Shown one piece after another: positions 1-43,936 of a stretch of 43,936 nt of DNA. A program made the translations under genes and the position numbers. The notes beneath the pieces are model-generated. The model was not told the DNA's origin and searched no databases. It saw nothing but the letters and a program-made list of their open reading frames with translations. Each line of letters opens with the position of its first letter. Position 1 is the stretch's first letter. The DNA is taken from positions 1-43,936 of IMG/VR virus record IMGVR_UViG_3300003885_000032; one strand, given 5' to 3'. This DNA is from a virus.

Positions 1-61
1 GAGTGTGGATTTGCCAGTGACGAACCCACCGGGGAATGAAATGGGTGGCTTAGCCGCTTGA
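1..61 (+). CDS. GroES-like co-chaperonin, 3' end (partial)
   Basis: This is the tail end of the gene that starts at 43600 near the other window end. In the frame beginning at base 2 it reads SVDLPVTNPPGNEMGGLAA and stops with TGA at 59-61. The last 11 bases of the window repeat the first 11, and joining the ends over that repeat keeps the frame open. The whole protein is then 128 residues. The segment is a glycine- and proline-rich tail beyond the GroES fold. It lies 18 bp upstream of the scaffold gene. The function is taken from the 5' part of the gene. Confidence 0.75.
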   Translation, partial: SVDLPVTNPPGNEMGGLAA

Positions 62-79
62 TAGATTGAATAGGAATGA

Positions 80-1024
80 ATGCAGATGAGTGTAGAGACG
101 CAAAGTGGTAACACGCAACGACGTGAAAACGAGGGTGGCAATGCACCGAACCCGGATAAAAATCAAGAGTTGGATCATTCGACACCTGAATCACTACCGA
201 ATCGGCGCGAGGCAAGAGACGAGCGCGAAGGAAATCGAGACGACTTTGAAGTTAAACGACAGGCGCGTGAGACCGCGAGAAAGGAGGAGGCGCAACACTT
301 AGGGTATGTGGCCGAGGAAGACTGGCAGGGTAAATCTCACGCTTGGCAAGACAGGGATACTTTTCTAGCCACGCAACCGCTAAAGAAAAGGATCGTCGAC
401 ATGAATCAAACGATTCTCAGTCGGGATTCTCAGATCAACCAAATTTCTCAGCAAAACGACAAGCTGGTGCAGCATGTGGCCGAGCAACAATTGGCGGCTT
501 TAAAGTCTTCTCGCAAAGTGGCAGTGGAAGAAGAGGACACGGACAAAGCGGAAGAAATTACCGATCAGATTGCTGACATGAAAGCGGAACAAAAAGCCCA
601 GCAAGCCCAAGCGCAACAAGCCCCGCCGCCGGTCAGAAATGAGCGGATAGAGCAGTTTCAAAAGCAAAATACTTGGTTTAATCAGGACACGGAAATGACG
701 GCGTTTGCCGAGAGTTACGCGCAAGCCTTGGGTAAGAAGCGGGGCTATTGGGAAGACTCGATCATTGATGAGACAGAAGCGGCGGTGAAACGGGCTTACC
801 CGCAAAAGTTTACCAATCAACGTCGGCAACAAGCTTCCCCAGTGGAAGGGGGCAGTAATAATCAATCTTCTACCCGAGAAGCCGCTTCTAATCGGTCTCG
901 TTTCACCGCCAGGGATTTAGACGATGATGCTTATAAGACGATGCAAAAGTTAGTCAAGCAAGGCACTTTGACAGAAAAGCAATATATCGAACAGTTAGAC
1001 AACGTAGGATATTTTAGCGCATGA
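80..1024 (+). CDS. Scaffolding protein (putative)
   Basis: This 314-residue, highly charged and Q/E/K-rich protein lies between the portal region and the head genes, where tailed phages encode the internal scaffold that directs procapsid assembly. Residues 1-90 are polar and low in complexity. Residues about 105-185 look like a coiled coil ending in an A/Q-rich linker (AQQAQAQQAPPP). Residues about 195-240 form a more ordered aromatic segment. The AGGA at 72-75 sits only 4 nt from the first ATG; the in-frame ATG at 86 is an alternative start with better spacing. The stop overlaps the next start (ATGA). Assignment rests on position and composition. Confidence 0.65.
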   Translation: MQMSVETQSGNTQRRENEGGNAPNPDKNQELDHSTPESLPNRREARDEREGNRDDFEVKRQARETARKEEAQHLGYVAEEDWQGKSHAWQDRDTFLATQPLKKRIVDMNQTILSRDSQINQISQQNDKLVQHVAEQQLAALKSSRKVAVEEEDTDKAEEITDQIADMKAEQKAQQAQAQQAPPPVRNERIEQFQKQNTWFNQDTEMTAFAESYAQALGKKRGYWEDSIIDETEAAVKRAYPQKFTNQRRQQASPVEGGSNNQSSTREAASNRSRFTARDLDDDAYKTMQKLVKQGTLTEKQYIEQLDNVGYFSA

Positions 1025-1488
1025 ATGAGAACACCGAAGCAACTGAACCAGACCTACCCCCCACGGCCACACCGAGTAAGAAAACGGTAGTGAAACGCCA
1101 GCGGGTAAGACCGATGATTGGCCGACAGCGCGACGTGATGCCCACGGTGAAGTTGCCTAAAGGCTATACGGGCCGCTGGTTCAATGATGTCAATGATCGC
1201 ATTTACCAACAAACTCGCCACGGCTGGGATTTTTTGGCCGTGAGTGGGGAGGTAAAACAGGGGGATCAGGGCGTGAAAAATGCTAAGCAATCGGGCGAGT
1301 TGTATCGTAAGAATGTGGGCGGTGGGGTGGAAGCTTTTCTGATGGTGATCAAGAAAGAATGGTATGCCGAAGATCGAAAAGCTTATCACGACACTGTGAA
1401 GTTATCGAAGATGAATATAGACAAAGAAGCCAAGAACACACCTGGCGTCTACGGCGGTATCAAGGTCACCGAGAAAATGGGGACTTGA
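1021..1488 (+). CDS. Conserved phage head-region protein, unknown function
   Basis: A 155-residue basic protein whose ATG overlaps the scaffold stop (ATGA), suggesting translational coupling. The N-terminal 45 residues are disordered and proline/threonine-rich. The core has GRWFNDVNDRIYQQTRHGWDF, a pattern I recognise from small proteins encoded between scaffold and capsid genes in podoviruses. A lysine-rich helical part follows (MVIKKEWYAEDRKAYHD). The stop is at 1486-1488, 37 bp before the next gene. It may help capsid assembly, but no function can be assigned from sequence. Confidence 0.7.
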   Translation: MNENTEATEPDLPPTATPSKKTVVKRQRVRPMIGRQRDVMPTVKLPKGYTGRWFNDVNDRIYQQTRHGWDFLAVSGEVKQGDQGVKNAKQSGELYRKNVGGGVEAFLMVIKKEWYAEDRKAYHDTVKLSKMNIDKEAKNTPGVYGGIKVTEKMGT

Positions 1489-1525
1489 TACCCAACCACC
1501 ATTTAATTTTTTAAAGGAATGAATC

Positions 1526-2098
1526 ATGGCACCACCAATTGATCGACCCAATGGCCTACGTCCTGTGTCAACCATCAACGGTTCGGCGTGGATTGGTATG
1601 GTCTACCCCTACACGGTAGATGTACTCAATGCCGCCGCCATTTTTAAAGGTTCCCCCGTGACACTGGAGGCGGATGGTAATGTCGCTGCCAGTGCAGCGG
1701 GTGATATTATTTTAGGGGTTGTCGTCTCGGTACAGATTGACGAAACGGTGTCACAAACTTTGCACCCAGGTTTCCTACCCGCGTTAACAGTGGGGACAGT
1801 GATGGTGGCCGTGGGGCCGGATATTCTCTATGAAGCGCAAGAGGACGGCGTGGTATCTACCTTGGCTTTATCTGATATCGGCGGCAACTTGGATATTGTG
1901 GTGGCAGCAGGCAGTACGTTAACGGGTCTGGCGGCAGTGGAGTTAGACAGCGATACCCTAACCGTGGCCGGTTCTGCCCAATTCCGCTTAGTGAGTCACC
2001 CAGAAACCCCCGAAAATGATGTCGGCAATGTCGGCACCCGGTGGCGGGTTCGCTTGAACAGTGGTGAGTCTCATCTTGGTTCGGTTAACGGTATTTAA
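1526..2098 (+). CDS. Head decoration-like structural protein
   Basis: A 190-residue, beta-rich and Gly/Val/Ala-rich protein directly upstream of the major capsid gene. The N-terminus (PNGLRPVSTINGSAWIGMVYPY) followed by AAIFKGSPVTLEADGNV resembles phage head proteins with a small beta-barrel, in which a GDPV-like turn is followed by an A-rich strand and a LGVV strand. AAAGGA lies 8 nt before the ATG. No signal peptide or enzyme motif is visible. It probably sits on the capsid surface as a decoration or head-stabilising protein. The family match is from memory; the head role is inferred from the neighbours. Confidence 0.6.
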   Translation: MAPPIDRPNGLRPVSTINGSAWIGMVYPYTVDVLNAAAIFKGSPVTLEADGNVAASAAGDIILGVVVSVQIDETVSQTLHPGFLPALTVGTVMVAVGPDILYEAQEDGVVSTLALSDIGGNLDIVVAAGSTLTGLAAVELDSDTLTVAGSAQFRLVSHPETPENDVGNVGTRWRVRLNSGESHLGSVNGI

Positions 2099-2111
2099 GG
2101 AGCAATAAACT

Positions 2112-3023
2112 ATGTCAACCGTATCAACAGGTACATTAGCGAAACGGCTTTTCCCCGGCGTCAACGCTTGGTATATGGAAGCCGTCGCAGACTTTGAAGA
2201 GCAGCATTCGTTGTTGTTTGATGTCAGCACGACCGAGCGTTATTCGTTTGAAGACATCGGCATTGTGGGTTCCGGTTTAATGCCGGTGAAACCCGAAGGC
2301 AGCCCCATTTCATTCGACACGATTAGCCAAGGCTTTATTGATCGCTACACGATGGTGGCTTATGCACTGGGCATCAACATCACGCACGAAATGGTGATGG
2401 ATGATCTGTATGATTCCCAAGGCAAGCAGATGTCGAAATATTTGGGAAGATCCGGTCGTAAAACACGGGACATCGTGGGCACCAACATCTATAACGATGC
2501 GTTCAACGGTGCCGTGACTTATGGCGATGGGGTGGCTTTGATTTCAGCCGCTCATCCCCTGGAAACAGGCGGGACTTGGAGTAATCGTCCAGCGGCTTTT
2601 GCTGATTTAAGTGAAGCCACGCTAGAGCAAGCGGTGATTGACATCGGTGGCTTTCCTGATGGCAATGGCATCAACATGGAAGTGATTCCTACACAATTGA
2701 TTGTGACGCGCAGTGATCAATTTAATGCGCATCGTATCTTGTTCTCGGACTTGCGCAGTGGTTCCGCTAACCATGATACCAATGCGATTAAAGACATGAA
2801 CCTGTTTAAAAACGGGTTCACCGTGGGCCGTCATTTGTCCGATGCCAATGCCTGGTTTGTGCGTACCGATGTCGAGGAAGGCATGAAGTACGTGGAGCGT
2901 GAAGCGGAAAAACTGTTCATTGATAATGAGTTCACCACCATGAATGCCCAATACATGGCGTACTCTCGTTATGCGTTCGGTGCTTCAAACAAGCGTGGCA
3001 TCTACGGTAATTCTGGCACTTAA
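2112..3023 (+). CDS. Major capsid protein (HK97-type fold expected)
   Basis: A 303-residue protein at the expected place after scaffold and decoration genes, with a strong AAGGAG ribosome site 10-11 nt before the ATG. Recognisable features are the start AKRLFPGVNAWYMEAV, a central DRYTMVAYALGINITHEMVMDD segment and the C-terminal SRYAFGASNKRGIYGNSGT. The pattern resembles the HK97-fold coat proteins annotated as gpT-like or major head subunits. It would self-assemble into the icosahedral shell with scaffold and portal. A GC-rich hairpin follows the gene at 3049-3077 and may lower expression of the genes downstream. Confidence 0.85.
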   Translation: MSTVSTGTLAKRLFPGVNAWYMEAVADFEEQHSLLFDVSTTERYSFEDIGIVGSGLMPVKPEGSPISFDTISQGFIDRYTMVAYALGINITHEMVMDDLYDSQGKQMSKYLGRSGRKTRDIVGTNIYNDAFNGAVTYGDGVALISAAHPLETGGTWSNRPAAFADLSEATLEQAVIDIGGFPDGNGINMEVIPTQLIVTRSDQFNAHRILFSDLRSGSANHDTNAIKDMNLFKNGFTVGRHLSDANAWFVRTDVEEGMKYVEREAEKLFIDNEFTTMNAQYMAYSRYAFGASNKRGIYGNSGT

Positions 3024-3048
3024 TCCTCTTTTTTTCATGAAATAATTA

Positions 3049-3077
3049 ACTGGGGTGAGTTAACCACTGGCCCCAGT
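3049..3077 (+). other. Intercistronic hairpin after the capsid gene
   Basis: ACTGGGG at 3049-3055 pairs with CCCCAGT at 3071-3077 around a 15-nt loop that contains GTTAAC. No T-run follows, so it is not a typical intrinsic terminator. Lying between the capsid gene and the next ribosome site (GGGAGG at 3080-3085), it could stabilise capsid mRNA or partly block readthrough. Seen in sequence; the role is inferred. Confidence 0.5.
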
Positions 3078-3090
3078 CAAGGGAGGAAAA

Positions 3091-4413
3091 ATGGCCATTA
3101 TTTACGTCGATTCGAATGCAGCGGGATTGAACGACGGCACCAGTTTTGTGAATGCTTTCACCACACTGAATGCCGCTTCTGCGGTTTTTGTGGCGAATGA
3201 TGAATGTTACATGGCACACAATCACAGTGAAGTGAGTGCCGTGACATTGAGTATTACGTTGGGCAATACTTCTTTGGCTGACTTGATGAAAATCACACGG
3301 GTCAACAGTAGTACTGAGCTTTACAGTCCGACCAATGGATCAGATACCAATGCTTTTGATATCACAGGGGCTAATTCTGATTTAGAACTTCGAGGGGCGA
3401 TGAGCTGGACGGGGGTTAAATTTAACGTTGAAGATGACATTAAATTTAATTTTGGGGGGAACAATCAATTTACGGATTGTCACTTTACGTTGTTTGGTTC
3501 CTCTGGTCGTTTTTTGTTGGATGATGAAATTGCTTTTTCTCGATTCCTTAATTGCACTTTTGATTTTACCCATGCATCCGGTTCGTTTATTCAGTTAGAT
3601 GCCTCTCCACAACTGATCGGCTGTACTTTTTTGGGCAATGTAGTGTCGGCAGGACTGTTCCAAAGAAATGCGGCAGGAAGAAACATTGATATGGTTTGTC
3701 AGGGTTGTGATTTTTCTCAATTAACCCATTTGTCTAATGGCCCATTAATTGGGTTTGCGGGGGCAGCGTCTAGAAAATTTAAAGTGAAATTGGTCAATTG
3801 TCGCATGAAAACCGCTGTGCCAGTGGGAGATGCGATGACGAATGATGATCAAAGCTATGCTTTGGAGGCCAGTGATGATGGCAGTAATAATGATTACAAT
3901 GAGAAAACTACTTATCGTGGCACTTGGTCAACCAACAAATTAACTTACTACTTAGCCACGGATGCCTACACCGATAGTGATACGGCCACACCATTAAGCC
4001 ATGAGTTGGTGCCTGTTGCCGAGGTAGGGATAGCGAGTGGGTTGTTGGGCGATAAATTTTTAGCTCGATTAGATACCCTCGGAGCAGCGACGTTGACAGT
4101 ACAGGGCTTGGAGAATTTCACCACGGCTTTGACTCAACGGGATTGTTTTCTGTTGGTGTCGTATTTGGGGAATGGTACGACGACGCAGCATCAAGTGGAT
4201 TCGCAGCAAGAAACGGCTAAACCCACTTATACAGCCCTAGCTGCTGGGTCAGGATTGGGTAATTGGAATGCGCCTCCTGGCAGTTCACGGTCTATTCAGT
4301 TAACGGCAGCCATCACAAATACCAAGATTGGGCTGTACTCGGTACAAGTCGTGTTGCATCAATACGAGTTGGGTCGAAGCTTGTTGGTGAACCCTGTGGT
4401 TACGGTGACATAA
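3091..4413 (+). CDS. Beta-helix-like virion protein, copy 1
   Basis: A 440-residue, Ser/Thr/Gly/Asn-rich protein paralogous to the product of 5387-6739. Both begin MAIIY, share a YSPT.GSDT motif near residues 75-80 and share a C-terminal ENFTTALT.R domain. The middle has short repeating strands with aligned C.F and F.NCTFDF motifs, as in right-handed parallel beta-helix proteins. The ribosome site is GGGAGGAAAA. No catalytic motif is visible. Its place between the capsid and tail-connector genes suggests a surface head fibre, decoration or receptor-binding role. The fold and role are inferences; the duplication is directly visible. Confidence 0.65.
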   Translation: MAIIYVDSNAAGLNDGTSFVNAFTTLNAASAVFVANDECYMAHNHSEVSAVTLSITLGNTSLADLMKITRVNSSTELYSPTNGSDTNAFDITGANSDLELRGAMSWTGVKFNVEDDIKFNFGGNNQFTDCHFTLFGSSGRFLLDDEIAFSRFLNCTFDFTHASGSFIQLDASPQLIGCTFLGNVVSAGLFQRNAAGRNIDMVCQGCDFSQLTHLSNGPLIGFAGAASRKFKVKLVNCRMKTAVPVGDAMTNDDQSYALEASDDGSNNDYNEKTTYRGTWSTNKLTYYLATDAYTDSDTATPLSHELVPVAEVGIASGLLGDKFLARLDTLGAATLTVQGLENFTTALTQRDCFLLVSYLGNGTTTQHQVDSQQETAKPTYTALAAGSGLGNWNAPPGSSRSIQLTAAITNTKIGLYSVQVVLHQYELGRSLLVNPVVTVT

Positions 4414-4725
4414 ATGGCAAAGCAATATCGAGTACCAGGATTAGGGACATTCAATGATGCCACGGAGTTAAGCAGTCAGCGGTGGGGAGAGGTAGGTACG
4501 TTTGCACGGGCGGGGTCGGTCGCAGTGTCTCCCCTCAAACCCAATTTCAATATCAATCGTTACCGAATACCCCACACCGGCACCCTGAATGCGATAGGGA
4601 TAGACGCGAGTTATCGTGTTCCCGAATCAGGCACCCATTTCACTTTTAGTGAGGCCACTTTAGCACGAAGCAGTGTGAGTACTCATTCTAATATTTATCG
4701 GCGTCGGCGTCGCTTAAGGAGATAA
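4414..4725 (+). CDS. Small basic protein with YR(V/I)P repeats
   Basis: A 103-residue protein whose ATG immediately follows the stop of the preceding gene, implying coupled translation. It contains three repeats of the form (Q/R/S)YR(V/I)P..GT at residues about 4-12, 46-55 and 67-76. The last ten residues are almost all arginine (IYRRRRRLRR). The basic tail could contact DNA or the capsid. No family is recognised. Its position within the structural cassette suggests a minor virion component. Confidence 0.6.
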   Translation: MAKQYRVPGLGTFNDATELSSQRWGEVGTFARAGSVAVSPLKPNFNINRYRIPHTGTLNAIGIDASYRVPESGTHFTFSEATLARSSVSTHSNIYRRRRRLRR

Positions 4726-4729
4726 TCCA

Positions 4730-5047
4730 ATGTCAGTGATTTTACTCAATGCAGTGACCGCCACGGGGGTGGGTCAAAGCTTTCAAAATAATAATGGGTT
4801 TGTGTCCCACACCGTGCAAGTCATGGTGACTGGATCACCGACCGTGGTGGTGGTGGATTTAGAAGGCTCCCTCAATGGGGTGACTTGGTTTCAGTTACAA
4901 CAATATACGTTTGATGCGGCAGACATCACTGCACAAGCGGCCTTATTTCACCAAAATGATAAATTGGTGGATTATGTACGATTAAATTTAATCACTTTGA
5001 CAGGTGGCACGGCCCCGACCGTGGTGGGATTGTGGACGGGATTTTAA
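4730..5047 (+). CDS. Small beta-sandwich-like virion protein
   Basis: A 105-residue, beta-rich protein preceded by AAGGAGATAATCCA. Residues about 20-55 (HTVQVMVTGSPTVVVVDLEG then SLNGVTWFQL) match a pattern common in small phage structural proteins, where a DLEGSLDG.TW turn links two strands. Alternating Val, Leu and Thr suggest an immunoglobulin-like or jelly-roll domain. It probably decorates the head or neck. No enzyme motif is visible. The next gene starts one base after its stop. Confidence 0.6.
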   Translation: MSVILLNAVTATGVGQSFQNNNGFVSHTVQVMVTGSPTVVVVDLEGSLNGVTWFQLQQYTFDAADITAQAALFHQNDKLVDYVRLNLITLTGGTAPTVVGLWTGF

Positions 5048-5048
5048 G

Positions 5049-5387
5049 ATGCGTAATCGCAATTTAGCATCGATCAAGCGTTATCAGCCAGGGGATTATT
5101 TAGCGGTCTGTGATGTGTGTGGCTTCACGTTTTATGCGAGCCAATTGTCGCTCACTTACCGCAACACCCGTGCTTGTGAGCGTTGTTTTGAGGTGCGTAA
5201 TCCGCAAGAGTTTTTAGTGCGCCAACCCAGCGGCATTAGACCGCCCTGGACGCGGCCCAAAGCCTTGGTGGATGATAACGCGGGAGTGATCCCTTACCAG
5301 TTCGCAGGCTTAGGCATGTTTTTAGAAATCGGTGGGACTCAGGGGTTTAATATTCCAGGGTTTGGTATTTTTACAGGAGTGGATTAA
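5049..5387 (+). CDS. Zinc-finger-like virion-associated protein
   Basis: A 112-residue protein. I place the start at the ATG at 5049, one base after the previous stop; an upstream in-frame ATG at 5004 would lie inside the previous gene. Two CxxC pairs, CDVC and CERC, are spaced about 26 residues apart, followed by RNPQEFLVRQPSG. This layout is widespread in small phage structural-region proteins and should bind one zinc ion. The C-terminus is Gly/Phe-rich (GLGMFLEIGGTQGFNIPGFG). The TAA stop overlaps the next ATG (TAATG). Role unknown, probably virion assembly. Confidence 0.7.
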   Translation: MRNRNLASIKRYQPGDYLAVCDVCGFTFYASQLSLTYRNTRACERCFEVRNPQEFLVRQPSGIRPPWTRPKALVDDNAGVIPYQFAGLGMFLEIGGTQGFNIPGFGIFTGVD

Positions 5388-6739
5388 TGGCCATTATTTA
5401 TGCCTACTCTGGCGCAGTGGGGGCCAATGCTGGCACGAGTTGGGCCGATGCTTATACGTCAGCCGCGACCGCTTACAATGCTTGGACGGTGGGGGATGAA
5501 GTCTGGGTGGCGGATGATCATACCGAGTCAGTCACAGGGACTCACAATATTGGGGCAACCAATAGCAGCATCAATAATAACATTGTGATTTATCGCATGA
5601 ACCGAGCGACAAATACTTATAGTCCGACCACGGGTTCAGATACTAGACAATATAACTTAACCAGTTCAGGGGCTGACCTACGATTTTCTGATGGCTCACT
5701 TGATTTATATGGTTTGATGGCAGGGTTTTTCTTTGCAGCCTTTGATAATATTTCACTGCGTTATAGTAACTGCCATCAGAATATGATTGATTGTTATTTT
5801 GAATTAAATGATAGCGGTTCTCGGTTTGAACTGGGTAATGCAGGATCACAAATTGGTAGTACCTACACCACATTTTTACGTTGTACTTTTGACTGGACAG
5901 TCTCAGGTGGTCAGCTAAGACAAGAAGGCAATGTTATTAGGATGACAGATTGCGTTTTCAAAGGAAGTGCTGATCCTAACGGATTATTCCGTGTGGCGGA
6001 TGAACAAGATACGCAGGTTTATATTGTGGGTGGTGATTTCTCTCAAATGACTTCGATGCCTGTTTTAGTGAATGTGGATGATGGTGATCCAGAGACCAGT
6101 AGCGTCTGGCATTTTATCGCCTGTAAATTGCCAGCAGGACAGGTGATTCATACTGACGAATTTGCTTCAGATGGTTGTTTTATTTACCTCCACAATAGCA
6201 GTGATGGGAATAAAACTTACGTCTCGGCTCGCTATGGATTGCGAGGGGATGTGGAGATTGATCTCACCACGTTCTATAACGGGGCGAATCATTATATCGA
6301 CATTGATGGGGCTAGGTCGCTGTCTCATAAGATGACGATTAAAGCCAACACAACCTTGGCGAATGGGTTGGCGTCACTGGAAATATACGGTCGGTTTGCT
6401 GGCACCGGGGCCAAAACACTAAGCCTGGAAATACTAGAAAACTTTACTACAGCACTGACCAAGCGTGAGTGTTGGCTTGAAGTGATGTATCTAGGTGAGT
6501 TAGATTCCACTCGCTGGATCAGTGCCGAAGACCGAGAAATGGCTGGACTCACTTTCACCGATTTATCGGCGGGGGCAGGGATTTTGAAATGGTTAATCCC
6601 TCCCGTGGGGGCAAGGTCGGTCAAAGTCTCAACCACGATTAACGTCGTCAAAGCCGGATCATACCGAGCGGTATTGCATGTCGCTAAGTACGAAGCCGGT
6701 AAACAAGTTAACTACAACCCGAAAATCGATATTACTTAA
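5387..6739 (+). CDS. Beta-helix-like virion protein, copy 2
   Basis: A 450-residue paralog of the product of 3091-4413. It has the same MAIIY start, a YSPTTGSDTR motif at about residue 80, a middle of short strands including FLRCTFDWT, and the same C-terminal domain (LENFTTALTKREC, then PPVGARSVKV and YNPKIDIT at the end). It is preceded by AGGAG and overlaps the previous stop by one base. Sequence divergence is substantial, so this is an old duplication or two different adhesins sharing ends. It is likely exposed on the virion. No catalytic residues are obvious. Confidence 0.65.
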   Translation: MAIIYAYSGAVGANAGTSWADAYTSAATAYNAWTVGDEVWVADDHTESVTGTHNIGATNSSINNNIVIYRMNRATNTYSPTTGSDTRQYNLTSSGADLRFSDGSLDLYGLMAGFFFAAFDNISLRYSNCHQNMIDCYFELNDSGSRFELGNAGSQIGSTYTTFLRCTFDWTVSGGQLRQEGNVIRMTDCVFKGSADPNGLFRVADEQDTQVYIVGGDFSQMTSMPVLVNVDDGDPETSSVWHFIACKLPAGQVIHTDEFASDGCFIYLHNSSDGNKTYVSARYGLRGDVEIDLTTFYNGANHYIDIDGARSLSHKMTIKANTTLANGLASLEIYGRFAGTGAKTLSLEILENFTTALTKRECWLEVMYLGELDSTRWISAEDREMAGLTFTDLSAGAGILKWLIPPVGARSVKVSTTINVVKAGSYRAVLHVAKYEAGKQVNYNPKIDIT

Positions 6740-6751
6740 GGAGATTTAGCC

Positions 6752-6880
6752 ATGCCAAGACACAGTAAAACACCGAAGCGAAATCCAGGCACTCCCATTC
6801 AATTTCAACCCAGTAAAAAGAAGGTGAAGAAAAAGCCAAAACCGCCAAAGAAAAATCTCATGAGAGGGGAGTCATCATGA
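6752..6880 (+). CDS. Tiny Lys/Pro-rich basic protein (42 aa)
   Basis: A short reading frame with an excellent ribosome site (AAGGAG) 8 nt before the ATG. It ends in a four-base ATGA overlap with the next gene. The product has about 14 lysines and arginines and 9 prolines in 42 residues, including KKKVKKKPKPPKK. It is probably disordered and able to bind nucleic acid. It may be packaged or help the connector. No homolog is recognised. The support is the translation signals and the coupling on both sides. Confidence 0.65.
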   Translation: MPRHSKTPKRNPGTPIQFQPSKKKVKKKPKPPKKNLMRGESS

Positions 6881-7146
6881 TAAAACCGACCGTGGGCAGG
6901 CTGGTGTTGTATCGTCATCCTAGCACTAAAAACATCAATAATATCAATCAGACGATGCATCCCAGTGTGGTGTGTTATGTCCATGATGAGGGCAAGATTA
7001 ATTTGTCAGTCTTGGGTTCGGAGGGCCAGCAATACGCACAAGAAGCCGTGACGTTGTTTCAAGGGGAGGCAAAAGATTGTCCACCAGGGCAGTGTTGCTG
7101 GATGGATTATCAACGCAAAGTCACCACCTCACAGAAGGAGTCATAA
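6877..7146 (+). CDS. Conserved small phage protein, unknown function
   Basis: An 89-residue protein beginning MIKPTVGRLVLYRHP, coupled to the preceding tiny gene by ATGA. The pattern GR.VLYR, then PSVVCYVHDEGKINLSVLGSEG and C-terminal CCWMDY resembles a small beta-barrel protein found in many phage genomes in which GRIV is followed by H-rich strands and an end with C.W. Its position among virion genes suggests a structural or assembly role. No function is known to me. Confidence 0.65.
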   Translation: MIKPTVGRLVLYRHPSTKNINNINQTMHPSVVCYVHDEGKINLSVLGSEGQQYAQEAVTLFQGEAKDCPPGQCCWMDYQRKVTTSQKES

Positions 7147-7148
7147 CC

Positions 7149-7286
7149 ATGCCGATGCATCCCAGTCAGCCGATTAAAGCGGCTAAAGCCCCAAAAACAC
7201 CGATTGGTAAACCGCCGAAAACGATGGGGCAGAAAAAGGTACTCATGCACATTGGGGCGAAATCAAAAGGGAAGATAGGAGAATAA
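7149..7286 (+). CDS. Tiny Lys/Pro-rich basic protein (45 aa)
   Basis: The start is set at the ATG at 7149, which has AGGAG 8 nt upstream; a longer frame from 7077 would overlap the previous gene. The 45-residue product is strongly basic (about 11 Lys, no Asp) with PIKAAKAPKTPIGKPPKT, reminiscent of the histone-H1-like tails seen in some DNA-binding phage proteins. It is the second such peptide in 400 bp. A role in condensing packaged DNA or in assembling the connector is possible but unproven. Confidence 0.6.
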   Translation: MPMHPSQPIKAAKAPKTPIGKPPKTMGQKKVLMHIGAKSKGKIGE

Positions 7287-7289
7287 AGC

Positions 7290-8006
7290 ATGGCCACGAG
7301 TGGCGTTACCACTTATCAGTTAACCCGCGACGACATGATCAAGAGTGCATTGAAGTTGACGGGGGTGCATACGATTGGATCTACCCTATCGTCTGAAATG
7401 CTCAATGATGCGATCATTTCATTAAACTTAATTTTAAAATCCTTAGATGCGATCCCCAACATTAAATGGTTTTCGGTGGGATCAAGCACCGCCATTGCGA
7501 TGACGGGGGCCACTAGCTACCCGGTACCGATCACCCATGCTTGGCTGGATCATGTGGAACACATCAATGGCACCACGATACATCAGTTAATTGAACTGAG
7601 CATCAGAGAGTGGCGCAATATTCGTAATAAGGCATTAGCGGGGAATGCGAAGTATTATTTCATTGAGGCGAACATTAATACCGCCAGTCGCCAAGTGTTT
7701 TTGCACCCCATTCCAGCGGCGGGTTCGATTAATTATTGGCCTCGGCGTCGCATCGAAATCATGACGGCCACAGCGGACAATTTTGATTTGCCCGAAGAGT
7801 TGCAGGGCTTGATTCGTTTTTGGTTAGCGTATGTGTCGTCAGTTTATTACAAGGTGCCCCCTGATCGAGTCGCACAAATTCAGCAGTTATTTACCACCGA
7901 GTTAAACTTAATTCTACCCGAACAAGCCTCACTCATATCACGCTCGTTAAGTGGGTCACCCACCATACATGAGAAGCGTGAAGGTTCAGCAGGGGGTGCG
8001 CAATGA
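7290..8006 (+). CDS. Tail accessory factor, P22 gp4-like, copy 1
   Basis: A 238-residue, largely helical protein with the hallmark N-terminal pattern of the P22 gp4 head-completion family: DDMIKSALKLTGVHTIGSTLSSEMLNDAIISLNLIL, that is, a helix followed by an E/Q-rich turn and a second helix. A beta segment (YPVPITHAWLDHVEHI) and a W-rich strand follow. In P22 twelve copies bind below the portal and start tail assembly. The ribosome site is TAGGAG. It overlaps the following paralog by four bases (ATGA). Confidence 0.75.
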   Translation: MATSGVTTYQLTRDDMIKSALKLTGVHTIGSTLSSEMLNDAIISLNLILKSLDAIPNIKWFSVGSSTAIAMTGATSYPVPITHAWLDHVEHINGTTIHQLIELSIREWRNIRNKALAGNAKYYFIEANINTASRQVFLHPIPAAGSINYWPRRRIEIMTATADNFDLPEELQGLIRFWLAYVSSVYYKVPPDRVAQIQQLFTTELNLILPEQASLISRSLSGSPTIHEKREGSAGGAQ

Positions 8007-8758
8007 GCAGCTTTATTAATGATGTGGGCACGTTATCAGGGTCTACCGATTTTCAGATTAGTGCCAGTTACGTGATTGTGCAATCGTTGAAACTGATCAA
8101 TCAACTCGATCCCAAAGATGATTACCCCACACCCGCACAGGCCAGTGATGGGCTGATCACTTTGAATCTATTGCTCAAGCACATGGAGGGGCAAGGGCTG
8201 CAAACGTGGTTGCGTAGTCAGCAGTCCGTCCCGCTGGTCAATGGCAAACGGAACTATACACTTGGCCCTACGGGTGATGTGGTGATCCCACGGCCCATTA
8301 AGGTACTCGAAGCTTTCTCACGCATTACGGCGAGTAGTACCGATGTGATGTTGGTACGCACCAGTGAAAAAACTTATTACGATATTTCTGACAAAGGCAC
8401 GGCGGGAGTGCCGACACAATTTACTTATTTTAATACGTTGACGGATACCTCGATCACCGTGTGGCCGGTGCCGGATGCGACCGTGGCCAGTACTTACACC
8501 GTGGAACTGATTTACGCCAAACCGTTTGATGACATTGATGTGATGAATCAGACGCTAGAAGTGTTGCCGGGTATGTTGGATGCCGTGATTTATCAGTTGG
8601 CCGTGCGGTTAGCACCGAAGTATAAGTTGCCTCTGGATGAACGGGCGGTATTGATTCAAGAAGCGGCTTTGATTCTAGATCAGTCGAATCAAGCGGCTAA
8701 AGAGGAAGGGAGTATTTTGGTGCAGCCGGATGTGGGTTACCAAGAAGGGCATCTCTAA
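8003..8758 (+). CDS. Tail accessory factor, P22 gp4-like, copy 2
   Basis: A 251-residue protein with the same architecture as its neighbour: YVIVQSLKLINQLDPKDD, then PAQASDGLITLNLLLKHME, then QQSVPLVNGKRNYTLGPTGD and PRPIKVLEAF. This is closer to the canonical gp4-like pattern than copy 1. It should bind the portal ring and close the head after packaging. Overlaps on both sides (ATGA and TAATG) place it in a tightly coupled operon. Two adjacent gp4-like genes are unusual; one may form a second ring or an adaptor for the fibre. Confidence 0.75.
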   Translation: MSSFINDVGTLSGSTDFQISASYVIVQSLKLINQLDPKDDYPTPAQASDGLITLNLLLKHMEGQGLQTWLRSQQSVPLVNGKRNYTLGPTGDVVIPRPIKVLEAFSRITASSTDVMLVRTSEKTYYDISDKGTAGVPTQFTYFNTLTDTSITVWPVPDATVASTYTVELIYAKPFDDIDVMNQTLEVLPGMLDAVIYQLAVRLAPKYKLPLDERAVLIQEAALILDQSNQAAKEEGSILVQPDVGYQEGHL

Positions 8759-10470
8759 TGGCCATTAACTTTTTACCGAATCCGATCTATCGATTTAAAG
8801 ACGGTAACGATGATCCACTGGTGGGGGGCTTGGTGTTTACGTATGACACCGGCACCACCAACAAGCAGACGGTGTGGAAAGACAAGGCGAAGGTGGCGGC
8901 ACACACGAACCCTATCGTCTTGGATGCGAGGGGGGAGGCGGAAATTTGGTTTGATGGCACGATTGATTTAGTGACCGCACCGGCGGGTGATACTGATCCG
9001 CCGAGTAGTCCGATTGAAACGGTGGTGGGGGCACAAAGTAGTGAAACGCCTGTGACGCTAGCTAGCCCCGGAATGGTACTGAACTCATCCTTTGAGACGA
9101 GTGCCACCGATTTAACCAATTGGACATCGTCACCTGCTGCTGGGGCGACGATTGCGGTGGATACGGCGAATCAATCCGACGGTAGTCATGCCGTAAAATT
9201 CACGGCGGGGGGAAGTGGCGGCGGGACGCTGATTAGTGAATTTATCCCTATCACTCGATCCAATGTGATTGCACTAAATGGCATGGTAAAAAGTGATTTA
9301 ACCAGTATTACCAATGCCGTCAAAATTGCATTTTATGACCAAAGTAAAGTGGCGAATTCAACGGTGGTATTGTGGCAAAATAATGGTGATAGTAGTGTTA
9401 GCTGGAACGAGTTCGGCGGAAATGTCACCCCCACGGGAAGTGATGTGTGGTGTAAAATTGAGTTGCATGGATCGAGTGCTGGGTCAGGCACGACCTGGTT
9501 TGATCGTATTGTCATGAATCAGGAAAAGGATACTGATTATGCCTCACTGTATGCCCAAAATGGCAAACTGCTTAACGCCTCCTTTGCCTCTGGCGTCGGC
9601 TATCCTAGACATTGGACGATGGTGCCGGTCGCTACCTCAAAAATTGAGTTGGTGGTAGATAACCAAACATCGAATCAAGCCCTGAAATTTACCTCGATTG
9701 ATGCTACGGGAGGGGGGGGCGTCGTGAGTGAGTTTTTCCCCACCTCGACGGGGTTGGATTTGGTGATTGAAGCTTTTATTAAAAGCTCTGTCACTACATT
9801 AGTGAATCAAATCCAAGTCGAAATTTATAACACGACCAAAACACTGGTCACCACGGTGACTGCCTATGACAGTGGTGGGGTCTCATCGACCAGTTATGAG
9901 CGAGTCATCGGTTCTGTCCCAGGGTCATCCATGCTCGTGTTTGCGAAAATAAAATTACTGGGTGCGGTGGGTGCGCCAGGGGTGGTCAATTTTGATCGCA
10001 TCCATGTGACCGATGAATTTGATGATTCATTAAAATATTGCAGAGTAAAAAGGACGAATAATATATCGTTACCAGGGGCGGCAGCTTGGCAAACGATGGC
10101 GTGGGATGATGAAGATGATGATGTTTGGAACACGCATAGTACCTCTGTTAATACATCAAGGATTACTCCACCGTCCTGGGTTAAGACCATTCGTATTAAA
10201 GCATTCATCCGAATTGATGATACGTTTACCTTAAATGTGCTGCAAACCAGAACGATTAAGAATGGGTCAACGGCCACCGTTTTTGCGGCAGGACGGATAG
10301 AAATTGGCGCAGCGGGGGGGGGCAGTCCTTTTCCCATAAATAGTGATAGTGGATGGTTAAAGATATCGGCTGGTGATTATTTCGAGGTGCAAGTGATCAA
10401 GGACTCAGGGGGTAATTTTACCGTATTAGGCACAACTTCATGGTTTGAAATTGAGTTCAAGGCTAAGTAA
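8758..10470 (+). CDS. Tail fibre with head-binding domain and two CBM-like modules
   Basis: A 570-residue protein. Residues 1-75 (INFLPNPIYRF, then PLVGGLVFTY and NPIVLDARGEAEIWFDG) match the particle-binding N-terminal domain of podovirus tailspikes and fibres. Residues about 108-255 and 270-420 are two related modules, each starting LN.SF and ending in FDRI; they resemble CBM4-type jelly-roll carbohydrate-binding domains. Residues 430-570 form a third beta domain (ITPPSWVKTIRIKAF). No beta-helix hydrolase or lyase motif is seen, so it likely recognises host glycan without cutting it. Confidence 0.7.
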   Translation: MAINFLPNPIYRFKDGNDDPLVGGLVFTYDTGTTNKQTVWKDKAKVAAHTNPIVLDARGEAEIWFDGTIDLVTAPAGDTDPPSSPIETVVGAQSSETPVTLASPGMVLNSSFETSATDLTNWTSSPAAGATIAVDTANQSDGSHAVKFTAGGSGGGTLISEFIPITRSNVIALNGMVKSDLTSITNAVKIAFYDQSKVANSTVVLWQNNGDSSVSWNEFGGNVTPTGSDVWCKIELHGSSAGSGTTWFDRIVMNQEKDTDYASLYAQNGKLLNASFASGVGYPRHWTMVPVATSKIELVVDNQTSNQALKFTSIDATGGGGVVSEFFPTSTGLDLVIEAFIKSSVTTLVNQIQVEIYNTTKTLVTTVTAYDSGGVSSTSYERVIGSVPGSSMLVFAKIKLLGAVGAPGVVNFDRIHVTDEFDDSLKYCRVKRTNNISLPGAAAWQTMAWDDEDDDVWNTHSTSVNTSRITPPSWVKTIRIKAFIRIDDTFTLNVLQTRTIKNGSTATVFAAGRIEIGAAGGGSPFPINSDSGWLKISAGDYFEVQVIKDSGGNFTVLGTTSWFEIEFKAK

Positions 10471-11909
10471 TGAAAATCCCTTTTACTGGCGAATTCTTTA
10501 CTTCCCGATCTATCACGGCCAATCGACAAGACCTGATTAATTGGTATGTCGAGATAGACCAAAATAAGTCAGTGGTTCTCTACCCAAGATCAGGGTTGAA
10601 GCTTTTCAGCACTGTGGGATTTGGACCCATTCGCGGCGGAATTGTCTTTGGTGATGAGGCTTACATCGCGTCTAACAATGTGGTATATCGAGTCGATGCC
10701 ACCGGGATCTCCACCAATGTGTTATCCCTCAATACCTCATTAGGCCAAGTCAACTTTGCACATAATGGTACGGATATCTTTGTGGTGGATGGCGCGAATG
10801 GCTACATTATTAATCATGCTTCAGGTGTGGGGGCGACCATTACTGATGCCAGTTTTCCAGCCTCTGTCACGGTGTGTGGGTTCATTGACGGCTTTTTTAT
10901 TGCCGATGATCCCAGTGTCCCAGGCAAATGGGTATCGAGTCGTTTTTATCCCGCTAATGCCGATTTAATTGATGATGGTGGTAGTGATGACGGTTGGAAT
11001 GCTTTGCATTTTGATCGAGCGTCCCGGTCACCAGACGAACTGATTCAGATGGTGGTGAACTATCGCGAGGTCTGGTTATTCGGCACCGATAGCACTGAGA
11101 TTTGGGCCAATGCCGGGTTAGCTAACTTCGTGTTTCAAGCCTTGCCCAATGGTTTTATCGAGTGGGGTTTGGTGGCCAAAGCCAGTGTTGCCAAAGCGGA
11201 TAATTCCATTTTTTGGTTAGCTAAATCCAATGCCGGTGGCATTCATGTGGTGCGCACGGAAGGCTTCAATCCGAAAATCGTTTCCACCAATGCCATCGAT
11301 TTCCTGATCCAATCGTTGACGACTTTATCCGATGCTATCGGGTTTTCATATGAGGCGAATGGACATGCTTTTTATGTGCTAACTTTTCCCAGCGCCAACA
11401 AAACGATGCAGTATGACATCACGACGAAAACGTGGAGTCTTCTCGCGGCGGGTGCTGCATTAGATCGTTACCGTGGAGTCATTAATTTATTTTACGGTAA
11501 TAAAAATATCGTCGGTGACCATACACTAGGCACTTTGTATGAAATGGACAATGATTCGTTCACGGATGATGGGATAGTGATTAAGCACATTCGTACCTCG
11601 CAGTACATCCGCGCAGAGAACCGCATGATGTTTCACCACGCGCTGGAAATTGAAATCGAAGGGGGCGCTGGCACGTTGGCTACTCCTGATCCACAGTTGT
11701 TATTAAGGTGGTCAGACGATGGGGGTTTTACTTGGTCGAATTATCAGTTCATGGACATGGGCGGATTGGGTGAATATGGCATCCGTTTGATCAAACGCCA
11801 TTTAGGGGCCTCACGTAAAAGGGTGTATGAAATCTCGACCTCAGAAGCAGTCAATCCCGTCATCCTTAATGCTTATGTGGAGGTAGATGTTTCTACGCAA
11901 AGTGTTTAG
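10470..11909 (+). CDS. Packaged DNA stabilisation protein, P22 gp10-like
   Basis: A 479-residue protein with the N-terminal pattern FTSRSITANRQDLINWYVE, followed by GLKLFSTVGFGPIRGG and successive V-x-V strands, as in the P22 gp10 head-completion family. These proteins form a hexameric beta-propeller-like ring at the tail hub that holds DNA in. Further support is SPDELIQMVVNYREVWLFG and ENRMMFHHALEIEIEGG near the C-terminus. It starts in a TAATG overlap with the fibre gene and ends exactly at the left arm of the 11910-11974 inverted repeat. Confidence 0.8.
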   Translation: MKIPFTGEFFTSRSITANRQDLINWYVEIDQNKSVVLYPRSGLKLFSTVGFGPIRGGIVFGDEAYIASNNVVYRVDATGISTNVLSLNTSLGQVNFAHNGTDIFVVDGANGYIINHASGVGATITDASFPASVTVCGFIDGFFIADDPSVPGKWVSSRFYPANADLIDDGGSDDGWNALHFDRASRSPDELIQMVVNYREVWLFGTDSTEIWANAGLANFVFQALPNGFIEWGLVAKASVAKADNSIFWLAKSNAGGIHVVRTEGFNPKIVSTNAIDFLIQSLTTLSDAIGFSYEANGHAFYVLTFPSANKTMQYDITTKTWSLLAAGAALDRYRGVINLFYGNKNIVGDHTLGTLYEMDNDSFTDDGIVIKHIRTSQYIRAENRMMFHHALEIEIEGGAGTLATPDPQLLLRWSDDGGFTWSNYQFMDMGGLGEYGIRLIKRHLGASRKRVYEISTSEAVNPVILNAYVEVDVSTQSV

Positions 11910-11974
11910 TGTTCCACATGGAACATGGGTGCAGATTCACGAAATAGATCAGTAAGCATGTTCCATGTGGAACA
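11910..11974. repeat. Cruciform element with two parS-like arms (element 1)
   Basis: TGTTCCACATGGAACAT at 11910-11926 is the exact reverse complement of 11958-11974. The arms are 17 bp and the spacer is 31 bp. Each arm is itself a 16-bp near-palindrome (TGTTCCACATGGAACA and TGTTCCATGTGGAACA) that differs from the bacterial parS consensus TGTTNCACGTGNAACA only at the central CG. No T-run follows, so it is not a simple terminator. It lies between two co-directional tail genes in the only gap over 100 bp of this operon part. Confidence 0.8.
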
Positions 11975-12042
11975 TGACTGATGCCTACAGGGAGGTAGGT
12001 CAGTAGAGCCATGCAGGAGCAATTGCCGAGGAAAATATCAAT

Positions 12043-12393
12043 ATGGCTAAGCCACAAGTCCCCAAAACCGCCGTCGATGTTAACGATAATAGCTGGGTGA
12101 GGTGGTTCAGCACGATCAGCGATCAATCGATTCAAATCATTCGTTTTACTCCCACGTTGGCCCCTGCTTTGGTGGCGGCTAATAGCAGTGCCGAGCAAAC
12201 TTTGCCGGTGGCGGGATTGCGATTGGATGATGTGGTGGTGGCATTGAGTTATGTGACGCACGATGTAGGCGTGGTGGTTTACAATCCAAGGGTGACCGCC
12301 GTGGATACGTTGGCTTTGTCTTTTGCCAATACCACCGGGGGAGGCATTACACCCACTTCGCAGATTTATACCATTCATATTATTCGACTATAG
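12043..12393 (+). CDS. Small beta-rich tail-region protein
   Basis: A 116-residue protein with the ribosome site GAGGA 10 nt before the ATG. Residues 55-110 (LPVAGLRLDDVVVALSYVTH, then PRVTAVDTLALSFANTTGGG and TYTIHIIRL-like end) give a pattern of alternating strands common in small phage proteins encoded near tail hubs. It is the first gene after the parS-like cruciform. It probably forms a trimeric or beta-sandwich virion part. No catalytic motif is visible, and the function is unknown. Confidence 0.6.
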   Translation: MAKPQVPKTAVDVNDNSWVRWFSTISDQSIQIIRFTPTLAPALVAANSSAEQTLPVAGLRLDDVVVALSYVTHDVGVVVYNPRVTAVDTLALSFANTTGGGITPTSQIYTIHIIRL

Positions 12394-12404
12394 GAGGTTT
12401 GGGC

Positions 12405-13595
12405 ATGGGTTCCCATAACATATTAATTTCAGGTGAGGATGATCCGAGGCTTGGTCTTGGTGGTGGTTCAAGTACTCAGATAGATGTTGATGGCAATCTT
12501 GACCTTATTAAAAAGGCGTTGGAGCAAGAATCACAGACAAGTACCTCCACGCCACCACCCACTCCCGATAATAATTTTGCACCCATTGAAGGGGGAGGGG
12601 AAGAGGTAGAAGAAATTGTTAGATTGATTACTGAAGTAACTAACAATGATACTGCTCCCATTGATCCAACAGCTAATCTTGACCAACAGTTAGCGATCAG
12701 CCAATTGCAATTTGACACTGAACAAGACAATATCCAGTCCCGCTTAGATCAAGTACTTGCCTTGTCCCAATCGCAGTTTGAGCAACAGCAAGCGGGAGTG
12801 ACTGATCGATTCAATGTCTTACAACGAGCCACCAGTCCTTTCTTGGAGACTGGCACCAGAGGCGTCGAATCGCTGAACGAGTTAGCCCAAAATCCTAATT
12901 TAATTAGCCAAACACCGGGGTTTCAATTTCGCTTTCAACAAGGTCAACAAGCCACCGAGAATGCAGCGGCATCAAGAGGGGCCGGGCTAGGCGGCAATGT
13001 GTTGTTGGCGTTGCAACAGCAGGGGCAAGGCTTAGCCTCAGAAGAATTACAAAATGAATTCACTCGCCGATTACAAACGACGGCGGTGGGGTTGTCAGGA
13101 CTAGAAAGTTTAGGCTTGGCGCAAGGACGAGCAGGCACGGAAGCCACCGCCGGGTTTTCAAACTTATCAGGTGCCACACAGGGCGCTTTTCAGGACGCAG
13201 GCAATCAGGCGAACAATGCCTTTAATAACTTGAATAGCACGACGAACCGTGCTTTTAATAATTTAACCAATTCACAAATTAACCAATCAAGAATTGATGC
13301 TGATTTCCGATTAAGGCAATTAGATATCGATGCAGCTAGGCGGCTAGGCAATCAAAATGATCGCACGAACACCACGCTGGGAATCATTGATTTAATCGGC
13401 ACGTTTTTAGGGAGTGGTTCAGGTCAAGGCTTGGCGAAAGAGTTCTTCAGCGGGAATAATCAGAACAACGGCGGGTCTTTTAATACCACTATTTCTCGTA
13501 ATCAACAGGGAGTACCAGGGGGCAGCACGACCCCTAACTTGCCTTTTCAGCAACAAAAATCAAGTCCATTTACCACAGGTTTTGTGCCTAGATAG
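12405..13595 (+). CDS. DNA-ejection protein, P22 gp7 position
   Basis: The start is placed at the ATG at 12405 because AGGAGG lies 7 nt upstream; an in-frame TTG at 12399 is less likely. The 396-residue product is Gln/Asn-rich. The central segment has SPFLETGTRGVESLNELAQN, then TPGFQFRFQQGQQATENAAA, SRGAGLGGNVLLALQQQGQG and LASEELQNEFTRRLQ, a pattern widely annotated as phage DNA-transfer protein. Such proteins are packaged in the capsid and injected to form a channel across the envelope. The C-terminus is low in complexity. Confidence 0.7.
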   Translation: MGSHNILISGEDDPRLGLGGGSSTQIDVDGNLDLIKKALEQESQTSTSTPPPTPDNNFAPIEGGGEEVEEIVRLITEVTNNDTAPIDPTANLDQQLAISQLQFDTEQDNIQSRLDQVLALSQSQFEQQQAGVTDRFNVLQRATSPFLETGTRGVESLNELAQNPNLISQTPGFQFRFQQGQQATENAAASRGAGLGGNVLLALQQQGQGLASEELQNEFTRRLQTTAVGLSGLESLGLAQGRAGTEATAGFSNLSGATQGAFQDAGNQANNAFNNLNSTTNRAFNNLTNSQINQSRIDADFRLRQLDIDAARRLGNQNDRTNTTLGIIDLIGTFLGSGSGQGLAKEFFSGNNQNNGGSFNTTISRNQQGVPGGSTTPNLPFQQQKSSPFTTGFVPR

Positions 13596-13604
13596 GAGGT
13601 TGTC

Positions 13605-15152
13605 ATGGGATTATTAGACCAACTGGCCACAGGTAGGGTCAATTTGGCACAAGGCGTGGCTGGAATTGTTAATCAAAAGTTAAATGATTTTGAAGCCAAT
13701 AAATTAGCGAAACAAGCGGTTGATTTCAAAAAACAGCAGTTGGATATTAGCCAAGGTAGATTTGATTTAGAATCATTGGCCAGTGAGCGCCGTGGGAAAC
13801 AACAGATTTTCGCTAATGCGCTGGCGACTGATGATTTCAATGCGAAGCAAAATGTTAGGAAGCAAGAAATTCTGACTGCGAAGACGGCCAGGAAGTTGAG
13901 CGAGGCTAATTTATCAGCTAAGGAACTTGCCACGATTAGGGATAGAGGTCAAGCGGGGGGCATTGTAGGCCGAAGTTTGTTACAAACTTATCCGGGTAAT
14001 GAGCTACAACAGCAAGCTAATTTTGAGCAAGCCAAAGCGAGAGCGGCGCAACTCGGCGTACCCTTTCCCTCACAATATCCAGGCGAAAAAGCACTAGCGC
14101 AATTTGTACGGGCCTCCGATGTGGCGCTACAGGGTGCTTCCGAAGCGGAAAGACTATTGCGATTGAAAGAGAAATTTAAAGCCGAGCAACGGGTGAGAGA
14201 AGACCGGGAAAGATCCATTGCTCAGCGGACTTTTTCTAATGCCCTCGATTCATCCGTGCCGAATCATTTAAGGCCATTGGTGGGTACGCTCACATCCGAG
14301 CAAATCTCAGATTCTTCGGCTGATTTATTAAGTCAAGAAAGTTTGTTAGCGAGAAGAAAAGAAGCATTAAAAGCCCGTCAAGCCACTAGCAATGGTAAAG
14401 AATTGTTAGCCACGATTGATGATTTGGAAGATCACCCAGGACTTAGTGATTTCTTTAATACGGCGGGGTTTTTGGGCTTTATTCCCTCAACAGATGCTTC
14501 AAACTTCAAAACAAAATTAAAAGAATTTGACGCCAAAAAATTCCAAACTTTTGTCAGTCAATTGCAAGGGTTAGGGTCTGTGAGTAATTCTGAAGGGGAC
14601 ACCATAAAAAGTACCCTTGCACCCATTCGCTCTTTTACTAGTGCAAAGGCTTTTATGGAATCTTTGCGTCAGGCTAGAAAAGCGGTATTAACGGCGGTGG
14701 TTAATAAATGGATTACTGATAACCCCAACATAGATCCGCGTGACATTAACACCTTGGCAGAAAATCCCGATCAAATTATTGATTTTCAAAACAAATATGG
14801 CGTGGTTCCCCATGCATGGAATGTGATTGCTGAGACATTGTTGCGGGGCAAACAAAGAAAAGTCAGCCAAGATCCATCGAGTAGTCAGCAAAATCAACGG
14901 CGTGATTCGTTACCCCCACCGGCGCAGCTCGGCGTGACGGGCCAGCAATTAGAAGGGAGTCAGAGTCAGCCGTTACCCGATTTTGTTGAACCCCTACGTG
15001 GGGGCACTTCAAAGCGGTTTACGGATGGGACAAGAATTTATACCATTTCACCGGAGGGGGTTGTGCAAGAAGTCAAGCCTCCTACTAGTCGGCCCAGTCG
15101 TCGGCAACGCAGGCAGCGTCAATCAGAACTACGCTCATTGCCAAGACTTTAA
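13605..15152 (+). CDS. DNA-ejection protein, P22 gp20 position
   Basis: A 515-residue, helix-rich, Gln/Lys/Glu/Ala-rich protein with AGGAGG 8 nt before the start. Residues 20-120 look like coiled coil (FKKQQLDISQGRFDLESLAS). A more folded central part (about 270-400) includes LEDHPGLSDFFNTAGFLGFI. The C-terminal 80 residues are basic and Pro/Gln-rich (RPSRRQRRQRQSEL). It is the second of three consecutive large ejection-type genes, matching the gp7-gp20-gp16 order of P22-like phages by position rather than by clear similarity. Confidence 0.55.
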   Translation: MGLLDQLATGRVNLAQGVAGIVNQKLNDFEANKLAKQAVDFKKQQLDISQGRFDLESLASERRGKQQIFANALATDDFNAKQNVRKQEILTAKTARKLSEANLSAKELATIRDRGQAGGIVGRSLLQTYPGNELQQQANFEQAKARAAQLGVPFPSQYPGEKALAQFVRASDVALQGASEAERLLRLKEKFKAEQRVREDRERSIAQRTFSNALDSSVPNHLRPLVGTLTSEQISDSSADLLSQESLLARRKEALKARQATSNGKELLATIDDLEDHPGLSDFFNTAGFLGFIPSTDASNFKTKLKEFDAKKFQTFVSQLQGLGSVSNSEGDTIKSTLAPIRSFTSAKAFMESLRQARKAVLTAVVNKWITDNPNIDPRDINTLAENPDQIIDFQNKYGVVPHAWNVIAETLLRGKQRKVSQDPSSSQQNQRRDSLPPPAQLGVTGQQLEGSQSQPLPDFVEPLRGGTSKRFTDGTRIYTISPEGVVQEVKPPTSRPSRRQRRQRQSELRSLPRL

Positions 15153-15170
15153 CCAAGGCAGGCCATTGTT

Positions 15171-16667
15171 ATGCCCTTACATCAACAAAATACACGTCAG
15201 AATTTAAACGGTTTGCAACTGCAATCAGATGGTCAAGGCGGGTTTGTGCTTCCTAGTGATGCTCGTACTGAGGCTGAACCACCCACCCCCTCTTCGGCGT
15301 TACCCCCTGTCACCTCTTTTGACCAAAATCGGTCTTTAGAGGGTTTGCAATTGCAATCAGATGGTCAGGGGGGATTTATCCTGCCCGACAATTTAGCCCA
15401 GCGTTTCACTGAGGTGCCCAGTGGTGAAGATCCCACGAAAGGGCTAGGTTTTTTTGATTCGATTGGCGAGTCAGTTACCGGCAATTTACGCACGACTGAA
15501 GAAATTGAATCGATCCCTGAATTGGGTGTACTCACCCCTGAATTAAGATCACTCGATAGCAATGCTTTGCAAACGATGGCCGGTTTAGCTACCACGGGGG
15601 ATACCGACCGCTTAAGACGAATATTGCAACAACAGTTTCCAGACGCACGACTTAGAAAAGATGCGAAGGGTAACGATATTGTTGATTTTCCATCAGGCAG
15701 TTATGCTTTAAATAAGCCCGGATTTAGTGGTGGCGATTTAGCGAGGGGGTTTATCGACGTGGCCGCTTTTGCTATACCAGGGTTGGGAGCGGCTAGGATT
15801 GCGGGGTCAGCGGTTAGGGGGGCCGGTGCCTTGGCCATCGGTGCGAATGCTGGCGGTAGTGTGGGCGTGGACTTGGCGCTACAGAATGTCAATCGAGCGG
15901 TGGGCGGTGGGCCGGTTGATGTGGGTCAAACCGCCATTGCGGGTTTAACGGGGGGGGCGGGGCAACTCGTTTCCAATGTGGCTAACAAGGTGGTTAGAGG
16001 GGTAGGCGGTGATATCTCACCAGCACATCAAGAAATCGTAGAAGCGGGGCAGCGAGAAGGGGTTCAGGTAGCCTCGACCGATTTAGTCACCGGCGTGGTG
16101 CCTACTTTTGTAGATCGAATCGGGCGGAATGTTTTGGTGGCAGGCACTGGAGGTAATCGCCAGACACAACGCGAGGCCAGGGTAGAGGCGATTCAACAAT
16201 TGTCAGATCGTACCCCGGATGTGACCGCCGATGAAGTTTTTACTTGGTTGAGAGAAGGAGCCAATAAACGTAAAAGGGACGCGGGGGCACAACTAGGTCG
16301 AATACGATTCCAATTAGATACGCAGGGTGATGTTCCCCTGAATACGATTAACCGACAAATTCAACGATCACTAGACCAATTGAATGGGGTTAGGGGGCAG
16401 CGGGACAATTTCACGATTGGATTGATTGAAGAGTTACAAACGGCTTTGAGACCAAGACACAATGGCCGGGGGTTTAATTTCAGTGAATTGTCGGATCAAC
16501 TGACCACCACCCGCGAAAGATTCGGGAGCATTGATCCAGCGGTACGTAGCCAACTGAGTTCCAGAGGGAAAAGGCAAGCCAATCTTATTCAAGAACAAAT
16601 GCAATTACAGTTACAAGATTTTGTTTTATTGCGCAACGGAGCGTCTACGACAAATTCGTTTTGCTGA
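15171..16667 (+). CDS. DNA-ejection protein, P22 gp16 position, N-terminal part (frame break)
   Basis: A 498-residue product that should probably continue into the next frame. Near the N-terminus a motif GLQLQSDGQGGF(V/I)LP occurs twice (residues about 14-28 and 57-71). Residues about 180-265 are glycine/alanine-rich and hydrophobic (AFAIPGLGAARIAGSAVRGA), suggesting membrane insertion. Residues about 330-480 are helical (VEAIQQLSDRTPDVTADEVF). After QLQD at about residue 482 the zero frame gives DFVLLRNGASTTNSFC and stops. The +1 frame instead continues with well-formed helical sequence for 220 residues. Ejection function is inferred from position. Confidence 0.6.
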   Translation: MPLHQQNTRQNLNGLQLQSDGQGGFVLPSDARTEAEPPTPSSALPPVTSFDQNRSLEGLQLQSDGQGGFILPDNLAQRFTEVPSGEDPTKGLGFFDSIGESVTGNLRTTEEIESIPELGVLTPELRSLDSNALQTMAGLATTGDTDRLRRILQQQFPDARLRKDAKGNDIVDFPSGSYALNKPGFSGGDLARGFIDVAAFAIPGLGAARIAGSAVRGAGALAIGANAGGSVGVDLALQNVNRAVGGGPVDVGQTAIAGLTGGAGQLVSNVANKVVRGVGGDISPAHQEIVEAGQREGVQVASTDLVTGVVPTFVDRIGRNVLVAGTGGNRQTQREARVEAIQQLSDRTPDVTADEVFTWLREGANKRKRDAGAQLGRIRFQLDTQGDVPLNTINRQIQRSLDQLNGVRGQRDNFTIGLIEELQTALRPRHNGRGFNFSELSDQLTTTRERFGSIDPAVRSQLSSRGKRQANLIQEQMQLQLQDFVLLRNGASTTNSFC

Positions 16668-17283
16668 TCTTTATCGGCGTGCTAATGATATTTATCGCAG
16701 ACAAGCCATTCGTTTATCTCAAACGCGTTTGAGAAGAACGTTGGATGTGGGCGAGGTCGAGCCTGATCGGGTGATCGATTTGTTGAGAAATTCCAATGAA
16801 TCGGAATCAAGAAACTTATTTCGGATTTTAAGGCCCATTGGCATTGATCATGTGAGATCAGCTTTGGTACAGGATGTGATAAAACGGTCGGTGGCGGATG
16901 GTGCGATTAATCCTAAATTGTTTTCTAAGGAAATGTCAAAAGTGATAAGGGTGCATAAAATCTTCTTCAACAGTCAGGAAATGAAAAGAGTAAAAGGACT
17001 GACTAAGTTGATTCAGGCCACGAAAAAGTCGGTAGATGAGGATGTGATTTCACGCGGAATAGATAATGTAGCCGTCACCGCCGGTTTATTATTAACGAAG
17101 CTCCCTTTGGCTGGGACGGTGGGCCTTGCTGCCAGGATCTACGAGTCAAAACCCGTGCGTAATTTCTTGCTCAGAGCGGCGGACACTCCCAGAAATGAGT
17201 TGTTAACAAGCCGGGTATTGAACCGCTTAGCCGTTCCCGCACTATCAAGTTTGCAAGCCCTTGAAAGAGGTAATTCACAGTAA
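16621..17283 (+). CDS. DNA-ejection protein, C-terminal part in +1 frame
   Basis: This open frame begins at a TTG inside the end of the preceding gene, and no ribosome site is visible. Its first good residues, LRQIRFADLYRRANDIYRRQ, read as a natural continuation of the helical segment of 15171-16667. One extra base in the run GATTTTGTTTTATTG (16617-16631) would explain the break. The full product would be about 700 residues. Alternatives are a true +1 recoding site, a sequencing error or two proteins. The C-terminal part is basic, with a hydrophobic stretch (VAVTAGLLLTKLPLAGTVGL). Confidence 0.55.
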   Translation: MFYCATERLRQIRFADLYRRANDIYRRQAIRLSQTRLRRTLDVGEVEPDRVIDLLRNSNESESRNLFRILRPIGIDHVRSALVQDVIKRSVADGAINPKLFSKEMSKVIRVHKIFFNSQEMKRVKGLTKLIQATKKSVDEDVISRGIDNVAVTAGLLLTKLPLAGTVGLAARIYESKPVRNFLLRAADTPRNELLTSRVLNRLAVPALSSLQALERGNSQ

Positions 17284-17297
17284 AAGGAAAATGCACG

Positions 17298-17597
17298 GTG
17301 AATAACACTTATCATCAGATGAATCCTAGTGTACTGGGTCTGGGCAATCTGAATGCAGAGCATTTTAACATTGACTGTACTCGCCGCAGTATTTGCATTT
17401 TGAAAAACACGGATTTGGTCAATCTTTTCGTCGGGCGGGCGAAAGTGACTAACTTTCCTGAAGTGTTTGACATCACTTCGGTGCATTGGGATCACTGGGC
17501 GAATGCTTTTTGTGTGCAGTTGATTAGCCCCAGCTTTGAGATAGTGGAGGAAGGCGCAAGATCACCCGAGTTTTTTCTGACCGTGGAAATGTGGTAA
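17298..17597 (+). CDS. Last late-operon protein, unknown function
   Basis: A 99-residue protein from a GTG start with AAGGA 9 nt upstream; the nearby ATG at 17291 leads straight to a stop. It is rich in aromatic and polar residues (SVHWDHWANAFCVQLISPSF) and has no transmembrane segment or signal peptide. It sits between the ejection genes and the convergent cruciform. I do not recognise the family. Confidence 0.55.
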   Translation: MNNTYHQMNPSVLGLGNLNAEHFNIDCTRRSICILKNTDLVNLFVGRAKVTNFPEVFDITSVHWDHWANAFCVQLISPSFEIVEEGARSPEFFLTVEMW

Positions 17598-17599
17598 GG

Positions 17600-17664
17600 T
17601 GTTCCACATGAAACATGTCTACGGATGATAATATTGCATTCGTAGGTATGTTTCATGTGGAACA
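17600..17664. terminator. Cruciform element with two parS-like arms (element 2), likely bidirectional terminator
   Basis: TGTTCCACATGAAACAT at 17600-17616 and its exact reverse complement at 17648-17664 flank a 31-nt spacer, the same geometry as 11910-11974. The spacer adds a nested stem (CTACG/CGTAG). The element separates the plus-strand late operon from the minus-strand early operon. TTATTT follows on the plus strand, so a terminator role is plausible. Each arm again differs from the parS consensus mainly at the central CG (CACATG or CATGTG). Confidence 0.7.
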
Positions 17665-17668
17665 TTAT

Positions 17669-17926
17669 TTAATCGGTCGCAGAAGCCGGTCGTTGCGCAA
17701 TGAATCCCACCACTTCACTGTCGATATGTTCCATGTCAAAAAATTGATTGAGTGCGTCGATAGGATTTTTAAAGCAGTATCGACTCTCATAACCTTCTGC
17801 ATTTAAGTCGATACAAATCGCCGTGGTGTAGAGTAAATCAGTGATGCCAATCCAGGTGCCATCACTGAGTTGCCTCACCCACCGATAGCCCAATTGTTGC
17901 AAATCATTCATGTTCAATGCTGTCAT
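17669..17926 (-). CDS. Small conserved phage protein (LGYRWVRQLSDG family)
   Basis: An 85-residue protein with NDLQQLGYRWVRQLSDGTWI, then LLYTTAICIDLNAEGYESRY, a pattern I know from many phage genomes near recombination genes, though its function is unknown. It is the last gene of the minus-strand early operon. Its stop lies 5 bp from the right arm of the terminal cruciform. Its ATG overlaps the stop of the upstream gene by four bases. Confidence 0.7.
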   Translation of the reverse strand: MTALNMNDLQQLGYRWVRQLSDGTWIGITDLLYTTAICIDLNAEGYESRYCFKNPIDALNQFFDMEHIDSEVVGFIAQRPASATD

Positions 17927-18159
17927 TTTGGTCGCATTGGTCGCGGCTTGACTTCGATCAATCCCCTTGGAAAATAAGTCATGTCTGGCACTTCGTTATA
18001 GTATTCAAAAGAAAATTGACGACCAAAGGTGTCAAAAGCTTTACATCGTCCTTGCACCGCATCACTCACTTCAAAAACCGCCACACAATCCTGATCAAAC
18101 ACTTGGTCATTGATTTCATGGTAATGGCATTGTCCAAAAGTGACATAAGTTTTACTCAT
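17923..18159 (-). CDS. Small phage protein, tandem paralog A
   Basis: A 78-residue protein beginning MSKTYVTFGQCHYH, with DQDCVAVFEV near residue 22-31, FGRQFSFEYYNEVPDM and FPRGLIEVKP. It is clearly homologous along its length to the product of 18171-18386. The family (TFG..H.H start with an FG..(F/W)...Y motif) is widespread in phages but uncharacterised. It overlaps the downstream gene (ATGA). A small beta-barrel is likely. Confidence 0.7.
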   Translation of the reverse strand: MSKTYVTFGQCHYHEINDQVFDQDCVAVFEVSDAVQGRCKAFDTFGRQFSFEYYNEVPDMTYFPRGLIEVKPRPMRPK

Positions 18160-18170
18160 TTAGTACTCCC

Positions 18171-18386
18171 TTATTCAGCGTCGATAAATCCTCGTGGGAA
18201 ATGTTTCATGTTGGGAGGGGTATCATAATAATCAAAGCAATATTGAGGGCCGAATCTTTCCCTCGCTTTGGCCTGTCCGTTCTCCCAGCTTTTTGAGTCT
18301 AATACAGCCACACAATCTCTATCGAAAATATTCCCCTCGATCACATGCCGGTGGGTTTGCCCGAAAGTGACATAAGTTTTTCCCAC
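18171..18386 (-). CDS. Small phage protein, tandem paralog B
   Basis: A 71-residue protein, MGKTYVTFGQTHRH, then DRDCVAVLDS, RFGPQYCFDYYDTPPNMKH and FPRGFIDAE. It aligns without gaps over most of its length with the neighbour at 17923-18159, so a recent tandem duplication is evident. A ribosome site (AGGAGGGTAAC) precedes the ATG. Function unknown. Confidence 0.7.
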   Translation of the reverse strand: MGKTYVTFGQTHRHVIEGNIFDRDCVAVLDSKSWENGQAKARERFGPQYCFDYYDTPPNMKHFPRGFIDAE

Positions 18387-18401
18387 GTTACCCTCCTTTT
18401 T

Positions 18402-18725
18402 CTATCGCCAAACTTCCACTTTGGCTTCTGGATTCTCTCGACAAGCGCTCAGATATTTTTGTACTAAGTTAACTAACTCTTCATATTTACCGTAACCATT
18501 GGGATGATTCATGGCTTTGAATTTTTCAGGGTCAGTGGTGAGATTTTTCAAGCCGAGTTGCAAGGGTTTGATTAAATCAGCCGCCACTTCAATCTGTAAT
18601 TCTTGAGGACGCCAAAGCACATAATAAAGATTAGCAGCCTTGGCCATATCGACTAAGTTATGTGTGATGCTATCGTCATAGATCACAGTGGGTTTGTTTT
18701 CAATTAAAGAGATACTTAAGCCCAT
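18402..18725 (-). CDS. Conserved small phage protein, unknown function
   Basis: A 107-residue, probably alpha/beta protein: ISLIENKPTVIYDDSITHNL, then MAKAANLYYVLWRPQEL and ADLIKPLQLGLKNLTTDP, ending CRENPEAKVEVWR. This layout with a THNL motif and a ..LW.P.E segment is common in small early genes of Gram-negative phages. The start follows GGAGAAAC with suitable spacing. No function is known to me. Confidence 0.65.
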   Translation of the reverse strand: MGLSISLIENKPTVIYDDSITHNLVDMAKAANLYYVLWRPQELQIEVAADLIKPLQLGLKNLTTDPEKFKAMNHPNGYGKYEELVNLVQKYLSACRENPEAKVEVWR

Positions 18726-18727
18726 AA

Positions 18728-19018
18728 TTAATGTTTCTCCTTTGACGCAGCATGAATGGTTGGGAATATTTTCTCAACTTTTTGATGGGCCTGCTCCACT
18801 TCGGCTGAGATATCTGCTGCAATCTCATCGTACTGTCTTTTGTTGAGAAAATGGCGAAGGTAAAGCAAGCTAAATAAAGCCACATGCTTCATCACGTAGC
18901 ATTCATTTAAGGGGGTTTTGCAGTGGACTTTTTTAATCAAGTGGGTGAAAAAATCTTGTGTTAATGATTGAATCTTCGCAGGTTGAAAAGGGCTTTCATT
19001 ACTATTTTTAGTGGGCAT
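18728..19018 (-). CDS. Small helical protein, unknown function
   Basis: A 96-residue protein. I place the start at the ATG at 19016-19018 (MPTKNSNESPFQPAKI), which overlaps the end of the upstream gene by 11 bp and has GAGATTAAG upstream. A longer frame to 19084 would run fully inside that gene. The product is helical with VMKHVALFSLLYLRHFLNKR, perhaps membrane-associated, and a C-terminal coiled-coil-like part (AEVEQAHQKVEKIF). No family is recognised. Confidence 0.55.
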   Translation of the reverse strand: MPTKNSNESPFQPAKIQSLTQDFFTHLIKKVHCKTPLNECYVMKHVALFSLLYLRHFLNKRQYDEIAADISAEVEQAHQKVEKIFPTIHAASKEKH

Positions 19019-19229
19019 TTTTCTTAATCTCATTGGCGAGTTCGATGAGGGTTTCACCCAATTTAATGGCCACGGCAGGATCAAAACCTAGCCACTTCGT
19101 CGGTTGTGAGAACCCAATAATGACCGCATTGTCATGGATCTTTAGCCCCACTTGTGTAGCCCCTTTGTCATCACCACAGAGTTTACCGGAGGGATATTGA
19201 CCGCTATCGTTTGCTTTGTCTTCACTCAT
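19008..19229 (-). CDS. Small protein, unknown function
   Basis: A 73-residue protein: a polar, glycine-rich first third, then VGLKIHDNAVIIGFSQPTKW and LGFDPAVAIKLGETLIELAN. The strand-strand-helix pattern with AVAIKLGETLIELA is typical of many small phage proteins of unknown role. Its ATG overlaps the upstream stop by one base (TGATG). It belongs to the minus-strand early operon. Confidence 0.6.
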   Translation of the reverse strand: MSEDKANDSGQYPSGKLCGDDKGATQVGLKIHDNAVIIGFSQPTKWLGFDPAVAIKLGETLIELANEIKKNAH

Positions 19230-19516
19230 CAGTCGCCTCCACTATCACAACGGCTATCAGAGTGACAAGACGGGTTCGCCTCAGATCGAGGATAGTCAAA
19301 AGGTTGAGTCGGAGTAGGTGGGGGGGGAGTTGTCGTGGTGGGGGGAGGCAATGGTTCACGATGCCTGCGTTCTCGCCTTATTTTATTTTTTTCAATCATA
19401 ATAATGTCCTTGGCTAACCGCTGAGTCAATGCCCAATACTGTTTTGTTATGATGTATGCATAAATAGCAAGCAATACGGCGATAGTAACGAGAATAAATA
19501 GGATGATTTCAGTCAT
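19229..19516 (-). CDS. Small single-pass membrane protein with Pro-rich tail
   Basis: A 95-residue protein. Residues 3-22 (EIILFILVTIAVLLAIYAYI) form a clear N-terminal transmembrane helix. A basic helical segment follows (KDIIMIEKNKIRRERRHREP), then a Pro/Thr-rich tail (PPPTTTTPPPPTPTQP). The layout recalls Rz-type spanins, but there is no lipobox and no partner gene inside it, so that idea is weak. The start overlaps the upstream gene by ATGA. It could be an inner-membrane accessory protein. Confidence 0.55.
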   Translation of the reverse strand: MTEIILFILVTIAVLLAIYAYIITKQYWALTQRLAKDIIMIEKNKIRRERRHREPLPPPTTTTPPPPTPTQPFDYPRSEANPSCHSDSRCDSGGD

Positions 19517-19788
19517 GGTTTTGATGTCTCTTTCTGTGGTTTAGCAGTAATGTCTCCATGAACCACCAAGGCCAATTGGCTAGAAGCCCTAATCATTTCA
19601 AGGAAAGTTTCGTCGGTCATGTTAGGCAAAATCCTGATCGAAATCATCGAAGCCGCTAGCAAGCTATTGATGAGGTGAGTCATGGCTTGTAGGGGTATGA
19701 TATCCGCTTCTACTGTTTGACGTTCGAGATATTCAACAATAAAATCCATGGCAGATCTCAAGCTTTCTGGGCTGAATTCGTGCTTCAT
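19513..19788 (-). CDS. Small helical protein, unknown function
   Basis: A 91-residue protein made mostly of predicted helix: SPESLRSAMDFIVEYLERQT, then LQAMTHLINSLLAASMISIR and DETFLEMIRASSQLALVVHG. Overlaps on both sides (ATGA) show tight coupling within the recombination operon. No motif points to a function. Confidence 0.6.
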   Translation of the reverse strand: MKHEFSPESLRSAMDFIVEYLERQTVEADIIPLQAMTHLINSLLAASMISIRILPNMTDETFLEMIRASSQLALVVHGDITAKPQKETSKP

Positions 19789-20123
19789 GATAATGCCCTT
19801 ACAGCAGGCTTGATGTTTTCTGCCAGCGCCAAGTCTTCATTAGCGTTGAAGTAACCCGCCACTAATCCATCGGGTTTGATACCCCTAGTGATGTAATCAA
19901 ATGCAACAGTATTGTGTTCACTTGACACGATGACATCAAGGGTGCCATCACTTCGGTAAGCGTGGACGGACACCAGTTGCCCCGTTTTAATGATCTTAAA
20001 TAAATAGTTAATGGGGTGGCTTCTGCCCCGTTTTTGAATCAGTTCGGGTTGTTTTTTCAGCCAAGTGATGAACTGTTTTTCACTCACATTGGGGTTGTCT
20101 ATTTGATAAATTTCCACGCTCAT
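19785..20123 (-). CDS. Small alpha/beta protein, unknown function
   Basis: A 112-residue protein starting at the ATG at 20121-20123 that overlaps the stop of the RecE-like gene (TAATG); an ATG three codons upstream lies inside that gene. It has QFITWLKKQPELIQKRGRSH, LVSVHAYRSDGTLDVIVSSE and TRGIKPDGLVAGY. A mixed strand and helix fold is likely. No family is recognised; it travels with the exonuclease. Confidence 0.55.
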   Translation of the reverse strand: MSVEIYQIDNPNVSEKQFITWLKKQPELIQKRGRSHPINYLFKIIKTGQLVSVHAYRSDGTLDVIVSSEHNTVAFDYITRGIKPDGLVAGYFNANEDLALAENIKPAVRALS

Positions 20124-20989
20124 TACATCCATTTTGGTCTACCCACTTCAATCGGTGTCGTGTCGTAGGAGGGCCAATCGTCATCCAACCGGCACGTCAT
20201 TAGCGTATTAAATGTTTGGCGGTAGCGTTGACGACCGGCTTCGATTAAGTCTGCGCTTAAATTAAAAATGCGGTAACCGAAGGGGGGGGTTTTCTCGATG
20301 GCAAGAATGCTAAATTGAGTAATGGGTGGGTCATTGGGGTGGCAAAGGTTGTACCCGTCCAGATACCAAGCGGCTTGCATGTGGTAGCAACGGTCGTAGA
20401 TTTCTTTGATGAAGAAGGGGGGATGGGATGAGCGAGTGCTTTTTAGATCCCATAGGCAAGCTTGGTGACTGGGCAATGAGAGATCAGGATTCGGATATTT
20501 CCACTGTGGATCATCAATCCAATCCGGTCGTCCTTTGCATAATTCCCCGAACTCGGCATCGTGCCAAAGGATAGTGACTTGCTTTTTAGCGCGTCGTAGC
20601 ATGGCGGCCAAGTCTTTGTTGCTGTGGATACGCTGGGCACAGTTCAGCGCAAGATCATAATCATCTTGTCCAATGATAATCTTTTTATTGCCCTCATCTT
20701 CGAGTTGCTTAACGAAAGTCTTGTACTCTTTTTTGCGCTTATCGGTGGTGGGACTGACCACGTATTGCGCATCAAACAATTCGGGTTCAATGATCGCGGT
20801 GTCAATTAAACTACCTCTCAACATATCCGGTGTCTGTGTGGTGGGGATTTGGGAGTGTGCGGGGGATTGATCCACTTTTTTCAATAATGAGTTAGAGACG
20901 GCATCGATCATGAGATAGTCTTCAAACGGTAAATCTAATATCTCACGACTGCTTGCCTCATTCATCATTTTCATCATAGCTTGATTCAT
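20123..20989 (-). CDS. RecE-like (exonuclease VIII / YqaJ-type) 5'-3' exonuclease
   Basis: A 288-residue protein; the start at 20987-20989 is chosen for its GGAG ribosome site. It has the PD-(D/E)XK nuclease pattern: MLRGSLIDTAIIEPE at about 56-70, KGRPDWID at 152-159, LWDLKST at 179-185 (D181 and K183 as metal and catalytic residues) and the QAAWYLDGY helix at 205-213. RecE-type enzymes degrade one strand of a duplex end to give 3' tails for an annealing protein. That partner is probably encoded at 22612-23439, with SSB between. The first 31 bp overlap the resolvase gene. Confidence 0.8.
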   Translation of the reverse strand: MNQAMMKMMNEASSREILDLPFEDYLMIDAVSNSLLKKVDQSPAHSQIPTTQTPDMLRGSLIDTAIIEPELFDAQYVVSPTTDKRKKEYKTFVKQLEDEGNKKIIIGQDDYDLALNCAQRIHSNKDLAAMLRRAKKQVTILWHDAEFGELCKGRPDWIDDPQWKYPNPDLSLPSHQACLWDLKSTRSSHPPFFIKEIYDRCYHMQAAWYLDGYNLCHPNDPPITQFSILAIEKTPPFGYRIFNLSADLIEAGRQRYRQTFNTLMTCRLDDDWPSYDTTPIEVGRPKWM

Positions 20990-21452
20990 TGTCTTTTCTC
21001 CGTTCATAAGCGACCACCACGGCCAGTGCTTGCCATATGTCATACTTGATGCCAAACAGCGGCCCCGGTGTTTTTTTCTTACCGATCGCTTTGTCTTTAG
21101 TTGGCCCATATAAGTCAATCAGGGCTTGTTTTATCGAAGCATCATTGCCTTTTGAGTCATGACACAACGCTAATTTTATTTCACGCCGGTCAATCAAGCT
21201 AACCGATTGACAGCGGTTTAATAGGGCTTCCTCCATTTGGCCAATGTAGCGGCAAGTATCCAGCACTTCTTGTCCCACTGGCATACCGTAGCTGACCATA
21301 ATTTCCAGTACCACAATGTCTTGTTTAAATTCCTCCGTTTTAATTTTGTGCATCAGTACACGATTGGGCAAGATCCCGAAGTCTAACGGTTGTCCTAAGC
21401 GACACCGGATATAAGCCGATTGCTCGTAACCGGGATCAATGCCGATGATCAT
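20958..21452 (-). CDS. RuvC-like Holliday junction resolvase
   Basis: A 164-residue protein beginning MIIGIDPGYEQSAY, the first strand of an RNase H-like fold with catalytic D6. VVLEIMVSYG supplies the second acidic residue (E50). The C-terminal helix YDIWQALAVVVAYE (D138 region) completes a RuvC-type active site. I start at the ATG at 21450-21452, two bases after the upstream stop. It would cut branched DNA made by recombination or before packaging. Phage RuvC-like enzymes commonly sit beside RecE- and SSB-type genes as here. Confidence 0.8.
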   Translation of the reverse strand: MIIGIDPGYEQSAYIRCRLGQPLDFGILPNRVLMHKIKTEEFKQDIVVLEIMVSYGMPVGQEVLDTCRYIGQMEEALLNRCQSVSLIDRREIKLALCHDSKGNDASIKQALIDLYGPTKDKAIGKKKTPGPLFGIKYDIWQALAVVVAYERRKDNESSYDENDE

Positions 21453-21454
21453 GC

Positions 21455-21829
21455 TTACACCATGTCCTTTGGTGGCATTTCGCAAAAGTCATTCGTACCC
21501 GCTTTGCGCCATAAATGCAGGCAGTAACTATGGTGGTTGATATACTGACTAATGGGGGGATGCAGTTGTACCACCAAATCTTCCTCCTCCCAAAATAGAT
21601 TTTTTACATGATTCATTTCCTCCCAGGTGGGTGTTCTGGTGGCTGGGCCGATGGTGACGCTCACATGTTCCCAGTCTTCCCCATCGGAAGCAATGACATT
21701 GACTAGATTAGAGGGGGTGTAGGTAAGACACTGTGGATTTTTCAATTGAAATAATCCGTTGTTACCGTAGGATACGTCACTACCCATTGCCCCCGTTGTC
21801 ACTCTGAATTTTTCAGGTACGTGAAACAT
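21455..21829 (-). CDS. Conserved phage protein (TWEEM...CLHLWR family)
   Basis: A 124-residue protein with VIASDGEDWEHVSVTIG, then TPTWEEMNHVKNLFWEEEDL and VVQLHPPISQYINHHSYCLH, ending LW. This order is highly typical of a family found in many phage genomes (I believe DUF7694). Conserved His, Cys and Trp residues suggest a bound metal or a catalytic centre, but no activity is known to me. It sits between SSB-linked and resolvase genes, hinting at DNA metabolism. Confidence 0.75.
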   Translation of the reverse strand: MFHVPEKFRVTTGAMGSDVSYGNNGLFQLKNPQCLTYTPSNLVNVIASDGEDWEHVSVTIGPATRTPTWEEMNHVKNLFWEEEDLVVQLHPPISQYINHHSYCLHLWRKAGTNDFCEMPPKDMV

Positions 21830-21840
21830 ATGTCACCCAT

Positions 21841-22155
21841 TTAAAGTCGGTGCGTTTGAACTTGTCGACACATGGCGGCGTGCATGGCTTCTGCTTGCCA
21901 CCAAGTGGCGCAGCGTGTCATTTCATCGTCATCATCACCACCGAAAACCAGCGTTTCAAAAAGTTGCAGTTCACCATTCCAGCCGTGATCTAAACCCAGA
22001 AAGACGGTAGACACTTTAACGACCTTATCGAAAAACCAATCTTGTTTAACGATTCTATTGTTGTTTTCAATCCAGTTACCCCACTTGAGCGTATCCGGTT
22101 CTGGGACGGGCTGATGACCTACCAGAATATATTTATGTTCAGAAGGGAATGTCAT
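21841..22155 (-). CDS. Conserved phage protein (WG.W.E...VSTVFLGLDH family)
   Basis: A 104-residue protein; the start at 22153-22155 (MTFPSEHKYILVG) is chosen because a longer frame to 22287 only translates the poly-Gln part of the SSB gene in another frame. The core LKWGNWIENNNRIVKQDWF, then VVKVSTVFLGLDHGWNGELQ and LFETLVFGG is a very common small phage protein of unknown function. A run of acidic residues (DDDDEM) follows, then a W-x-A-E-A-x-H-x helix. It overlaps the end of ssb by 17 bp. Confidence 0.75.
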   Translation of the reverse strand: MTFPSEHKYILVGHQPVPEPDTLKWGNWIENNNRIVKQDWFFDKVVKVSTVFLGLDHGWNGELQLFETLVFGGDDDDEMTRCATWWQAEAMHAAMCRQVQTHRL

Positions 22156-22600
22156 CAGTCCACTCCGATGGCTGTTGCTGTTGTTGCTGTGGTGGTGGTG
22201 TTGGGTTGTTTTGTTGATAGCCCCCTTGTTGCTGCTGTGGTTGATAACCGCCTTGCTGCCCACCGGGTGGGGGTGATAACAATTCAAATTTATCCCCCAT
22301 CACTTTTTTATTCCGTCGTTCTAAGCCGTTGTTGTCCGTCCATACGCTGGTTTTCATGCGACCTTGCACGAAGCAAAGTAAGCCTTTCTTAGCATGCTTT
22401 TCAATGAATTCGGCGGATTTTCCGAAGAAGGTAATGTCGTGCCATTCGGTTTCCTGTTCGTATTGCTCAGTAGTTTTATTTTTGAATTTATAAGTGGTGG
22501 CAATGCTGAAGCTGGCAATGGCAGCACCGGAGGGTAGGCGTTTAATTTCGGGGTCTTTGCCAATATGTCCGACTAAAATCAGTTGTTGGTATGAGGGCAT
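22139..22600 (-). CDS. ssb: Single-stranded DNA-binding protein
   Basis: A 153-residue protein with the bacterial SSB OB-fold at residues 1-110: LILVGHIGKDPEIKRLPSGA, ASFSIATTYKFKN, ETEWHDITFFGKSAEF and GLLCFVQGRMKTSVW. A Gln/Gly/Pro-rich linker (PQQQQGGYQQNNP) leads to the canonical acidic tip WTDDIPF, used to recruit partner proteins. AAGGA lies 9 nt before the start. It coats single-stranded DNA made by the RecE-like nuclease and at the replication fork. Confidence 0.95.
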   Translation of the reverse strand: MPSYQQLILVGHIGKDPEIKRLPSGAAIASFSIATTYKFKNKTTEQYEQETEWHDITFFGKSAEFIEKHAKKGLLCFVQGRMKTSVWTDNNGLERRNKKVMGDKFELLSPPPGGQQGGYQPQQQQGGYQQNNPTPPPQQQQQQPSEWTDDIPF

Positions 22601-22611
22601 GAGATAATTCC

Positions 22612-23439
22612 TTATTGGGGGGGTGGGTTAGGTTTACCGTTAAGTATGATGGGGTAGGTTGCCGGTGTATTAGCAATAAGTGTCTTGGGTTTTGGGTCAC
22701 GAATTTGTTGAATTTTGTGGCGCTGTACATCGCTGAATGGTCCGAAATCCCTTTCTTTTGTCCAAAGCAACCGCTGGTCGACTTCACTGATTTCATCCCA
22801 GTATTCTTTGAGACTTTTCTGATCATTTTCGACAATGGCTTTTTTGATACAGAAGATTTCAGACGATAAACGTTCAATGGCTTGGGCCAGTTTAAGATCA
22901 GGTTTTTTGTCAGTGGGTTGAGTACGACTGGCCAGTGCGGGTGCAGATTGAGGGGCCGGATTTGGGGCTTGGAAGAGTGGGTTAAATTCATTATTCATGT
23001 CGTTGACATAGCGGTTATCATCAAATTTCCCCATGAAAACGTCGGCATTAAATCCGAGCAAGGATAAGCTTTTTGTGATCATATCAGTGACCGCTTTTTT
23101 TGCGTAGTCGGTATCAAAAACTAAAGCACCTTTAACATTTTTATGCGTTTCGATGCAAGTATTGATGGGAAAATGACGCTCAATGCCTCCTTGAGAGTAA
23201 CGCATTTTCGCCTTGAAATCACAAACTTTGTACTCGTGCAAGTGGGTATATTCAATGTCATACAATCCCCAATCGCTACCATATGGTCCCCATTGTTCGG
23301 TGGCGGCTTCGATCTGAGAGTAGGCATCTATGGCGGTGAATTTACGGCCAAATTTTACTTCTTTGGTGTGGTTGGGATTGGTTTTACAAACGCTATTCCA
23401 AAGCTGCATATTTTTGTTAGTGTCGTTTTCTGTGGTCAT
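22612..23439 (-). CDS. Single-strand annealing protein (ERF/RecT-like), putative
   Basis: A 275-residue protein started at the ATG at 23437-23439, which has GGGGAAAATC upstream; a TTG 12 bp earlier is less likely. It contains FGRKFTAIDAYSQIEAATEQ, WGPYGSDWGLYD, FPINTCIETHKNVKGALVFD and TDYAKKAVTDMITKSLSLLG. The last motif (AKKAVTD..TK.LS.LGF) resembles the helix after the annealing core in phage recombinases. The C-terminal third is Pro- and charge-rich. Encoded directly upstream of ssb and near a RecE-like nuclease, it most likely pairs complementary strands. The exact family is not certain. Confidence 0.6.
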   Translation of the reverse strand: MTTENDTNKNMQLWNSVCKTNPNHTKEVKFGRKFTAIDAYSQIEAATEQWGPYGSDWGLYDIEYTHLHEYKVCDFKAKMRYSQGGIERHFPINTCIETHKNVKGALVFDTDYAKKAVTDMITKSLSLLGFNADVFMGKFDDNRYVNDMNNEFNPLFQAPNPAPQSAPALASRTQPTDKKPDLKLAQAIERLSSEIFCIKKAIVENDQKSLKEYWDEISEVDQRLLWTKERDFGPFSDVQRHKIQQIRDPKPKTLIANTPATYPIILNGKPNPPPQ

Positions 23440-23451
23440 GATTTTCCCCAA

Positions 23452-23832
23452 TTATTGAAAAGAAATGAGTCTGAATGACTTGGTGTTTTCCTTCGGTTTT
23501 AGTGTGACTTCAAAGACAATCTCATCGACTTCGTTATTTTTAATGCTGTCGATTAGCATCAGTAAATCGCCGTATAAATCGATTTCGTAGCGGCCCATGC
23601 CAAGATCAGTCACAAAGCCAAGACTGATCAGTTTGCGCAAGGTCGCGGATACCCACAACCGTTGTGTCTGATACCTTTCTGCAATGTCTTCCTTGATCGC
23701 AGCATTGAGATTAAAAAGTCCTTCACTGTCGGCCATATCTCTCAATTCTTCGAGTAATCGCAATCCGCCGTCGTTTAAATCGATGTATTTGTAAATTCGG
23801 TTGATGCTAATTCTTGATATTTTTCTTGCCAT
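23452..23832 (-). CDS. Winged-helix DNA-binding protein
   Basis: A 126-residue protein; the start at 23830-23832 (MARKISRISINRIYKY) follows the upstream gene closely and overlaps it by 26 bp. The order helix (GGLRLLEELRDMADSEGLFN), helix (IKEDIAERYQTQRLWVSATL), recognition helix and wing (KLISLGFVTDLGMGRYEID) is that of a winged helix. It resembles the neighbour at 23807-24175 in layout, so both may bind the origin or regulate the operon. No enzyme motif is seen. Confidence 0.6.
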   Translation of the reverse strand: MARKISRISINRIYKYIDLNDGGLRLLEELRDMADSEGLFNLNAAIKEDIAERYQTQRLWVSATLRKLISLGFVTDLGMGRYEIDLYGDLLMLIDSIKNNEVDEIVFEVTLKPKENTKSFRLISFQ

Positions 23833-24175
23833 GCTTGCGCCTCTTTTTTTTAGTGGGTGAGTACACGATTGGATCACTGAATCGTTGTGGATGAGCAGAC
23901 AAGCCCAACAACTTGGCATTGATCCGGTAAACATTCCATTGAGCATGCCGCTGTACGGCAATAAAGTGATGTTGCTTTAGCAGCGTAATATTTTGTTGCA
24001 CCGTGATAAGGGCATACATCAAAGTATCGGCCATATTTTGTTGAGTCACCATCGTCCAGCCGTCTTTGTCCGCTTGTTCAACAAGATAGTCAAGTATACG
24101 ACGGGCAGCGGGTTTGTATCGTGCTAATAACTGTAGTTGCCGCTGCGTGAATTCGTCAATGTTTGAAATCGTCAT
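23807..24175 (-). CDS. RepL-like winged-helix replication protein (putative)
   Basis: A 122-residue protein with ARRILDYLVEQADKDGWTMV, TQQNMADTLMYALITVQQNI and LLKQHHFIAVQRHAQWNVYR, followed by a Lys/Arg-rich tail (TKKKRRKHGKKNIKN). The helix-turn-helix with wing matches the plasmid replication protein RepL and related phage proteins that open an origin. It is the first gene leftward from the probable origin and lies behind a promoter that overlaps a TTGATATCAA palindrome (24235-24244). Regulatory or replication-initiator roles both fit. Confidence 0.6.
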   Translation of the reverse strand: MTISNIDEFTQRQLQLLARYKPAARRILDYLVEQADKDGWTMVTQQNMADTLMYALITVQQNITLLKQHHFIAVQRHAQWNVYRINAKLLGLSAHPQRFSDPIVYSPTKKKRRKHGKKNIKN

Positions 24176-24215
24176 TTATTTTGTTATCCGTTTTTGCACA
24201 TCGAGAAGTGGTTAA

Positions 24216-24268
24216 ACATTAGCACATGTAAAATTTGATATCAATATTTATTTGATATTTTGCATCAA
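24216..24268 (-). promoter_or_regulatory. Leftward early promoter with palindromic operators
   Basis: Read on the minus strand: TTGATA (24239-24244), 17-nt spacer, TAATGT (24216-24221) preceded by TGC, an extended -10. The -35 is embedded in the 10-bp palindrome TTGATATCAA (24235-24244). A second, split copy (TTGAT-ATTTTGC-ATCAA, 24252-24268) lies just upstream. The palindromes could be repressor sites. Confidence 0.5.
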
Positions 24269-25082
24269 TATTGTGGTGAGTTTATTCATCTGTATACATG
24301 TTGTAATGGGTGTGGATGGATGAATCTAGCCGTAGGGTTGGCAAAGTCAGGGGATAAGGTTGACAAAGTATCGTATGCGTACCCACGCACGTAGGTACGT
24401 TCTGATGCACAGGCTTGCCAAAACTGACACATCTCAGTACTCCGGTAATGCCGGACAACAGCCACGGCCACGTCAGCATCCGGCCAAATAACGGCGCTAA
24501 ACGCTGCTCACGGGCTAAAGCACAGAAATCGGTAGTCATGGGCAGATTTTGGCAAAAATGACAGCCAGCGGCATTTGAGCGTGTGATTGATCCAGTTTTG
24601 ACAGAGTGCTGATCATCCACCAGACACATCGATGAGTTCGTTAAGCCTTCGGCTACTCTCAAGCAATGATATTATTCACTGCGTTCATACAGGATCGCTA
24701 CCGCTCACCTTGGCGTTTAAATGCCTCGCTACGCTCAACATCACCAGCGGGTCTATACCGCAATGAGTGTGTAGTGGGTCAAGTGTGGCGTAAAGGATGG
24801 TGGTGTTAACAGGCCATGGTGCGTGTAGCAGTGACGTTGACATTGATCGATGGGTTTGATAGTTTTGTCTCACCCGGAATGAGCCTAGTCGGGAGTAGTA
24901 AAGGCGAAAAGATGTGCGCAGTGGACGAAGTAAGTATTAAGCGCAGCAGGAGACGGAGCAGTGGCGGTTTGAGAAAGGAATTTGTAGAGAAGGCTCCCAA
25001 ATAAGGGTTGTGTTCTTAGCCTTTTTGCTTCACGCGCAGGCGCGAAAAACGTTTCCCCTTCCAGTTTTTCAGAAATATTGAG

Positions 25083-25133
25083 TTATCCTCGTTATCCACA
25101 AGTTATCCACAAGTTATACACAGGTTATCCACA
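25083..25133 (+). promoter_or_regulatory. Phased DnaA-box array (probable ori)
   Basis: Four boxes follow one another every 11 bp: TTATCCACA at 25092-25100 and 25103-25111, TTATACACA at 25114-25122 and TTATCCACA at 25125-25133. An imperfect box, TTATCCTCG, lies at 25083-25091. These match the E. coli DnaA consensus TTATNCACA, and the spacing equals about one helical turn. This layout marks origins that recruit host DnaA. Confidence 0.85.
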
Positions 25134-25476
25134 GGTAAGTGGCACAATTTATCATTTCTTCAGACGGTCAAAAAATGATCGGATTCAACCGTTGCTTTAT
25201 ACACCGAATTCCGTGTTAATATCCACCATAACGCCTAATATTTTTATTGACATATTAATCAGATTACTTCACGACCTCTAACGTCAATGCCGACGTGCAT
25301 GAAACTTACCTAAATGCTAACGTCTGCGTTGACCGGGCCATTATTATCGATTAAAAATTCATCATATTAAATGAAAATATGAGATTTATAAGACAGATAG
25401 AGGGGTAACTTGAAGCGGTTTGTGAAGATCACAAAAGCATCAATTCAGCTTAAATAGGACGGTATTTTTCCTGTTT

Positions 25477-25689
25477 TTACTGATTATTCTCATTTTCTGA
25501 TTTATTGTTCATTTTTTCGAGAGGGAAATCCTCGGTGGTTTTTAATAGGAAATAGTGAATGTAAGCATTTACTGACAGCTTTTCTGAAATCTGTGGATAA
25601 CTTTTTTTACAAACGGCTAGGTGCAGTGGCCAATTAATTGAGTTATTTTCATTTATTTTTACGAGCATCGGTCTTTTTTTGATAATCAA
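25477..25689 (-). CDS. Small protein next to the origin (uncertain start)
   Basis: A 70-residue frame from a TTG: IIKKRPMLVKINENNSINWP, then LHLAVCKKSYPQISEKLSVN and AYIHYFLLKTTEDFPLEKMN. The later part reads like a real protein. However, the only good ribosome site (AAAGGTG) leads to an ATG at about 25700 in another frame, which stops after 16 codons. Dropping one A from the A7 run near 25674-25680 would fuse the two frames. So this may be a broken gene, a sequence error or a TTG-started gene. Function unknown. Confidence 0.35.
   Translation of the reverse strand: MIIKKRPMLVKINENNSINWPLHLAVCKKSYPQISEKLSVNAYIHYFLLKTTEDFPLEKMNNKSENENNQ
25592..25600 (-). promoter_or_regulatory. Additional consensus DnaA box
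   Basis: TGTGGATAA is a perfect reverse-strand TTATCCACA about 470 bp to the right of the array and faces it. It lies inside the small minus-strand frame 25477-25689. It may help looping of DnaA or titrate it. Confidence 0.6.
25658..25686 (+). promoter_or_regulatory. Sigma70-like promoter for primase-helicase operon
   Basis: TTTACG (25658-25663), 17-nt spacer, GATAAT (25681-25686). The -10 matches five of six consensus bases. It ends 47 bp before the ATG at 25734 and points at the primase. No other candidate is as good in this gap. Confidence 0.5.
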
Positions 25690-25733
25690 CCATACTCATT
25701 TGCACCTTTTGTTAAAAAGTGAGTGAGTATTGC

Positions 25734-26774
25734 ATGCAAAATTACGTAAAAACATTATTTAGTGACAGTGAATTGGTGGAATTGCGAGTCATGAATGCGC
25801 AATATGTGACCGCTGGCATCTATGACAACCCCGACCATTTGATGAACGCAGTGTCATACTTGAAGAAAACGGATCAATATTTGGGCATTTACACGACTTT
25901 AAATCGGCCTGATCCCCAATATTTCACGTTTAAAAACCAATTAAACCCCAAAACCCGCTCAGTAAAAGATCAAGATATCACCCACATTCGTCGTATTCCG
26001 TTTGATTTTGATCCGGTGCGTGACAAAGATACCAATGCCAATGCGCATCAAGTGAGCCTCGCTTTGCAATCATCGAGCTTATTATCACAATGGTTAACGC
26101 AACGCGGTTGGCCCAAACCGCTGACAGCCATGAGTGGCAATGGGGCACATTTACAGTACCGTTGTGCCCTCGAATCCACGCCAGCATTAGCCCAAGCCAT
26201 GACCAAAATCTATCAGTCGTTGGCGAAAATGTTCGAGAGTGATTTGGTGCATTTTGATCAAAAAGTCTGCAACCCCTCGCGCATCTTTCGCCTCTACGAC
26301 ACGATCAACCGCAAGTCACCCCATACTGAGACTACCCCCCAACGCCAAGCCATTTGCCACCTACCCCAACCGTTTTTACCTGTCACTGAAGCCCAACTCT
26401 TAGACTTAGCCGACTACCTCGACCTCACGGAACCCACCGTATTGCACTTGCCCCATGCCCCACAGTTGAGGCAGAAAGGCGATTGGACAAACCAGAAAGG
26501 CGATTATCGTACTTTGGATATTGTGTCGATGTTGACCGACATGGGTTTGTATAAACGCTCGATGGGCCAAGGCAAGCATGCCGTTTATTGTCCGTGGGGA
26601 ACGGATCATTCTACAACACAGAAAAAAGCCACGACTGACACGATCATTTGGGAGAAAAGTGGCGATGCTTGGCCACAATTTCATTGCAGTCACAACAGTT
26701 GTCAAAGTCGTAATATCGTGTCGCTGATTCAACAGGTGGGTACGATTGAGGTGGTGAGCTATTGCCAATCGTGA
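25734..26774 (+). CDS. DNA primase, archaeo-eukaryotic type, with C-terminal zinc motif
   Basis: A 346-residue protein from the ATG at 25734 (an in-frame GTG at 25719 has no ribosome site). It shows the three AEP signatures: IPFDFDP at about 89-94 (metal-binding D-x-D), AMSGNGAHLQYR at about 132-143 (S-x-H-like nucleotide motif) and KVCNPSRIFRLYDTIN at about 177-192. The C-terminal part has Cys/His clusters (YCPWGTDH, then FHCSHNSCQS) expected to bind zinc. It would make primers for replication at the nearby origin. It overlaps the helicase gene by 13 bp. Confidence 0.8.
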   Translation: MQNYVKTLFSDSELVELRVMNAQYVTAGIYDNPDHLMNAVSYLKKTDQYLGIYTTLNRPDPQYFTFKNQLNPKTRSVKDQDITHIRRIPFDFDPVRDKDTNANAHQVSLALQSSSLLSQWLTQRGWPKPLTAMSGNGAHLQYRCALESTPALAQAMTKIYQSLAKMFESDLVHFDQKVCNPSRIFRLYDTINRKSPHTETTPQRQAICHLPQPFLPVTEAQLLDLADYLDLTEPTVLHLPHAPQLRQKGDWTNQKGDYRTLDIVSMLTDMGLYKRSMGQGKHAVYCPWGTDHSTTQKKATTDTIIWEKSGDAWPQFHCSHNSCQSRNIVSLIQQVGTIEVVSYCQS

Positions 26775-28240
26775 GGCCGGTACTACATGATTATCAGCAA
26801 AAAGCCGTCACGGAAGTGAGTACTGCCATCGCCGAGGGTTATATCAATGTGGGGCTTAAAATGCCCTGTGGCAGCGGTAAAACTTGGGTAGGTTGTGAGT
26901 TGATTCGTCATCAATTGCGCCATGACCATCGTTGTTTGTTTGTCGTAGATCGTACCGAGTTGGTCGAGCAAACATCCGCAAAGTTGACGCAGTTTGGGAT
27001 TGATCACAGCCTAATCACGGCGGGGTGGACGGGATTTAATCGGCATTCGAGGGTGTGGGTGGCTTCGGTGCAGACCTTGGCTAAGCGTGAAATTCCTGAT
27101 ATCGATTTTGCGATCATTGACGAATTCCACACGGTTTACCAAACCAATTATCGTTTACTGCAAGCTAAAGATGTGATTTGCGTGGGCTTGAGTGCGACAC
27201 CGTTTAGTGCGGGATTAGGTAACGACTGGCAGAAGCTGGTGGTGGGACCGAGTGTTCAACAGCTAATTGATCGCGGTTTTTTAGTGCCATCCGAAGTTTA
27301 TCATCCGTTCATCATCGATGTAGCCTCGGTGGATATTAACGCCGGGGAGTTTAACCAGACGCAGTTAGGGCAGTGTGTGAATCAGCCGCAAATTGTCGCG
27401 GATGTGGTGAAGACATGGTGGCGACTGGGTGAGAACCGGCAAACGATCTGCTTTGCGGTCAATACCGATCATGCGAAAGAGTTAGCTCAATCATTTCGGG
27501 ATAATATGATTTTTGCGGCGTCAATCGACTACTATACGGATAAAAAAGAACGTAAAGAAATATTAGAGAGTTTTGATAATGGATTGGTGCGTGTGATTGT
27601 CAACGTTGACCTCGTGACGAAGGGCTATGATTCGCCGGTCGCCTCTTGCTTGATCGATGCCGCACCCACCTTGTCCTTGTCCCGATTTCATCAGCGCCAC
27701 GGTCGAGTGCAACGATTATATGAGGGCAAGACTAAAGCATTGGTGTTAGATCACGCGGGTAATTGCCAGCTACGCCACGGCTTGCCCAATGACTCGACGC
27801 CGGATACATTGAGTACGAGCAATCGCTCAATGAGTAACAAGCTCACAGAATCAAAAGTGAGAGTGTGTCCAAATTGTAATGTCGCAAAACAAAGGCATGT
27901 GGGTAGAACGTGTGAAATTTGCGGGTACGAAGTACAGGATAGAATCGTCGACAGTCAAGTGCTAACGACGGAAGGGATTTTACTAAAAGCGGAAGCGGAT
28001 AAGGTATTTAAAAAAGAGGTGGAACGTCGGCAATGGTTTAGCATGTTCCTGTGGTGGGCAGACTACAAGCACTACAAACGCGGCTGGGCATCACACACGT
28101 ACAAGCATAAGTTTGGTGAGTACCCCCCGATGGATTTTTTTAACGAATGCCAACCCACTCAGCCCGATAAAAAAGTATCAAATTATCTGCACTATCGGGT
28201 TAAAAATCGGAAGAAGAAAACAGATAAAACCGTGGCGTAA
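26762..28240 (+). CDS. SF2 DEAD/DEAH-type DNA helicase with zinc ribbon
   Basis: A 492-residue protein with Walker A MPCGSGKT at 34-41, DEFH at 120-123, SATPF at 144-148 and motif VI QRHGRVQR at 311-318, the pattern of UvsW/SSL2-type helicases. After the second RecA domain, CPNC (369-372) and CEIC (384-387) form a zinc ribbon, followed by a basic tail (KNRKKKTDKTVA). The TTG start at 26762 is chosen because GAGGTG lies 8-10 nt upstream; a GTG at 26771 overlaps the primase stop and is an alternative. It likely unwinds DNA for the primase. Confidence 0.8.
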   Translation: MPIVRPVLHDYQQKAVTEVSTAIAEGYINVGLKMPCGSGKTWVGCELIRHQLRHDHRCLFVVDRTELVEQTSAKLTQFGIDHSLITAGWTGFNRHSRVWVASVQTLAKREIPDIDFAIIDEFHTVYQTNYRLLQAKDVICVGLSATPFSAGLGNDWQKLVVGPSVQQLIDRGFLVPSEVYHPFIIDVASVDINAGEFNQTQLGQCVNQPQIVADVVKTWWRLGENRQTICFAVNTDHAKELAQSFRDNMIFAASIDYYTDKKERKEILESFDNGLVRVIVNVDLVTKGYDSPVASCLIDAAPTLSLSRFHQRHGRVQRLYEGKTKALVLDHAGNCQLRHGLPNDSTPDTLSTSNRSMSNKLTESKVRVCPNCNVAKQRHVGRTCEICGYEVQDRIVDSQVLTTEGILLKAEADKVFKKEVERRQWFSMFLWWADYKHYKRGWASHTYKHKFGEYPPMDFFNECQPTQPDKKVSNYLHYRVKNRKKKTDKTVA

Positions 28241-28437
28241 TAAAGGAATAAATCCCTAGCGTCATCAAGAAAGGTGCTTGTCTTTCCAAGCGGTCATCTA
28301 TTGACCTCACCAGTATTTCATCAGACTGTCGTTCGTCAACGGTCGACTGAAGTTCCCTAATTATTAGGTCACCTGTTCACTCGCAATAGATCGGATCAAT
28401 GCTAGAGTATGAATAAGTATAGGCTATTCCTTGTACT
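28241..28437. other. Convergent intergenic spacer with small palindromes
   Basis: About 200 bp between the helicase stop and the stop of the minus-strand RCYLP gene. It contains short palindromes: GAAAG/CTTTC near 28270-28290, CCTAATTATTAGG near 28356-28368, and AAGTA/TACTT near 28415-28438. They could act as terminators for either strand, but no strong T-run is present. No gene is seen. Confidence 0.4.
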
Positions 28438-29241
28438 TTAGTAACCATTTAACTCAGCGGTTAATTCATCTATCAAGGTTTGTTTGCGTTCAGCAATTGT
28501 TTTCCTAACGGGTTTAATGGGAGTATGCAACGGATTATGTGGCACAGGCTGATGCACGGCTGATGGTATTAAATAATGTGGCAGCGTTTTTGGTTTAGGC
28601 TTAGGTACAGGTACAACCGCCACCAGTTTTTTCTTGCTGGGCATTACCGCCGCGAGTCGTTCCATTGATCCTTGATCAAAACCGGGTTTGCCACTGTGTT
28701 TAAGGAAAAAAGTTTCTTCAGATAGTTTTAAGCTCACCGTTAGATCAAGATCTATTTTTACGAAAAATGGTGAGGTAGCATGAGTACCCCACGTCATCAA
28801 GTAGGTGCGTAGCAGTGGATTAAATTTCATTTGGCTGGGATCTGATGCCGGTTGACCTAGCAGCAAGGCTAATTGTTGTAGCAATTCAATGGCACACTGA
28901 ATGAGTACCGCTGATTGATGCGCGTACTGTTTAATGTGTTGTTGCAGTTTTAGATTCGTTCGACGATTAATCACGCAATTATCAACAATGGCTTGAGCGT
29001 TGACGGGCAAGTAACAACGCAATTGTAATTCACGTACCGTCTCTTTAACCGCTTCAGCATACTTAATACAGCCCGTGTAGTACCAGACTTTACCATTGAG
29101 CATGACCTGATAGCCACGCCATTTTTTGTTGGTACTCTCAACTAGAGTAAGTCCAAATCGCTCAAGCGTTGAGGTAGTGTTGTACTTAAATGTACCCATT
29201 CTAGTGACTTGATCATTGTATCTGAACGCGGGTAAACTCAT
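28438..29241 (-). CDS. RCYLP-family protein A, unknown function
   Basis: A 267-residue protein, one of three paralogs in a row. Shared features are a first strand-turn segment (LERFGLTLV), W53YYTGC58, then an A-rich helix leading to RELQLRCYLP (70-79) and a helical segment ending IELLQQLALLL. A C-terminal beta part (TYLMTWG, FVKIDLDLTVSL) also aligns with the paralogs. It alone has a basic, Pro-rich tail (PKPKPKTLPHYLIP) after residue 200. ATGA couples it to the upstream paralog. No known domain is recognised. It could be a host-takeover or anti-defence protein, but that is speculation. Confidence 0.65.
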   Translation of the reverse strand: MSLPAFRYNDQVTRMGTFKYNTTSTLERFGLTLVESTNKKWRGYQVMLNGKVWYYTGCIKYAEAVKETVRELQLRCYLPVNAQAIVDNCVINRRTNLKLQQHIKQYAHQSAVLIQCAIELLQQLALLLGQPASDPSQMKFNPLLRTYLMTWGTHATSPFFVKIDLDLTVSLKLSEETFFLKHSGKPGFDQGSMERLAAVMPSKKKLVAVVPVPKPKPKTLPHYLIPSAVHQPVPHNPLHTPIKPVRKTIAERKQTLIDELTAELNGY

Positions 29242-29807
29242 TTTAGTCGTTCCAAAATATCTTCAAGACCATCATAATCATTGATGATTTTCGTCTTGTC
29301 TTGATAGTGTGCGGTGATGACATCATCGTCATGGATGCGCAACATAATACGAGTCCAAAACAGCGAGTAGGTGGACTGATGCTTGTCAAAAATGGTGAGT
29401 TTAGGGGACTGAATCGTGTCACAAGCCACAAAAATGAGTCGATTAAATAACGCATAGGCTTTTTGGATATGTACCGCTGTTAATGCACCATACCGAGTAA
29501 TGTCACTCTGCAATAGTTTGACGGTATCAATAGATAAAATTAACTCAGCGTAAATTTCGTTAACCGGCAGCGGCAAATAGCAACGTAATTGCAATTCACG
29601 CATGGTTTCCGTGAGCGCTTCTTCACGGTCGGTGCAGTTAGTCGTGTACCAAACTTGATTTTGATGCATAACGACATAAGTTGCATCAATCCAAATCAGA
29701 TTGAGATTGAACGATTTTAAAATATTTAATTGAGTACGAGAGACGGAAAAAGAAGATTGATCTGTAACTAAATCCCCAACACGGTCTCCCACTGTGACGT
29801 TTTTCAT
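29238..29807 (-). CDS. RCYLP-family protein B, unknown function
   Basis: A 189-residue protein with the same core as its neighbours: ILKSFNLNLIWID, W53YTTNC58, then RELQLRCYLP at exactly the same residues (70-79) as protein A, a helix (ALTAVHIQKAYALFNRL) and a C-terminal beta segment (TYSLFWTRIMLRIHDDD) ending GLEDILERLK. It has no tail and so may be the minimal form. No strong ribosome site is visible before the ATG. A sigma70-like promoter lies 37 bp upstream (29844-29873). Function unknown. Confidence 0.65.
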   Translation of the reverse strand: MKNVTVGDRVGDLVTDQSSFSVSRTQLNILKSFNLNLIWIDATYVVMHQNQVWYTTNCTDREEALTETMRELQLRCYLPLPVNEIYAELILSIDTVKLLQSDITRYGALTAVHIQKAYALFNRLIFVACDTIQSPKLTIFDKHQSTYSLFWTRIMLRIHDDDVITAHYQDKTKIINDYDGLEDILERLK

Positions 29808-29843
29808 GGGACAAAACCATTTTTATTTGTTTAAGATGAGGTT

Positions 29844-29873
29844 AAGATAACAGATCATGGATACAAGTGTCAA
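29844..29873 (-). promoter_or_regulatory. Leftward promoter of the RCYLP A-B pair
   Basis: On the minus strand: TTGACA (29868-29873) within TGTATTGACAC, 18-nt spacer, TATCTT (29844-29849). Another ATATTGACAC copy lies upstream at 29888-29897. The same 11-mer precedes two other promoters of this window. Confidence 0.5.
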
Positions 29874-29911
29874 TACAATGACAAATATGTGTCAATATTA
29901 CGGTGATAATA

Positions 29912-29947
29912 TTAATCAACTTATCTTGATAAAAATAAGTTGATTAA
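29912..29947. repeat. 12-bp perfect inverted repeat upstream of RCYLP promoter
   Basis: TTAATCAACTTA (29912-29923) and TAAGTTGATTAA (29936-29947) flank a 12-nt loop that itself carries TTATC/GATAA. It follows the stop of the upstream paralog and precedes the promoter. No T-run follows on the minus strand, so an operator is as likely as a terminator. Confidence 0.5.
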
Positions 29948-29973
29948 GAGAATGGCTGGTGTTGATAAGATAA

Positions 29974-31002
29974 TTAACTACTTGCGACGTTCAGCACTGT
30001 ACTTTGATTTTCCGCCAAGGCTTGCGCTACTTGACTCAATCCACTGTACAAGCTGATGCTTTGCCAATCGCCGTCTTTTTGATAAAGCAATGTGCCGTCA
30101 AGATCGATTAATATTTCAACATCTTGCCATTTTATCTTGTACGTCATGACATTTTTGTTGATCTCGATCAAGGACGGTGGCGGCAAGGGAGTATCAAGCA
30201 AGGGATCAAGTCGGTTAAATACGTCATAAATTCGTTCAATCGCTTTGGCCGTGGTAGCGCCATGCTCATTGATTTGTTGTTGCAAGTACTCGTGTGTTAA
30301 CCAGTCGACATGGGTATATTCGACAATCTCATCGTATGACGTGGGCAAGTAGCAACGCTCTTTTAAGCAGTTAATGACCGCATCCAGTGCATCGTCGTAG
30401 TCCGCACAACCTGTTTTTACCCACCACTTAGTGCCATCCGGTACGCCATAAGTTTCGTCAAAAATAGGATCGACAATATCCAGTTCAAAACCAAAATCGG
30501 CCAAAATTGATGCTTTTTCCTCAGTTGAGTAATATTTTGGATCGTTTGATGCCGGTTTAGGTGTAACGGTAGCCATGGTTGCAGATAGAGGTTGAGGGAT
30601 GGTGGGACCAACACGCGGGACATGATCAAGCATGACCGCTGGGATTGGGACGTGTTGCCCACCGTGTTTTATTTTAGCACAATTTTCCATGGCTGCTTGA
30701 TATCGGTGGATGACTGAGATTAAAGGGGCTAGATCATACGGTTGGGGTAACCAGTGGGCTAACCAAACTTGACAATGACTAGCATCGTCACAGGTTGAAT
30801 TAAAGTAGCTAGCTAAAAAACCGTGGCAACTCACGTTGATGATGAGTGAGTGGTGGTGGACTTGCCACATTAGCAATCGTGATTGATCCGTCTTTTTGAT
30901 TTGATCAGTCATTGGTAGTGCAACGCAATGGCTAACAGCGTCAATGATAAACTGTACGTTTTCGTTAATCGCTTTTTGTACGGTGTTGGTCTGATTTTGC
31001 AT
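29974..31002 (-). CDS. RCYLP-family protein C with N-terminal extension
   Basis: A 342-residue protein. Residues about 160-342 align with proteins A and B: ILADFGFELDIVD, W194VKTGC199, AVINCLKERCYLP (208-220), ATTAKAIERIYDVFNRLDPL and TYKIKWQDVEILIDLDG. Residues 1-145 are a separate, His/Trp-rich region (LLMWQVHHHSLIINVSCHGF) not found in A or B. GGAG lies 10 nt before the ATG. The domain may bind a ligand through Cys and Trp. No known family is recognised. Confidence 0.65.
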   Translation of the reverse strand: MQNQTNTVQKAINENVQFIIDAVSHCVALPMTDQIKKTDQSRLLMWQVHHHSLIINVSCHGFLASYFNSTCDDASHCQVWLAHWLPQPYDLAPLISVIHRYQAAMENCAKIKHGGQHVPIPAVMLDHVPRVGPTIPQPLSATMATVTPKPASNDPKYYSTEEKASILADFGFELDIVDPIFDETYGVPDGTKWWVKTGCADYDDALDAVINCLKERCYLPTSYDEIVEYTHVDWLTHEYLQQQINEHGATTAKAIERIYDVFNRLDPLLDTPLPPPSLIEINKNVMTYKIKWQDVEILIDLDGTLLYQKDGDWQSISLYSGLSQVAQALAENQSTVLNVASS

Positions 31003-31025
31003 ATCAATTTTACTCCGGTAGTGGT

Positions 31026-31220
31026 TTAAGATTCGTTTTCAAAAAGTTCAGTAAGCGCTTGTTCAATGATTTCAGCTTGTGAACGCTCATCATCTTTTAT
31101 TAACTCAATAAGATGAGGTGGCAAGCGTATGCTAATCATTTTCTTGCGTACGCTAGATGATAAACGTCTAGCGCCTCTTTTTTGTGGAACGGGTACTTCA
31201 TTTCCAAAGAGAATTCTCAT
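31026..31220 (-). CDS. Ribbon-helix-helix DNA-binding protein
   Basis: A 64-residue protein. After a basic N-terminal tail (KRGARRLSSSVRKK) comes MISIRLPPHLIELIK (28-42), the strand and first helix of a ribbon-helix-helix fold, then ERSQAEIIEQALTELFEN, the second helix. Proteins of this kind dimerise and bind palindromic operators with the beta strand. The TTGAT-ATCAA palindromes or TGTATTGACAC sites in this window are candidate targets, but nothing proves it. It is encoded just upstream of RCYLP protein C. Confidence 0.75.
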   Translation of the reverse strand: MRILFGNEVPVPQKRGARRLSSSVRKKMISIRLPPHLIELIKDDERSQAEIIEQALTELFENES

Positions 31221-31233
31221 TGTGGTAAAGCCT

Positions 31234-31530
31234 TTAAAATTGGTGATATATCCATAAAATCAGTAGAAAAACGATAGGAGTCACTAAAATAATTAATGAG
31301 ATCACGCCGACAGCAATGCCGAATGTATCAGTATCCATAGGCTGATGCGTGGGCTTCGTTCTCTTGTTCAAATTGTCTCTTCTTTCCCTTTCAACCTGAC
31401 CGTAGTATTCAACCCTTTTCTGTCTGGCTACGTCTGCTAGTTTTCTATCCTCCTTGTTAATGAATAATCGGTAACTGCCCTCGCTATCAAAATATTTTTC
31501 TCTATCGAAGTGTTCAGCGGATTTATCCAT
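31234..31530 (-). CDS. Small C-terminally anchored membrane protein
   Basis: A 98-residue protein with a charged N-terminal part (residues 1-60, many Arg, Lys, Asp and Glu, e.g. QVERERRDNLNKRTKP) and one hydrophobic helix at about 70-95 (FGIAVGVISLIILVTPIVFL). AGGAG lies 8 nt upstream. It is probably a tail-anchored inner-membrane protein. It is next to a second small membrane gene. A role in superinfection exclusion or lysis control is possible but unsupported. Confidence 0.6.
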   Translation of the reverse strand: MDKSAEHFDREKYFDSEGSYRLFINKEDRKLADVARQKRVEYYGQVERERRDNLNKRTKPTHQPMDTDTFGIAVGVISLIILVTPIVFLLILWIYHQF

Positions 31531-31653
31531 TTAAATAACTCCTATATACGTGGCTAAAGTGATGGATGATACAAGGACAATGAACCCCATGCCCACTGCC
31601 CAAATAATTTGATTGATAAGTTTACCGATGAGTTTTACTGTTGATTTAATCAT
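31531..31653 (-). CDS. Tiny single-pass membrane protein (40 aa)
   Basis: A 40-residue frame, MIKSTVKLIGKLINQIIWAV, then GMGFIVLVSSITLATYIGVI. An amphipathic basic start is followed by a hydrophobic helix (about 14-40). Its stop abuts the start of the neighbouring membrane gene, whose ribosome site AGGAG lies inside it, so the two are translationally linked. AATAGGC lies about 8 nt before the ATG. Function unknown; a holin or toxin-like peptide is conceivable. Confidence 0.5.
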   Translation of the reverse strand: MIKSTVKLIGKLINQIIWAVGMGFIVLVSSITLATYIGVI

Positions 31654-31662
31654 GATTAATGC

Positions 31663-32022
31663 CTATTCGTTGCTGGCGGTACAATCACCGAAGCAATAAG
31701 TTTCGCACCGATGGCAATAGCCGTTATCAAATTGACGCGCTGTCGTGGGTTTTGTTTTTATCCTTGATTGTCTGTATTGATCCATTGCGTCATCAAAAAT
31801 TCTAGCTTGATCAGCATCAAGTGCGATAAATAATTCATCCGCGTTAATGTAGTATCCACCATTTTTCGGCCAGTTTTTATGTTCAGTGTGGGCTTTTGTT
31901 GCCAGAATAGCCCGGTGGGATCTTAGCTTAGCTTCAATTTTTTTGTCGACAATGCAAACCACTGAGCGCTGAAAATCAATGGTGGCGTTAAGTCCTAATG
32001 CAGTGATGATAGATATTTTCAT
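31663..32022 (-). CDS. Small protein with C-terminal Cys/His cluster
   Basis: A 119-residue protein. The first strand-rich part (MKISIITALGLNATIDFQRS) is followed by a helical region and a C-terminal cluster, YCHRCETYCFGDC, that could bind zinc. Its ATG overlaps the upstream stop by four bases. No family is recognised. Confidence 0.55.
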   Translation of the reverse strand: MKISIITALGLNATIDFQRSVVCIVDKKIEAKLRSHRAILATKAHTEHKNWPKNGGYYINADELFIALDADQARIFDDAMDQYRQSRIKTKPTTARQFDNGYCHRCETYCFGDCTASNE

Positions 32023-32222
32023 GATTTTTTAGTCCACTTAAATGTTTGCGTTTTTATGTCATACAGTGCCACGATTTTATTGTCGCTGTCGTAACAGATA
32101 ACGGGCAATTCATCACCGTAACTGCGATGGGTAGCCAGCTTCAGCGTGCCAAAGTGCGACTCGGCAAACGTGTGTGGATTGAGTGCAACATACGATTGGA
32201 TTTTGTCTATTAGTGTGTGCAT
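32019..32222 (-). CDS. Small protein, unknown function
   Basis: A 67-residue protein starting at the ATG at 32220-32222 (MHTLIDKIQSYVALNP); a start 24 bp earlier would overlap the upstream membrane gene. TAGGC lies 9 nt upstream. The end LPVICYDSDNKIVALYDIKT suggests two or three beta strands. No motif points to a function. Confidence 0.5.
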   Translation of the reverse strand: MHTLIDKIQSYVALNPHTFAESHFGTLKLATHRSYGDELPVICYDSDNKIVALYDIKTQTFKWTKKS

Positions 32223-32232
32223 TATCTTGTGC

Positions 32233-32451
32233 CTATTTTTTTGCAAGTTGGTGAATGATAATGATGAGTAAACTGATGACGATGGTGAATCCTAGCCCGA
32301 TGTAACCGACTGCCCATTGCAACGATACCCATGCACCGACCGCCATCAATGACAAGCCAATGCCCCACACGCAAACAACGACGGTGTAGTAAATTAGTTT
32401 GGCAAAAAATGAGAGGGTAGAGGCAAGCGTATTGTTGTTTGGTTGATTCAT
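32233..32451 (-). CDS. Small two-helix membrane protein (possible holin)
   Basis: A 72-residue protein with two hydrophobic helices: residues about 16-42 (LIYYTVVVCVWGIGLSLMAV) and 46-68 (AVGYIGLGFTIVISLLIIII), joined by a short turn and ending in HQLAKK. Size, two helices and the basic tail fit a class II holin. However, there is no neighbouring endolysin, and other small membrane proteins are equally possible. Confidence 0.5.
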   Translation of the reverse strand: MNQPNNNTLASTLSFFAKLIYYTVVVCVWGIGLSLMAVGAWVSLQWAVGYIGLGFTIVISLLIIIIHQLAKK

Positions 32452-32475
32452 TTTGTTTAATCCTGTTGTTAAATG

Positions 32476-32943
32476 TTATGTGATAAAATCAATCGATAAA
32501 AATTGCTCGTTTGTTTCGTTTATACCTGTGTAATAAAGCTGGTATTTTAATCCACCTGTTTGCGCATCGCATTTTATTAATTTTCCGTGGTATTCGTAGG
32601 CTTCATTCTCTTCAAAAAACTTATTTTTTGCTTTTTGTGCACTTATTTCATCTATTTCGATGCACTCATCTATTTCCACATTGCAAAATCCAGTTTCTGT
32701 TTCCGCTGTGTTACAAGTGACGATACCCTTTATTGCAAATGTAAAAGTTTCCACGTTGTTTATTACAGTAAAACCCATTGAAAAACACTCGGTCGTCTCG
32801 TTATCGATGACTTTTAAATGATCCATATTTTCACTGATGCTGATCCAGCTAGGACGATCAATATCACCATTGGTGAGTCCCGCACAAATGTCACTATCAC
32901 TTAATTTTAATTCTGAAAAAAACTGGTCTAGTCGCTTGCTCAT
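32476..32943 (-). CDS. Acidic protein, unknown function
   Basis: A 155-residue protein; the start MSKRLDQFFSELKLSD at 32941-32943 is chosen for its GAAGG ribosome site. It is acidic, beta-rich and has about five cysteines (VTCNTAETETGFCNVEIDEC). The C-terminus (YQLYYTGINETNEQFLSIDF) alternates polar and hydrophobic residues as in a beta sheet. No family is recognised. Confidence 0.55.
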   Translation of the reverse strand: MSKRLDQFFSELKLSDSDICAGLTNGDIDRPSWISISENMDHLKVIDNETTECFSMGFTVINNVETFTFAIKGIVTCNTAETETGFCNVEIDECIEIDEISAQKAKNKFFEENEAYEYHGKLIKCDAQTGGLKYQLYYTGINETNEQFLSIDFIT

Positions 32944-33015
32944 TATCGATTTACCTTCAAGTTGTTGGCCGTCCTTAGCCGTATTGAAATTGTCATACAT
33001 CAAATATGACAGGCA

Positions 33016-33471
33016 TTAAAAATAATCACCGGCATCCATCATGGACGGGATGACATGGTTAACGACGTGATCGACAATGAGGGAGTAGTTTCTCACGTTG
33101 CCTAGTACAGTATGTACTGCATCGCTGGTGTTGATATTAAGCCGTGAGTTGGCATAAGCGGTGCGACCATCCAGCCCTAGTCCACGCCACCATTTTTCTG
33201 CTGTGTCATAACGATCGGCCATCAACGCTTCACCACCACGGATTAACAGGTTGTCGATGAATGATTCAACGGCGTCACTATCAATGTGGTCGTCTTCTTC
33301 ATAATCGCCTGAACAGTTGTGAAGATAAGTTTCGGTGAAGCAGACATCACCATCGCTGTCGAGGCGGATATCAGTAGCGATGTGTTCACCGTCGAGTTCA
33401 AAATGGACTTCAATCCACGCGCCTTGTGAGTTGCGGTCGAGTTCGAATTCGGTGAGTGTGGGTACGTGCAT
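33016..33471 (-). CDS. Strongly acidic protein, possible DNA mimic
   Basis: A 151-residue protein with about 30 Asp/Glu and 9 Arg/Lys. The N-terminal half (ELDRNSQGAWIEVHFELDGE, then RLDSDGDVCFTETYLHN and GDYEEDDHIDSDAVESFIDN) is particularly acidic. The C-terminal half (YDTAEKWWRGLGLDGR) is neutral. Such charge is typical of DNA-mimicking anti-restriction or anti-repair proteins, but also of many others. No specific family is recognised. Confidence 0.55.
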   Translation of the reverse strand: MHVPTLTEFELDRNSQGAWIEVHFELDGEHIATDIRLDSDGDVCFTETYLHNCSGDYEEDDHIDSDAVESFIDNLLIRGGEALMADRYDTAEKWWRGLGLDGRTAYANSRLNINTSDAVHTVLGNVRNYSLIVDHVVNHVIPSMMDAGDYF

Positions 33472-33535
33472 GTTGAGTTTCCTATTAAGTTTTGTTAGTG
33501 GAAAAGCCGTCCGTGCCGAGAACTTGAGTACTTTA

Positions 33536-33979
33536 TTAAATTATCTCTAGCTTATAAATACCCCTTCCTTTTTCAATGACTTCATCGATAATTAATTCAG
33601 GTAGTAACATTTCAATCACAGTGTTCGGACGTATAAAAGTATAAAAATCAATAATGGTTCCTATGCCGCAAGCCCCTCCTTTTATTAACTCAATCCGTGA
33701 CGTCATTTTAACATCAGATTTTCTGCTGACCGCTGTTGCCACTTCAAACCCGCCAATAAAATAAGCCTTGCGCAATGCTTGATGTGCACCCGTCGTCCCA
33801 AACGTTATCCTCACTTTATGCTTGACTGATTTGTATTTAATGTCTAATACATTAATGTATTTTTCATTGATGCTTGATAACCTCCATTCTTTTTTTTCAT
33901 CATTCCATTTGCCTCTTAATTTTTTGCAGATATCGAATAAATCCTTATTATATTCAACGGGTTTTAAAGTCATTATCAT
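33536..33979 (-). CDS. Conserved-looking protein, unknown function
   Basis: A 147-residue basic protein. The N-terminus (YNKDLFDICKKLRGKWNDEK, then KEWRLSSINEKYINVLDI) resembles the small domain at the start of SF2-type or other DNA enzymes in which F..CK...G.W.....W is followed by a strand and helix. The rest has GFEVATAVSRKSDVKM and GIGTIIDFYTFIRPNTVI. Its ATG overlaps the upstream stop (ATGA). Function unknown. Confidence 0.5.
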   Translation of the reverse strand: MIMTLKPVEYNKDLFDICKKLRGKWNDEKKEWRLSSINEKYINVLDIKYKSVKHKVRITFGTTGAHQALRKAYFIGGFEVATAVSRKSDVKMTSRIELIKGGACGIGTIIDFYTFIRPNTVIEMLLPELIIDEVIEKGRGIYKLEII

Positions 33980-34140
33980 TTCATTTGCCTTAAATTTATA
34001 TAATCATGTGAGCATTGAGATCTGCGTGTTAAATTGTAGATATCAAGTTCTACCTTTGCTAGAGCGATTTTTTTTGACTCATATACTTTGTTTTGTTCTT
34101 TTTTGCTATTAGCTAATTTATAGTAATTGTCTGTATTCAT
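33976..34140 (-). CDS. Small basic helical protein (54 aa)
   Basis: A 54-residue frame, MNTDNYYKLANSKKEQNKVY then ESKKIALAKVELDIYNLTRR. It ends in an ATGA overlap with the next gene, the strongest argument that it is real. The ribosome site is weak (GAGAGAGA). Lys-rich, possibly a coiled coil. No function is recognised. Confidence 0.45.
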   Translation of the reverse strand: MNTDNYYKLANSKKEQNKVYESKKIALAKVELDIYNLTRRSQCSHDYINLRQMK

Positions 34141-34169
34141 TTTGTCGTCTCTCTCTTTTGTTTACCTAA

Positions 34170-34201
34170 GATAAAGCCATCCTTAGTTAGTGATGGATGG
34201 C
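34170..34201 (-). terminator. Intrinsic terminator after gene 34220-34471
   Basis: On the minus strand GCCATCC (34195-34201) pairs with GGATGGC (34176-34182) around a 12-nt loop and is followed by TTTAT. It lies 19 bp past the stop of the gene at 34220, so it may separate that gene from the rest of the operon. Confidence 0.5.
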
Positions 34202-34219
34202 CCTCCGTGGCCGTGGTGG

Positions 34220-34471
34220 TTAGTTGAAGTTAGCGAGTTGAGCCGTGGTTATCACTCGTACTGAACGCCATGGTGAATTCATACAGGCGTATTCGGATTG
34301 CAGTTGCAAGACTGATCCATCGGCAAAGGTGTAGGTGAGGCGAGTGCCATCAGGTTGACGCTTGACAGTTTCCGTGTCACGAATGTCTTCAATCGCCTCA
34401 CTCAACTCGTTGTAATCCTCGATAAAGCCTTCTTCAAAGTTGGCTACTAATGTCTGTGCTGTTGTTAACAT
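34220..34471 (-). CDS. Small acidic early protein, unknown function
   Basis: An 83-residue protein started at the ATG at 34469-34471 because GGGGATAGC gives a ribosome site; a frame to 34564 would run through the promoter. ANFEEGFIEDYNELSEAIED is acidic and helical, followed by RLTYTFADGSVLQLQSEYAC, a pair of strands, and SVRVITTAQLANFN. It sits directly behind the strongest promoter in the window, so it is probably made early and in quantity. No family is recognised. Confidence 0.55.
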   Translation of the reverse strand: MLTTAQTLVANFEEGFIEDYNELSEAIEDIRDTETVKRQPDGTRLTYTFADGSVLQLQSEYACMNSPWRSVRVITTAQLANFN

Positions 34472-34512
34472 GCTGCTATCCCCTTGTTGTGTATTGACGT
34501 TGTATTCTCTAG

Positions 34513-34552
34513 TTGATATATCAATTGTACATAAGTTAATCAAGAGTGTCAA
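34513..34552 (-). promoter_or_regulatory. Strong leftward sigma70-like promoter with palindromic operator
   Basis: On the minus strand: TTGACA (34547-34552), 17-nt spacer, TACAAT (34524-34529). The -35 matches six of six and the -10 five of six. The 12-bp palindrome TTGATATATCAA (34513-34524) touches the -10 and the start point, a classic repressor position. The extended -35 TGTATTGACAC occurs at two other promoters. Confidence 0.75.
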
Positions 34553-34564
34553 TACATTTTTCAC

Positions 34565-35486
34565 ATTTATTTATATCTTTATTGCATACTATGTATATGT
34601 AGCAATATGTGTATTGACATTGAAAGTTGTATGGTCTTTGGAGATCAGGGTAGATGGACTTGGGCTTAGTCTAGGTCTGAATTGGGCTTGGTCTGAGTCT
34701 AAACCTAAATACCTTGTGGTGTAGATGGGATTAGGAGATTAAGGGTTAACAGTAGGATGTGGCACTTGTGGTGTTGAGAGGGGCACTGAGGTGGTGTTGG
34801 GTAGGTGGATGGGTAGCGTGCCTTGGTGGGCATTGTGTTGGGTATTTGATGGGTTGATGGTGTGGAGTGGTGAGTGGTTGTGGTGGTTAAATTGGGGAGG
34901 GGGTTGATTTTGTTGGGGGGGAAAATGTGACCAAAAGTGTCACTGTCCGATAATGAACACTTTTCATTCCTGTCAACTACTTTCTCATCGGCTTGAAAAT
35001 AGGCTATCTTCTTGCGCTTAAGCTTTAGGCTGAGACTAAGACCCATTCAAAATCAAGCACTTGCAATATATTTAATGAGAGCTAGACGCATTCCACACAG
35101 GGGAGTCGTCCCACCGAGTCACCCCACCGTCACCCCTTACGTGAGATTAAACCCCTACCCTTGGGGGGGGTACCACGATTGTGATTATGGGAATTAGACC
35201 CAAACTCATATACCACCAAAATACCCCCATTTCAATACCCCCACCACCACTCAGGACTCTCACACCACGGGTAAGCCCTTAATCTCCAATGACCCTAAGA
35301 GCATAATGGGTATATATCATCCACCTTTTTCAGCCCATCCCCAAGCCTCAAAACCCTCAAAACCCCCTCCTACTGGTGAAGCCGAGATCTCCTAAAACCC
35401 TGCTAGTGACGGTGGAATTTGGACCTGTACCACCACCAGAATAGACCCGCTGCACCGAGATAGATACTGGCGCTCAGTAAAAATAC
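34565..35486. other. 0.9-kb noncoding region with strand-composition switch
   Basis: The plus strand is G/T-rich from about 34640 to 34925 and C/A-rich from about 35085 to 35400, with a mixed divider between. Three blocks on the left recur inverted and in order on the right: GGAGATTAAGGG (34734-34745) with 35276-35287, GTGGTGTTGAGAG (34768-34780) with 35257-35268 minus one T, and CTGAGGTGGTG (34786-34796) with 35245-35254. A 25-bp imperfect inverted pair lies at 34679-34703 and 35024-35047. Frames here (such as 34705-35046, minus) are low in complexity and lack ribosome sites. Confidence 0.6.
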
Positions 35487-35720
35487 ATGCCAACAAATAG
35501 TACTCATGCCCATGTTAATCACCTCGCTTATCCACTTAACTGGTTAGACAAGATCCATGCCGGTCTACTTGATTTCGTTGACCCCGCCATCCGAGCGTTT
35601 AGACTCATTCTAATTTTGGGCTTGGATTCACTGCGATCGGAAAAGTGGTTTTATTTTTTTGAGCATTTTCTGGGGAACCGATTTAATCCTCAGGAAAATA
35701 TTCACCCATCGCTATTTTGA
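35487..35720 (+). CDS. Possible small protein, unknown
   Basis: A 77-residue frame (YPLNWLDKIHAGLLDFVDPA, then IRAFRLILILGLDSLRSEKW) that looks protein-like, with an amphipathic helical character. It has no clear ribosome site and overlaps the convergent minus-strand gene by 38 bp. It fills an otherwise empty stretch. It may be real or chance. Confidence 0.35.
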   Translation: MPTNSTHAHVNHLAYPLNWLDKIHAGLLDFVDPAIRAFRLILILGLDSLRSEKWFYFFEHFLGNRFNPQENIHPSLF

Positions 35721-36063
35721 AATGGATCAGTAACAAGAGATTTTCATGTTTGAATTGATCGCATTTAAATGACAGTGCCAACACCATGTCATGTGCCGTC
35801 GTAGTTTCACGCTCAATTTTCACAATGATCTCACGGCAAAATTCAGCCAAAGCATCTTGCAAGATGAGCGTTTTGATTTCCATTTGCCGAGGTGGATCGG
35901 GGTAGGCATGCAGCATTTGTACATAGGTGTCGTACAATTCGGCAAAGATGTATTCGGGCGGTTGGGGTTTTTGGCAGAAAAGGTAAAGCTGAAAGACGAG
36001 TAATTCTTGGGAAAGTCGGTGGTACAGGAAGCGGGAGCAGGGGGCATTATGGGGTGTGTTCAT
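35683..36063 (-). CDS. Small helical protein, unknown function
   Basis: A 126-residue, mostly helical protein: FLYHRLSQELLVFQLYLFCQ, then YIFAELYDTYVQMLHAYPDP, ALAEFCREIIVKIERE and HENLLLLIHFKIAMGEYFPE. Its start overlaps the upstream stop (ATGA). It forms a two-gene operon with the acidic protein at 36060-36320. No motif is recognised. Confidence 0.6.
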   Translation of the reverse strand: MNTPHNAPCSRFLYHRLSQELLVFQLYLFCQKPQPPEYIFAELYDTYVQMLHAYPDPPRQMEIKTLILQDALAEFCREIIVKIERETTTAHDMVLALSFKCDQFKHENLLLLIHFKIAMGEYFPED

Positions 36064-36320
36064 TTACTGTCTATCGAGTTACTAATCCACTCAAGTTTTT
36101 CTTCTAAGTCCTCGAAAAGACTATCCATGCCATTTTTGTGCAGACTAGCCAAATACATGTGGGTGAGCGATTGGAGATAACTCGCTACAATTTCTGGGTG
36201 TTGGTCTGAAAATCCTTGGCCGAATTGTTCGCTAATAGAGTTTTTAGATAAGAGTAAAAACTGGGTGGTGAGTTTGTTGCACTCTAGAATGAAAGCATTG
36301 TTATCTTCTACGTCACTCAT
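36060..36320 (-). CDS. Small acidic helical protein, unknown function
   Basis: An 86-residue protein started at the ATG at 36318-36320, which has GGAAACG upstream; the ATG nine bases earlier sits directly on the GGGG. CNKLTTQFLLLSKNSISEQF and SYLQSLTHMYLASLHKNGMD are helices, and the end EDLEEKLEWISNSIDSK is acidic. It is the first gene of a two-gene minus operon behind the 36431-36459 promoter and a 13-bp leader hairpin. Unknown function. Confidence 0.55.
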   Translation of the reverse strand: MSDVEDNNAFILECNKLTTQFLLLSKNSISEQFGQGFSDQHPEIVASYLQSLTHMYLASLHKNGMDSLFEDLEEKLEWISNSIDSK

Positions 36321-36354
36321 CGTTTCCATCCCCAGTTGGCAGCATCAGTAAGGT

Positions 36355-36391
36355 GAGGAAGCAATATCCGAATCAAAAATATTGCTTCCTC
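36355..36391. repeat. 13-bp perfect leader hairpin
   Basis: GAGGAAGCAATAT (36355-36367) pairs exactly with ATATTGCTTCCTC (36379-36391) over an 11-nt loop. It lies in the 5' leader of the minus transcript starting near 36424. No T-run follows, so it may control translation or mRNA stability rather than end transcription. Confidence 0.6.
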
Positions 36392-36392
36392 T

Positions 36393-36459
36393 GTTGATTT
36401 CGATATGCAAAACCATCATCAACTATTGAGATAGTAGTTTAGATAAATTCAGGCGTCAA
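36393..36459 (-). promoter_or_regulatory. Leftward promoter with downstream GTTGAT-ATCAAC palindrome
   Basis: On the minus strand: TTGACG (36454-36459), 17-nt spacer, TACTAT (36431-36436). Just past the expected start point, GTTGAT (36393-36398) and ATCAAC (36418-36423) form an inverted pair with a 19-bp gap. The half-site equals that of the TTGATATATCAA operator at 34513. This could be a second site for the same repressor. Confidence 0.5.
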
Positions 36460-36497
36460 CATTTTTGTGTCCACTAGGGGTATGCTATGCTTGACGG

Positions 36498-36983
36498 ATG
36501 CCAATAGATTTCTTTGCGTCAAATGCTTGGTGGGGTAGCCATTACCGCTATATTCGCCGATTTCACCGCCAGTGGTTAGTGCGAATTAAGGCACATCAGC
36601 AAAAATTAGTGTATCAGGTTTTCAAAGATGAAGATTATGCGGGGCCGAAGATGGCGTTACGGGCGGCCATGCGGTTTCGGGATCAGGCGGTGGCTGAGTT
36701 TTCGGCCGAGCAGAAGGTGTCGATGCGATTGGGGTATCCCAGGCCCGATCCCAATGCGGGGGTTTTTATGACGACTCGGCAGAAGCCGCGAGGTCATGGG
36801 GTGTATGTGTTAGTGGTGGCTAAGTGCCATAACAAGTTTTTGGGTATTCGTGTCACCAAATCATTTTCGGTGGGGGAGAAGCGAAGCAGGGAGGAGGCAT
36901 TTGCTTTGGCGAGACGGTGGCGCATTAAGATGATTGAAGATTATCAAGCAATGGCGATACAAAAAGGGATGATAAAATTGTAG
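36498..36983 (+). CDS. AP2-like DNA-binding protein (two repeats)
   Basis: A 161-residue basic protein with two AP2-type units: residues about 30-68 (KLVYQVFKDEDYAGPKMALR, then AAMRFRDQAV) and about 105-155 (FLGIRVTKSFSVGEKRSREE, then AFALARRWR). Each has three short strands followed by an A..A..(F/W)R helix, as in phage and plant AP2 domains, often fused to HNH nucleases. No HNH residues are present, so it is likely a stand-alone DNA binder. No strong ribosome site is seen before the ATG. The gene is plus strand in a minus-strand block. Confidence 0.65.
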   Translation: MPIDFFASNAWWGSHYRYIRRFHRQWLVRIKAHQQKLVYQVFKDEDYAGPKMALRAAMRFRDQAVAEFSAEQKVSMRLGYPRPDPNAGVFMTTRQKPRGHGVYVLVVAKCHNKFLGIRVTKSFSVGEKRSREEAFALARRWRIKMIEDYQAMAIQKGMIKL

Positions 36984-36992
36984 ATGAATGTA

Positions 36993-37021
36993 TTGACACT
37001 TTTGGTTAAATATTGCATAGT
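36993..37021 (+). promoter_or_regulatory. Rightward sigma70-like promoter with no gene behind it
   Basis: TTGACA (36993-36998) inside TGTATTGACACTT, 17-nt spacer, CATAGT (37016-37021). The -35 is perfect and the -10 matches four of six. No plus-strand gene follows until 38015; only hairpins and a terminator (37626-37677) do. Confidence 0.6.
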
Positions 37022-37382
37022 GGTCTCGTCGGTGGATCAACGAGAGTATTTAGCGATCCCTGATTTTTGGGACTGACCCTAGCATGAGTTTGCTTTCCCA
37101 GTCAGTGTCAATATTTGCGTGGAGTGTTTCACTATATTTAGTGTTTCAGGCATAGTGAGTTACCGCGAATAAATGTGGAGTAAATAATAAAGAGTCAGCG
37201 CCGATAGACTCCAATCCCTGGGTGCTGGCAAGGGGCCGCTGGTTCCACGGTGTTCGAGCGGTCTCGATTTATCCAAGTATTAGGTGTGAGTGATTGAGGT
37301 AAATGTAGCTCACGCTTAGGAATCATGCTGGTCAGACGTTACTGGCATGATTCTGATTTATTTGTACTCCTTCCACTCCCCC
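37022..37382 (+). ncRNA. Candidate structured RNA region
   Basis: This 360-bp stretch has no gene. It follows a good plus-strand promoter. Several stems occur: CCCT/AGGG (37216-37219 with 37231-37234), CCGCT/AGCGG (37236-37240 with 37257-37261), and GAATCATGC/GCATGATTC (37320-37328 with 37345-37353) followed by TGATTTATTT, a weak terminator. The G/C-rich segment 37200-37265 stands out from its surroundings. A stable RNA is possible; no known family is recognised. Confidence 0.35.
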
Positions 37383-37583
37383 CTAGCTATCTAAAATCGA
37401 TACGCTATAATGATGAGGTAATTTCTGATCATTTGAGAAATCTTCAAATGTCAGTATAATTACTTCCTGTGTGTTGTATGTTGATTGGCCGGTCGCTACT
37501 AACGACCGGCTGTTGTCCAGTTCGATAGTCCTTGTGTGTTTTTCAAAGCGGTCTGTAAAGTGGGTGGTTTCAGCACTGCCCAC
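37383..37583 (-). CDS. Small protein, unknown function
   Basis: A 66-residue frame from a GTG with GGGGA 6 nt upstream. It is polar and Thr/Ser-rich (GSAETTHFTDRFEKHTRTIE, then EVIILTFEDFSNDQ). The frame remains open upstream to about 37672 but offers no standard start. The segment is also crossed by two strong plus-strand hairpins, so coding and RNA roles may compete. Confidence 0.45.
   Translation of the reverse strand: MGSAETTHFTDRFEKHTRTIELDNSRSLVATGQSTYNTQEVIILTFEDFSNDQKLPHHYSVSILDS
37488..37510. repeat. 8-bp perfect hairpin
   Basis: GCCGGTCG (37488-37495) pairs with CGACCGGC (37503-37510) over a 7-nt loop. It is a very stable GC-rich stem within the small minus-strand gene 37383-37583. 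It is the first of three consecutive hairpins ending in a terminator on the plus strand. Confidence 0.65.
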
Positions 37584-37587
37584 TTTA
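37556..37587. repeat. 9-bp perfect hairpin
   Basis: TAAAGTGGG (37556-37564) pairs with CCCACTTTA (37579-37587) over a 14-nt loop. It covers the GTG start and ribosome site of the small minus-strand gene, so it could control its translation. Confidence 0.65.
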
Positions 37588-37625
37588 TGTCCCCATTTCT
37601 GAGTGTGTTTGTCAGCTAGATCAAT

Positions 37626-37677
37626 CCCGTGTTTACTGTCGTCGCCAAACTCAGGTGAACACGGGAGTCCTTTTTTA
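37626..37677 (+). terminator. Intrinsic terminator, plus strand
   Basis: CCCGTGTTTAC (37626-37636) pairs with GTGAACACGGG (37655-37665) with one G-T pair and is followed by TCCTTTTTTA. This is a classic plus-strand terminator, yet the flanking genes are on the minus strand. It probably ends the transcript from the 36993 promoter. Confidence 0.8.
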
Positions 37678-37863
37678 TCTCAAGTTATCCTCTTTTAATG
37701 GTTGAAATTGACTGAAATCATACTCGCAACCGCGAGGGCATTTCATATTCACAATCGATAGATCAATTTCTAGTTGTGACACAAGATAGCCGCAGTCAGG
37801 GCAACATCGCTGAGTGATGCCGGTGGGCAAATTAACGATATTGTCTTTTTTATTCCTCATCAT
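37675..37863 (-). CDS. Small zinc-ribbon protein
   Basis: A 62-residue protein with CCPDCGYLV and, 20 residues later, CPRGCEYDF, a four-cysteine zinc ribbon (residues about 20-45). NLPTGITQR precedes it and a short acidic tail follows. It lies just before the late operon and diverges from the small terminase gene, so a role as a transcription regulator of the late genes is possible. There is a putative ribosome site (AGGAAG) 8 nt before the start. Confidence 0.65.
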   Translation of the reverse strand: MMRNKKDNIVNLPTGITQRCCPDCGYLVSQLEIDLSIVNMKCPRGCEYDFSQFQPLKEDNLR

Positions 37864-37902
37864 TTAATCTTCCTTTTTCTGTGGTTTCTACGGCTATATC
37901 GA

Positions 37903-37955
37903 TGCAAAAATGCAACGGTTTGGGGGAAATCTCAAGTTTGTGTTGCAAAAATGCA
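37903..37955. promoter_or_regulatory. Twin TGCAAAAATGCA sites upstream of the late operon
   Basis: The 12-mer TGCAAAAATGCA occurs at 37903-37914 and 37944-37955, 41 bp apart (about four helical turns), in the divergent gap between the zinc-ribbon gene and the small terminase gene. The site has TGCA at both ends. It may be the binding site of a late regulator or part of the packaging start site. Confidence 0.55.
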
Positions 37956-38014
37956 CGTTGATGGTGTATTTTTGGTCTAAACTTAGGGCCAACTCCCATT
38001 TAGGATAGAAAGAA

Positions 38015-38614
38015 ATGGCAGAAGCGACAGCATTAACCCTCGATCCCATCGATAAATACGATGATTTGGCCTTTCAACACCCGTCTATCTACCACAAGGG
38101 GCTTGATCCAGACAAGAAAATCGAGCTGGTGGTGGCTTTTTTAACGACCGGATCGTTGAAGGGGGCGGCACAAATCACGGGGTTGACGATACGCGAAGTA
38201 CATGAATCTCGCCAAACGGAGTGGTGGGAGCATCTACATGGGGCGATCGTCGCCGAACATGGGACAAAATTGCGAGCGCGTTGCAATGCTCTCATTGATG
38301 CCGGATTGATCAATTTGTCGAAAAGAATGGAGCAAGGCGATCAAAAAATAGGCAAGGACGGTGAGATCCAAAACTTGGCGGTGTCAGCGCGAGATTCGGC
38401 TTATGTGGTCGATATGATGATGACCCAGTGTGATGCCTTGGATAAGAAAACCCGGCAAATGGGCAGTGCGGATGCCGAAGCGCGTATTTTAAGCAAGATT
38501 GCGGATGGATTGGCGGACATTGCCCGTGAAGTGAAAGCCAAGGATGTGACGCCGTTGCCACATGAGTTACCCATCGTAGAGGGGGAGACGGTGCTGGTGG
38601 AGAGTTCACCATGA
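38015..38614 (+). CDS. terS: Terminase small subunit (putative)
   Basis: A 199-residue protein at the start of the late operon. A helix-turn-helix-like segment is visible at about 35-70 (KKIELVVAFLTTGSLKGAAQ, then ITGLTIREVHESRQT), followed by WWEHLHGAIVAEHGTK and a long helical oligomerisation part (NALIDAGLINLSKRMEQGDQ). A basic or acidic tail follows. Such proteins recognise the packaging site and load the large subunit. The ATG of the next gene overlaps its stop (ATGA). Assignment rests on fold pattern and position. Confidence 0.7.
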   Translation: MAEATALTLDPIDKYDDLAFQHPSIYHKGLDPDKKIELVVAFLTTGSLKGAAQITGLTIREVHESRQTEWWEHLHGAIVAEHGTKLRARCNALIDAGLINLSKRMEQGDQKIGKDGEIQNLAVSARDSAYVVDMMMTQCDALDKKTRQMGSADAEARILSKIADGLADIAREVKAKDVTPLPHELPIVEGETVLVESSP

Positions 38615-39189
38615 CGGATGTGGCAGGTATGATTTTGCCGGTGCATCGTTTGACGGTGAATGAAATCGTCAATCATCGCAGTCAATTTGGTCTTTTTGTT
38701 TCGAGTTCAACCACTGACAAAGAATTTAATTTCCATCAGGTGTTTAAGTTACTAAAGCAAGCTTGTGCCGGAAAGCACGACGTGGTGAGTAAGCATAAGT
38801 GGCACATAACAGGCTTTATTCATAACAAATATTTTTCCATTTTTTTTGTCAATCGTCCACAACACGTCACCAATGATCCCACTATTTTTATCGCTTCTCA
38901 TCCTAACTTAATCAGTTTTGACCAGCCCATCGACACAAAATACTACGCCTTTATGCACCCTAACGGGTTCCAAATGATTCACGACAAGCGGGTGATTGAT
39001 GCGTACCCTAAATCAGTGGTCAACCAACCTATCGAGGCACCGTATCAGTCTATGGCGACTGGTCCTTCTACCGTTGTTAATGATGATTATCGTGTTGATC
39101 ATTGTGCTGGTTATGATCGTGACATTGCTCATTGCACTGACCAGACCCTCAGACGTTTAACCCGATCACCAGAGATACCGAGCCACTAG
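38611..39189 (+). CDS. Unknown protein inserted between terminase subunits
   Basis: A 192-residue protein with HRSQFGLFVSSSTTDKEFNF, then HQVFKLLKQACAGKHDVVSK and WHITGFIHNKYFSIFFVNRP. It has an alpha/beta look, with FQMIHDKRVIDAYPKSVVNQ toward the end and a His/Asp-rich tail. It is coupled to the small terminase (ATGA) and lies two bases from the large subunit. Moron-like insertion or a packaging accessory are both possible. I recognise no family. Confidence 0.6.
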   Translation: MTDVAGMILPVHRLTVNEIVNHRSQFGLFVSSSTTDKEFNFHQVFKLLKQACAGKHDVVSKHKWHITGFIHNKYFSIFFVNRPQHVTNDPTIFIASHPNLISFDQPIDTKYYAFMHPNGFQMIHDKRVIDAYPKSVVNQPIEAPYQSMATGPSTVVNDDYRVDHCAGYDRDIAHCTDQTLRRLTRSPEIPSH

Positions 39190-39190
39190 T

Positions 39191-40648
39191 ATGGCCACGG
39201 AATATCATCAACTCAGTGCTGACACGGTGGATGGTTTTGTGCAAAAGATGTTGCTGCCCAATTTTGATGATCCTTGTCCGACCCCCAGGTTCCACCGGAC
39301 GATGTGGGGCATGTGTTGTGACAAGGAAAAACAGGTGGCGATGGCGGCCCCGCGTGATCATGGGAAAAGCTCAGCGGTGACGCTGAGTTATTTCATGTGT
39401 GAGTTGTTATTTCGCAGTTCGGATTACGCCTTGATTGTCTCAGACACGGAACGCCAAGCGGGTTTGTTTTTATCGGACGTGACAATGGAGTTGACCACCA
39501 ATGATGATCTGATTCAGATGTTCGGGGTGAGTAAATTCGTCAAGGAAAGCGCCACTGACATCATTGTTGAGATGAAGGATGGGCATCAATTTAGAGCGTC
39601 GGCTTTTGGGGCAGAGCAGCGTTTGCGAGGGTTGAAGTGGAAGCATAAACGGCCCAATTTAATTGTGGTGGATGATTTAGAGGATGACACGGCGGTCACC
39701 TCTAAAGAGCGAAGGGTCAAGTTGAGTCATTGGTTCTACAGTGCGTTGTTACCGTGTTTAAGCACTCGCGGTAAAATTCGGGTGGTCGGTACGATTTTGC
39801 ATTTAGATTCTTTATTAGAGTCGTTGTTATCCGATGACAATTGGTTGAGTGATCGATTTCAAGCCCACACGCCGACGTTTAGAACCATCCTGTGGCCGGA
39901 GCGTTGGCCCAAGGCGAGACTGAAAAAGAAGCGTAAAGAATATGTGATGCGGGGCATTCCTGAGATCTATTCCAGGGAGTATTTGAACTGGCCCATTGAT
40001 GATGAGACGGCTTTTTTCCGCAAGATTGATTTCCACGCGGTGAAGTTTAAATTGCCCCGGCATCCGATTTATTATGCGGCGGCGGATTTAGCCATTACCA
40101 AAAAAGAGACCTCGGATTATACCGCCATTGCGGTGTGTTGCTTGGATGATGAAAACCGCGTGTTAGTGGTGGATATGGTGCGAGGCCGTTGGGATTCGTT
40201 AGAAATTATTGATCATTTATTTGCGGTGCAAGTGAAATACAAACCCGCTATTTTCACCATTGAGTCGGACAAAATACAAAAGTCCCTGGGGCCGATTATT
40301 AATCTAGAAATGCGCCGCCGGGGGATCTATATCAATATGAACCCGATCAATCCCACGACGGATAAGTTAGTGAGAGCGCAGTCGTTTAATGCCCGAATGA
40401 AAGCAGCGGGTGTCTTCTTTAATGAGAAAGCCGATTGGTTCCCCGATTGCCAAAATGAATTATTATTATTCCCGCGTGGCAAACATGATGATCAAGTCGA
40501 TGCGTTGTCGTGGATTGGTTTGACGCTGGATAAATTCCAATCGGCGATGACGGAAGAAGAAGCGATTGATACCAAGTATGATACTCAAGCCTTTGAGGAC
40601 AGTTATTACTATGGAGGCAACAATGCTTGCTATGACACCGGGTATTAG
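39191..40648 (+). CDS. terL: Terminase large subunit
   Basis: A 485-residue protein with ATPase motifs: Walker A-like APRDHGKS at 53-60 and Walker B LIVVDDLED at 157-165. The C-terminal RNase H-like nuclease has D299 in AADLAITKKETSDYTAI, E358/D360 in FTIESD and KHDDQVDALS at 431-440. The motor packages DNA through the portal and cuts at headful ends. Together with a P22-like tail set this predicts circularly permuted ends. A coupled small gene follows 3 bp later. Confidence 0.92.
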   Translation: MATEYHQLSADTVDGFVQKMLLPNFDDPCPTPRFHRTMWGMCCDKEKQVAMAAPRDHGKSSAVTLSYFMCELLFRSSDYALIVSDTERQAGLFLSDVTMELTTNDDLIQMFGVSKFVKESATDIIVEMKDGHQFRASAFGAEQRLRGLKWKHKRPNLIVVDDLEDDTAVTSKERRVKLSHWFYSALLPCLSTRGKIRVVGTILHLDSLLESLLSDDNWLSDRFQAHTPTFRTILWPERWPKARLKKKRKEYVMRGIPEIYSREYLNWPIDDETAFFRKIDFHAVKFKLPRHPIYYAAADLAITKKETSDYTAIAVCCLDDENRVLVVDMVRGRWDSLEIIDHLFAVQVKYKPAIFTIESDKIQKSLGPIINLEMRRRGIYINMNPINPTTDKLVRAQSFNARMKAAGVFFNEKADWFPDCQNELLLFPRGKHDDQVDALSWIGLTLDKFQSAMTEEEAIDTKYDTQAFEDSYYYGGNNACYDTGY

Positions 40649-40651
40649 CGC

Positions 40652-40957
40652 ATGACGAAAGGCAAGTCCATCACAGCCATTACCGGGGCCCTTACGGCGA
40701 TTGCCATGTCGGTACTGGGCTATTTTGAGTTTCAAAAACAAGCCGATCAGCTATCGTTACAAAATCAGCCTTATGCGAACTACCACATGTCGGTGTGTAT
40801 TGATGGTTATGCGTATTACGTGATGACAGCTAACCAGGTGACTTCGATGATTATCCGATTAAATGAAGCGGGTGAACCGATTGGTTGCTCGGCCCCTGTG
40901 CCTAAAGTGATTCCCTCTAGTCCCGGCGCAATAGGAGAAATAACCCGTGGCCGTTAA
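40652..40957 (+). CDS. Small membrane-anchored or secreted protein
   Basis: A 101-residue protein. Residues about 5-25 (SITAITGALTAIAMSVLGYF) form one hydrophobic helix or signal anchor. The rest is polar, with two cysteines (SVCIDGYAYYV and IGCSAPVPKV) that could pair in the periplasm. It lies between the large terminase and portal genes and overlaps the portal start by 11 bp. It could be a lysis or exclusion protein, but no family is recognised. Confidence 0.5.
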   Translation: MTKGKSITAITGALTAIAMSVLGYFEFQKQADQLSLQNQPYANYHMSVCIDGYAYYVMTANQVTSMIIRLNEAGEPIGCSAPVPKVIPSSPGAIGEITRGR

Positions 40958-43043
40958 TCTTAGTGATTTTGTCGATGTGATTAACATTGCCAAAGATTTA
41001 GATGATGATGTGTTGAAAAAAATGGGCCGTGAGATTGTCGAGCGTTATGAGGACGACAAGTCTTCTCGCACCGATTGGGAGGCCAAACAGGATTCAGTAT
41101 TGAAGCTGGCCATGCAGGTTAGGCAGCGTAAAAACATGCCGTGGCCCAATGCCGCGAATGTCAAATACCCACTGATCACGACCGCTGCGATTAGTTTTTC
41201 TAGCAGCATTTACCCGGCCATTATTACCACGCCAAACTTGGTGAAAACGGTGGTGATTGGCGAAGATCTGCAGGGGCAAAAGGCTAACTCAGCCAAGCGC
41301 ATTGAGCAGCACATGTCGTATCAATTGCTCTACGAAATGCAGACGTGGGAACCCGATATGGACAAAGGGTTTAATGTGTTGCCGACCGTGGGCTGTTTTT
41401 TCAAGAAGACTTATTTCTCCCAAGATCGCGGGATGAACATGAGCGATTTGGTGATGCCCAGTGATTTGGTGATTAACTACTGGGCTAAAAATATTGAAGA
41501 CGCTTACAGTAAAACCCATGTGTTTGATCGCACTAAAAACCAAATCATCGGACTGATGAATTTGGGCGTGTACCGTGAGTTTGATATCAAGCGTGAGGCC
41601 AGTGAAGAGCGGGATCGCAGTGTGTCGGATGAGCGCCAAGGGTTATCGTCTTCGTTCAATGGTAACCAGCCGTATTTGATTATCGAATGCCACACTTGGT
41701 ACGACTTAGATAAAGACGGTTATGAAGAGCCGTACATTATTACGGTGTTGTTTGATACCCAAGAAGTCTTGAGAGTGACGGCACGATATGATCAGAGCAG
41801 CATCGCTTTTAGTGATAAAGGAAAAGTTCTTGCGATTAACCCGATTGAATATTTCACTAAGTATGGTTTCCTGCCCAGTCCTGACGGCGGATTTTATGAT
41901 TTATCTTACGGTGCTTTGCTGGCTCCTTTAAACAATACGATTAATGCCTCGATCAATCAATTGCTCGATACCGGCACCTTATATAATAACAACTCAGGGT
42001 TTTTGTCCGCTAACCTCAACATGAAAAAAGGCACCATACGGGTGTTACCGGGGCAGTTCGTGGATGTGAATGCGGCCATTGATGATATTCGCAAAGGCAT
42101 CATGTTAACCCCGGTGCGTGAACCGAGTAATGTCACTTTGAATCTTTTGTCGTTGATGATTGACGCCGGACAAAAGATGTCAGCCACCACCGATTTATTT
42201 GTCGGCGGCAATGCCTCGGACAATGAAAAAGCCACCACTACCCGCATTCGCCAAGAACAAGGTTTGAAAGTGTTCAACGGCATTGTGAAACGCACCTACC
42301 AGTCGTTCAACAGCGAGTTAAGAAAGCTGTACCGATTGAATACCACTTACCTGAACCCTGAAACTTATTTCAATATTGTGGATGAGTCGTTAGGGGGTGG
42401 GCAAGGTCAGGGGCAACCGAACAGTGGCCAAGTGTTCAGTGCCGATTACAATTTAACGAACGTGGATGTGATACCGGCGGCGGATGCCAATGCCACGGCA
42501 CAAGAACAACGCACCGCCAAAGCCCAATCGTTGTTGGGTTTAATCCAACTCGGTACGGTGAACCCACAAGTGGTGACGCAGCGAGTGTTGGAGGCAGAGA
42601 ACCAGCCCGATATTCAAGCGTTGATGCAAGTCGAAGCCCCACAAACCGATCCACGCGTTGAGATTGAGCAGCAACGTTTGCAGTTGCAAGCCCAAGAGTC
42701 CCAAGCGGAACTCACCATTAAAGCGCAAGAACAACAAGCCAAAGAAGTCGAACTCAATACCCAGGCGATTTTGAATTTAGCCAAAGCCGAAGCCCAGCAA
42801 CAAGGCATTCAAATTAATTTGTTGCAACAGCAATTAGCAGAAGTGAAAGAAATAATGAGCCAACAAAGACAAAGTGAGCAGTTAGCCTTACAAGCCCAAG
42901 CCCAACAGCAGGCACAGGCGCAACAAGCACCACAGCAAGCACCCGCAGGCGCACCGGGTGAAGTCGCCGCACAAGCCCCCGCACCAGGGCCATCACCTGC
43001 ACCAGCAGCAGCGGCACCCAGTCCCGCACCCCCGTTAGCATAG
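40947..43043 (+). CDS. Portal protein, P22-like
   Basis: A 698-residue protein from a GTG with TAGGAG upstream. The N-terminal region (DDKSSRTDWEAKQDSVLKLA, then KNMPWPNAANVKYPLITTAA) and the HTWYDLDKDGYEEPYIITVL block match portals of podoviruses with long C-terminal barrels. Residues about 560-650 are a coiled coil with QQRLQLQAQESQAELTIKAQ, and the end is Gln/Ala/Pro-rich (PAGAPGEVAAQAPAPGPS). Its dodecameric ring is the DNA entry channel and tail docking site. Length is close to the P22 portal (about 725). Confidence 0.85.
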   Translation: MAVNLSDFVDVINIAKDLDDDVLKKMGREIVERYEDDKSSRTDWEAKQDSVLKLAMQVRQRKNMPWPNAANVKYPLITTAAISFSSSIYPAIITTPNLVKTVVIGEDLQGQKANSAKRIEQHMSYQLLYEMQTWEPDMDKGFNVLPTVGCFFKKTYFSQDRGMNMSDLVMPSDLVINYWAKNIEDAYSKTHVFDRTKNQIIGLMNLGVYREFDIKREASEERDRSVSDERQGLSSSFNGNQPYLIIECHTWYDLDKDGYEEPYIITVLFDTQEVLRVTARYDQSSIAFSDKGKVLAINPIEYFTKYGFLPSPDGGFYDLSYGALLAPLNNTINASINQLLDTGTLYNNNSGFLSANLNMKKGTIRVLPGQFVDVNAAIDDIRKGIMLTPVREPSNVTLNLLSLMIDAGQKMSATTDLFVGGNASDNEKATTTRIRQEQGLKVFNGIVKRTYQSFNSELRKLYRLNTTYLNPETYFNIVDESLGGGQGQGQPNSGQVFSADYNLTNVDVIPAADANATAQEQRTAKAQSLLGLIQLGTVNPQVVTQRVLEAENQPDIQALMQVEAPQTDPRVEIEQQRLQLQAQESQAELTIKAQEQQAKEVELNTQAILNLAKAEAQQQGIQINLLQQQLAEVKEIMSQQRQSEQLALQAQAQQQAQAQQAPQQAPAGAPGEVAAQAPAPGPSPAPAAAAPSPAPPLA

Positions 43044-43052
43044 GATAAATAA

Positions 43053-43316
43053 ATGAAGAATTTCCCCCCTTATTTAAATCGATTAAGTGATAGTGATAAA
43101 AGACAGTTGAAGTCTTGTATGAAGCGGCCTATTGTGATTCAGGCCATGAAAATGGAGGAGGCATTTCGAGTGAATACTCCACAGGGTGTCGTGATTCAAG
43201 CAGCCGCTGGTGATTATTTGATGCGTGGGGTAGAGGATGAACTTTATCATTGCCCCGCCTCTGTGTTTGAAAAATCTTATGACTGGGTTGAGCAATGTCA
43301 TGATGGTGGTACTTGA
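43053..43316 (+). CDS. Small conserved phage protein (PGDYLMRGV-like)
   Basis: An 87-residue protein. VIQAMKMEEAFRVNTPQGVV, then AAAGDYLMRGVEDELYHCPA and SVFEKSYDWVEQ match a small domain often annotated in phages where GDYL..G..GE.Y.C....F...Y. is conserved. TAGGAT precedes the start. It follows the portal and probably has a minor role in the virion or host. Function unknown. Confidence 0.65.
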   Translation: MKNFPPYLNRLSDSDKRQLKSCMKRPIVIQAMKMEEAFRVNTPQGVVIQAAAGDYLMRGVEDELYHCPASVFEKSYDWVEQCHDGGT

Positions 43317-43589
43317 ATGAATGAAGTCACGAGTGAAGAGTTACAGCAGTGGGCTAACAGCCGCCAAATGGATTGGATGATCGAAGTCCTGGCCGTGGCC
43401 AGCCAATCCATTGAAGCGCGTTGGGCCAGTGGTGCCTACACCGGAAAAAGCAGTGAGGAAACGATTCAATTAAATGCCAAAGCCTTGGGTTCGACGTTAC
43501 AGCTTAGGCATATTATTGATTTTATCAATGAGATAAAAGATGGCGACATCAACACGGATTTGCCCGTGGGAGTGGGATTAACTGAGTGA
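43317..43589 (+). CDS. Small helical protein, unknown function
   Basis: A 90-residue helical protein: EELQQWANSRQMDWMIEVLA, then ASQSIEARWASGAYTGKSSE and STLQLRHIIDFINEIKDGDI. The ATG starts right after the stop of the preceding gene (TGA-ATG). It lies just before the GroES-like gene. It does not match a family I know. Confidence 0.6.
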   Translation: MNEVTSEELQQWANSRQMDWMIEVLAVASQSIEARWASGAYTGKSSEETIQLNAKALGSTLQLRHIIDFINEIKDGDINTDLPVGVGLTE

Positions 43590-43599
43590 GAAATAAAGC

Positions 43600-43936
43600 A
43601 TGATAGAACCGTTGGGATATACCGTTTTGATCCAGCCAGAAACGATTGAAACGACCAGTGCAGGGGGCATTATTACGGTGCTTGAAACGCAGGTGGATCA
43701 GTTAGAAAGGGCATCCATTTGTGGCAAGATTATCGCGATTGGGCCTATCGCTTGGCAGCGTGAGGAATGGCAGTTCGAGCCGTGGGCGAAGGTGGGGGAT
43801 ATGATTTTATTCGCCAAGTATGCCGGTGCCACCGTTATCGATCCCGCCACGGGTGAGAAGTATATTTTGATTGCGGATGAAGATGTGAAGTGCCGTTATT
43901 TGGGGGGGCAAGGGAGTGAGTCAGCGAGTGTGGATT
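43600..43936 (+). CDS. GroES-like co-chaperonin, 5' part (continues at window start)
   Basis: The first 112 residues, starting at the ATG at 43600, give MIEPLGYTVLIQPETIETTS, then AGGI near residue 21-24 (mobile-loop position) and KVGDMILFAKYAGATVI near 66-82, the typical GroES core strand and GD turn. Phage co-chaperonins replace or modify host GroES so that capsid proteins fold. Lying beside the head genes fits. The gene runs off this window end and finishes at 59-61 after joining across the 11-bp repeat. No strong ribosome site is visible. Confidence 0.8.
   Translation, partial: MIEPLGYTVLIQPETIETTSAGGIITVLETQVDQLERASICGKIIAIGPIAWQREEWQFEPWAKVGDMILFAKYAGATVIDPATGEKYILIADEDVKCRYLGGQGSESASVD
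43926..43936. repeat. 11-bp end overlap of the circular genome
   Basis: GAGTGTGGATT at 43926-43936 equals 1-11. Joining the ends over it keeps the GroES-like frame open. This is best read as the overlap left when a circular or circularly permuted genome is written out linearly, not as a biological terminal repeat. Confidence 0.85.

Follow-up and report, generated by a model that had tools for sequence, protein, structure and literature searches.

Three minus-strand genes, designated A, B and C, lie in tandem at positions 28438 to 31002 of the window, by which we mean the whole stretch analysed, a virus record of 43,936 bases that belongs to an uncultured tailed phage without a close relative.

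28438..29241, minus strand: gene A, 267 aa, net charge +15, pI 9.7; predicted N-module, helical middle and C-module, then a basic, proline-rich tail
29238..29807, minus strand: gene B, 189 aa, the minimal form, consisting of the core alone, net charge -5
29974..31002, minus strand: gene C, 342 aa, acidic (core net charge -20; pI 4.2), with an N-terminal extension of about 150 aa without an assigned fold

The start ATG of A overlaps the stop codon of B (29238-29241). A preliminary description of the locus had reported a tandem arrangement in which C carries an extra N-terminal part and A an extra basic tail, and the gene positions, the roughly 150-residue extension of C and the tail of A (residues 201-267, net charge +7, rich in proline, lysine and arginine) bear this out.

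We found that the three proteins are true divergent paralogs, as that description had proposed on the basis of a motif common to them. BLASTP aligned A with B (34% over 149 aa, E 2e-20), B with C (27% over 179 aa, E 5e-16) and A with C (30% over 146 aa, E 2e-11), and Smith-Waterman scores compared with shuffled sequences gave z-scores of 31 for A-B, 28 for B-C and 21 for A-C. When the W...RCYLP block was masked, z fell to 7, 19 and 11 for the same pairs and the scores still exceeded those of shuffles, indicating that the kinship does not depend on the motif. Outside this block the closest pair is B and C, although A and B have RELQLRCYLP in common. The family signature is W-x-x-T-[GN]-C and RCYLP with exactly 16 residues between them, and as a DNA pattern (W..T.C, 16 residues, RCYLP) it has exactly three occurrences in the window against none in 100 shuffles. 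It falls at identical residues in A and B (W53, C58, RCYLP 75-79), as first described, and at W194, C199 and RCYLP 216-220 in C. Other details of the earlier motif needed correction: the W, [GN] and C positions stand, but the proposed choice of T or K gives way to an invariant T; the spacing from C to R, put at 16-18 residues, is the same in all three; and the FNRL near which a helix was said to end is found in B and C, whereas A has LQQL there. The core alignment contains 31 invariant columns, which are mostly hydrophobic or aromatic and show no conserved grouping of charged residues or histidines. Net charge of the core diverges from +8 in A to -5 in B and -20 in C, and that of the N-module from +4 to -1 and -9.

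We then looked for relatives, using as queries the alignment of the three paralogs, each protein singly and the profile consensus. No A/B/C family match was found among Pfam, PHROGs, NCBIfam and PADLOC profiles, and no relative among PDB sequences, in phage and plasmid records searched by tblastn, in IMG/VR searched by peptide and DNA patterns, in GTDB genomes searched by pattern, or in a profile search of 50 viral contigs (49 of them terminase-related). Profile searches of 1,149 sampled whole genomes (369 + 385 + 395) returned no credible relative, and neither ct2os315 nor vB_Af_QDWS535, the nearest named phages, has a detectable homolog. The view of the preliminary description that the proteins belong to no known family holds across every library and collection searched, with no clear match to a known family. 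Because pattern scans detect only close relatives and metagenome contigs lay outside the searched set, relatives may exist elsewhere.

Several apparent matches were rejected. Matches to Vequintavirus "YeeU-like antitoxin" proteins (E about 1) aligned a short helical stretch alone, at a profile probability of 6%, and are attributed to chance. The exact W..T.C-16-RCYLP DNA pattern occurred in one viral and 14 genome stretches, none with a convincing profile score, and the two in-frame ones were unrelated. The single whole-genome match at E 2.8e-4, of which about 0.1 is expected by chance over the number of genomes, lacked the W and C of the signature as well as RCYLP; another weak whole-genome match resembled a response regulator and was dropped. 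Weak Pfam and PHROG matches (TMEM131L Ig, DUF742, ParB-like, RelB-like) were short, differed from paralog to paralog and fell below the cut-off.

The phage itself is isolated, given that the best IMG/VR terminases found were at most 48% identical to its own; ct2os315 (MW202796) reaches 51% identity in the large terminase and 41% in the major capsid protein, and Alcaligenes phage vB_Af_QDWS535 (OK172329) reaches 42% and 44%. By position and by comparison with these two phages, the plus strand carries mostly head and tail module genes. It also carries, at 43600-43935, the start of a GroES-like co-chaperonin gene truncated by the window end, which occupies the same place after the portal in ct2os315 and vB_Af_QDWS535. 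Two proteins of 440 and 450 aa in the structural region (3091-4413 and 5387-6739, plus strand) both begin MAIIY... and resemble each other; judged by appearance, they are likely another paralog pair. A 161-aa protein at 36498-36983 (plus strand) gave a match to the AP2 DNA-binding domain below threshold (E 3.7e-4). Such domains are typical of homing endonuclease-like or regulatory proteins in phages.

The minus strand from 18.4 to 24.2 kb encodes DNA-metabolism genes (exonuclease VIII-like, Holliday junction resolvase-like, SSB and a recombination protein), and the plus strand from 25.7 to 28.2 kb encodes a primase-like gene and a helicase. The former (25719-26774) specifies a 351-aa protein with no Pfam or PHROG match and no IMG/VR match to its peptide patterns; it is primase-like by its position beside the helicase, by analogy with PS-1 and YA3. 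Upstream of both genes, four DnaA-box-like TTATCCACA/TTATACACA copies in an 11-bp register (25091-25134) and an inverted copy at 25592-25603 are likely to form a replication origin using host DnaA. A second minus-strand block, from 28.4 to 34.6 kb, consists of small, mostly unmatched genes, and A, B and C stand at its end, beside the replication genes.

AlphaFold, run on B with its two paralogs, gave a model of mean pLDDT 77.5 and pTM 0.64, with residues 1-22 unreliable; two of the five models agreed well (77.5 and 77.3) and the others scored 58-64. The predicted elements of B are H21-32, E35-40, E43-48, E51-55 and H61-74 in the N-module, H82-88 and H93-106 in the helical middle, and H108-128, E137-141, E146-150, E155-158, E164-168, E171-176 and H181-188 in the C-module. 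A model of C, made from the same three sequences, places its core elements in the same order, and no confident fold is predicted for residues 1-156 of C.

29571..29747, minus strand: predicted N-module of B (residues 21-79), alpha-beta3-alpha with RCYLP at its end; dsRBD matches at Z 3.5-5.1
approximately 29005-29178 (A) and 30343-30525 (C), minus strand: stretches equivalent to the N-module of B
29244..29486, minus strand: predicted C-module of B (residues 108-188), helix-beta5-helix; matches to Med17 and the MotA C-terminal domain at Z 4.3-6.0
approximately 28648-28920 (A) and 29980-30258 (C), minus strand: stretches equivalent to the C-module of B

The predicted common architecture runs from an alpha-beta3-alpha module, with RCYLP at its end, through a helical middle to a helix-beta5-helix module. 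On whether the paralogs share a fold, the models of B and C agree and give no sign of unrelated folds; A entered as a row in both alignments, and because the two predictions rest on the same three sequences, which limit the models, they are not independent. Foldseek searches of PDB and BFVD returned no match at E <= 0.001, and the structural-alignment Z-scores, all at or below 6, are weak and by the tool's own guide may reflect just a common arrangement; the fold matches are too weak for membership in any family. The N-terminal extension of C might be a further copy of the C-module: the order of its elements is similar by eye, but the alignment is no better than shuffles and the extension has no confident fold.

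These data lead us to a tentative main reading, to which we give a probability of about 40%: A, B and C would be early, non-enzymatic binding proteins that diversified through tandem duplication and serve host takeover or counter-defence. A lineage-specific family would have arisen by duplication, its copies gaining different terminal additions; the proteins would be made early in infection, as judged from position and strand, and contact host (or phage) macromolecules, each copy tuned to a different partner. Regions of small unmatched genes beside replication genes are the usual site of phage host-takeover genes, and the place of the family at the end of such a block fits this reading. The invariant residues, mostly core hydrophobics and aromatics without a conserved charged or histidine group, would favour binding over catalysis. 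Core charges of +8, -5 and -20 suggest that the copies probably bind different partners and make a single DNA, RNA or cyclic-nucleotide ligand common to all three unlikely, which would leave protein binding as the likeliest common activity. Gene A, with its basic core and tail, would be the likeliest of the three to touch nucleic acid, and possibly does so through these parts, and acidic C would be the best candidate for binding a basic protein, which may be A. Against the binding-protein reading stand the lack of any homolog of known function or match to defence and anti-defence profiles (PADLOC gave 0 families for A, B and C at E up to 5) and two invariant cysteines that could serve catalysis or metal binding. 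From the predicted boundaries of helix 2, C58 and C76 lie at its opposite ends, and the 14-residue helix between them would place them about 20 Å apart, making an intrachain disulfide or shared metal unlikely. Two proposals of the preliminary description, that the copies diversified against a host target that varies and that they act in anti-defence, go no further than inference: no defence or anti-defence family matched, early location and duplication fit several other roles, and the phage has no close relatives in which selection could be measured.

The main rival, which we consider possible but doubtful, is that the proteins are nucleic-acid-binding regulators of transcription or replication, in which a MotA-like C-module grips DNA and the module of dsRBD topology contacts RNA, a polymerase or a partner in replication. 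The C-terminal "double wing" domain of phage T4 MotA (PDB 5jlt, 6k4y, 1kaf) has a helix, about five antiparallel strands and a helix, as in the C-module, and aligned with the B and C models over 76-78 residues, nearly the whole domain, at weak Z-scores of 4.3-5.1 (5jlt_C, Z 5.1 over 77 residues, and 1kaf_A, Z 4.7 over 78). These scores are tied with those of unrelated folds and fall in the range of chance arrangements: Med17 (Z 6.0), OspA and polo-box domains, which we rejected as biologically senseless kin with a common arrangement, score equally well. No sequence match to MotA was found among PDB sequences, the C-modules of B and C are acidic, unlike MotA, and the sigma-binding N-terminal domain of MotA has no counterpart shown in A, B or C. 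The N-module of the B and C models resembles the dsRBD fold in its alpha-beta-beta-beta-alpha order and its size, and dsRBD folds recur among its matches (DCL4, 9kby, Z 5.1; 1whq, Z 4.7; Loquacious, 5npg, Z 4.4; MLE, 5ztm, Z 4.3; also ADAR1 dsRBD3). Yet no dsRBD profile appeared among Pfam matches at E up to 5, and where helix 2 begins, the KKxAK-type lysine motif through which dsRBDs contact RNA is replaced by KYAEAV in A, DREEAL in B and DYDDAL in C, making a canonical dsRNA role unlikely. The basic charge of A, with its lysine/arginine-rich tail, and the proximity of the family to the primase and helicase genes and the DnaA-box-like repeats are consistent with the regulator reading; the core charges of B and C argue against it.

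It is unlikely that A, B and C form a hetero-complex (basic A, acidic C and the neutral core B) instead of hitting three targets. Their opposite core charges, +8 in A against -20 in C, would suit such a complex, as would the adjacency of the genes with the start-stop overlap of A and B and the hydrophobic positions common to all three. However, charge divergence arises also by adaptation to different partners, and a second promoter-like site may separate C from B and A. Candidate regulatory features here are:

29844..29873, minus strand: promoter-like TTGACA-18-TATCTT (extended TG) upstream of B, a candidate from a consensus scan
29912..29947, no strand assigned: near-perfect palindrome TTAATCAACTTAT-N10-ATAAGTTGATTAA with 13-bp arms between C and B, from an inverted-repeat and half-site search
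31026..31220, minus strand: 64-aa Arc/CopG-like ribbon-helix-helix gene, ending 23 bases before (upstream of) C; not a family member

The region is not enriched in promoter-like sites relative to shuffles. The site upstream of B has TGTATTGACACT in common with a promoter-like site upstream of the block (34552-34524). Variants of the half-site TTAATCAACTTAT lie at 29965-29977 and, as a two-mismatch copy, at 34531-34543, within the spacer of the 34.5 kb promoter-like site, and it has 7 matches with at most two mismatches where 1.7 are expected; the palindrome is a candidate operator common to two promoters. The ribbon-helix-helix protein (PHROG 3180 Arc-like repressor, E 0.0049; Pfam RHH_1, E 0.0093, below cut-off) is a possible regulator of the block, autoregulator or antitoxin-like partner, and in a possible circuit it would repress both candidate promoters. 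A separate repeat, TGTATTGACA, has exact copies at four places and one TGTATTGACG copy, on both strands (34490-34619, 29868-29877, 36989-36998); these cluster at presumed promoters, and the one-mismatch total is not significant against shuffles.

A bolder combination, in which a new two-module family of opposite surface charges is tuned to disarm several host targets, in defence or in housekeeping, or forms a hetero-complex that does so, and would represent a so far undescribed pairing of folds for counter-defence, seems to us distinctly improbable. We give very little credence to the idea that these are cyclic-nucleotide sponges of the Acb4 type, their alpha-beta3-alpha module holding CBASS signals. 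The anti-CBASS sponge Acb4 of SPO1 (PDB 9e4w) matches the C N-module weakly (Z 3.4, 59/92 residues), and its published protomer has helices flanking three antiparallel strands (PMC11722364), like the N-module. But this Z is below that of ordinary dsRBDs, no sequence match was found, and the pocket of Acb4 carries a strong positive charge (PMC11722364), in contrast to an N-module charge that varies and is strongly negative in C. Equally remote is that C, perhaps with A and B, is a HicA-like toxin paired with the upstream ribbon-helix-helix protein: HicA toxins have dsRBD topology (PMC10865869), HicA-like proteins of phages are among the low-ranking matches of the viral fold search and the Arc-like gene adjoins C, but no HicA or antitoxin profile matched at cut-off, the invariant columns lack the conserved histidine, proteins of 189-342 aa with extra modules are large for this group, and B and A have no such partner gene.

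The paralog family formed by A, B and C is real, undescribed and specific to its lineage. Unmatched genes abound in phage early regions, and among these the family is a fairly ordinary orphan of moderate interest. As tandem duplicates within one phage, the three offer a natural comparison of one architecture in three charge states with different terminal additions, so that simple experiments could separate a shared function from divergent targets. Should they prove to act in counter-defence, current libraries would gain a combination of folds that they now lack.
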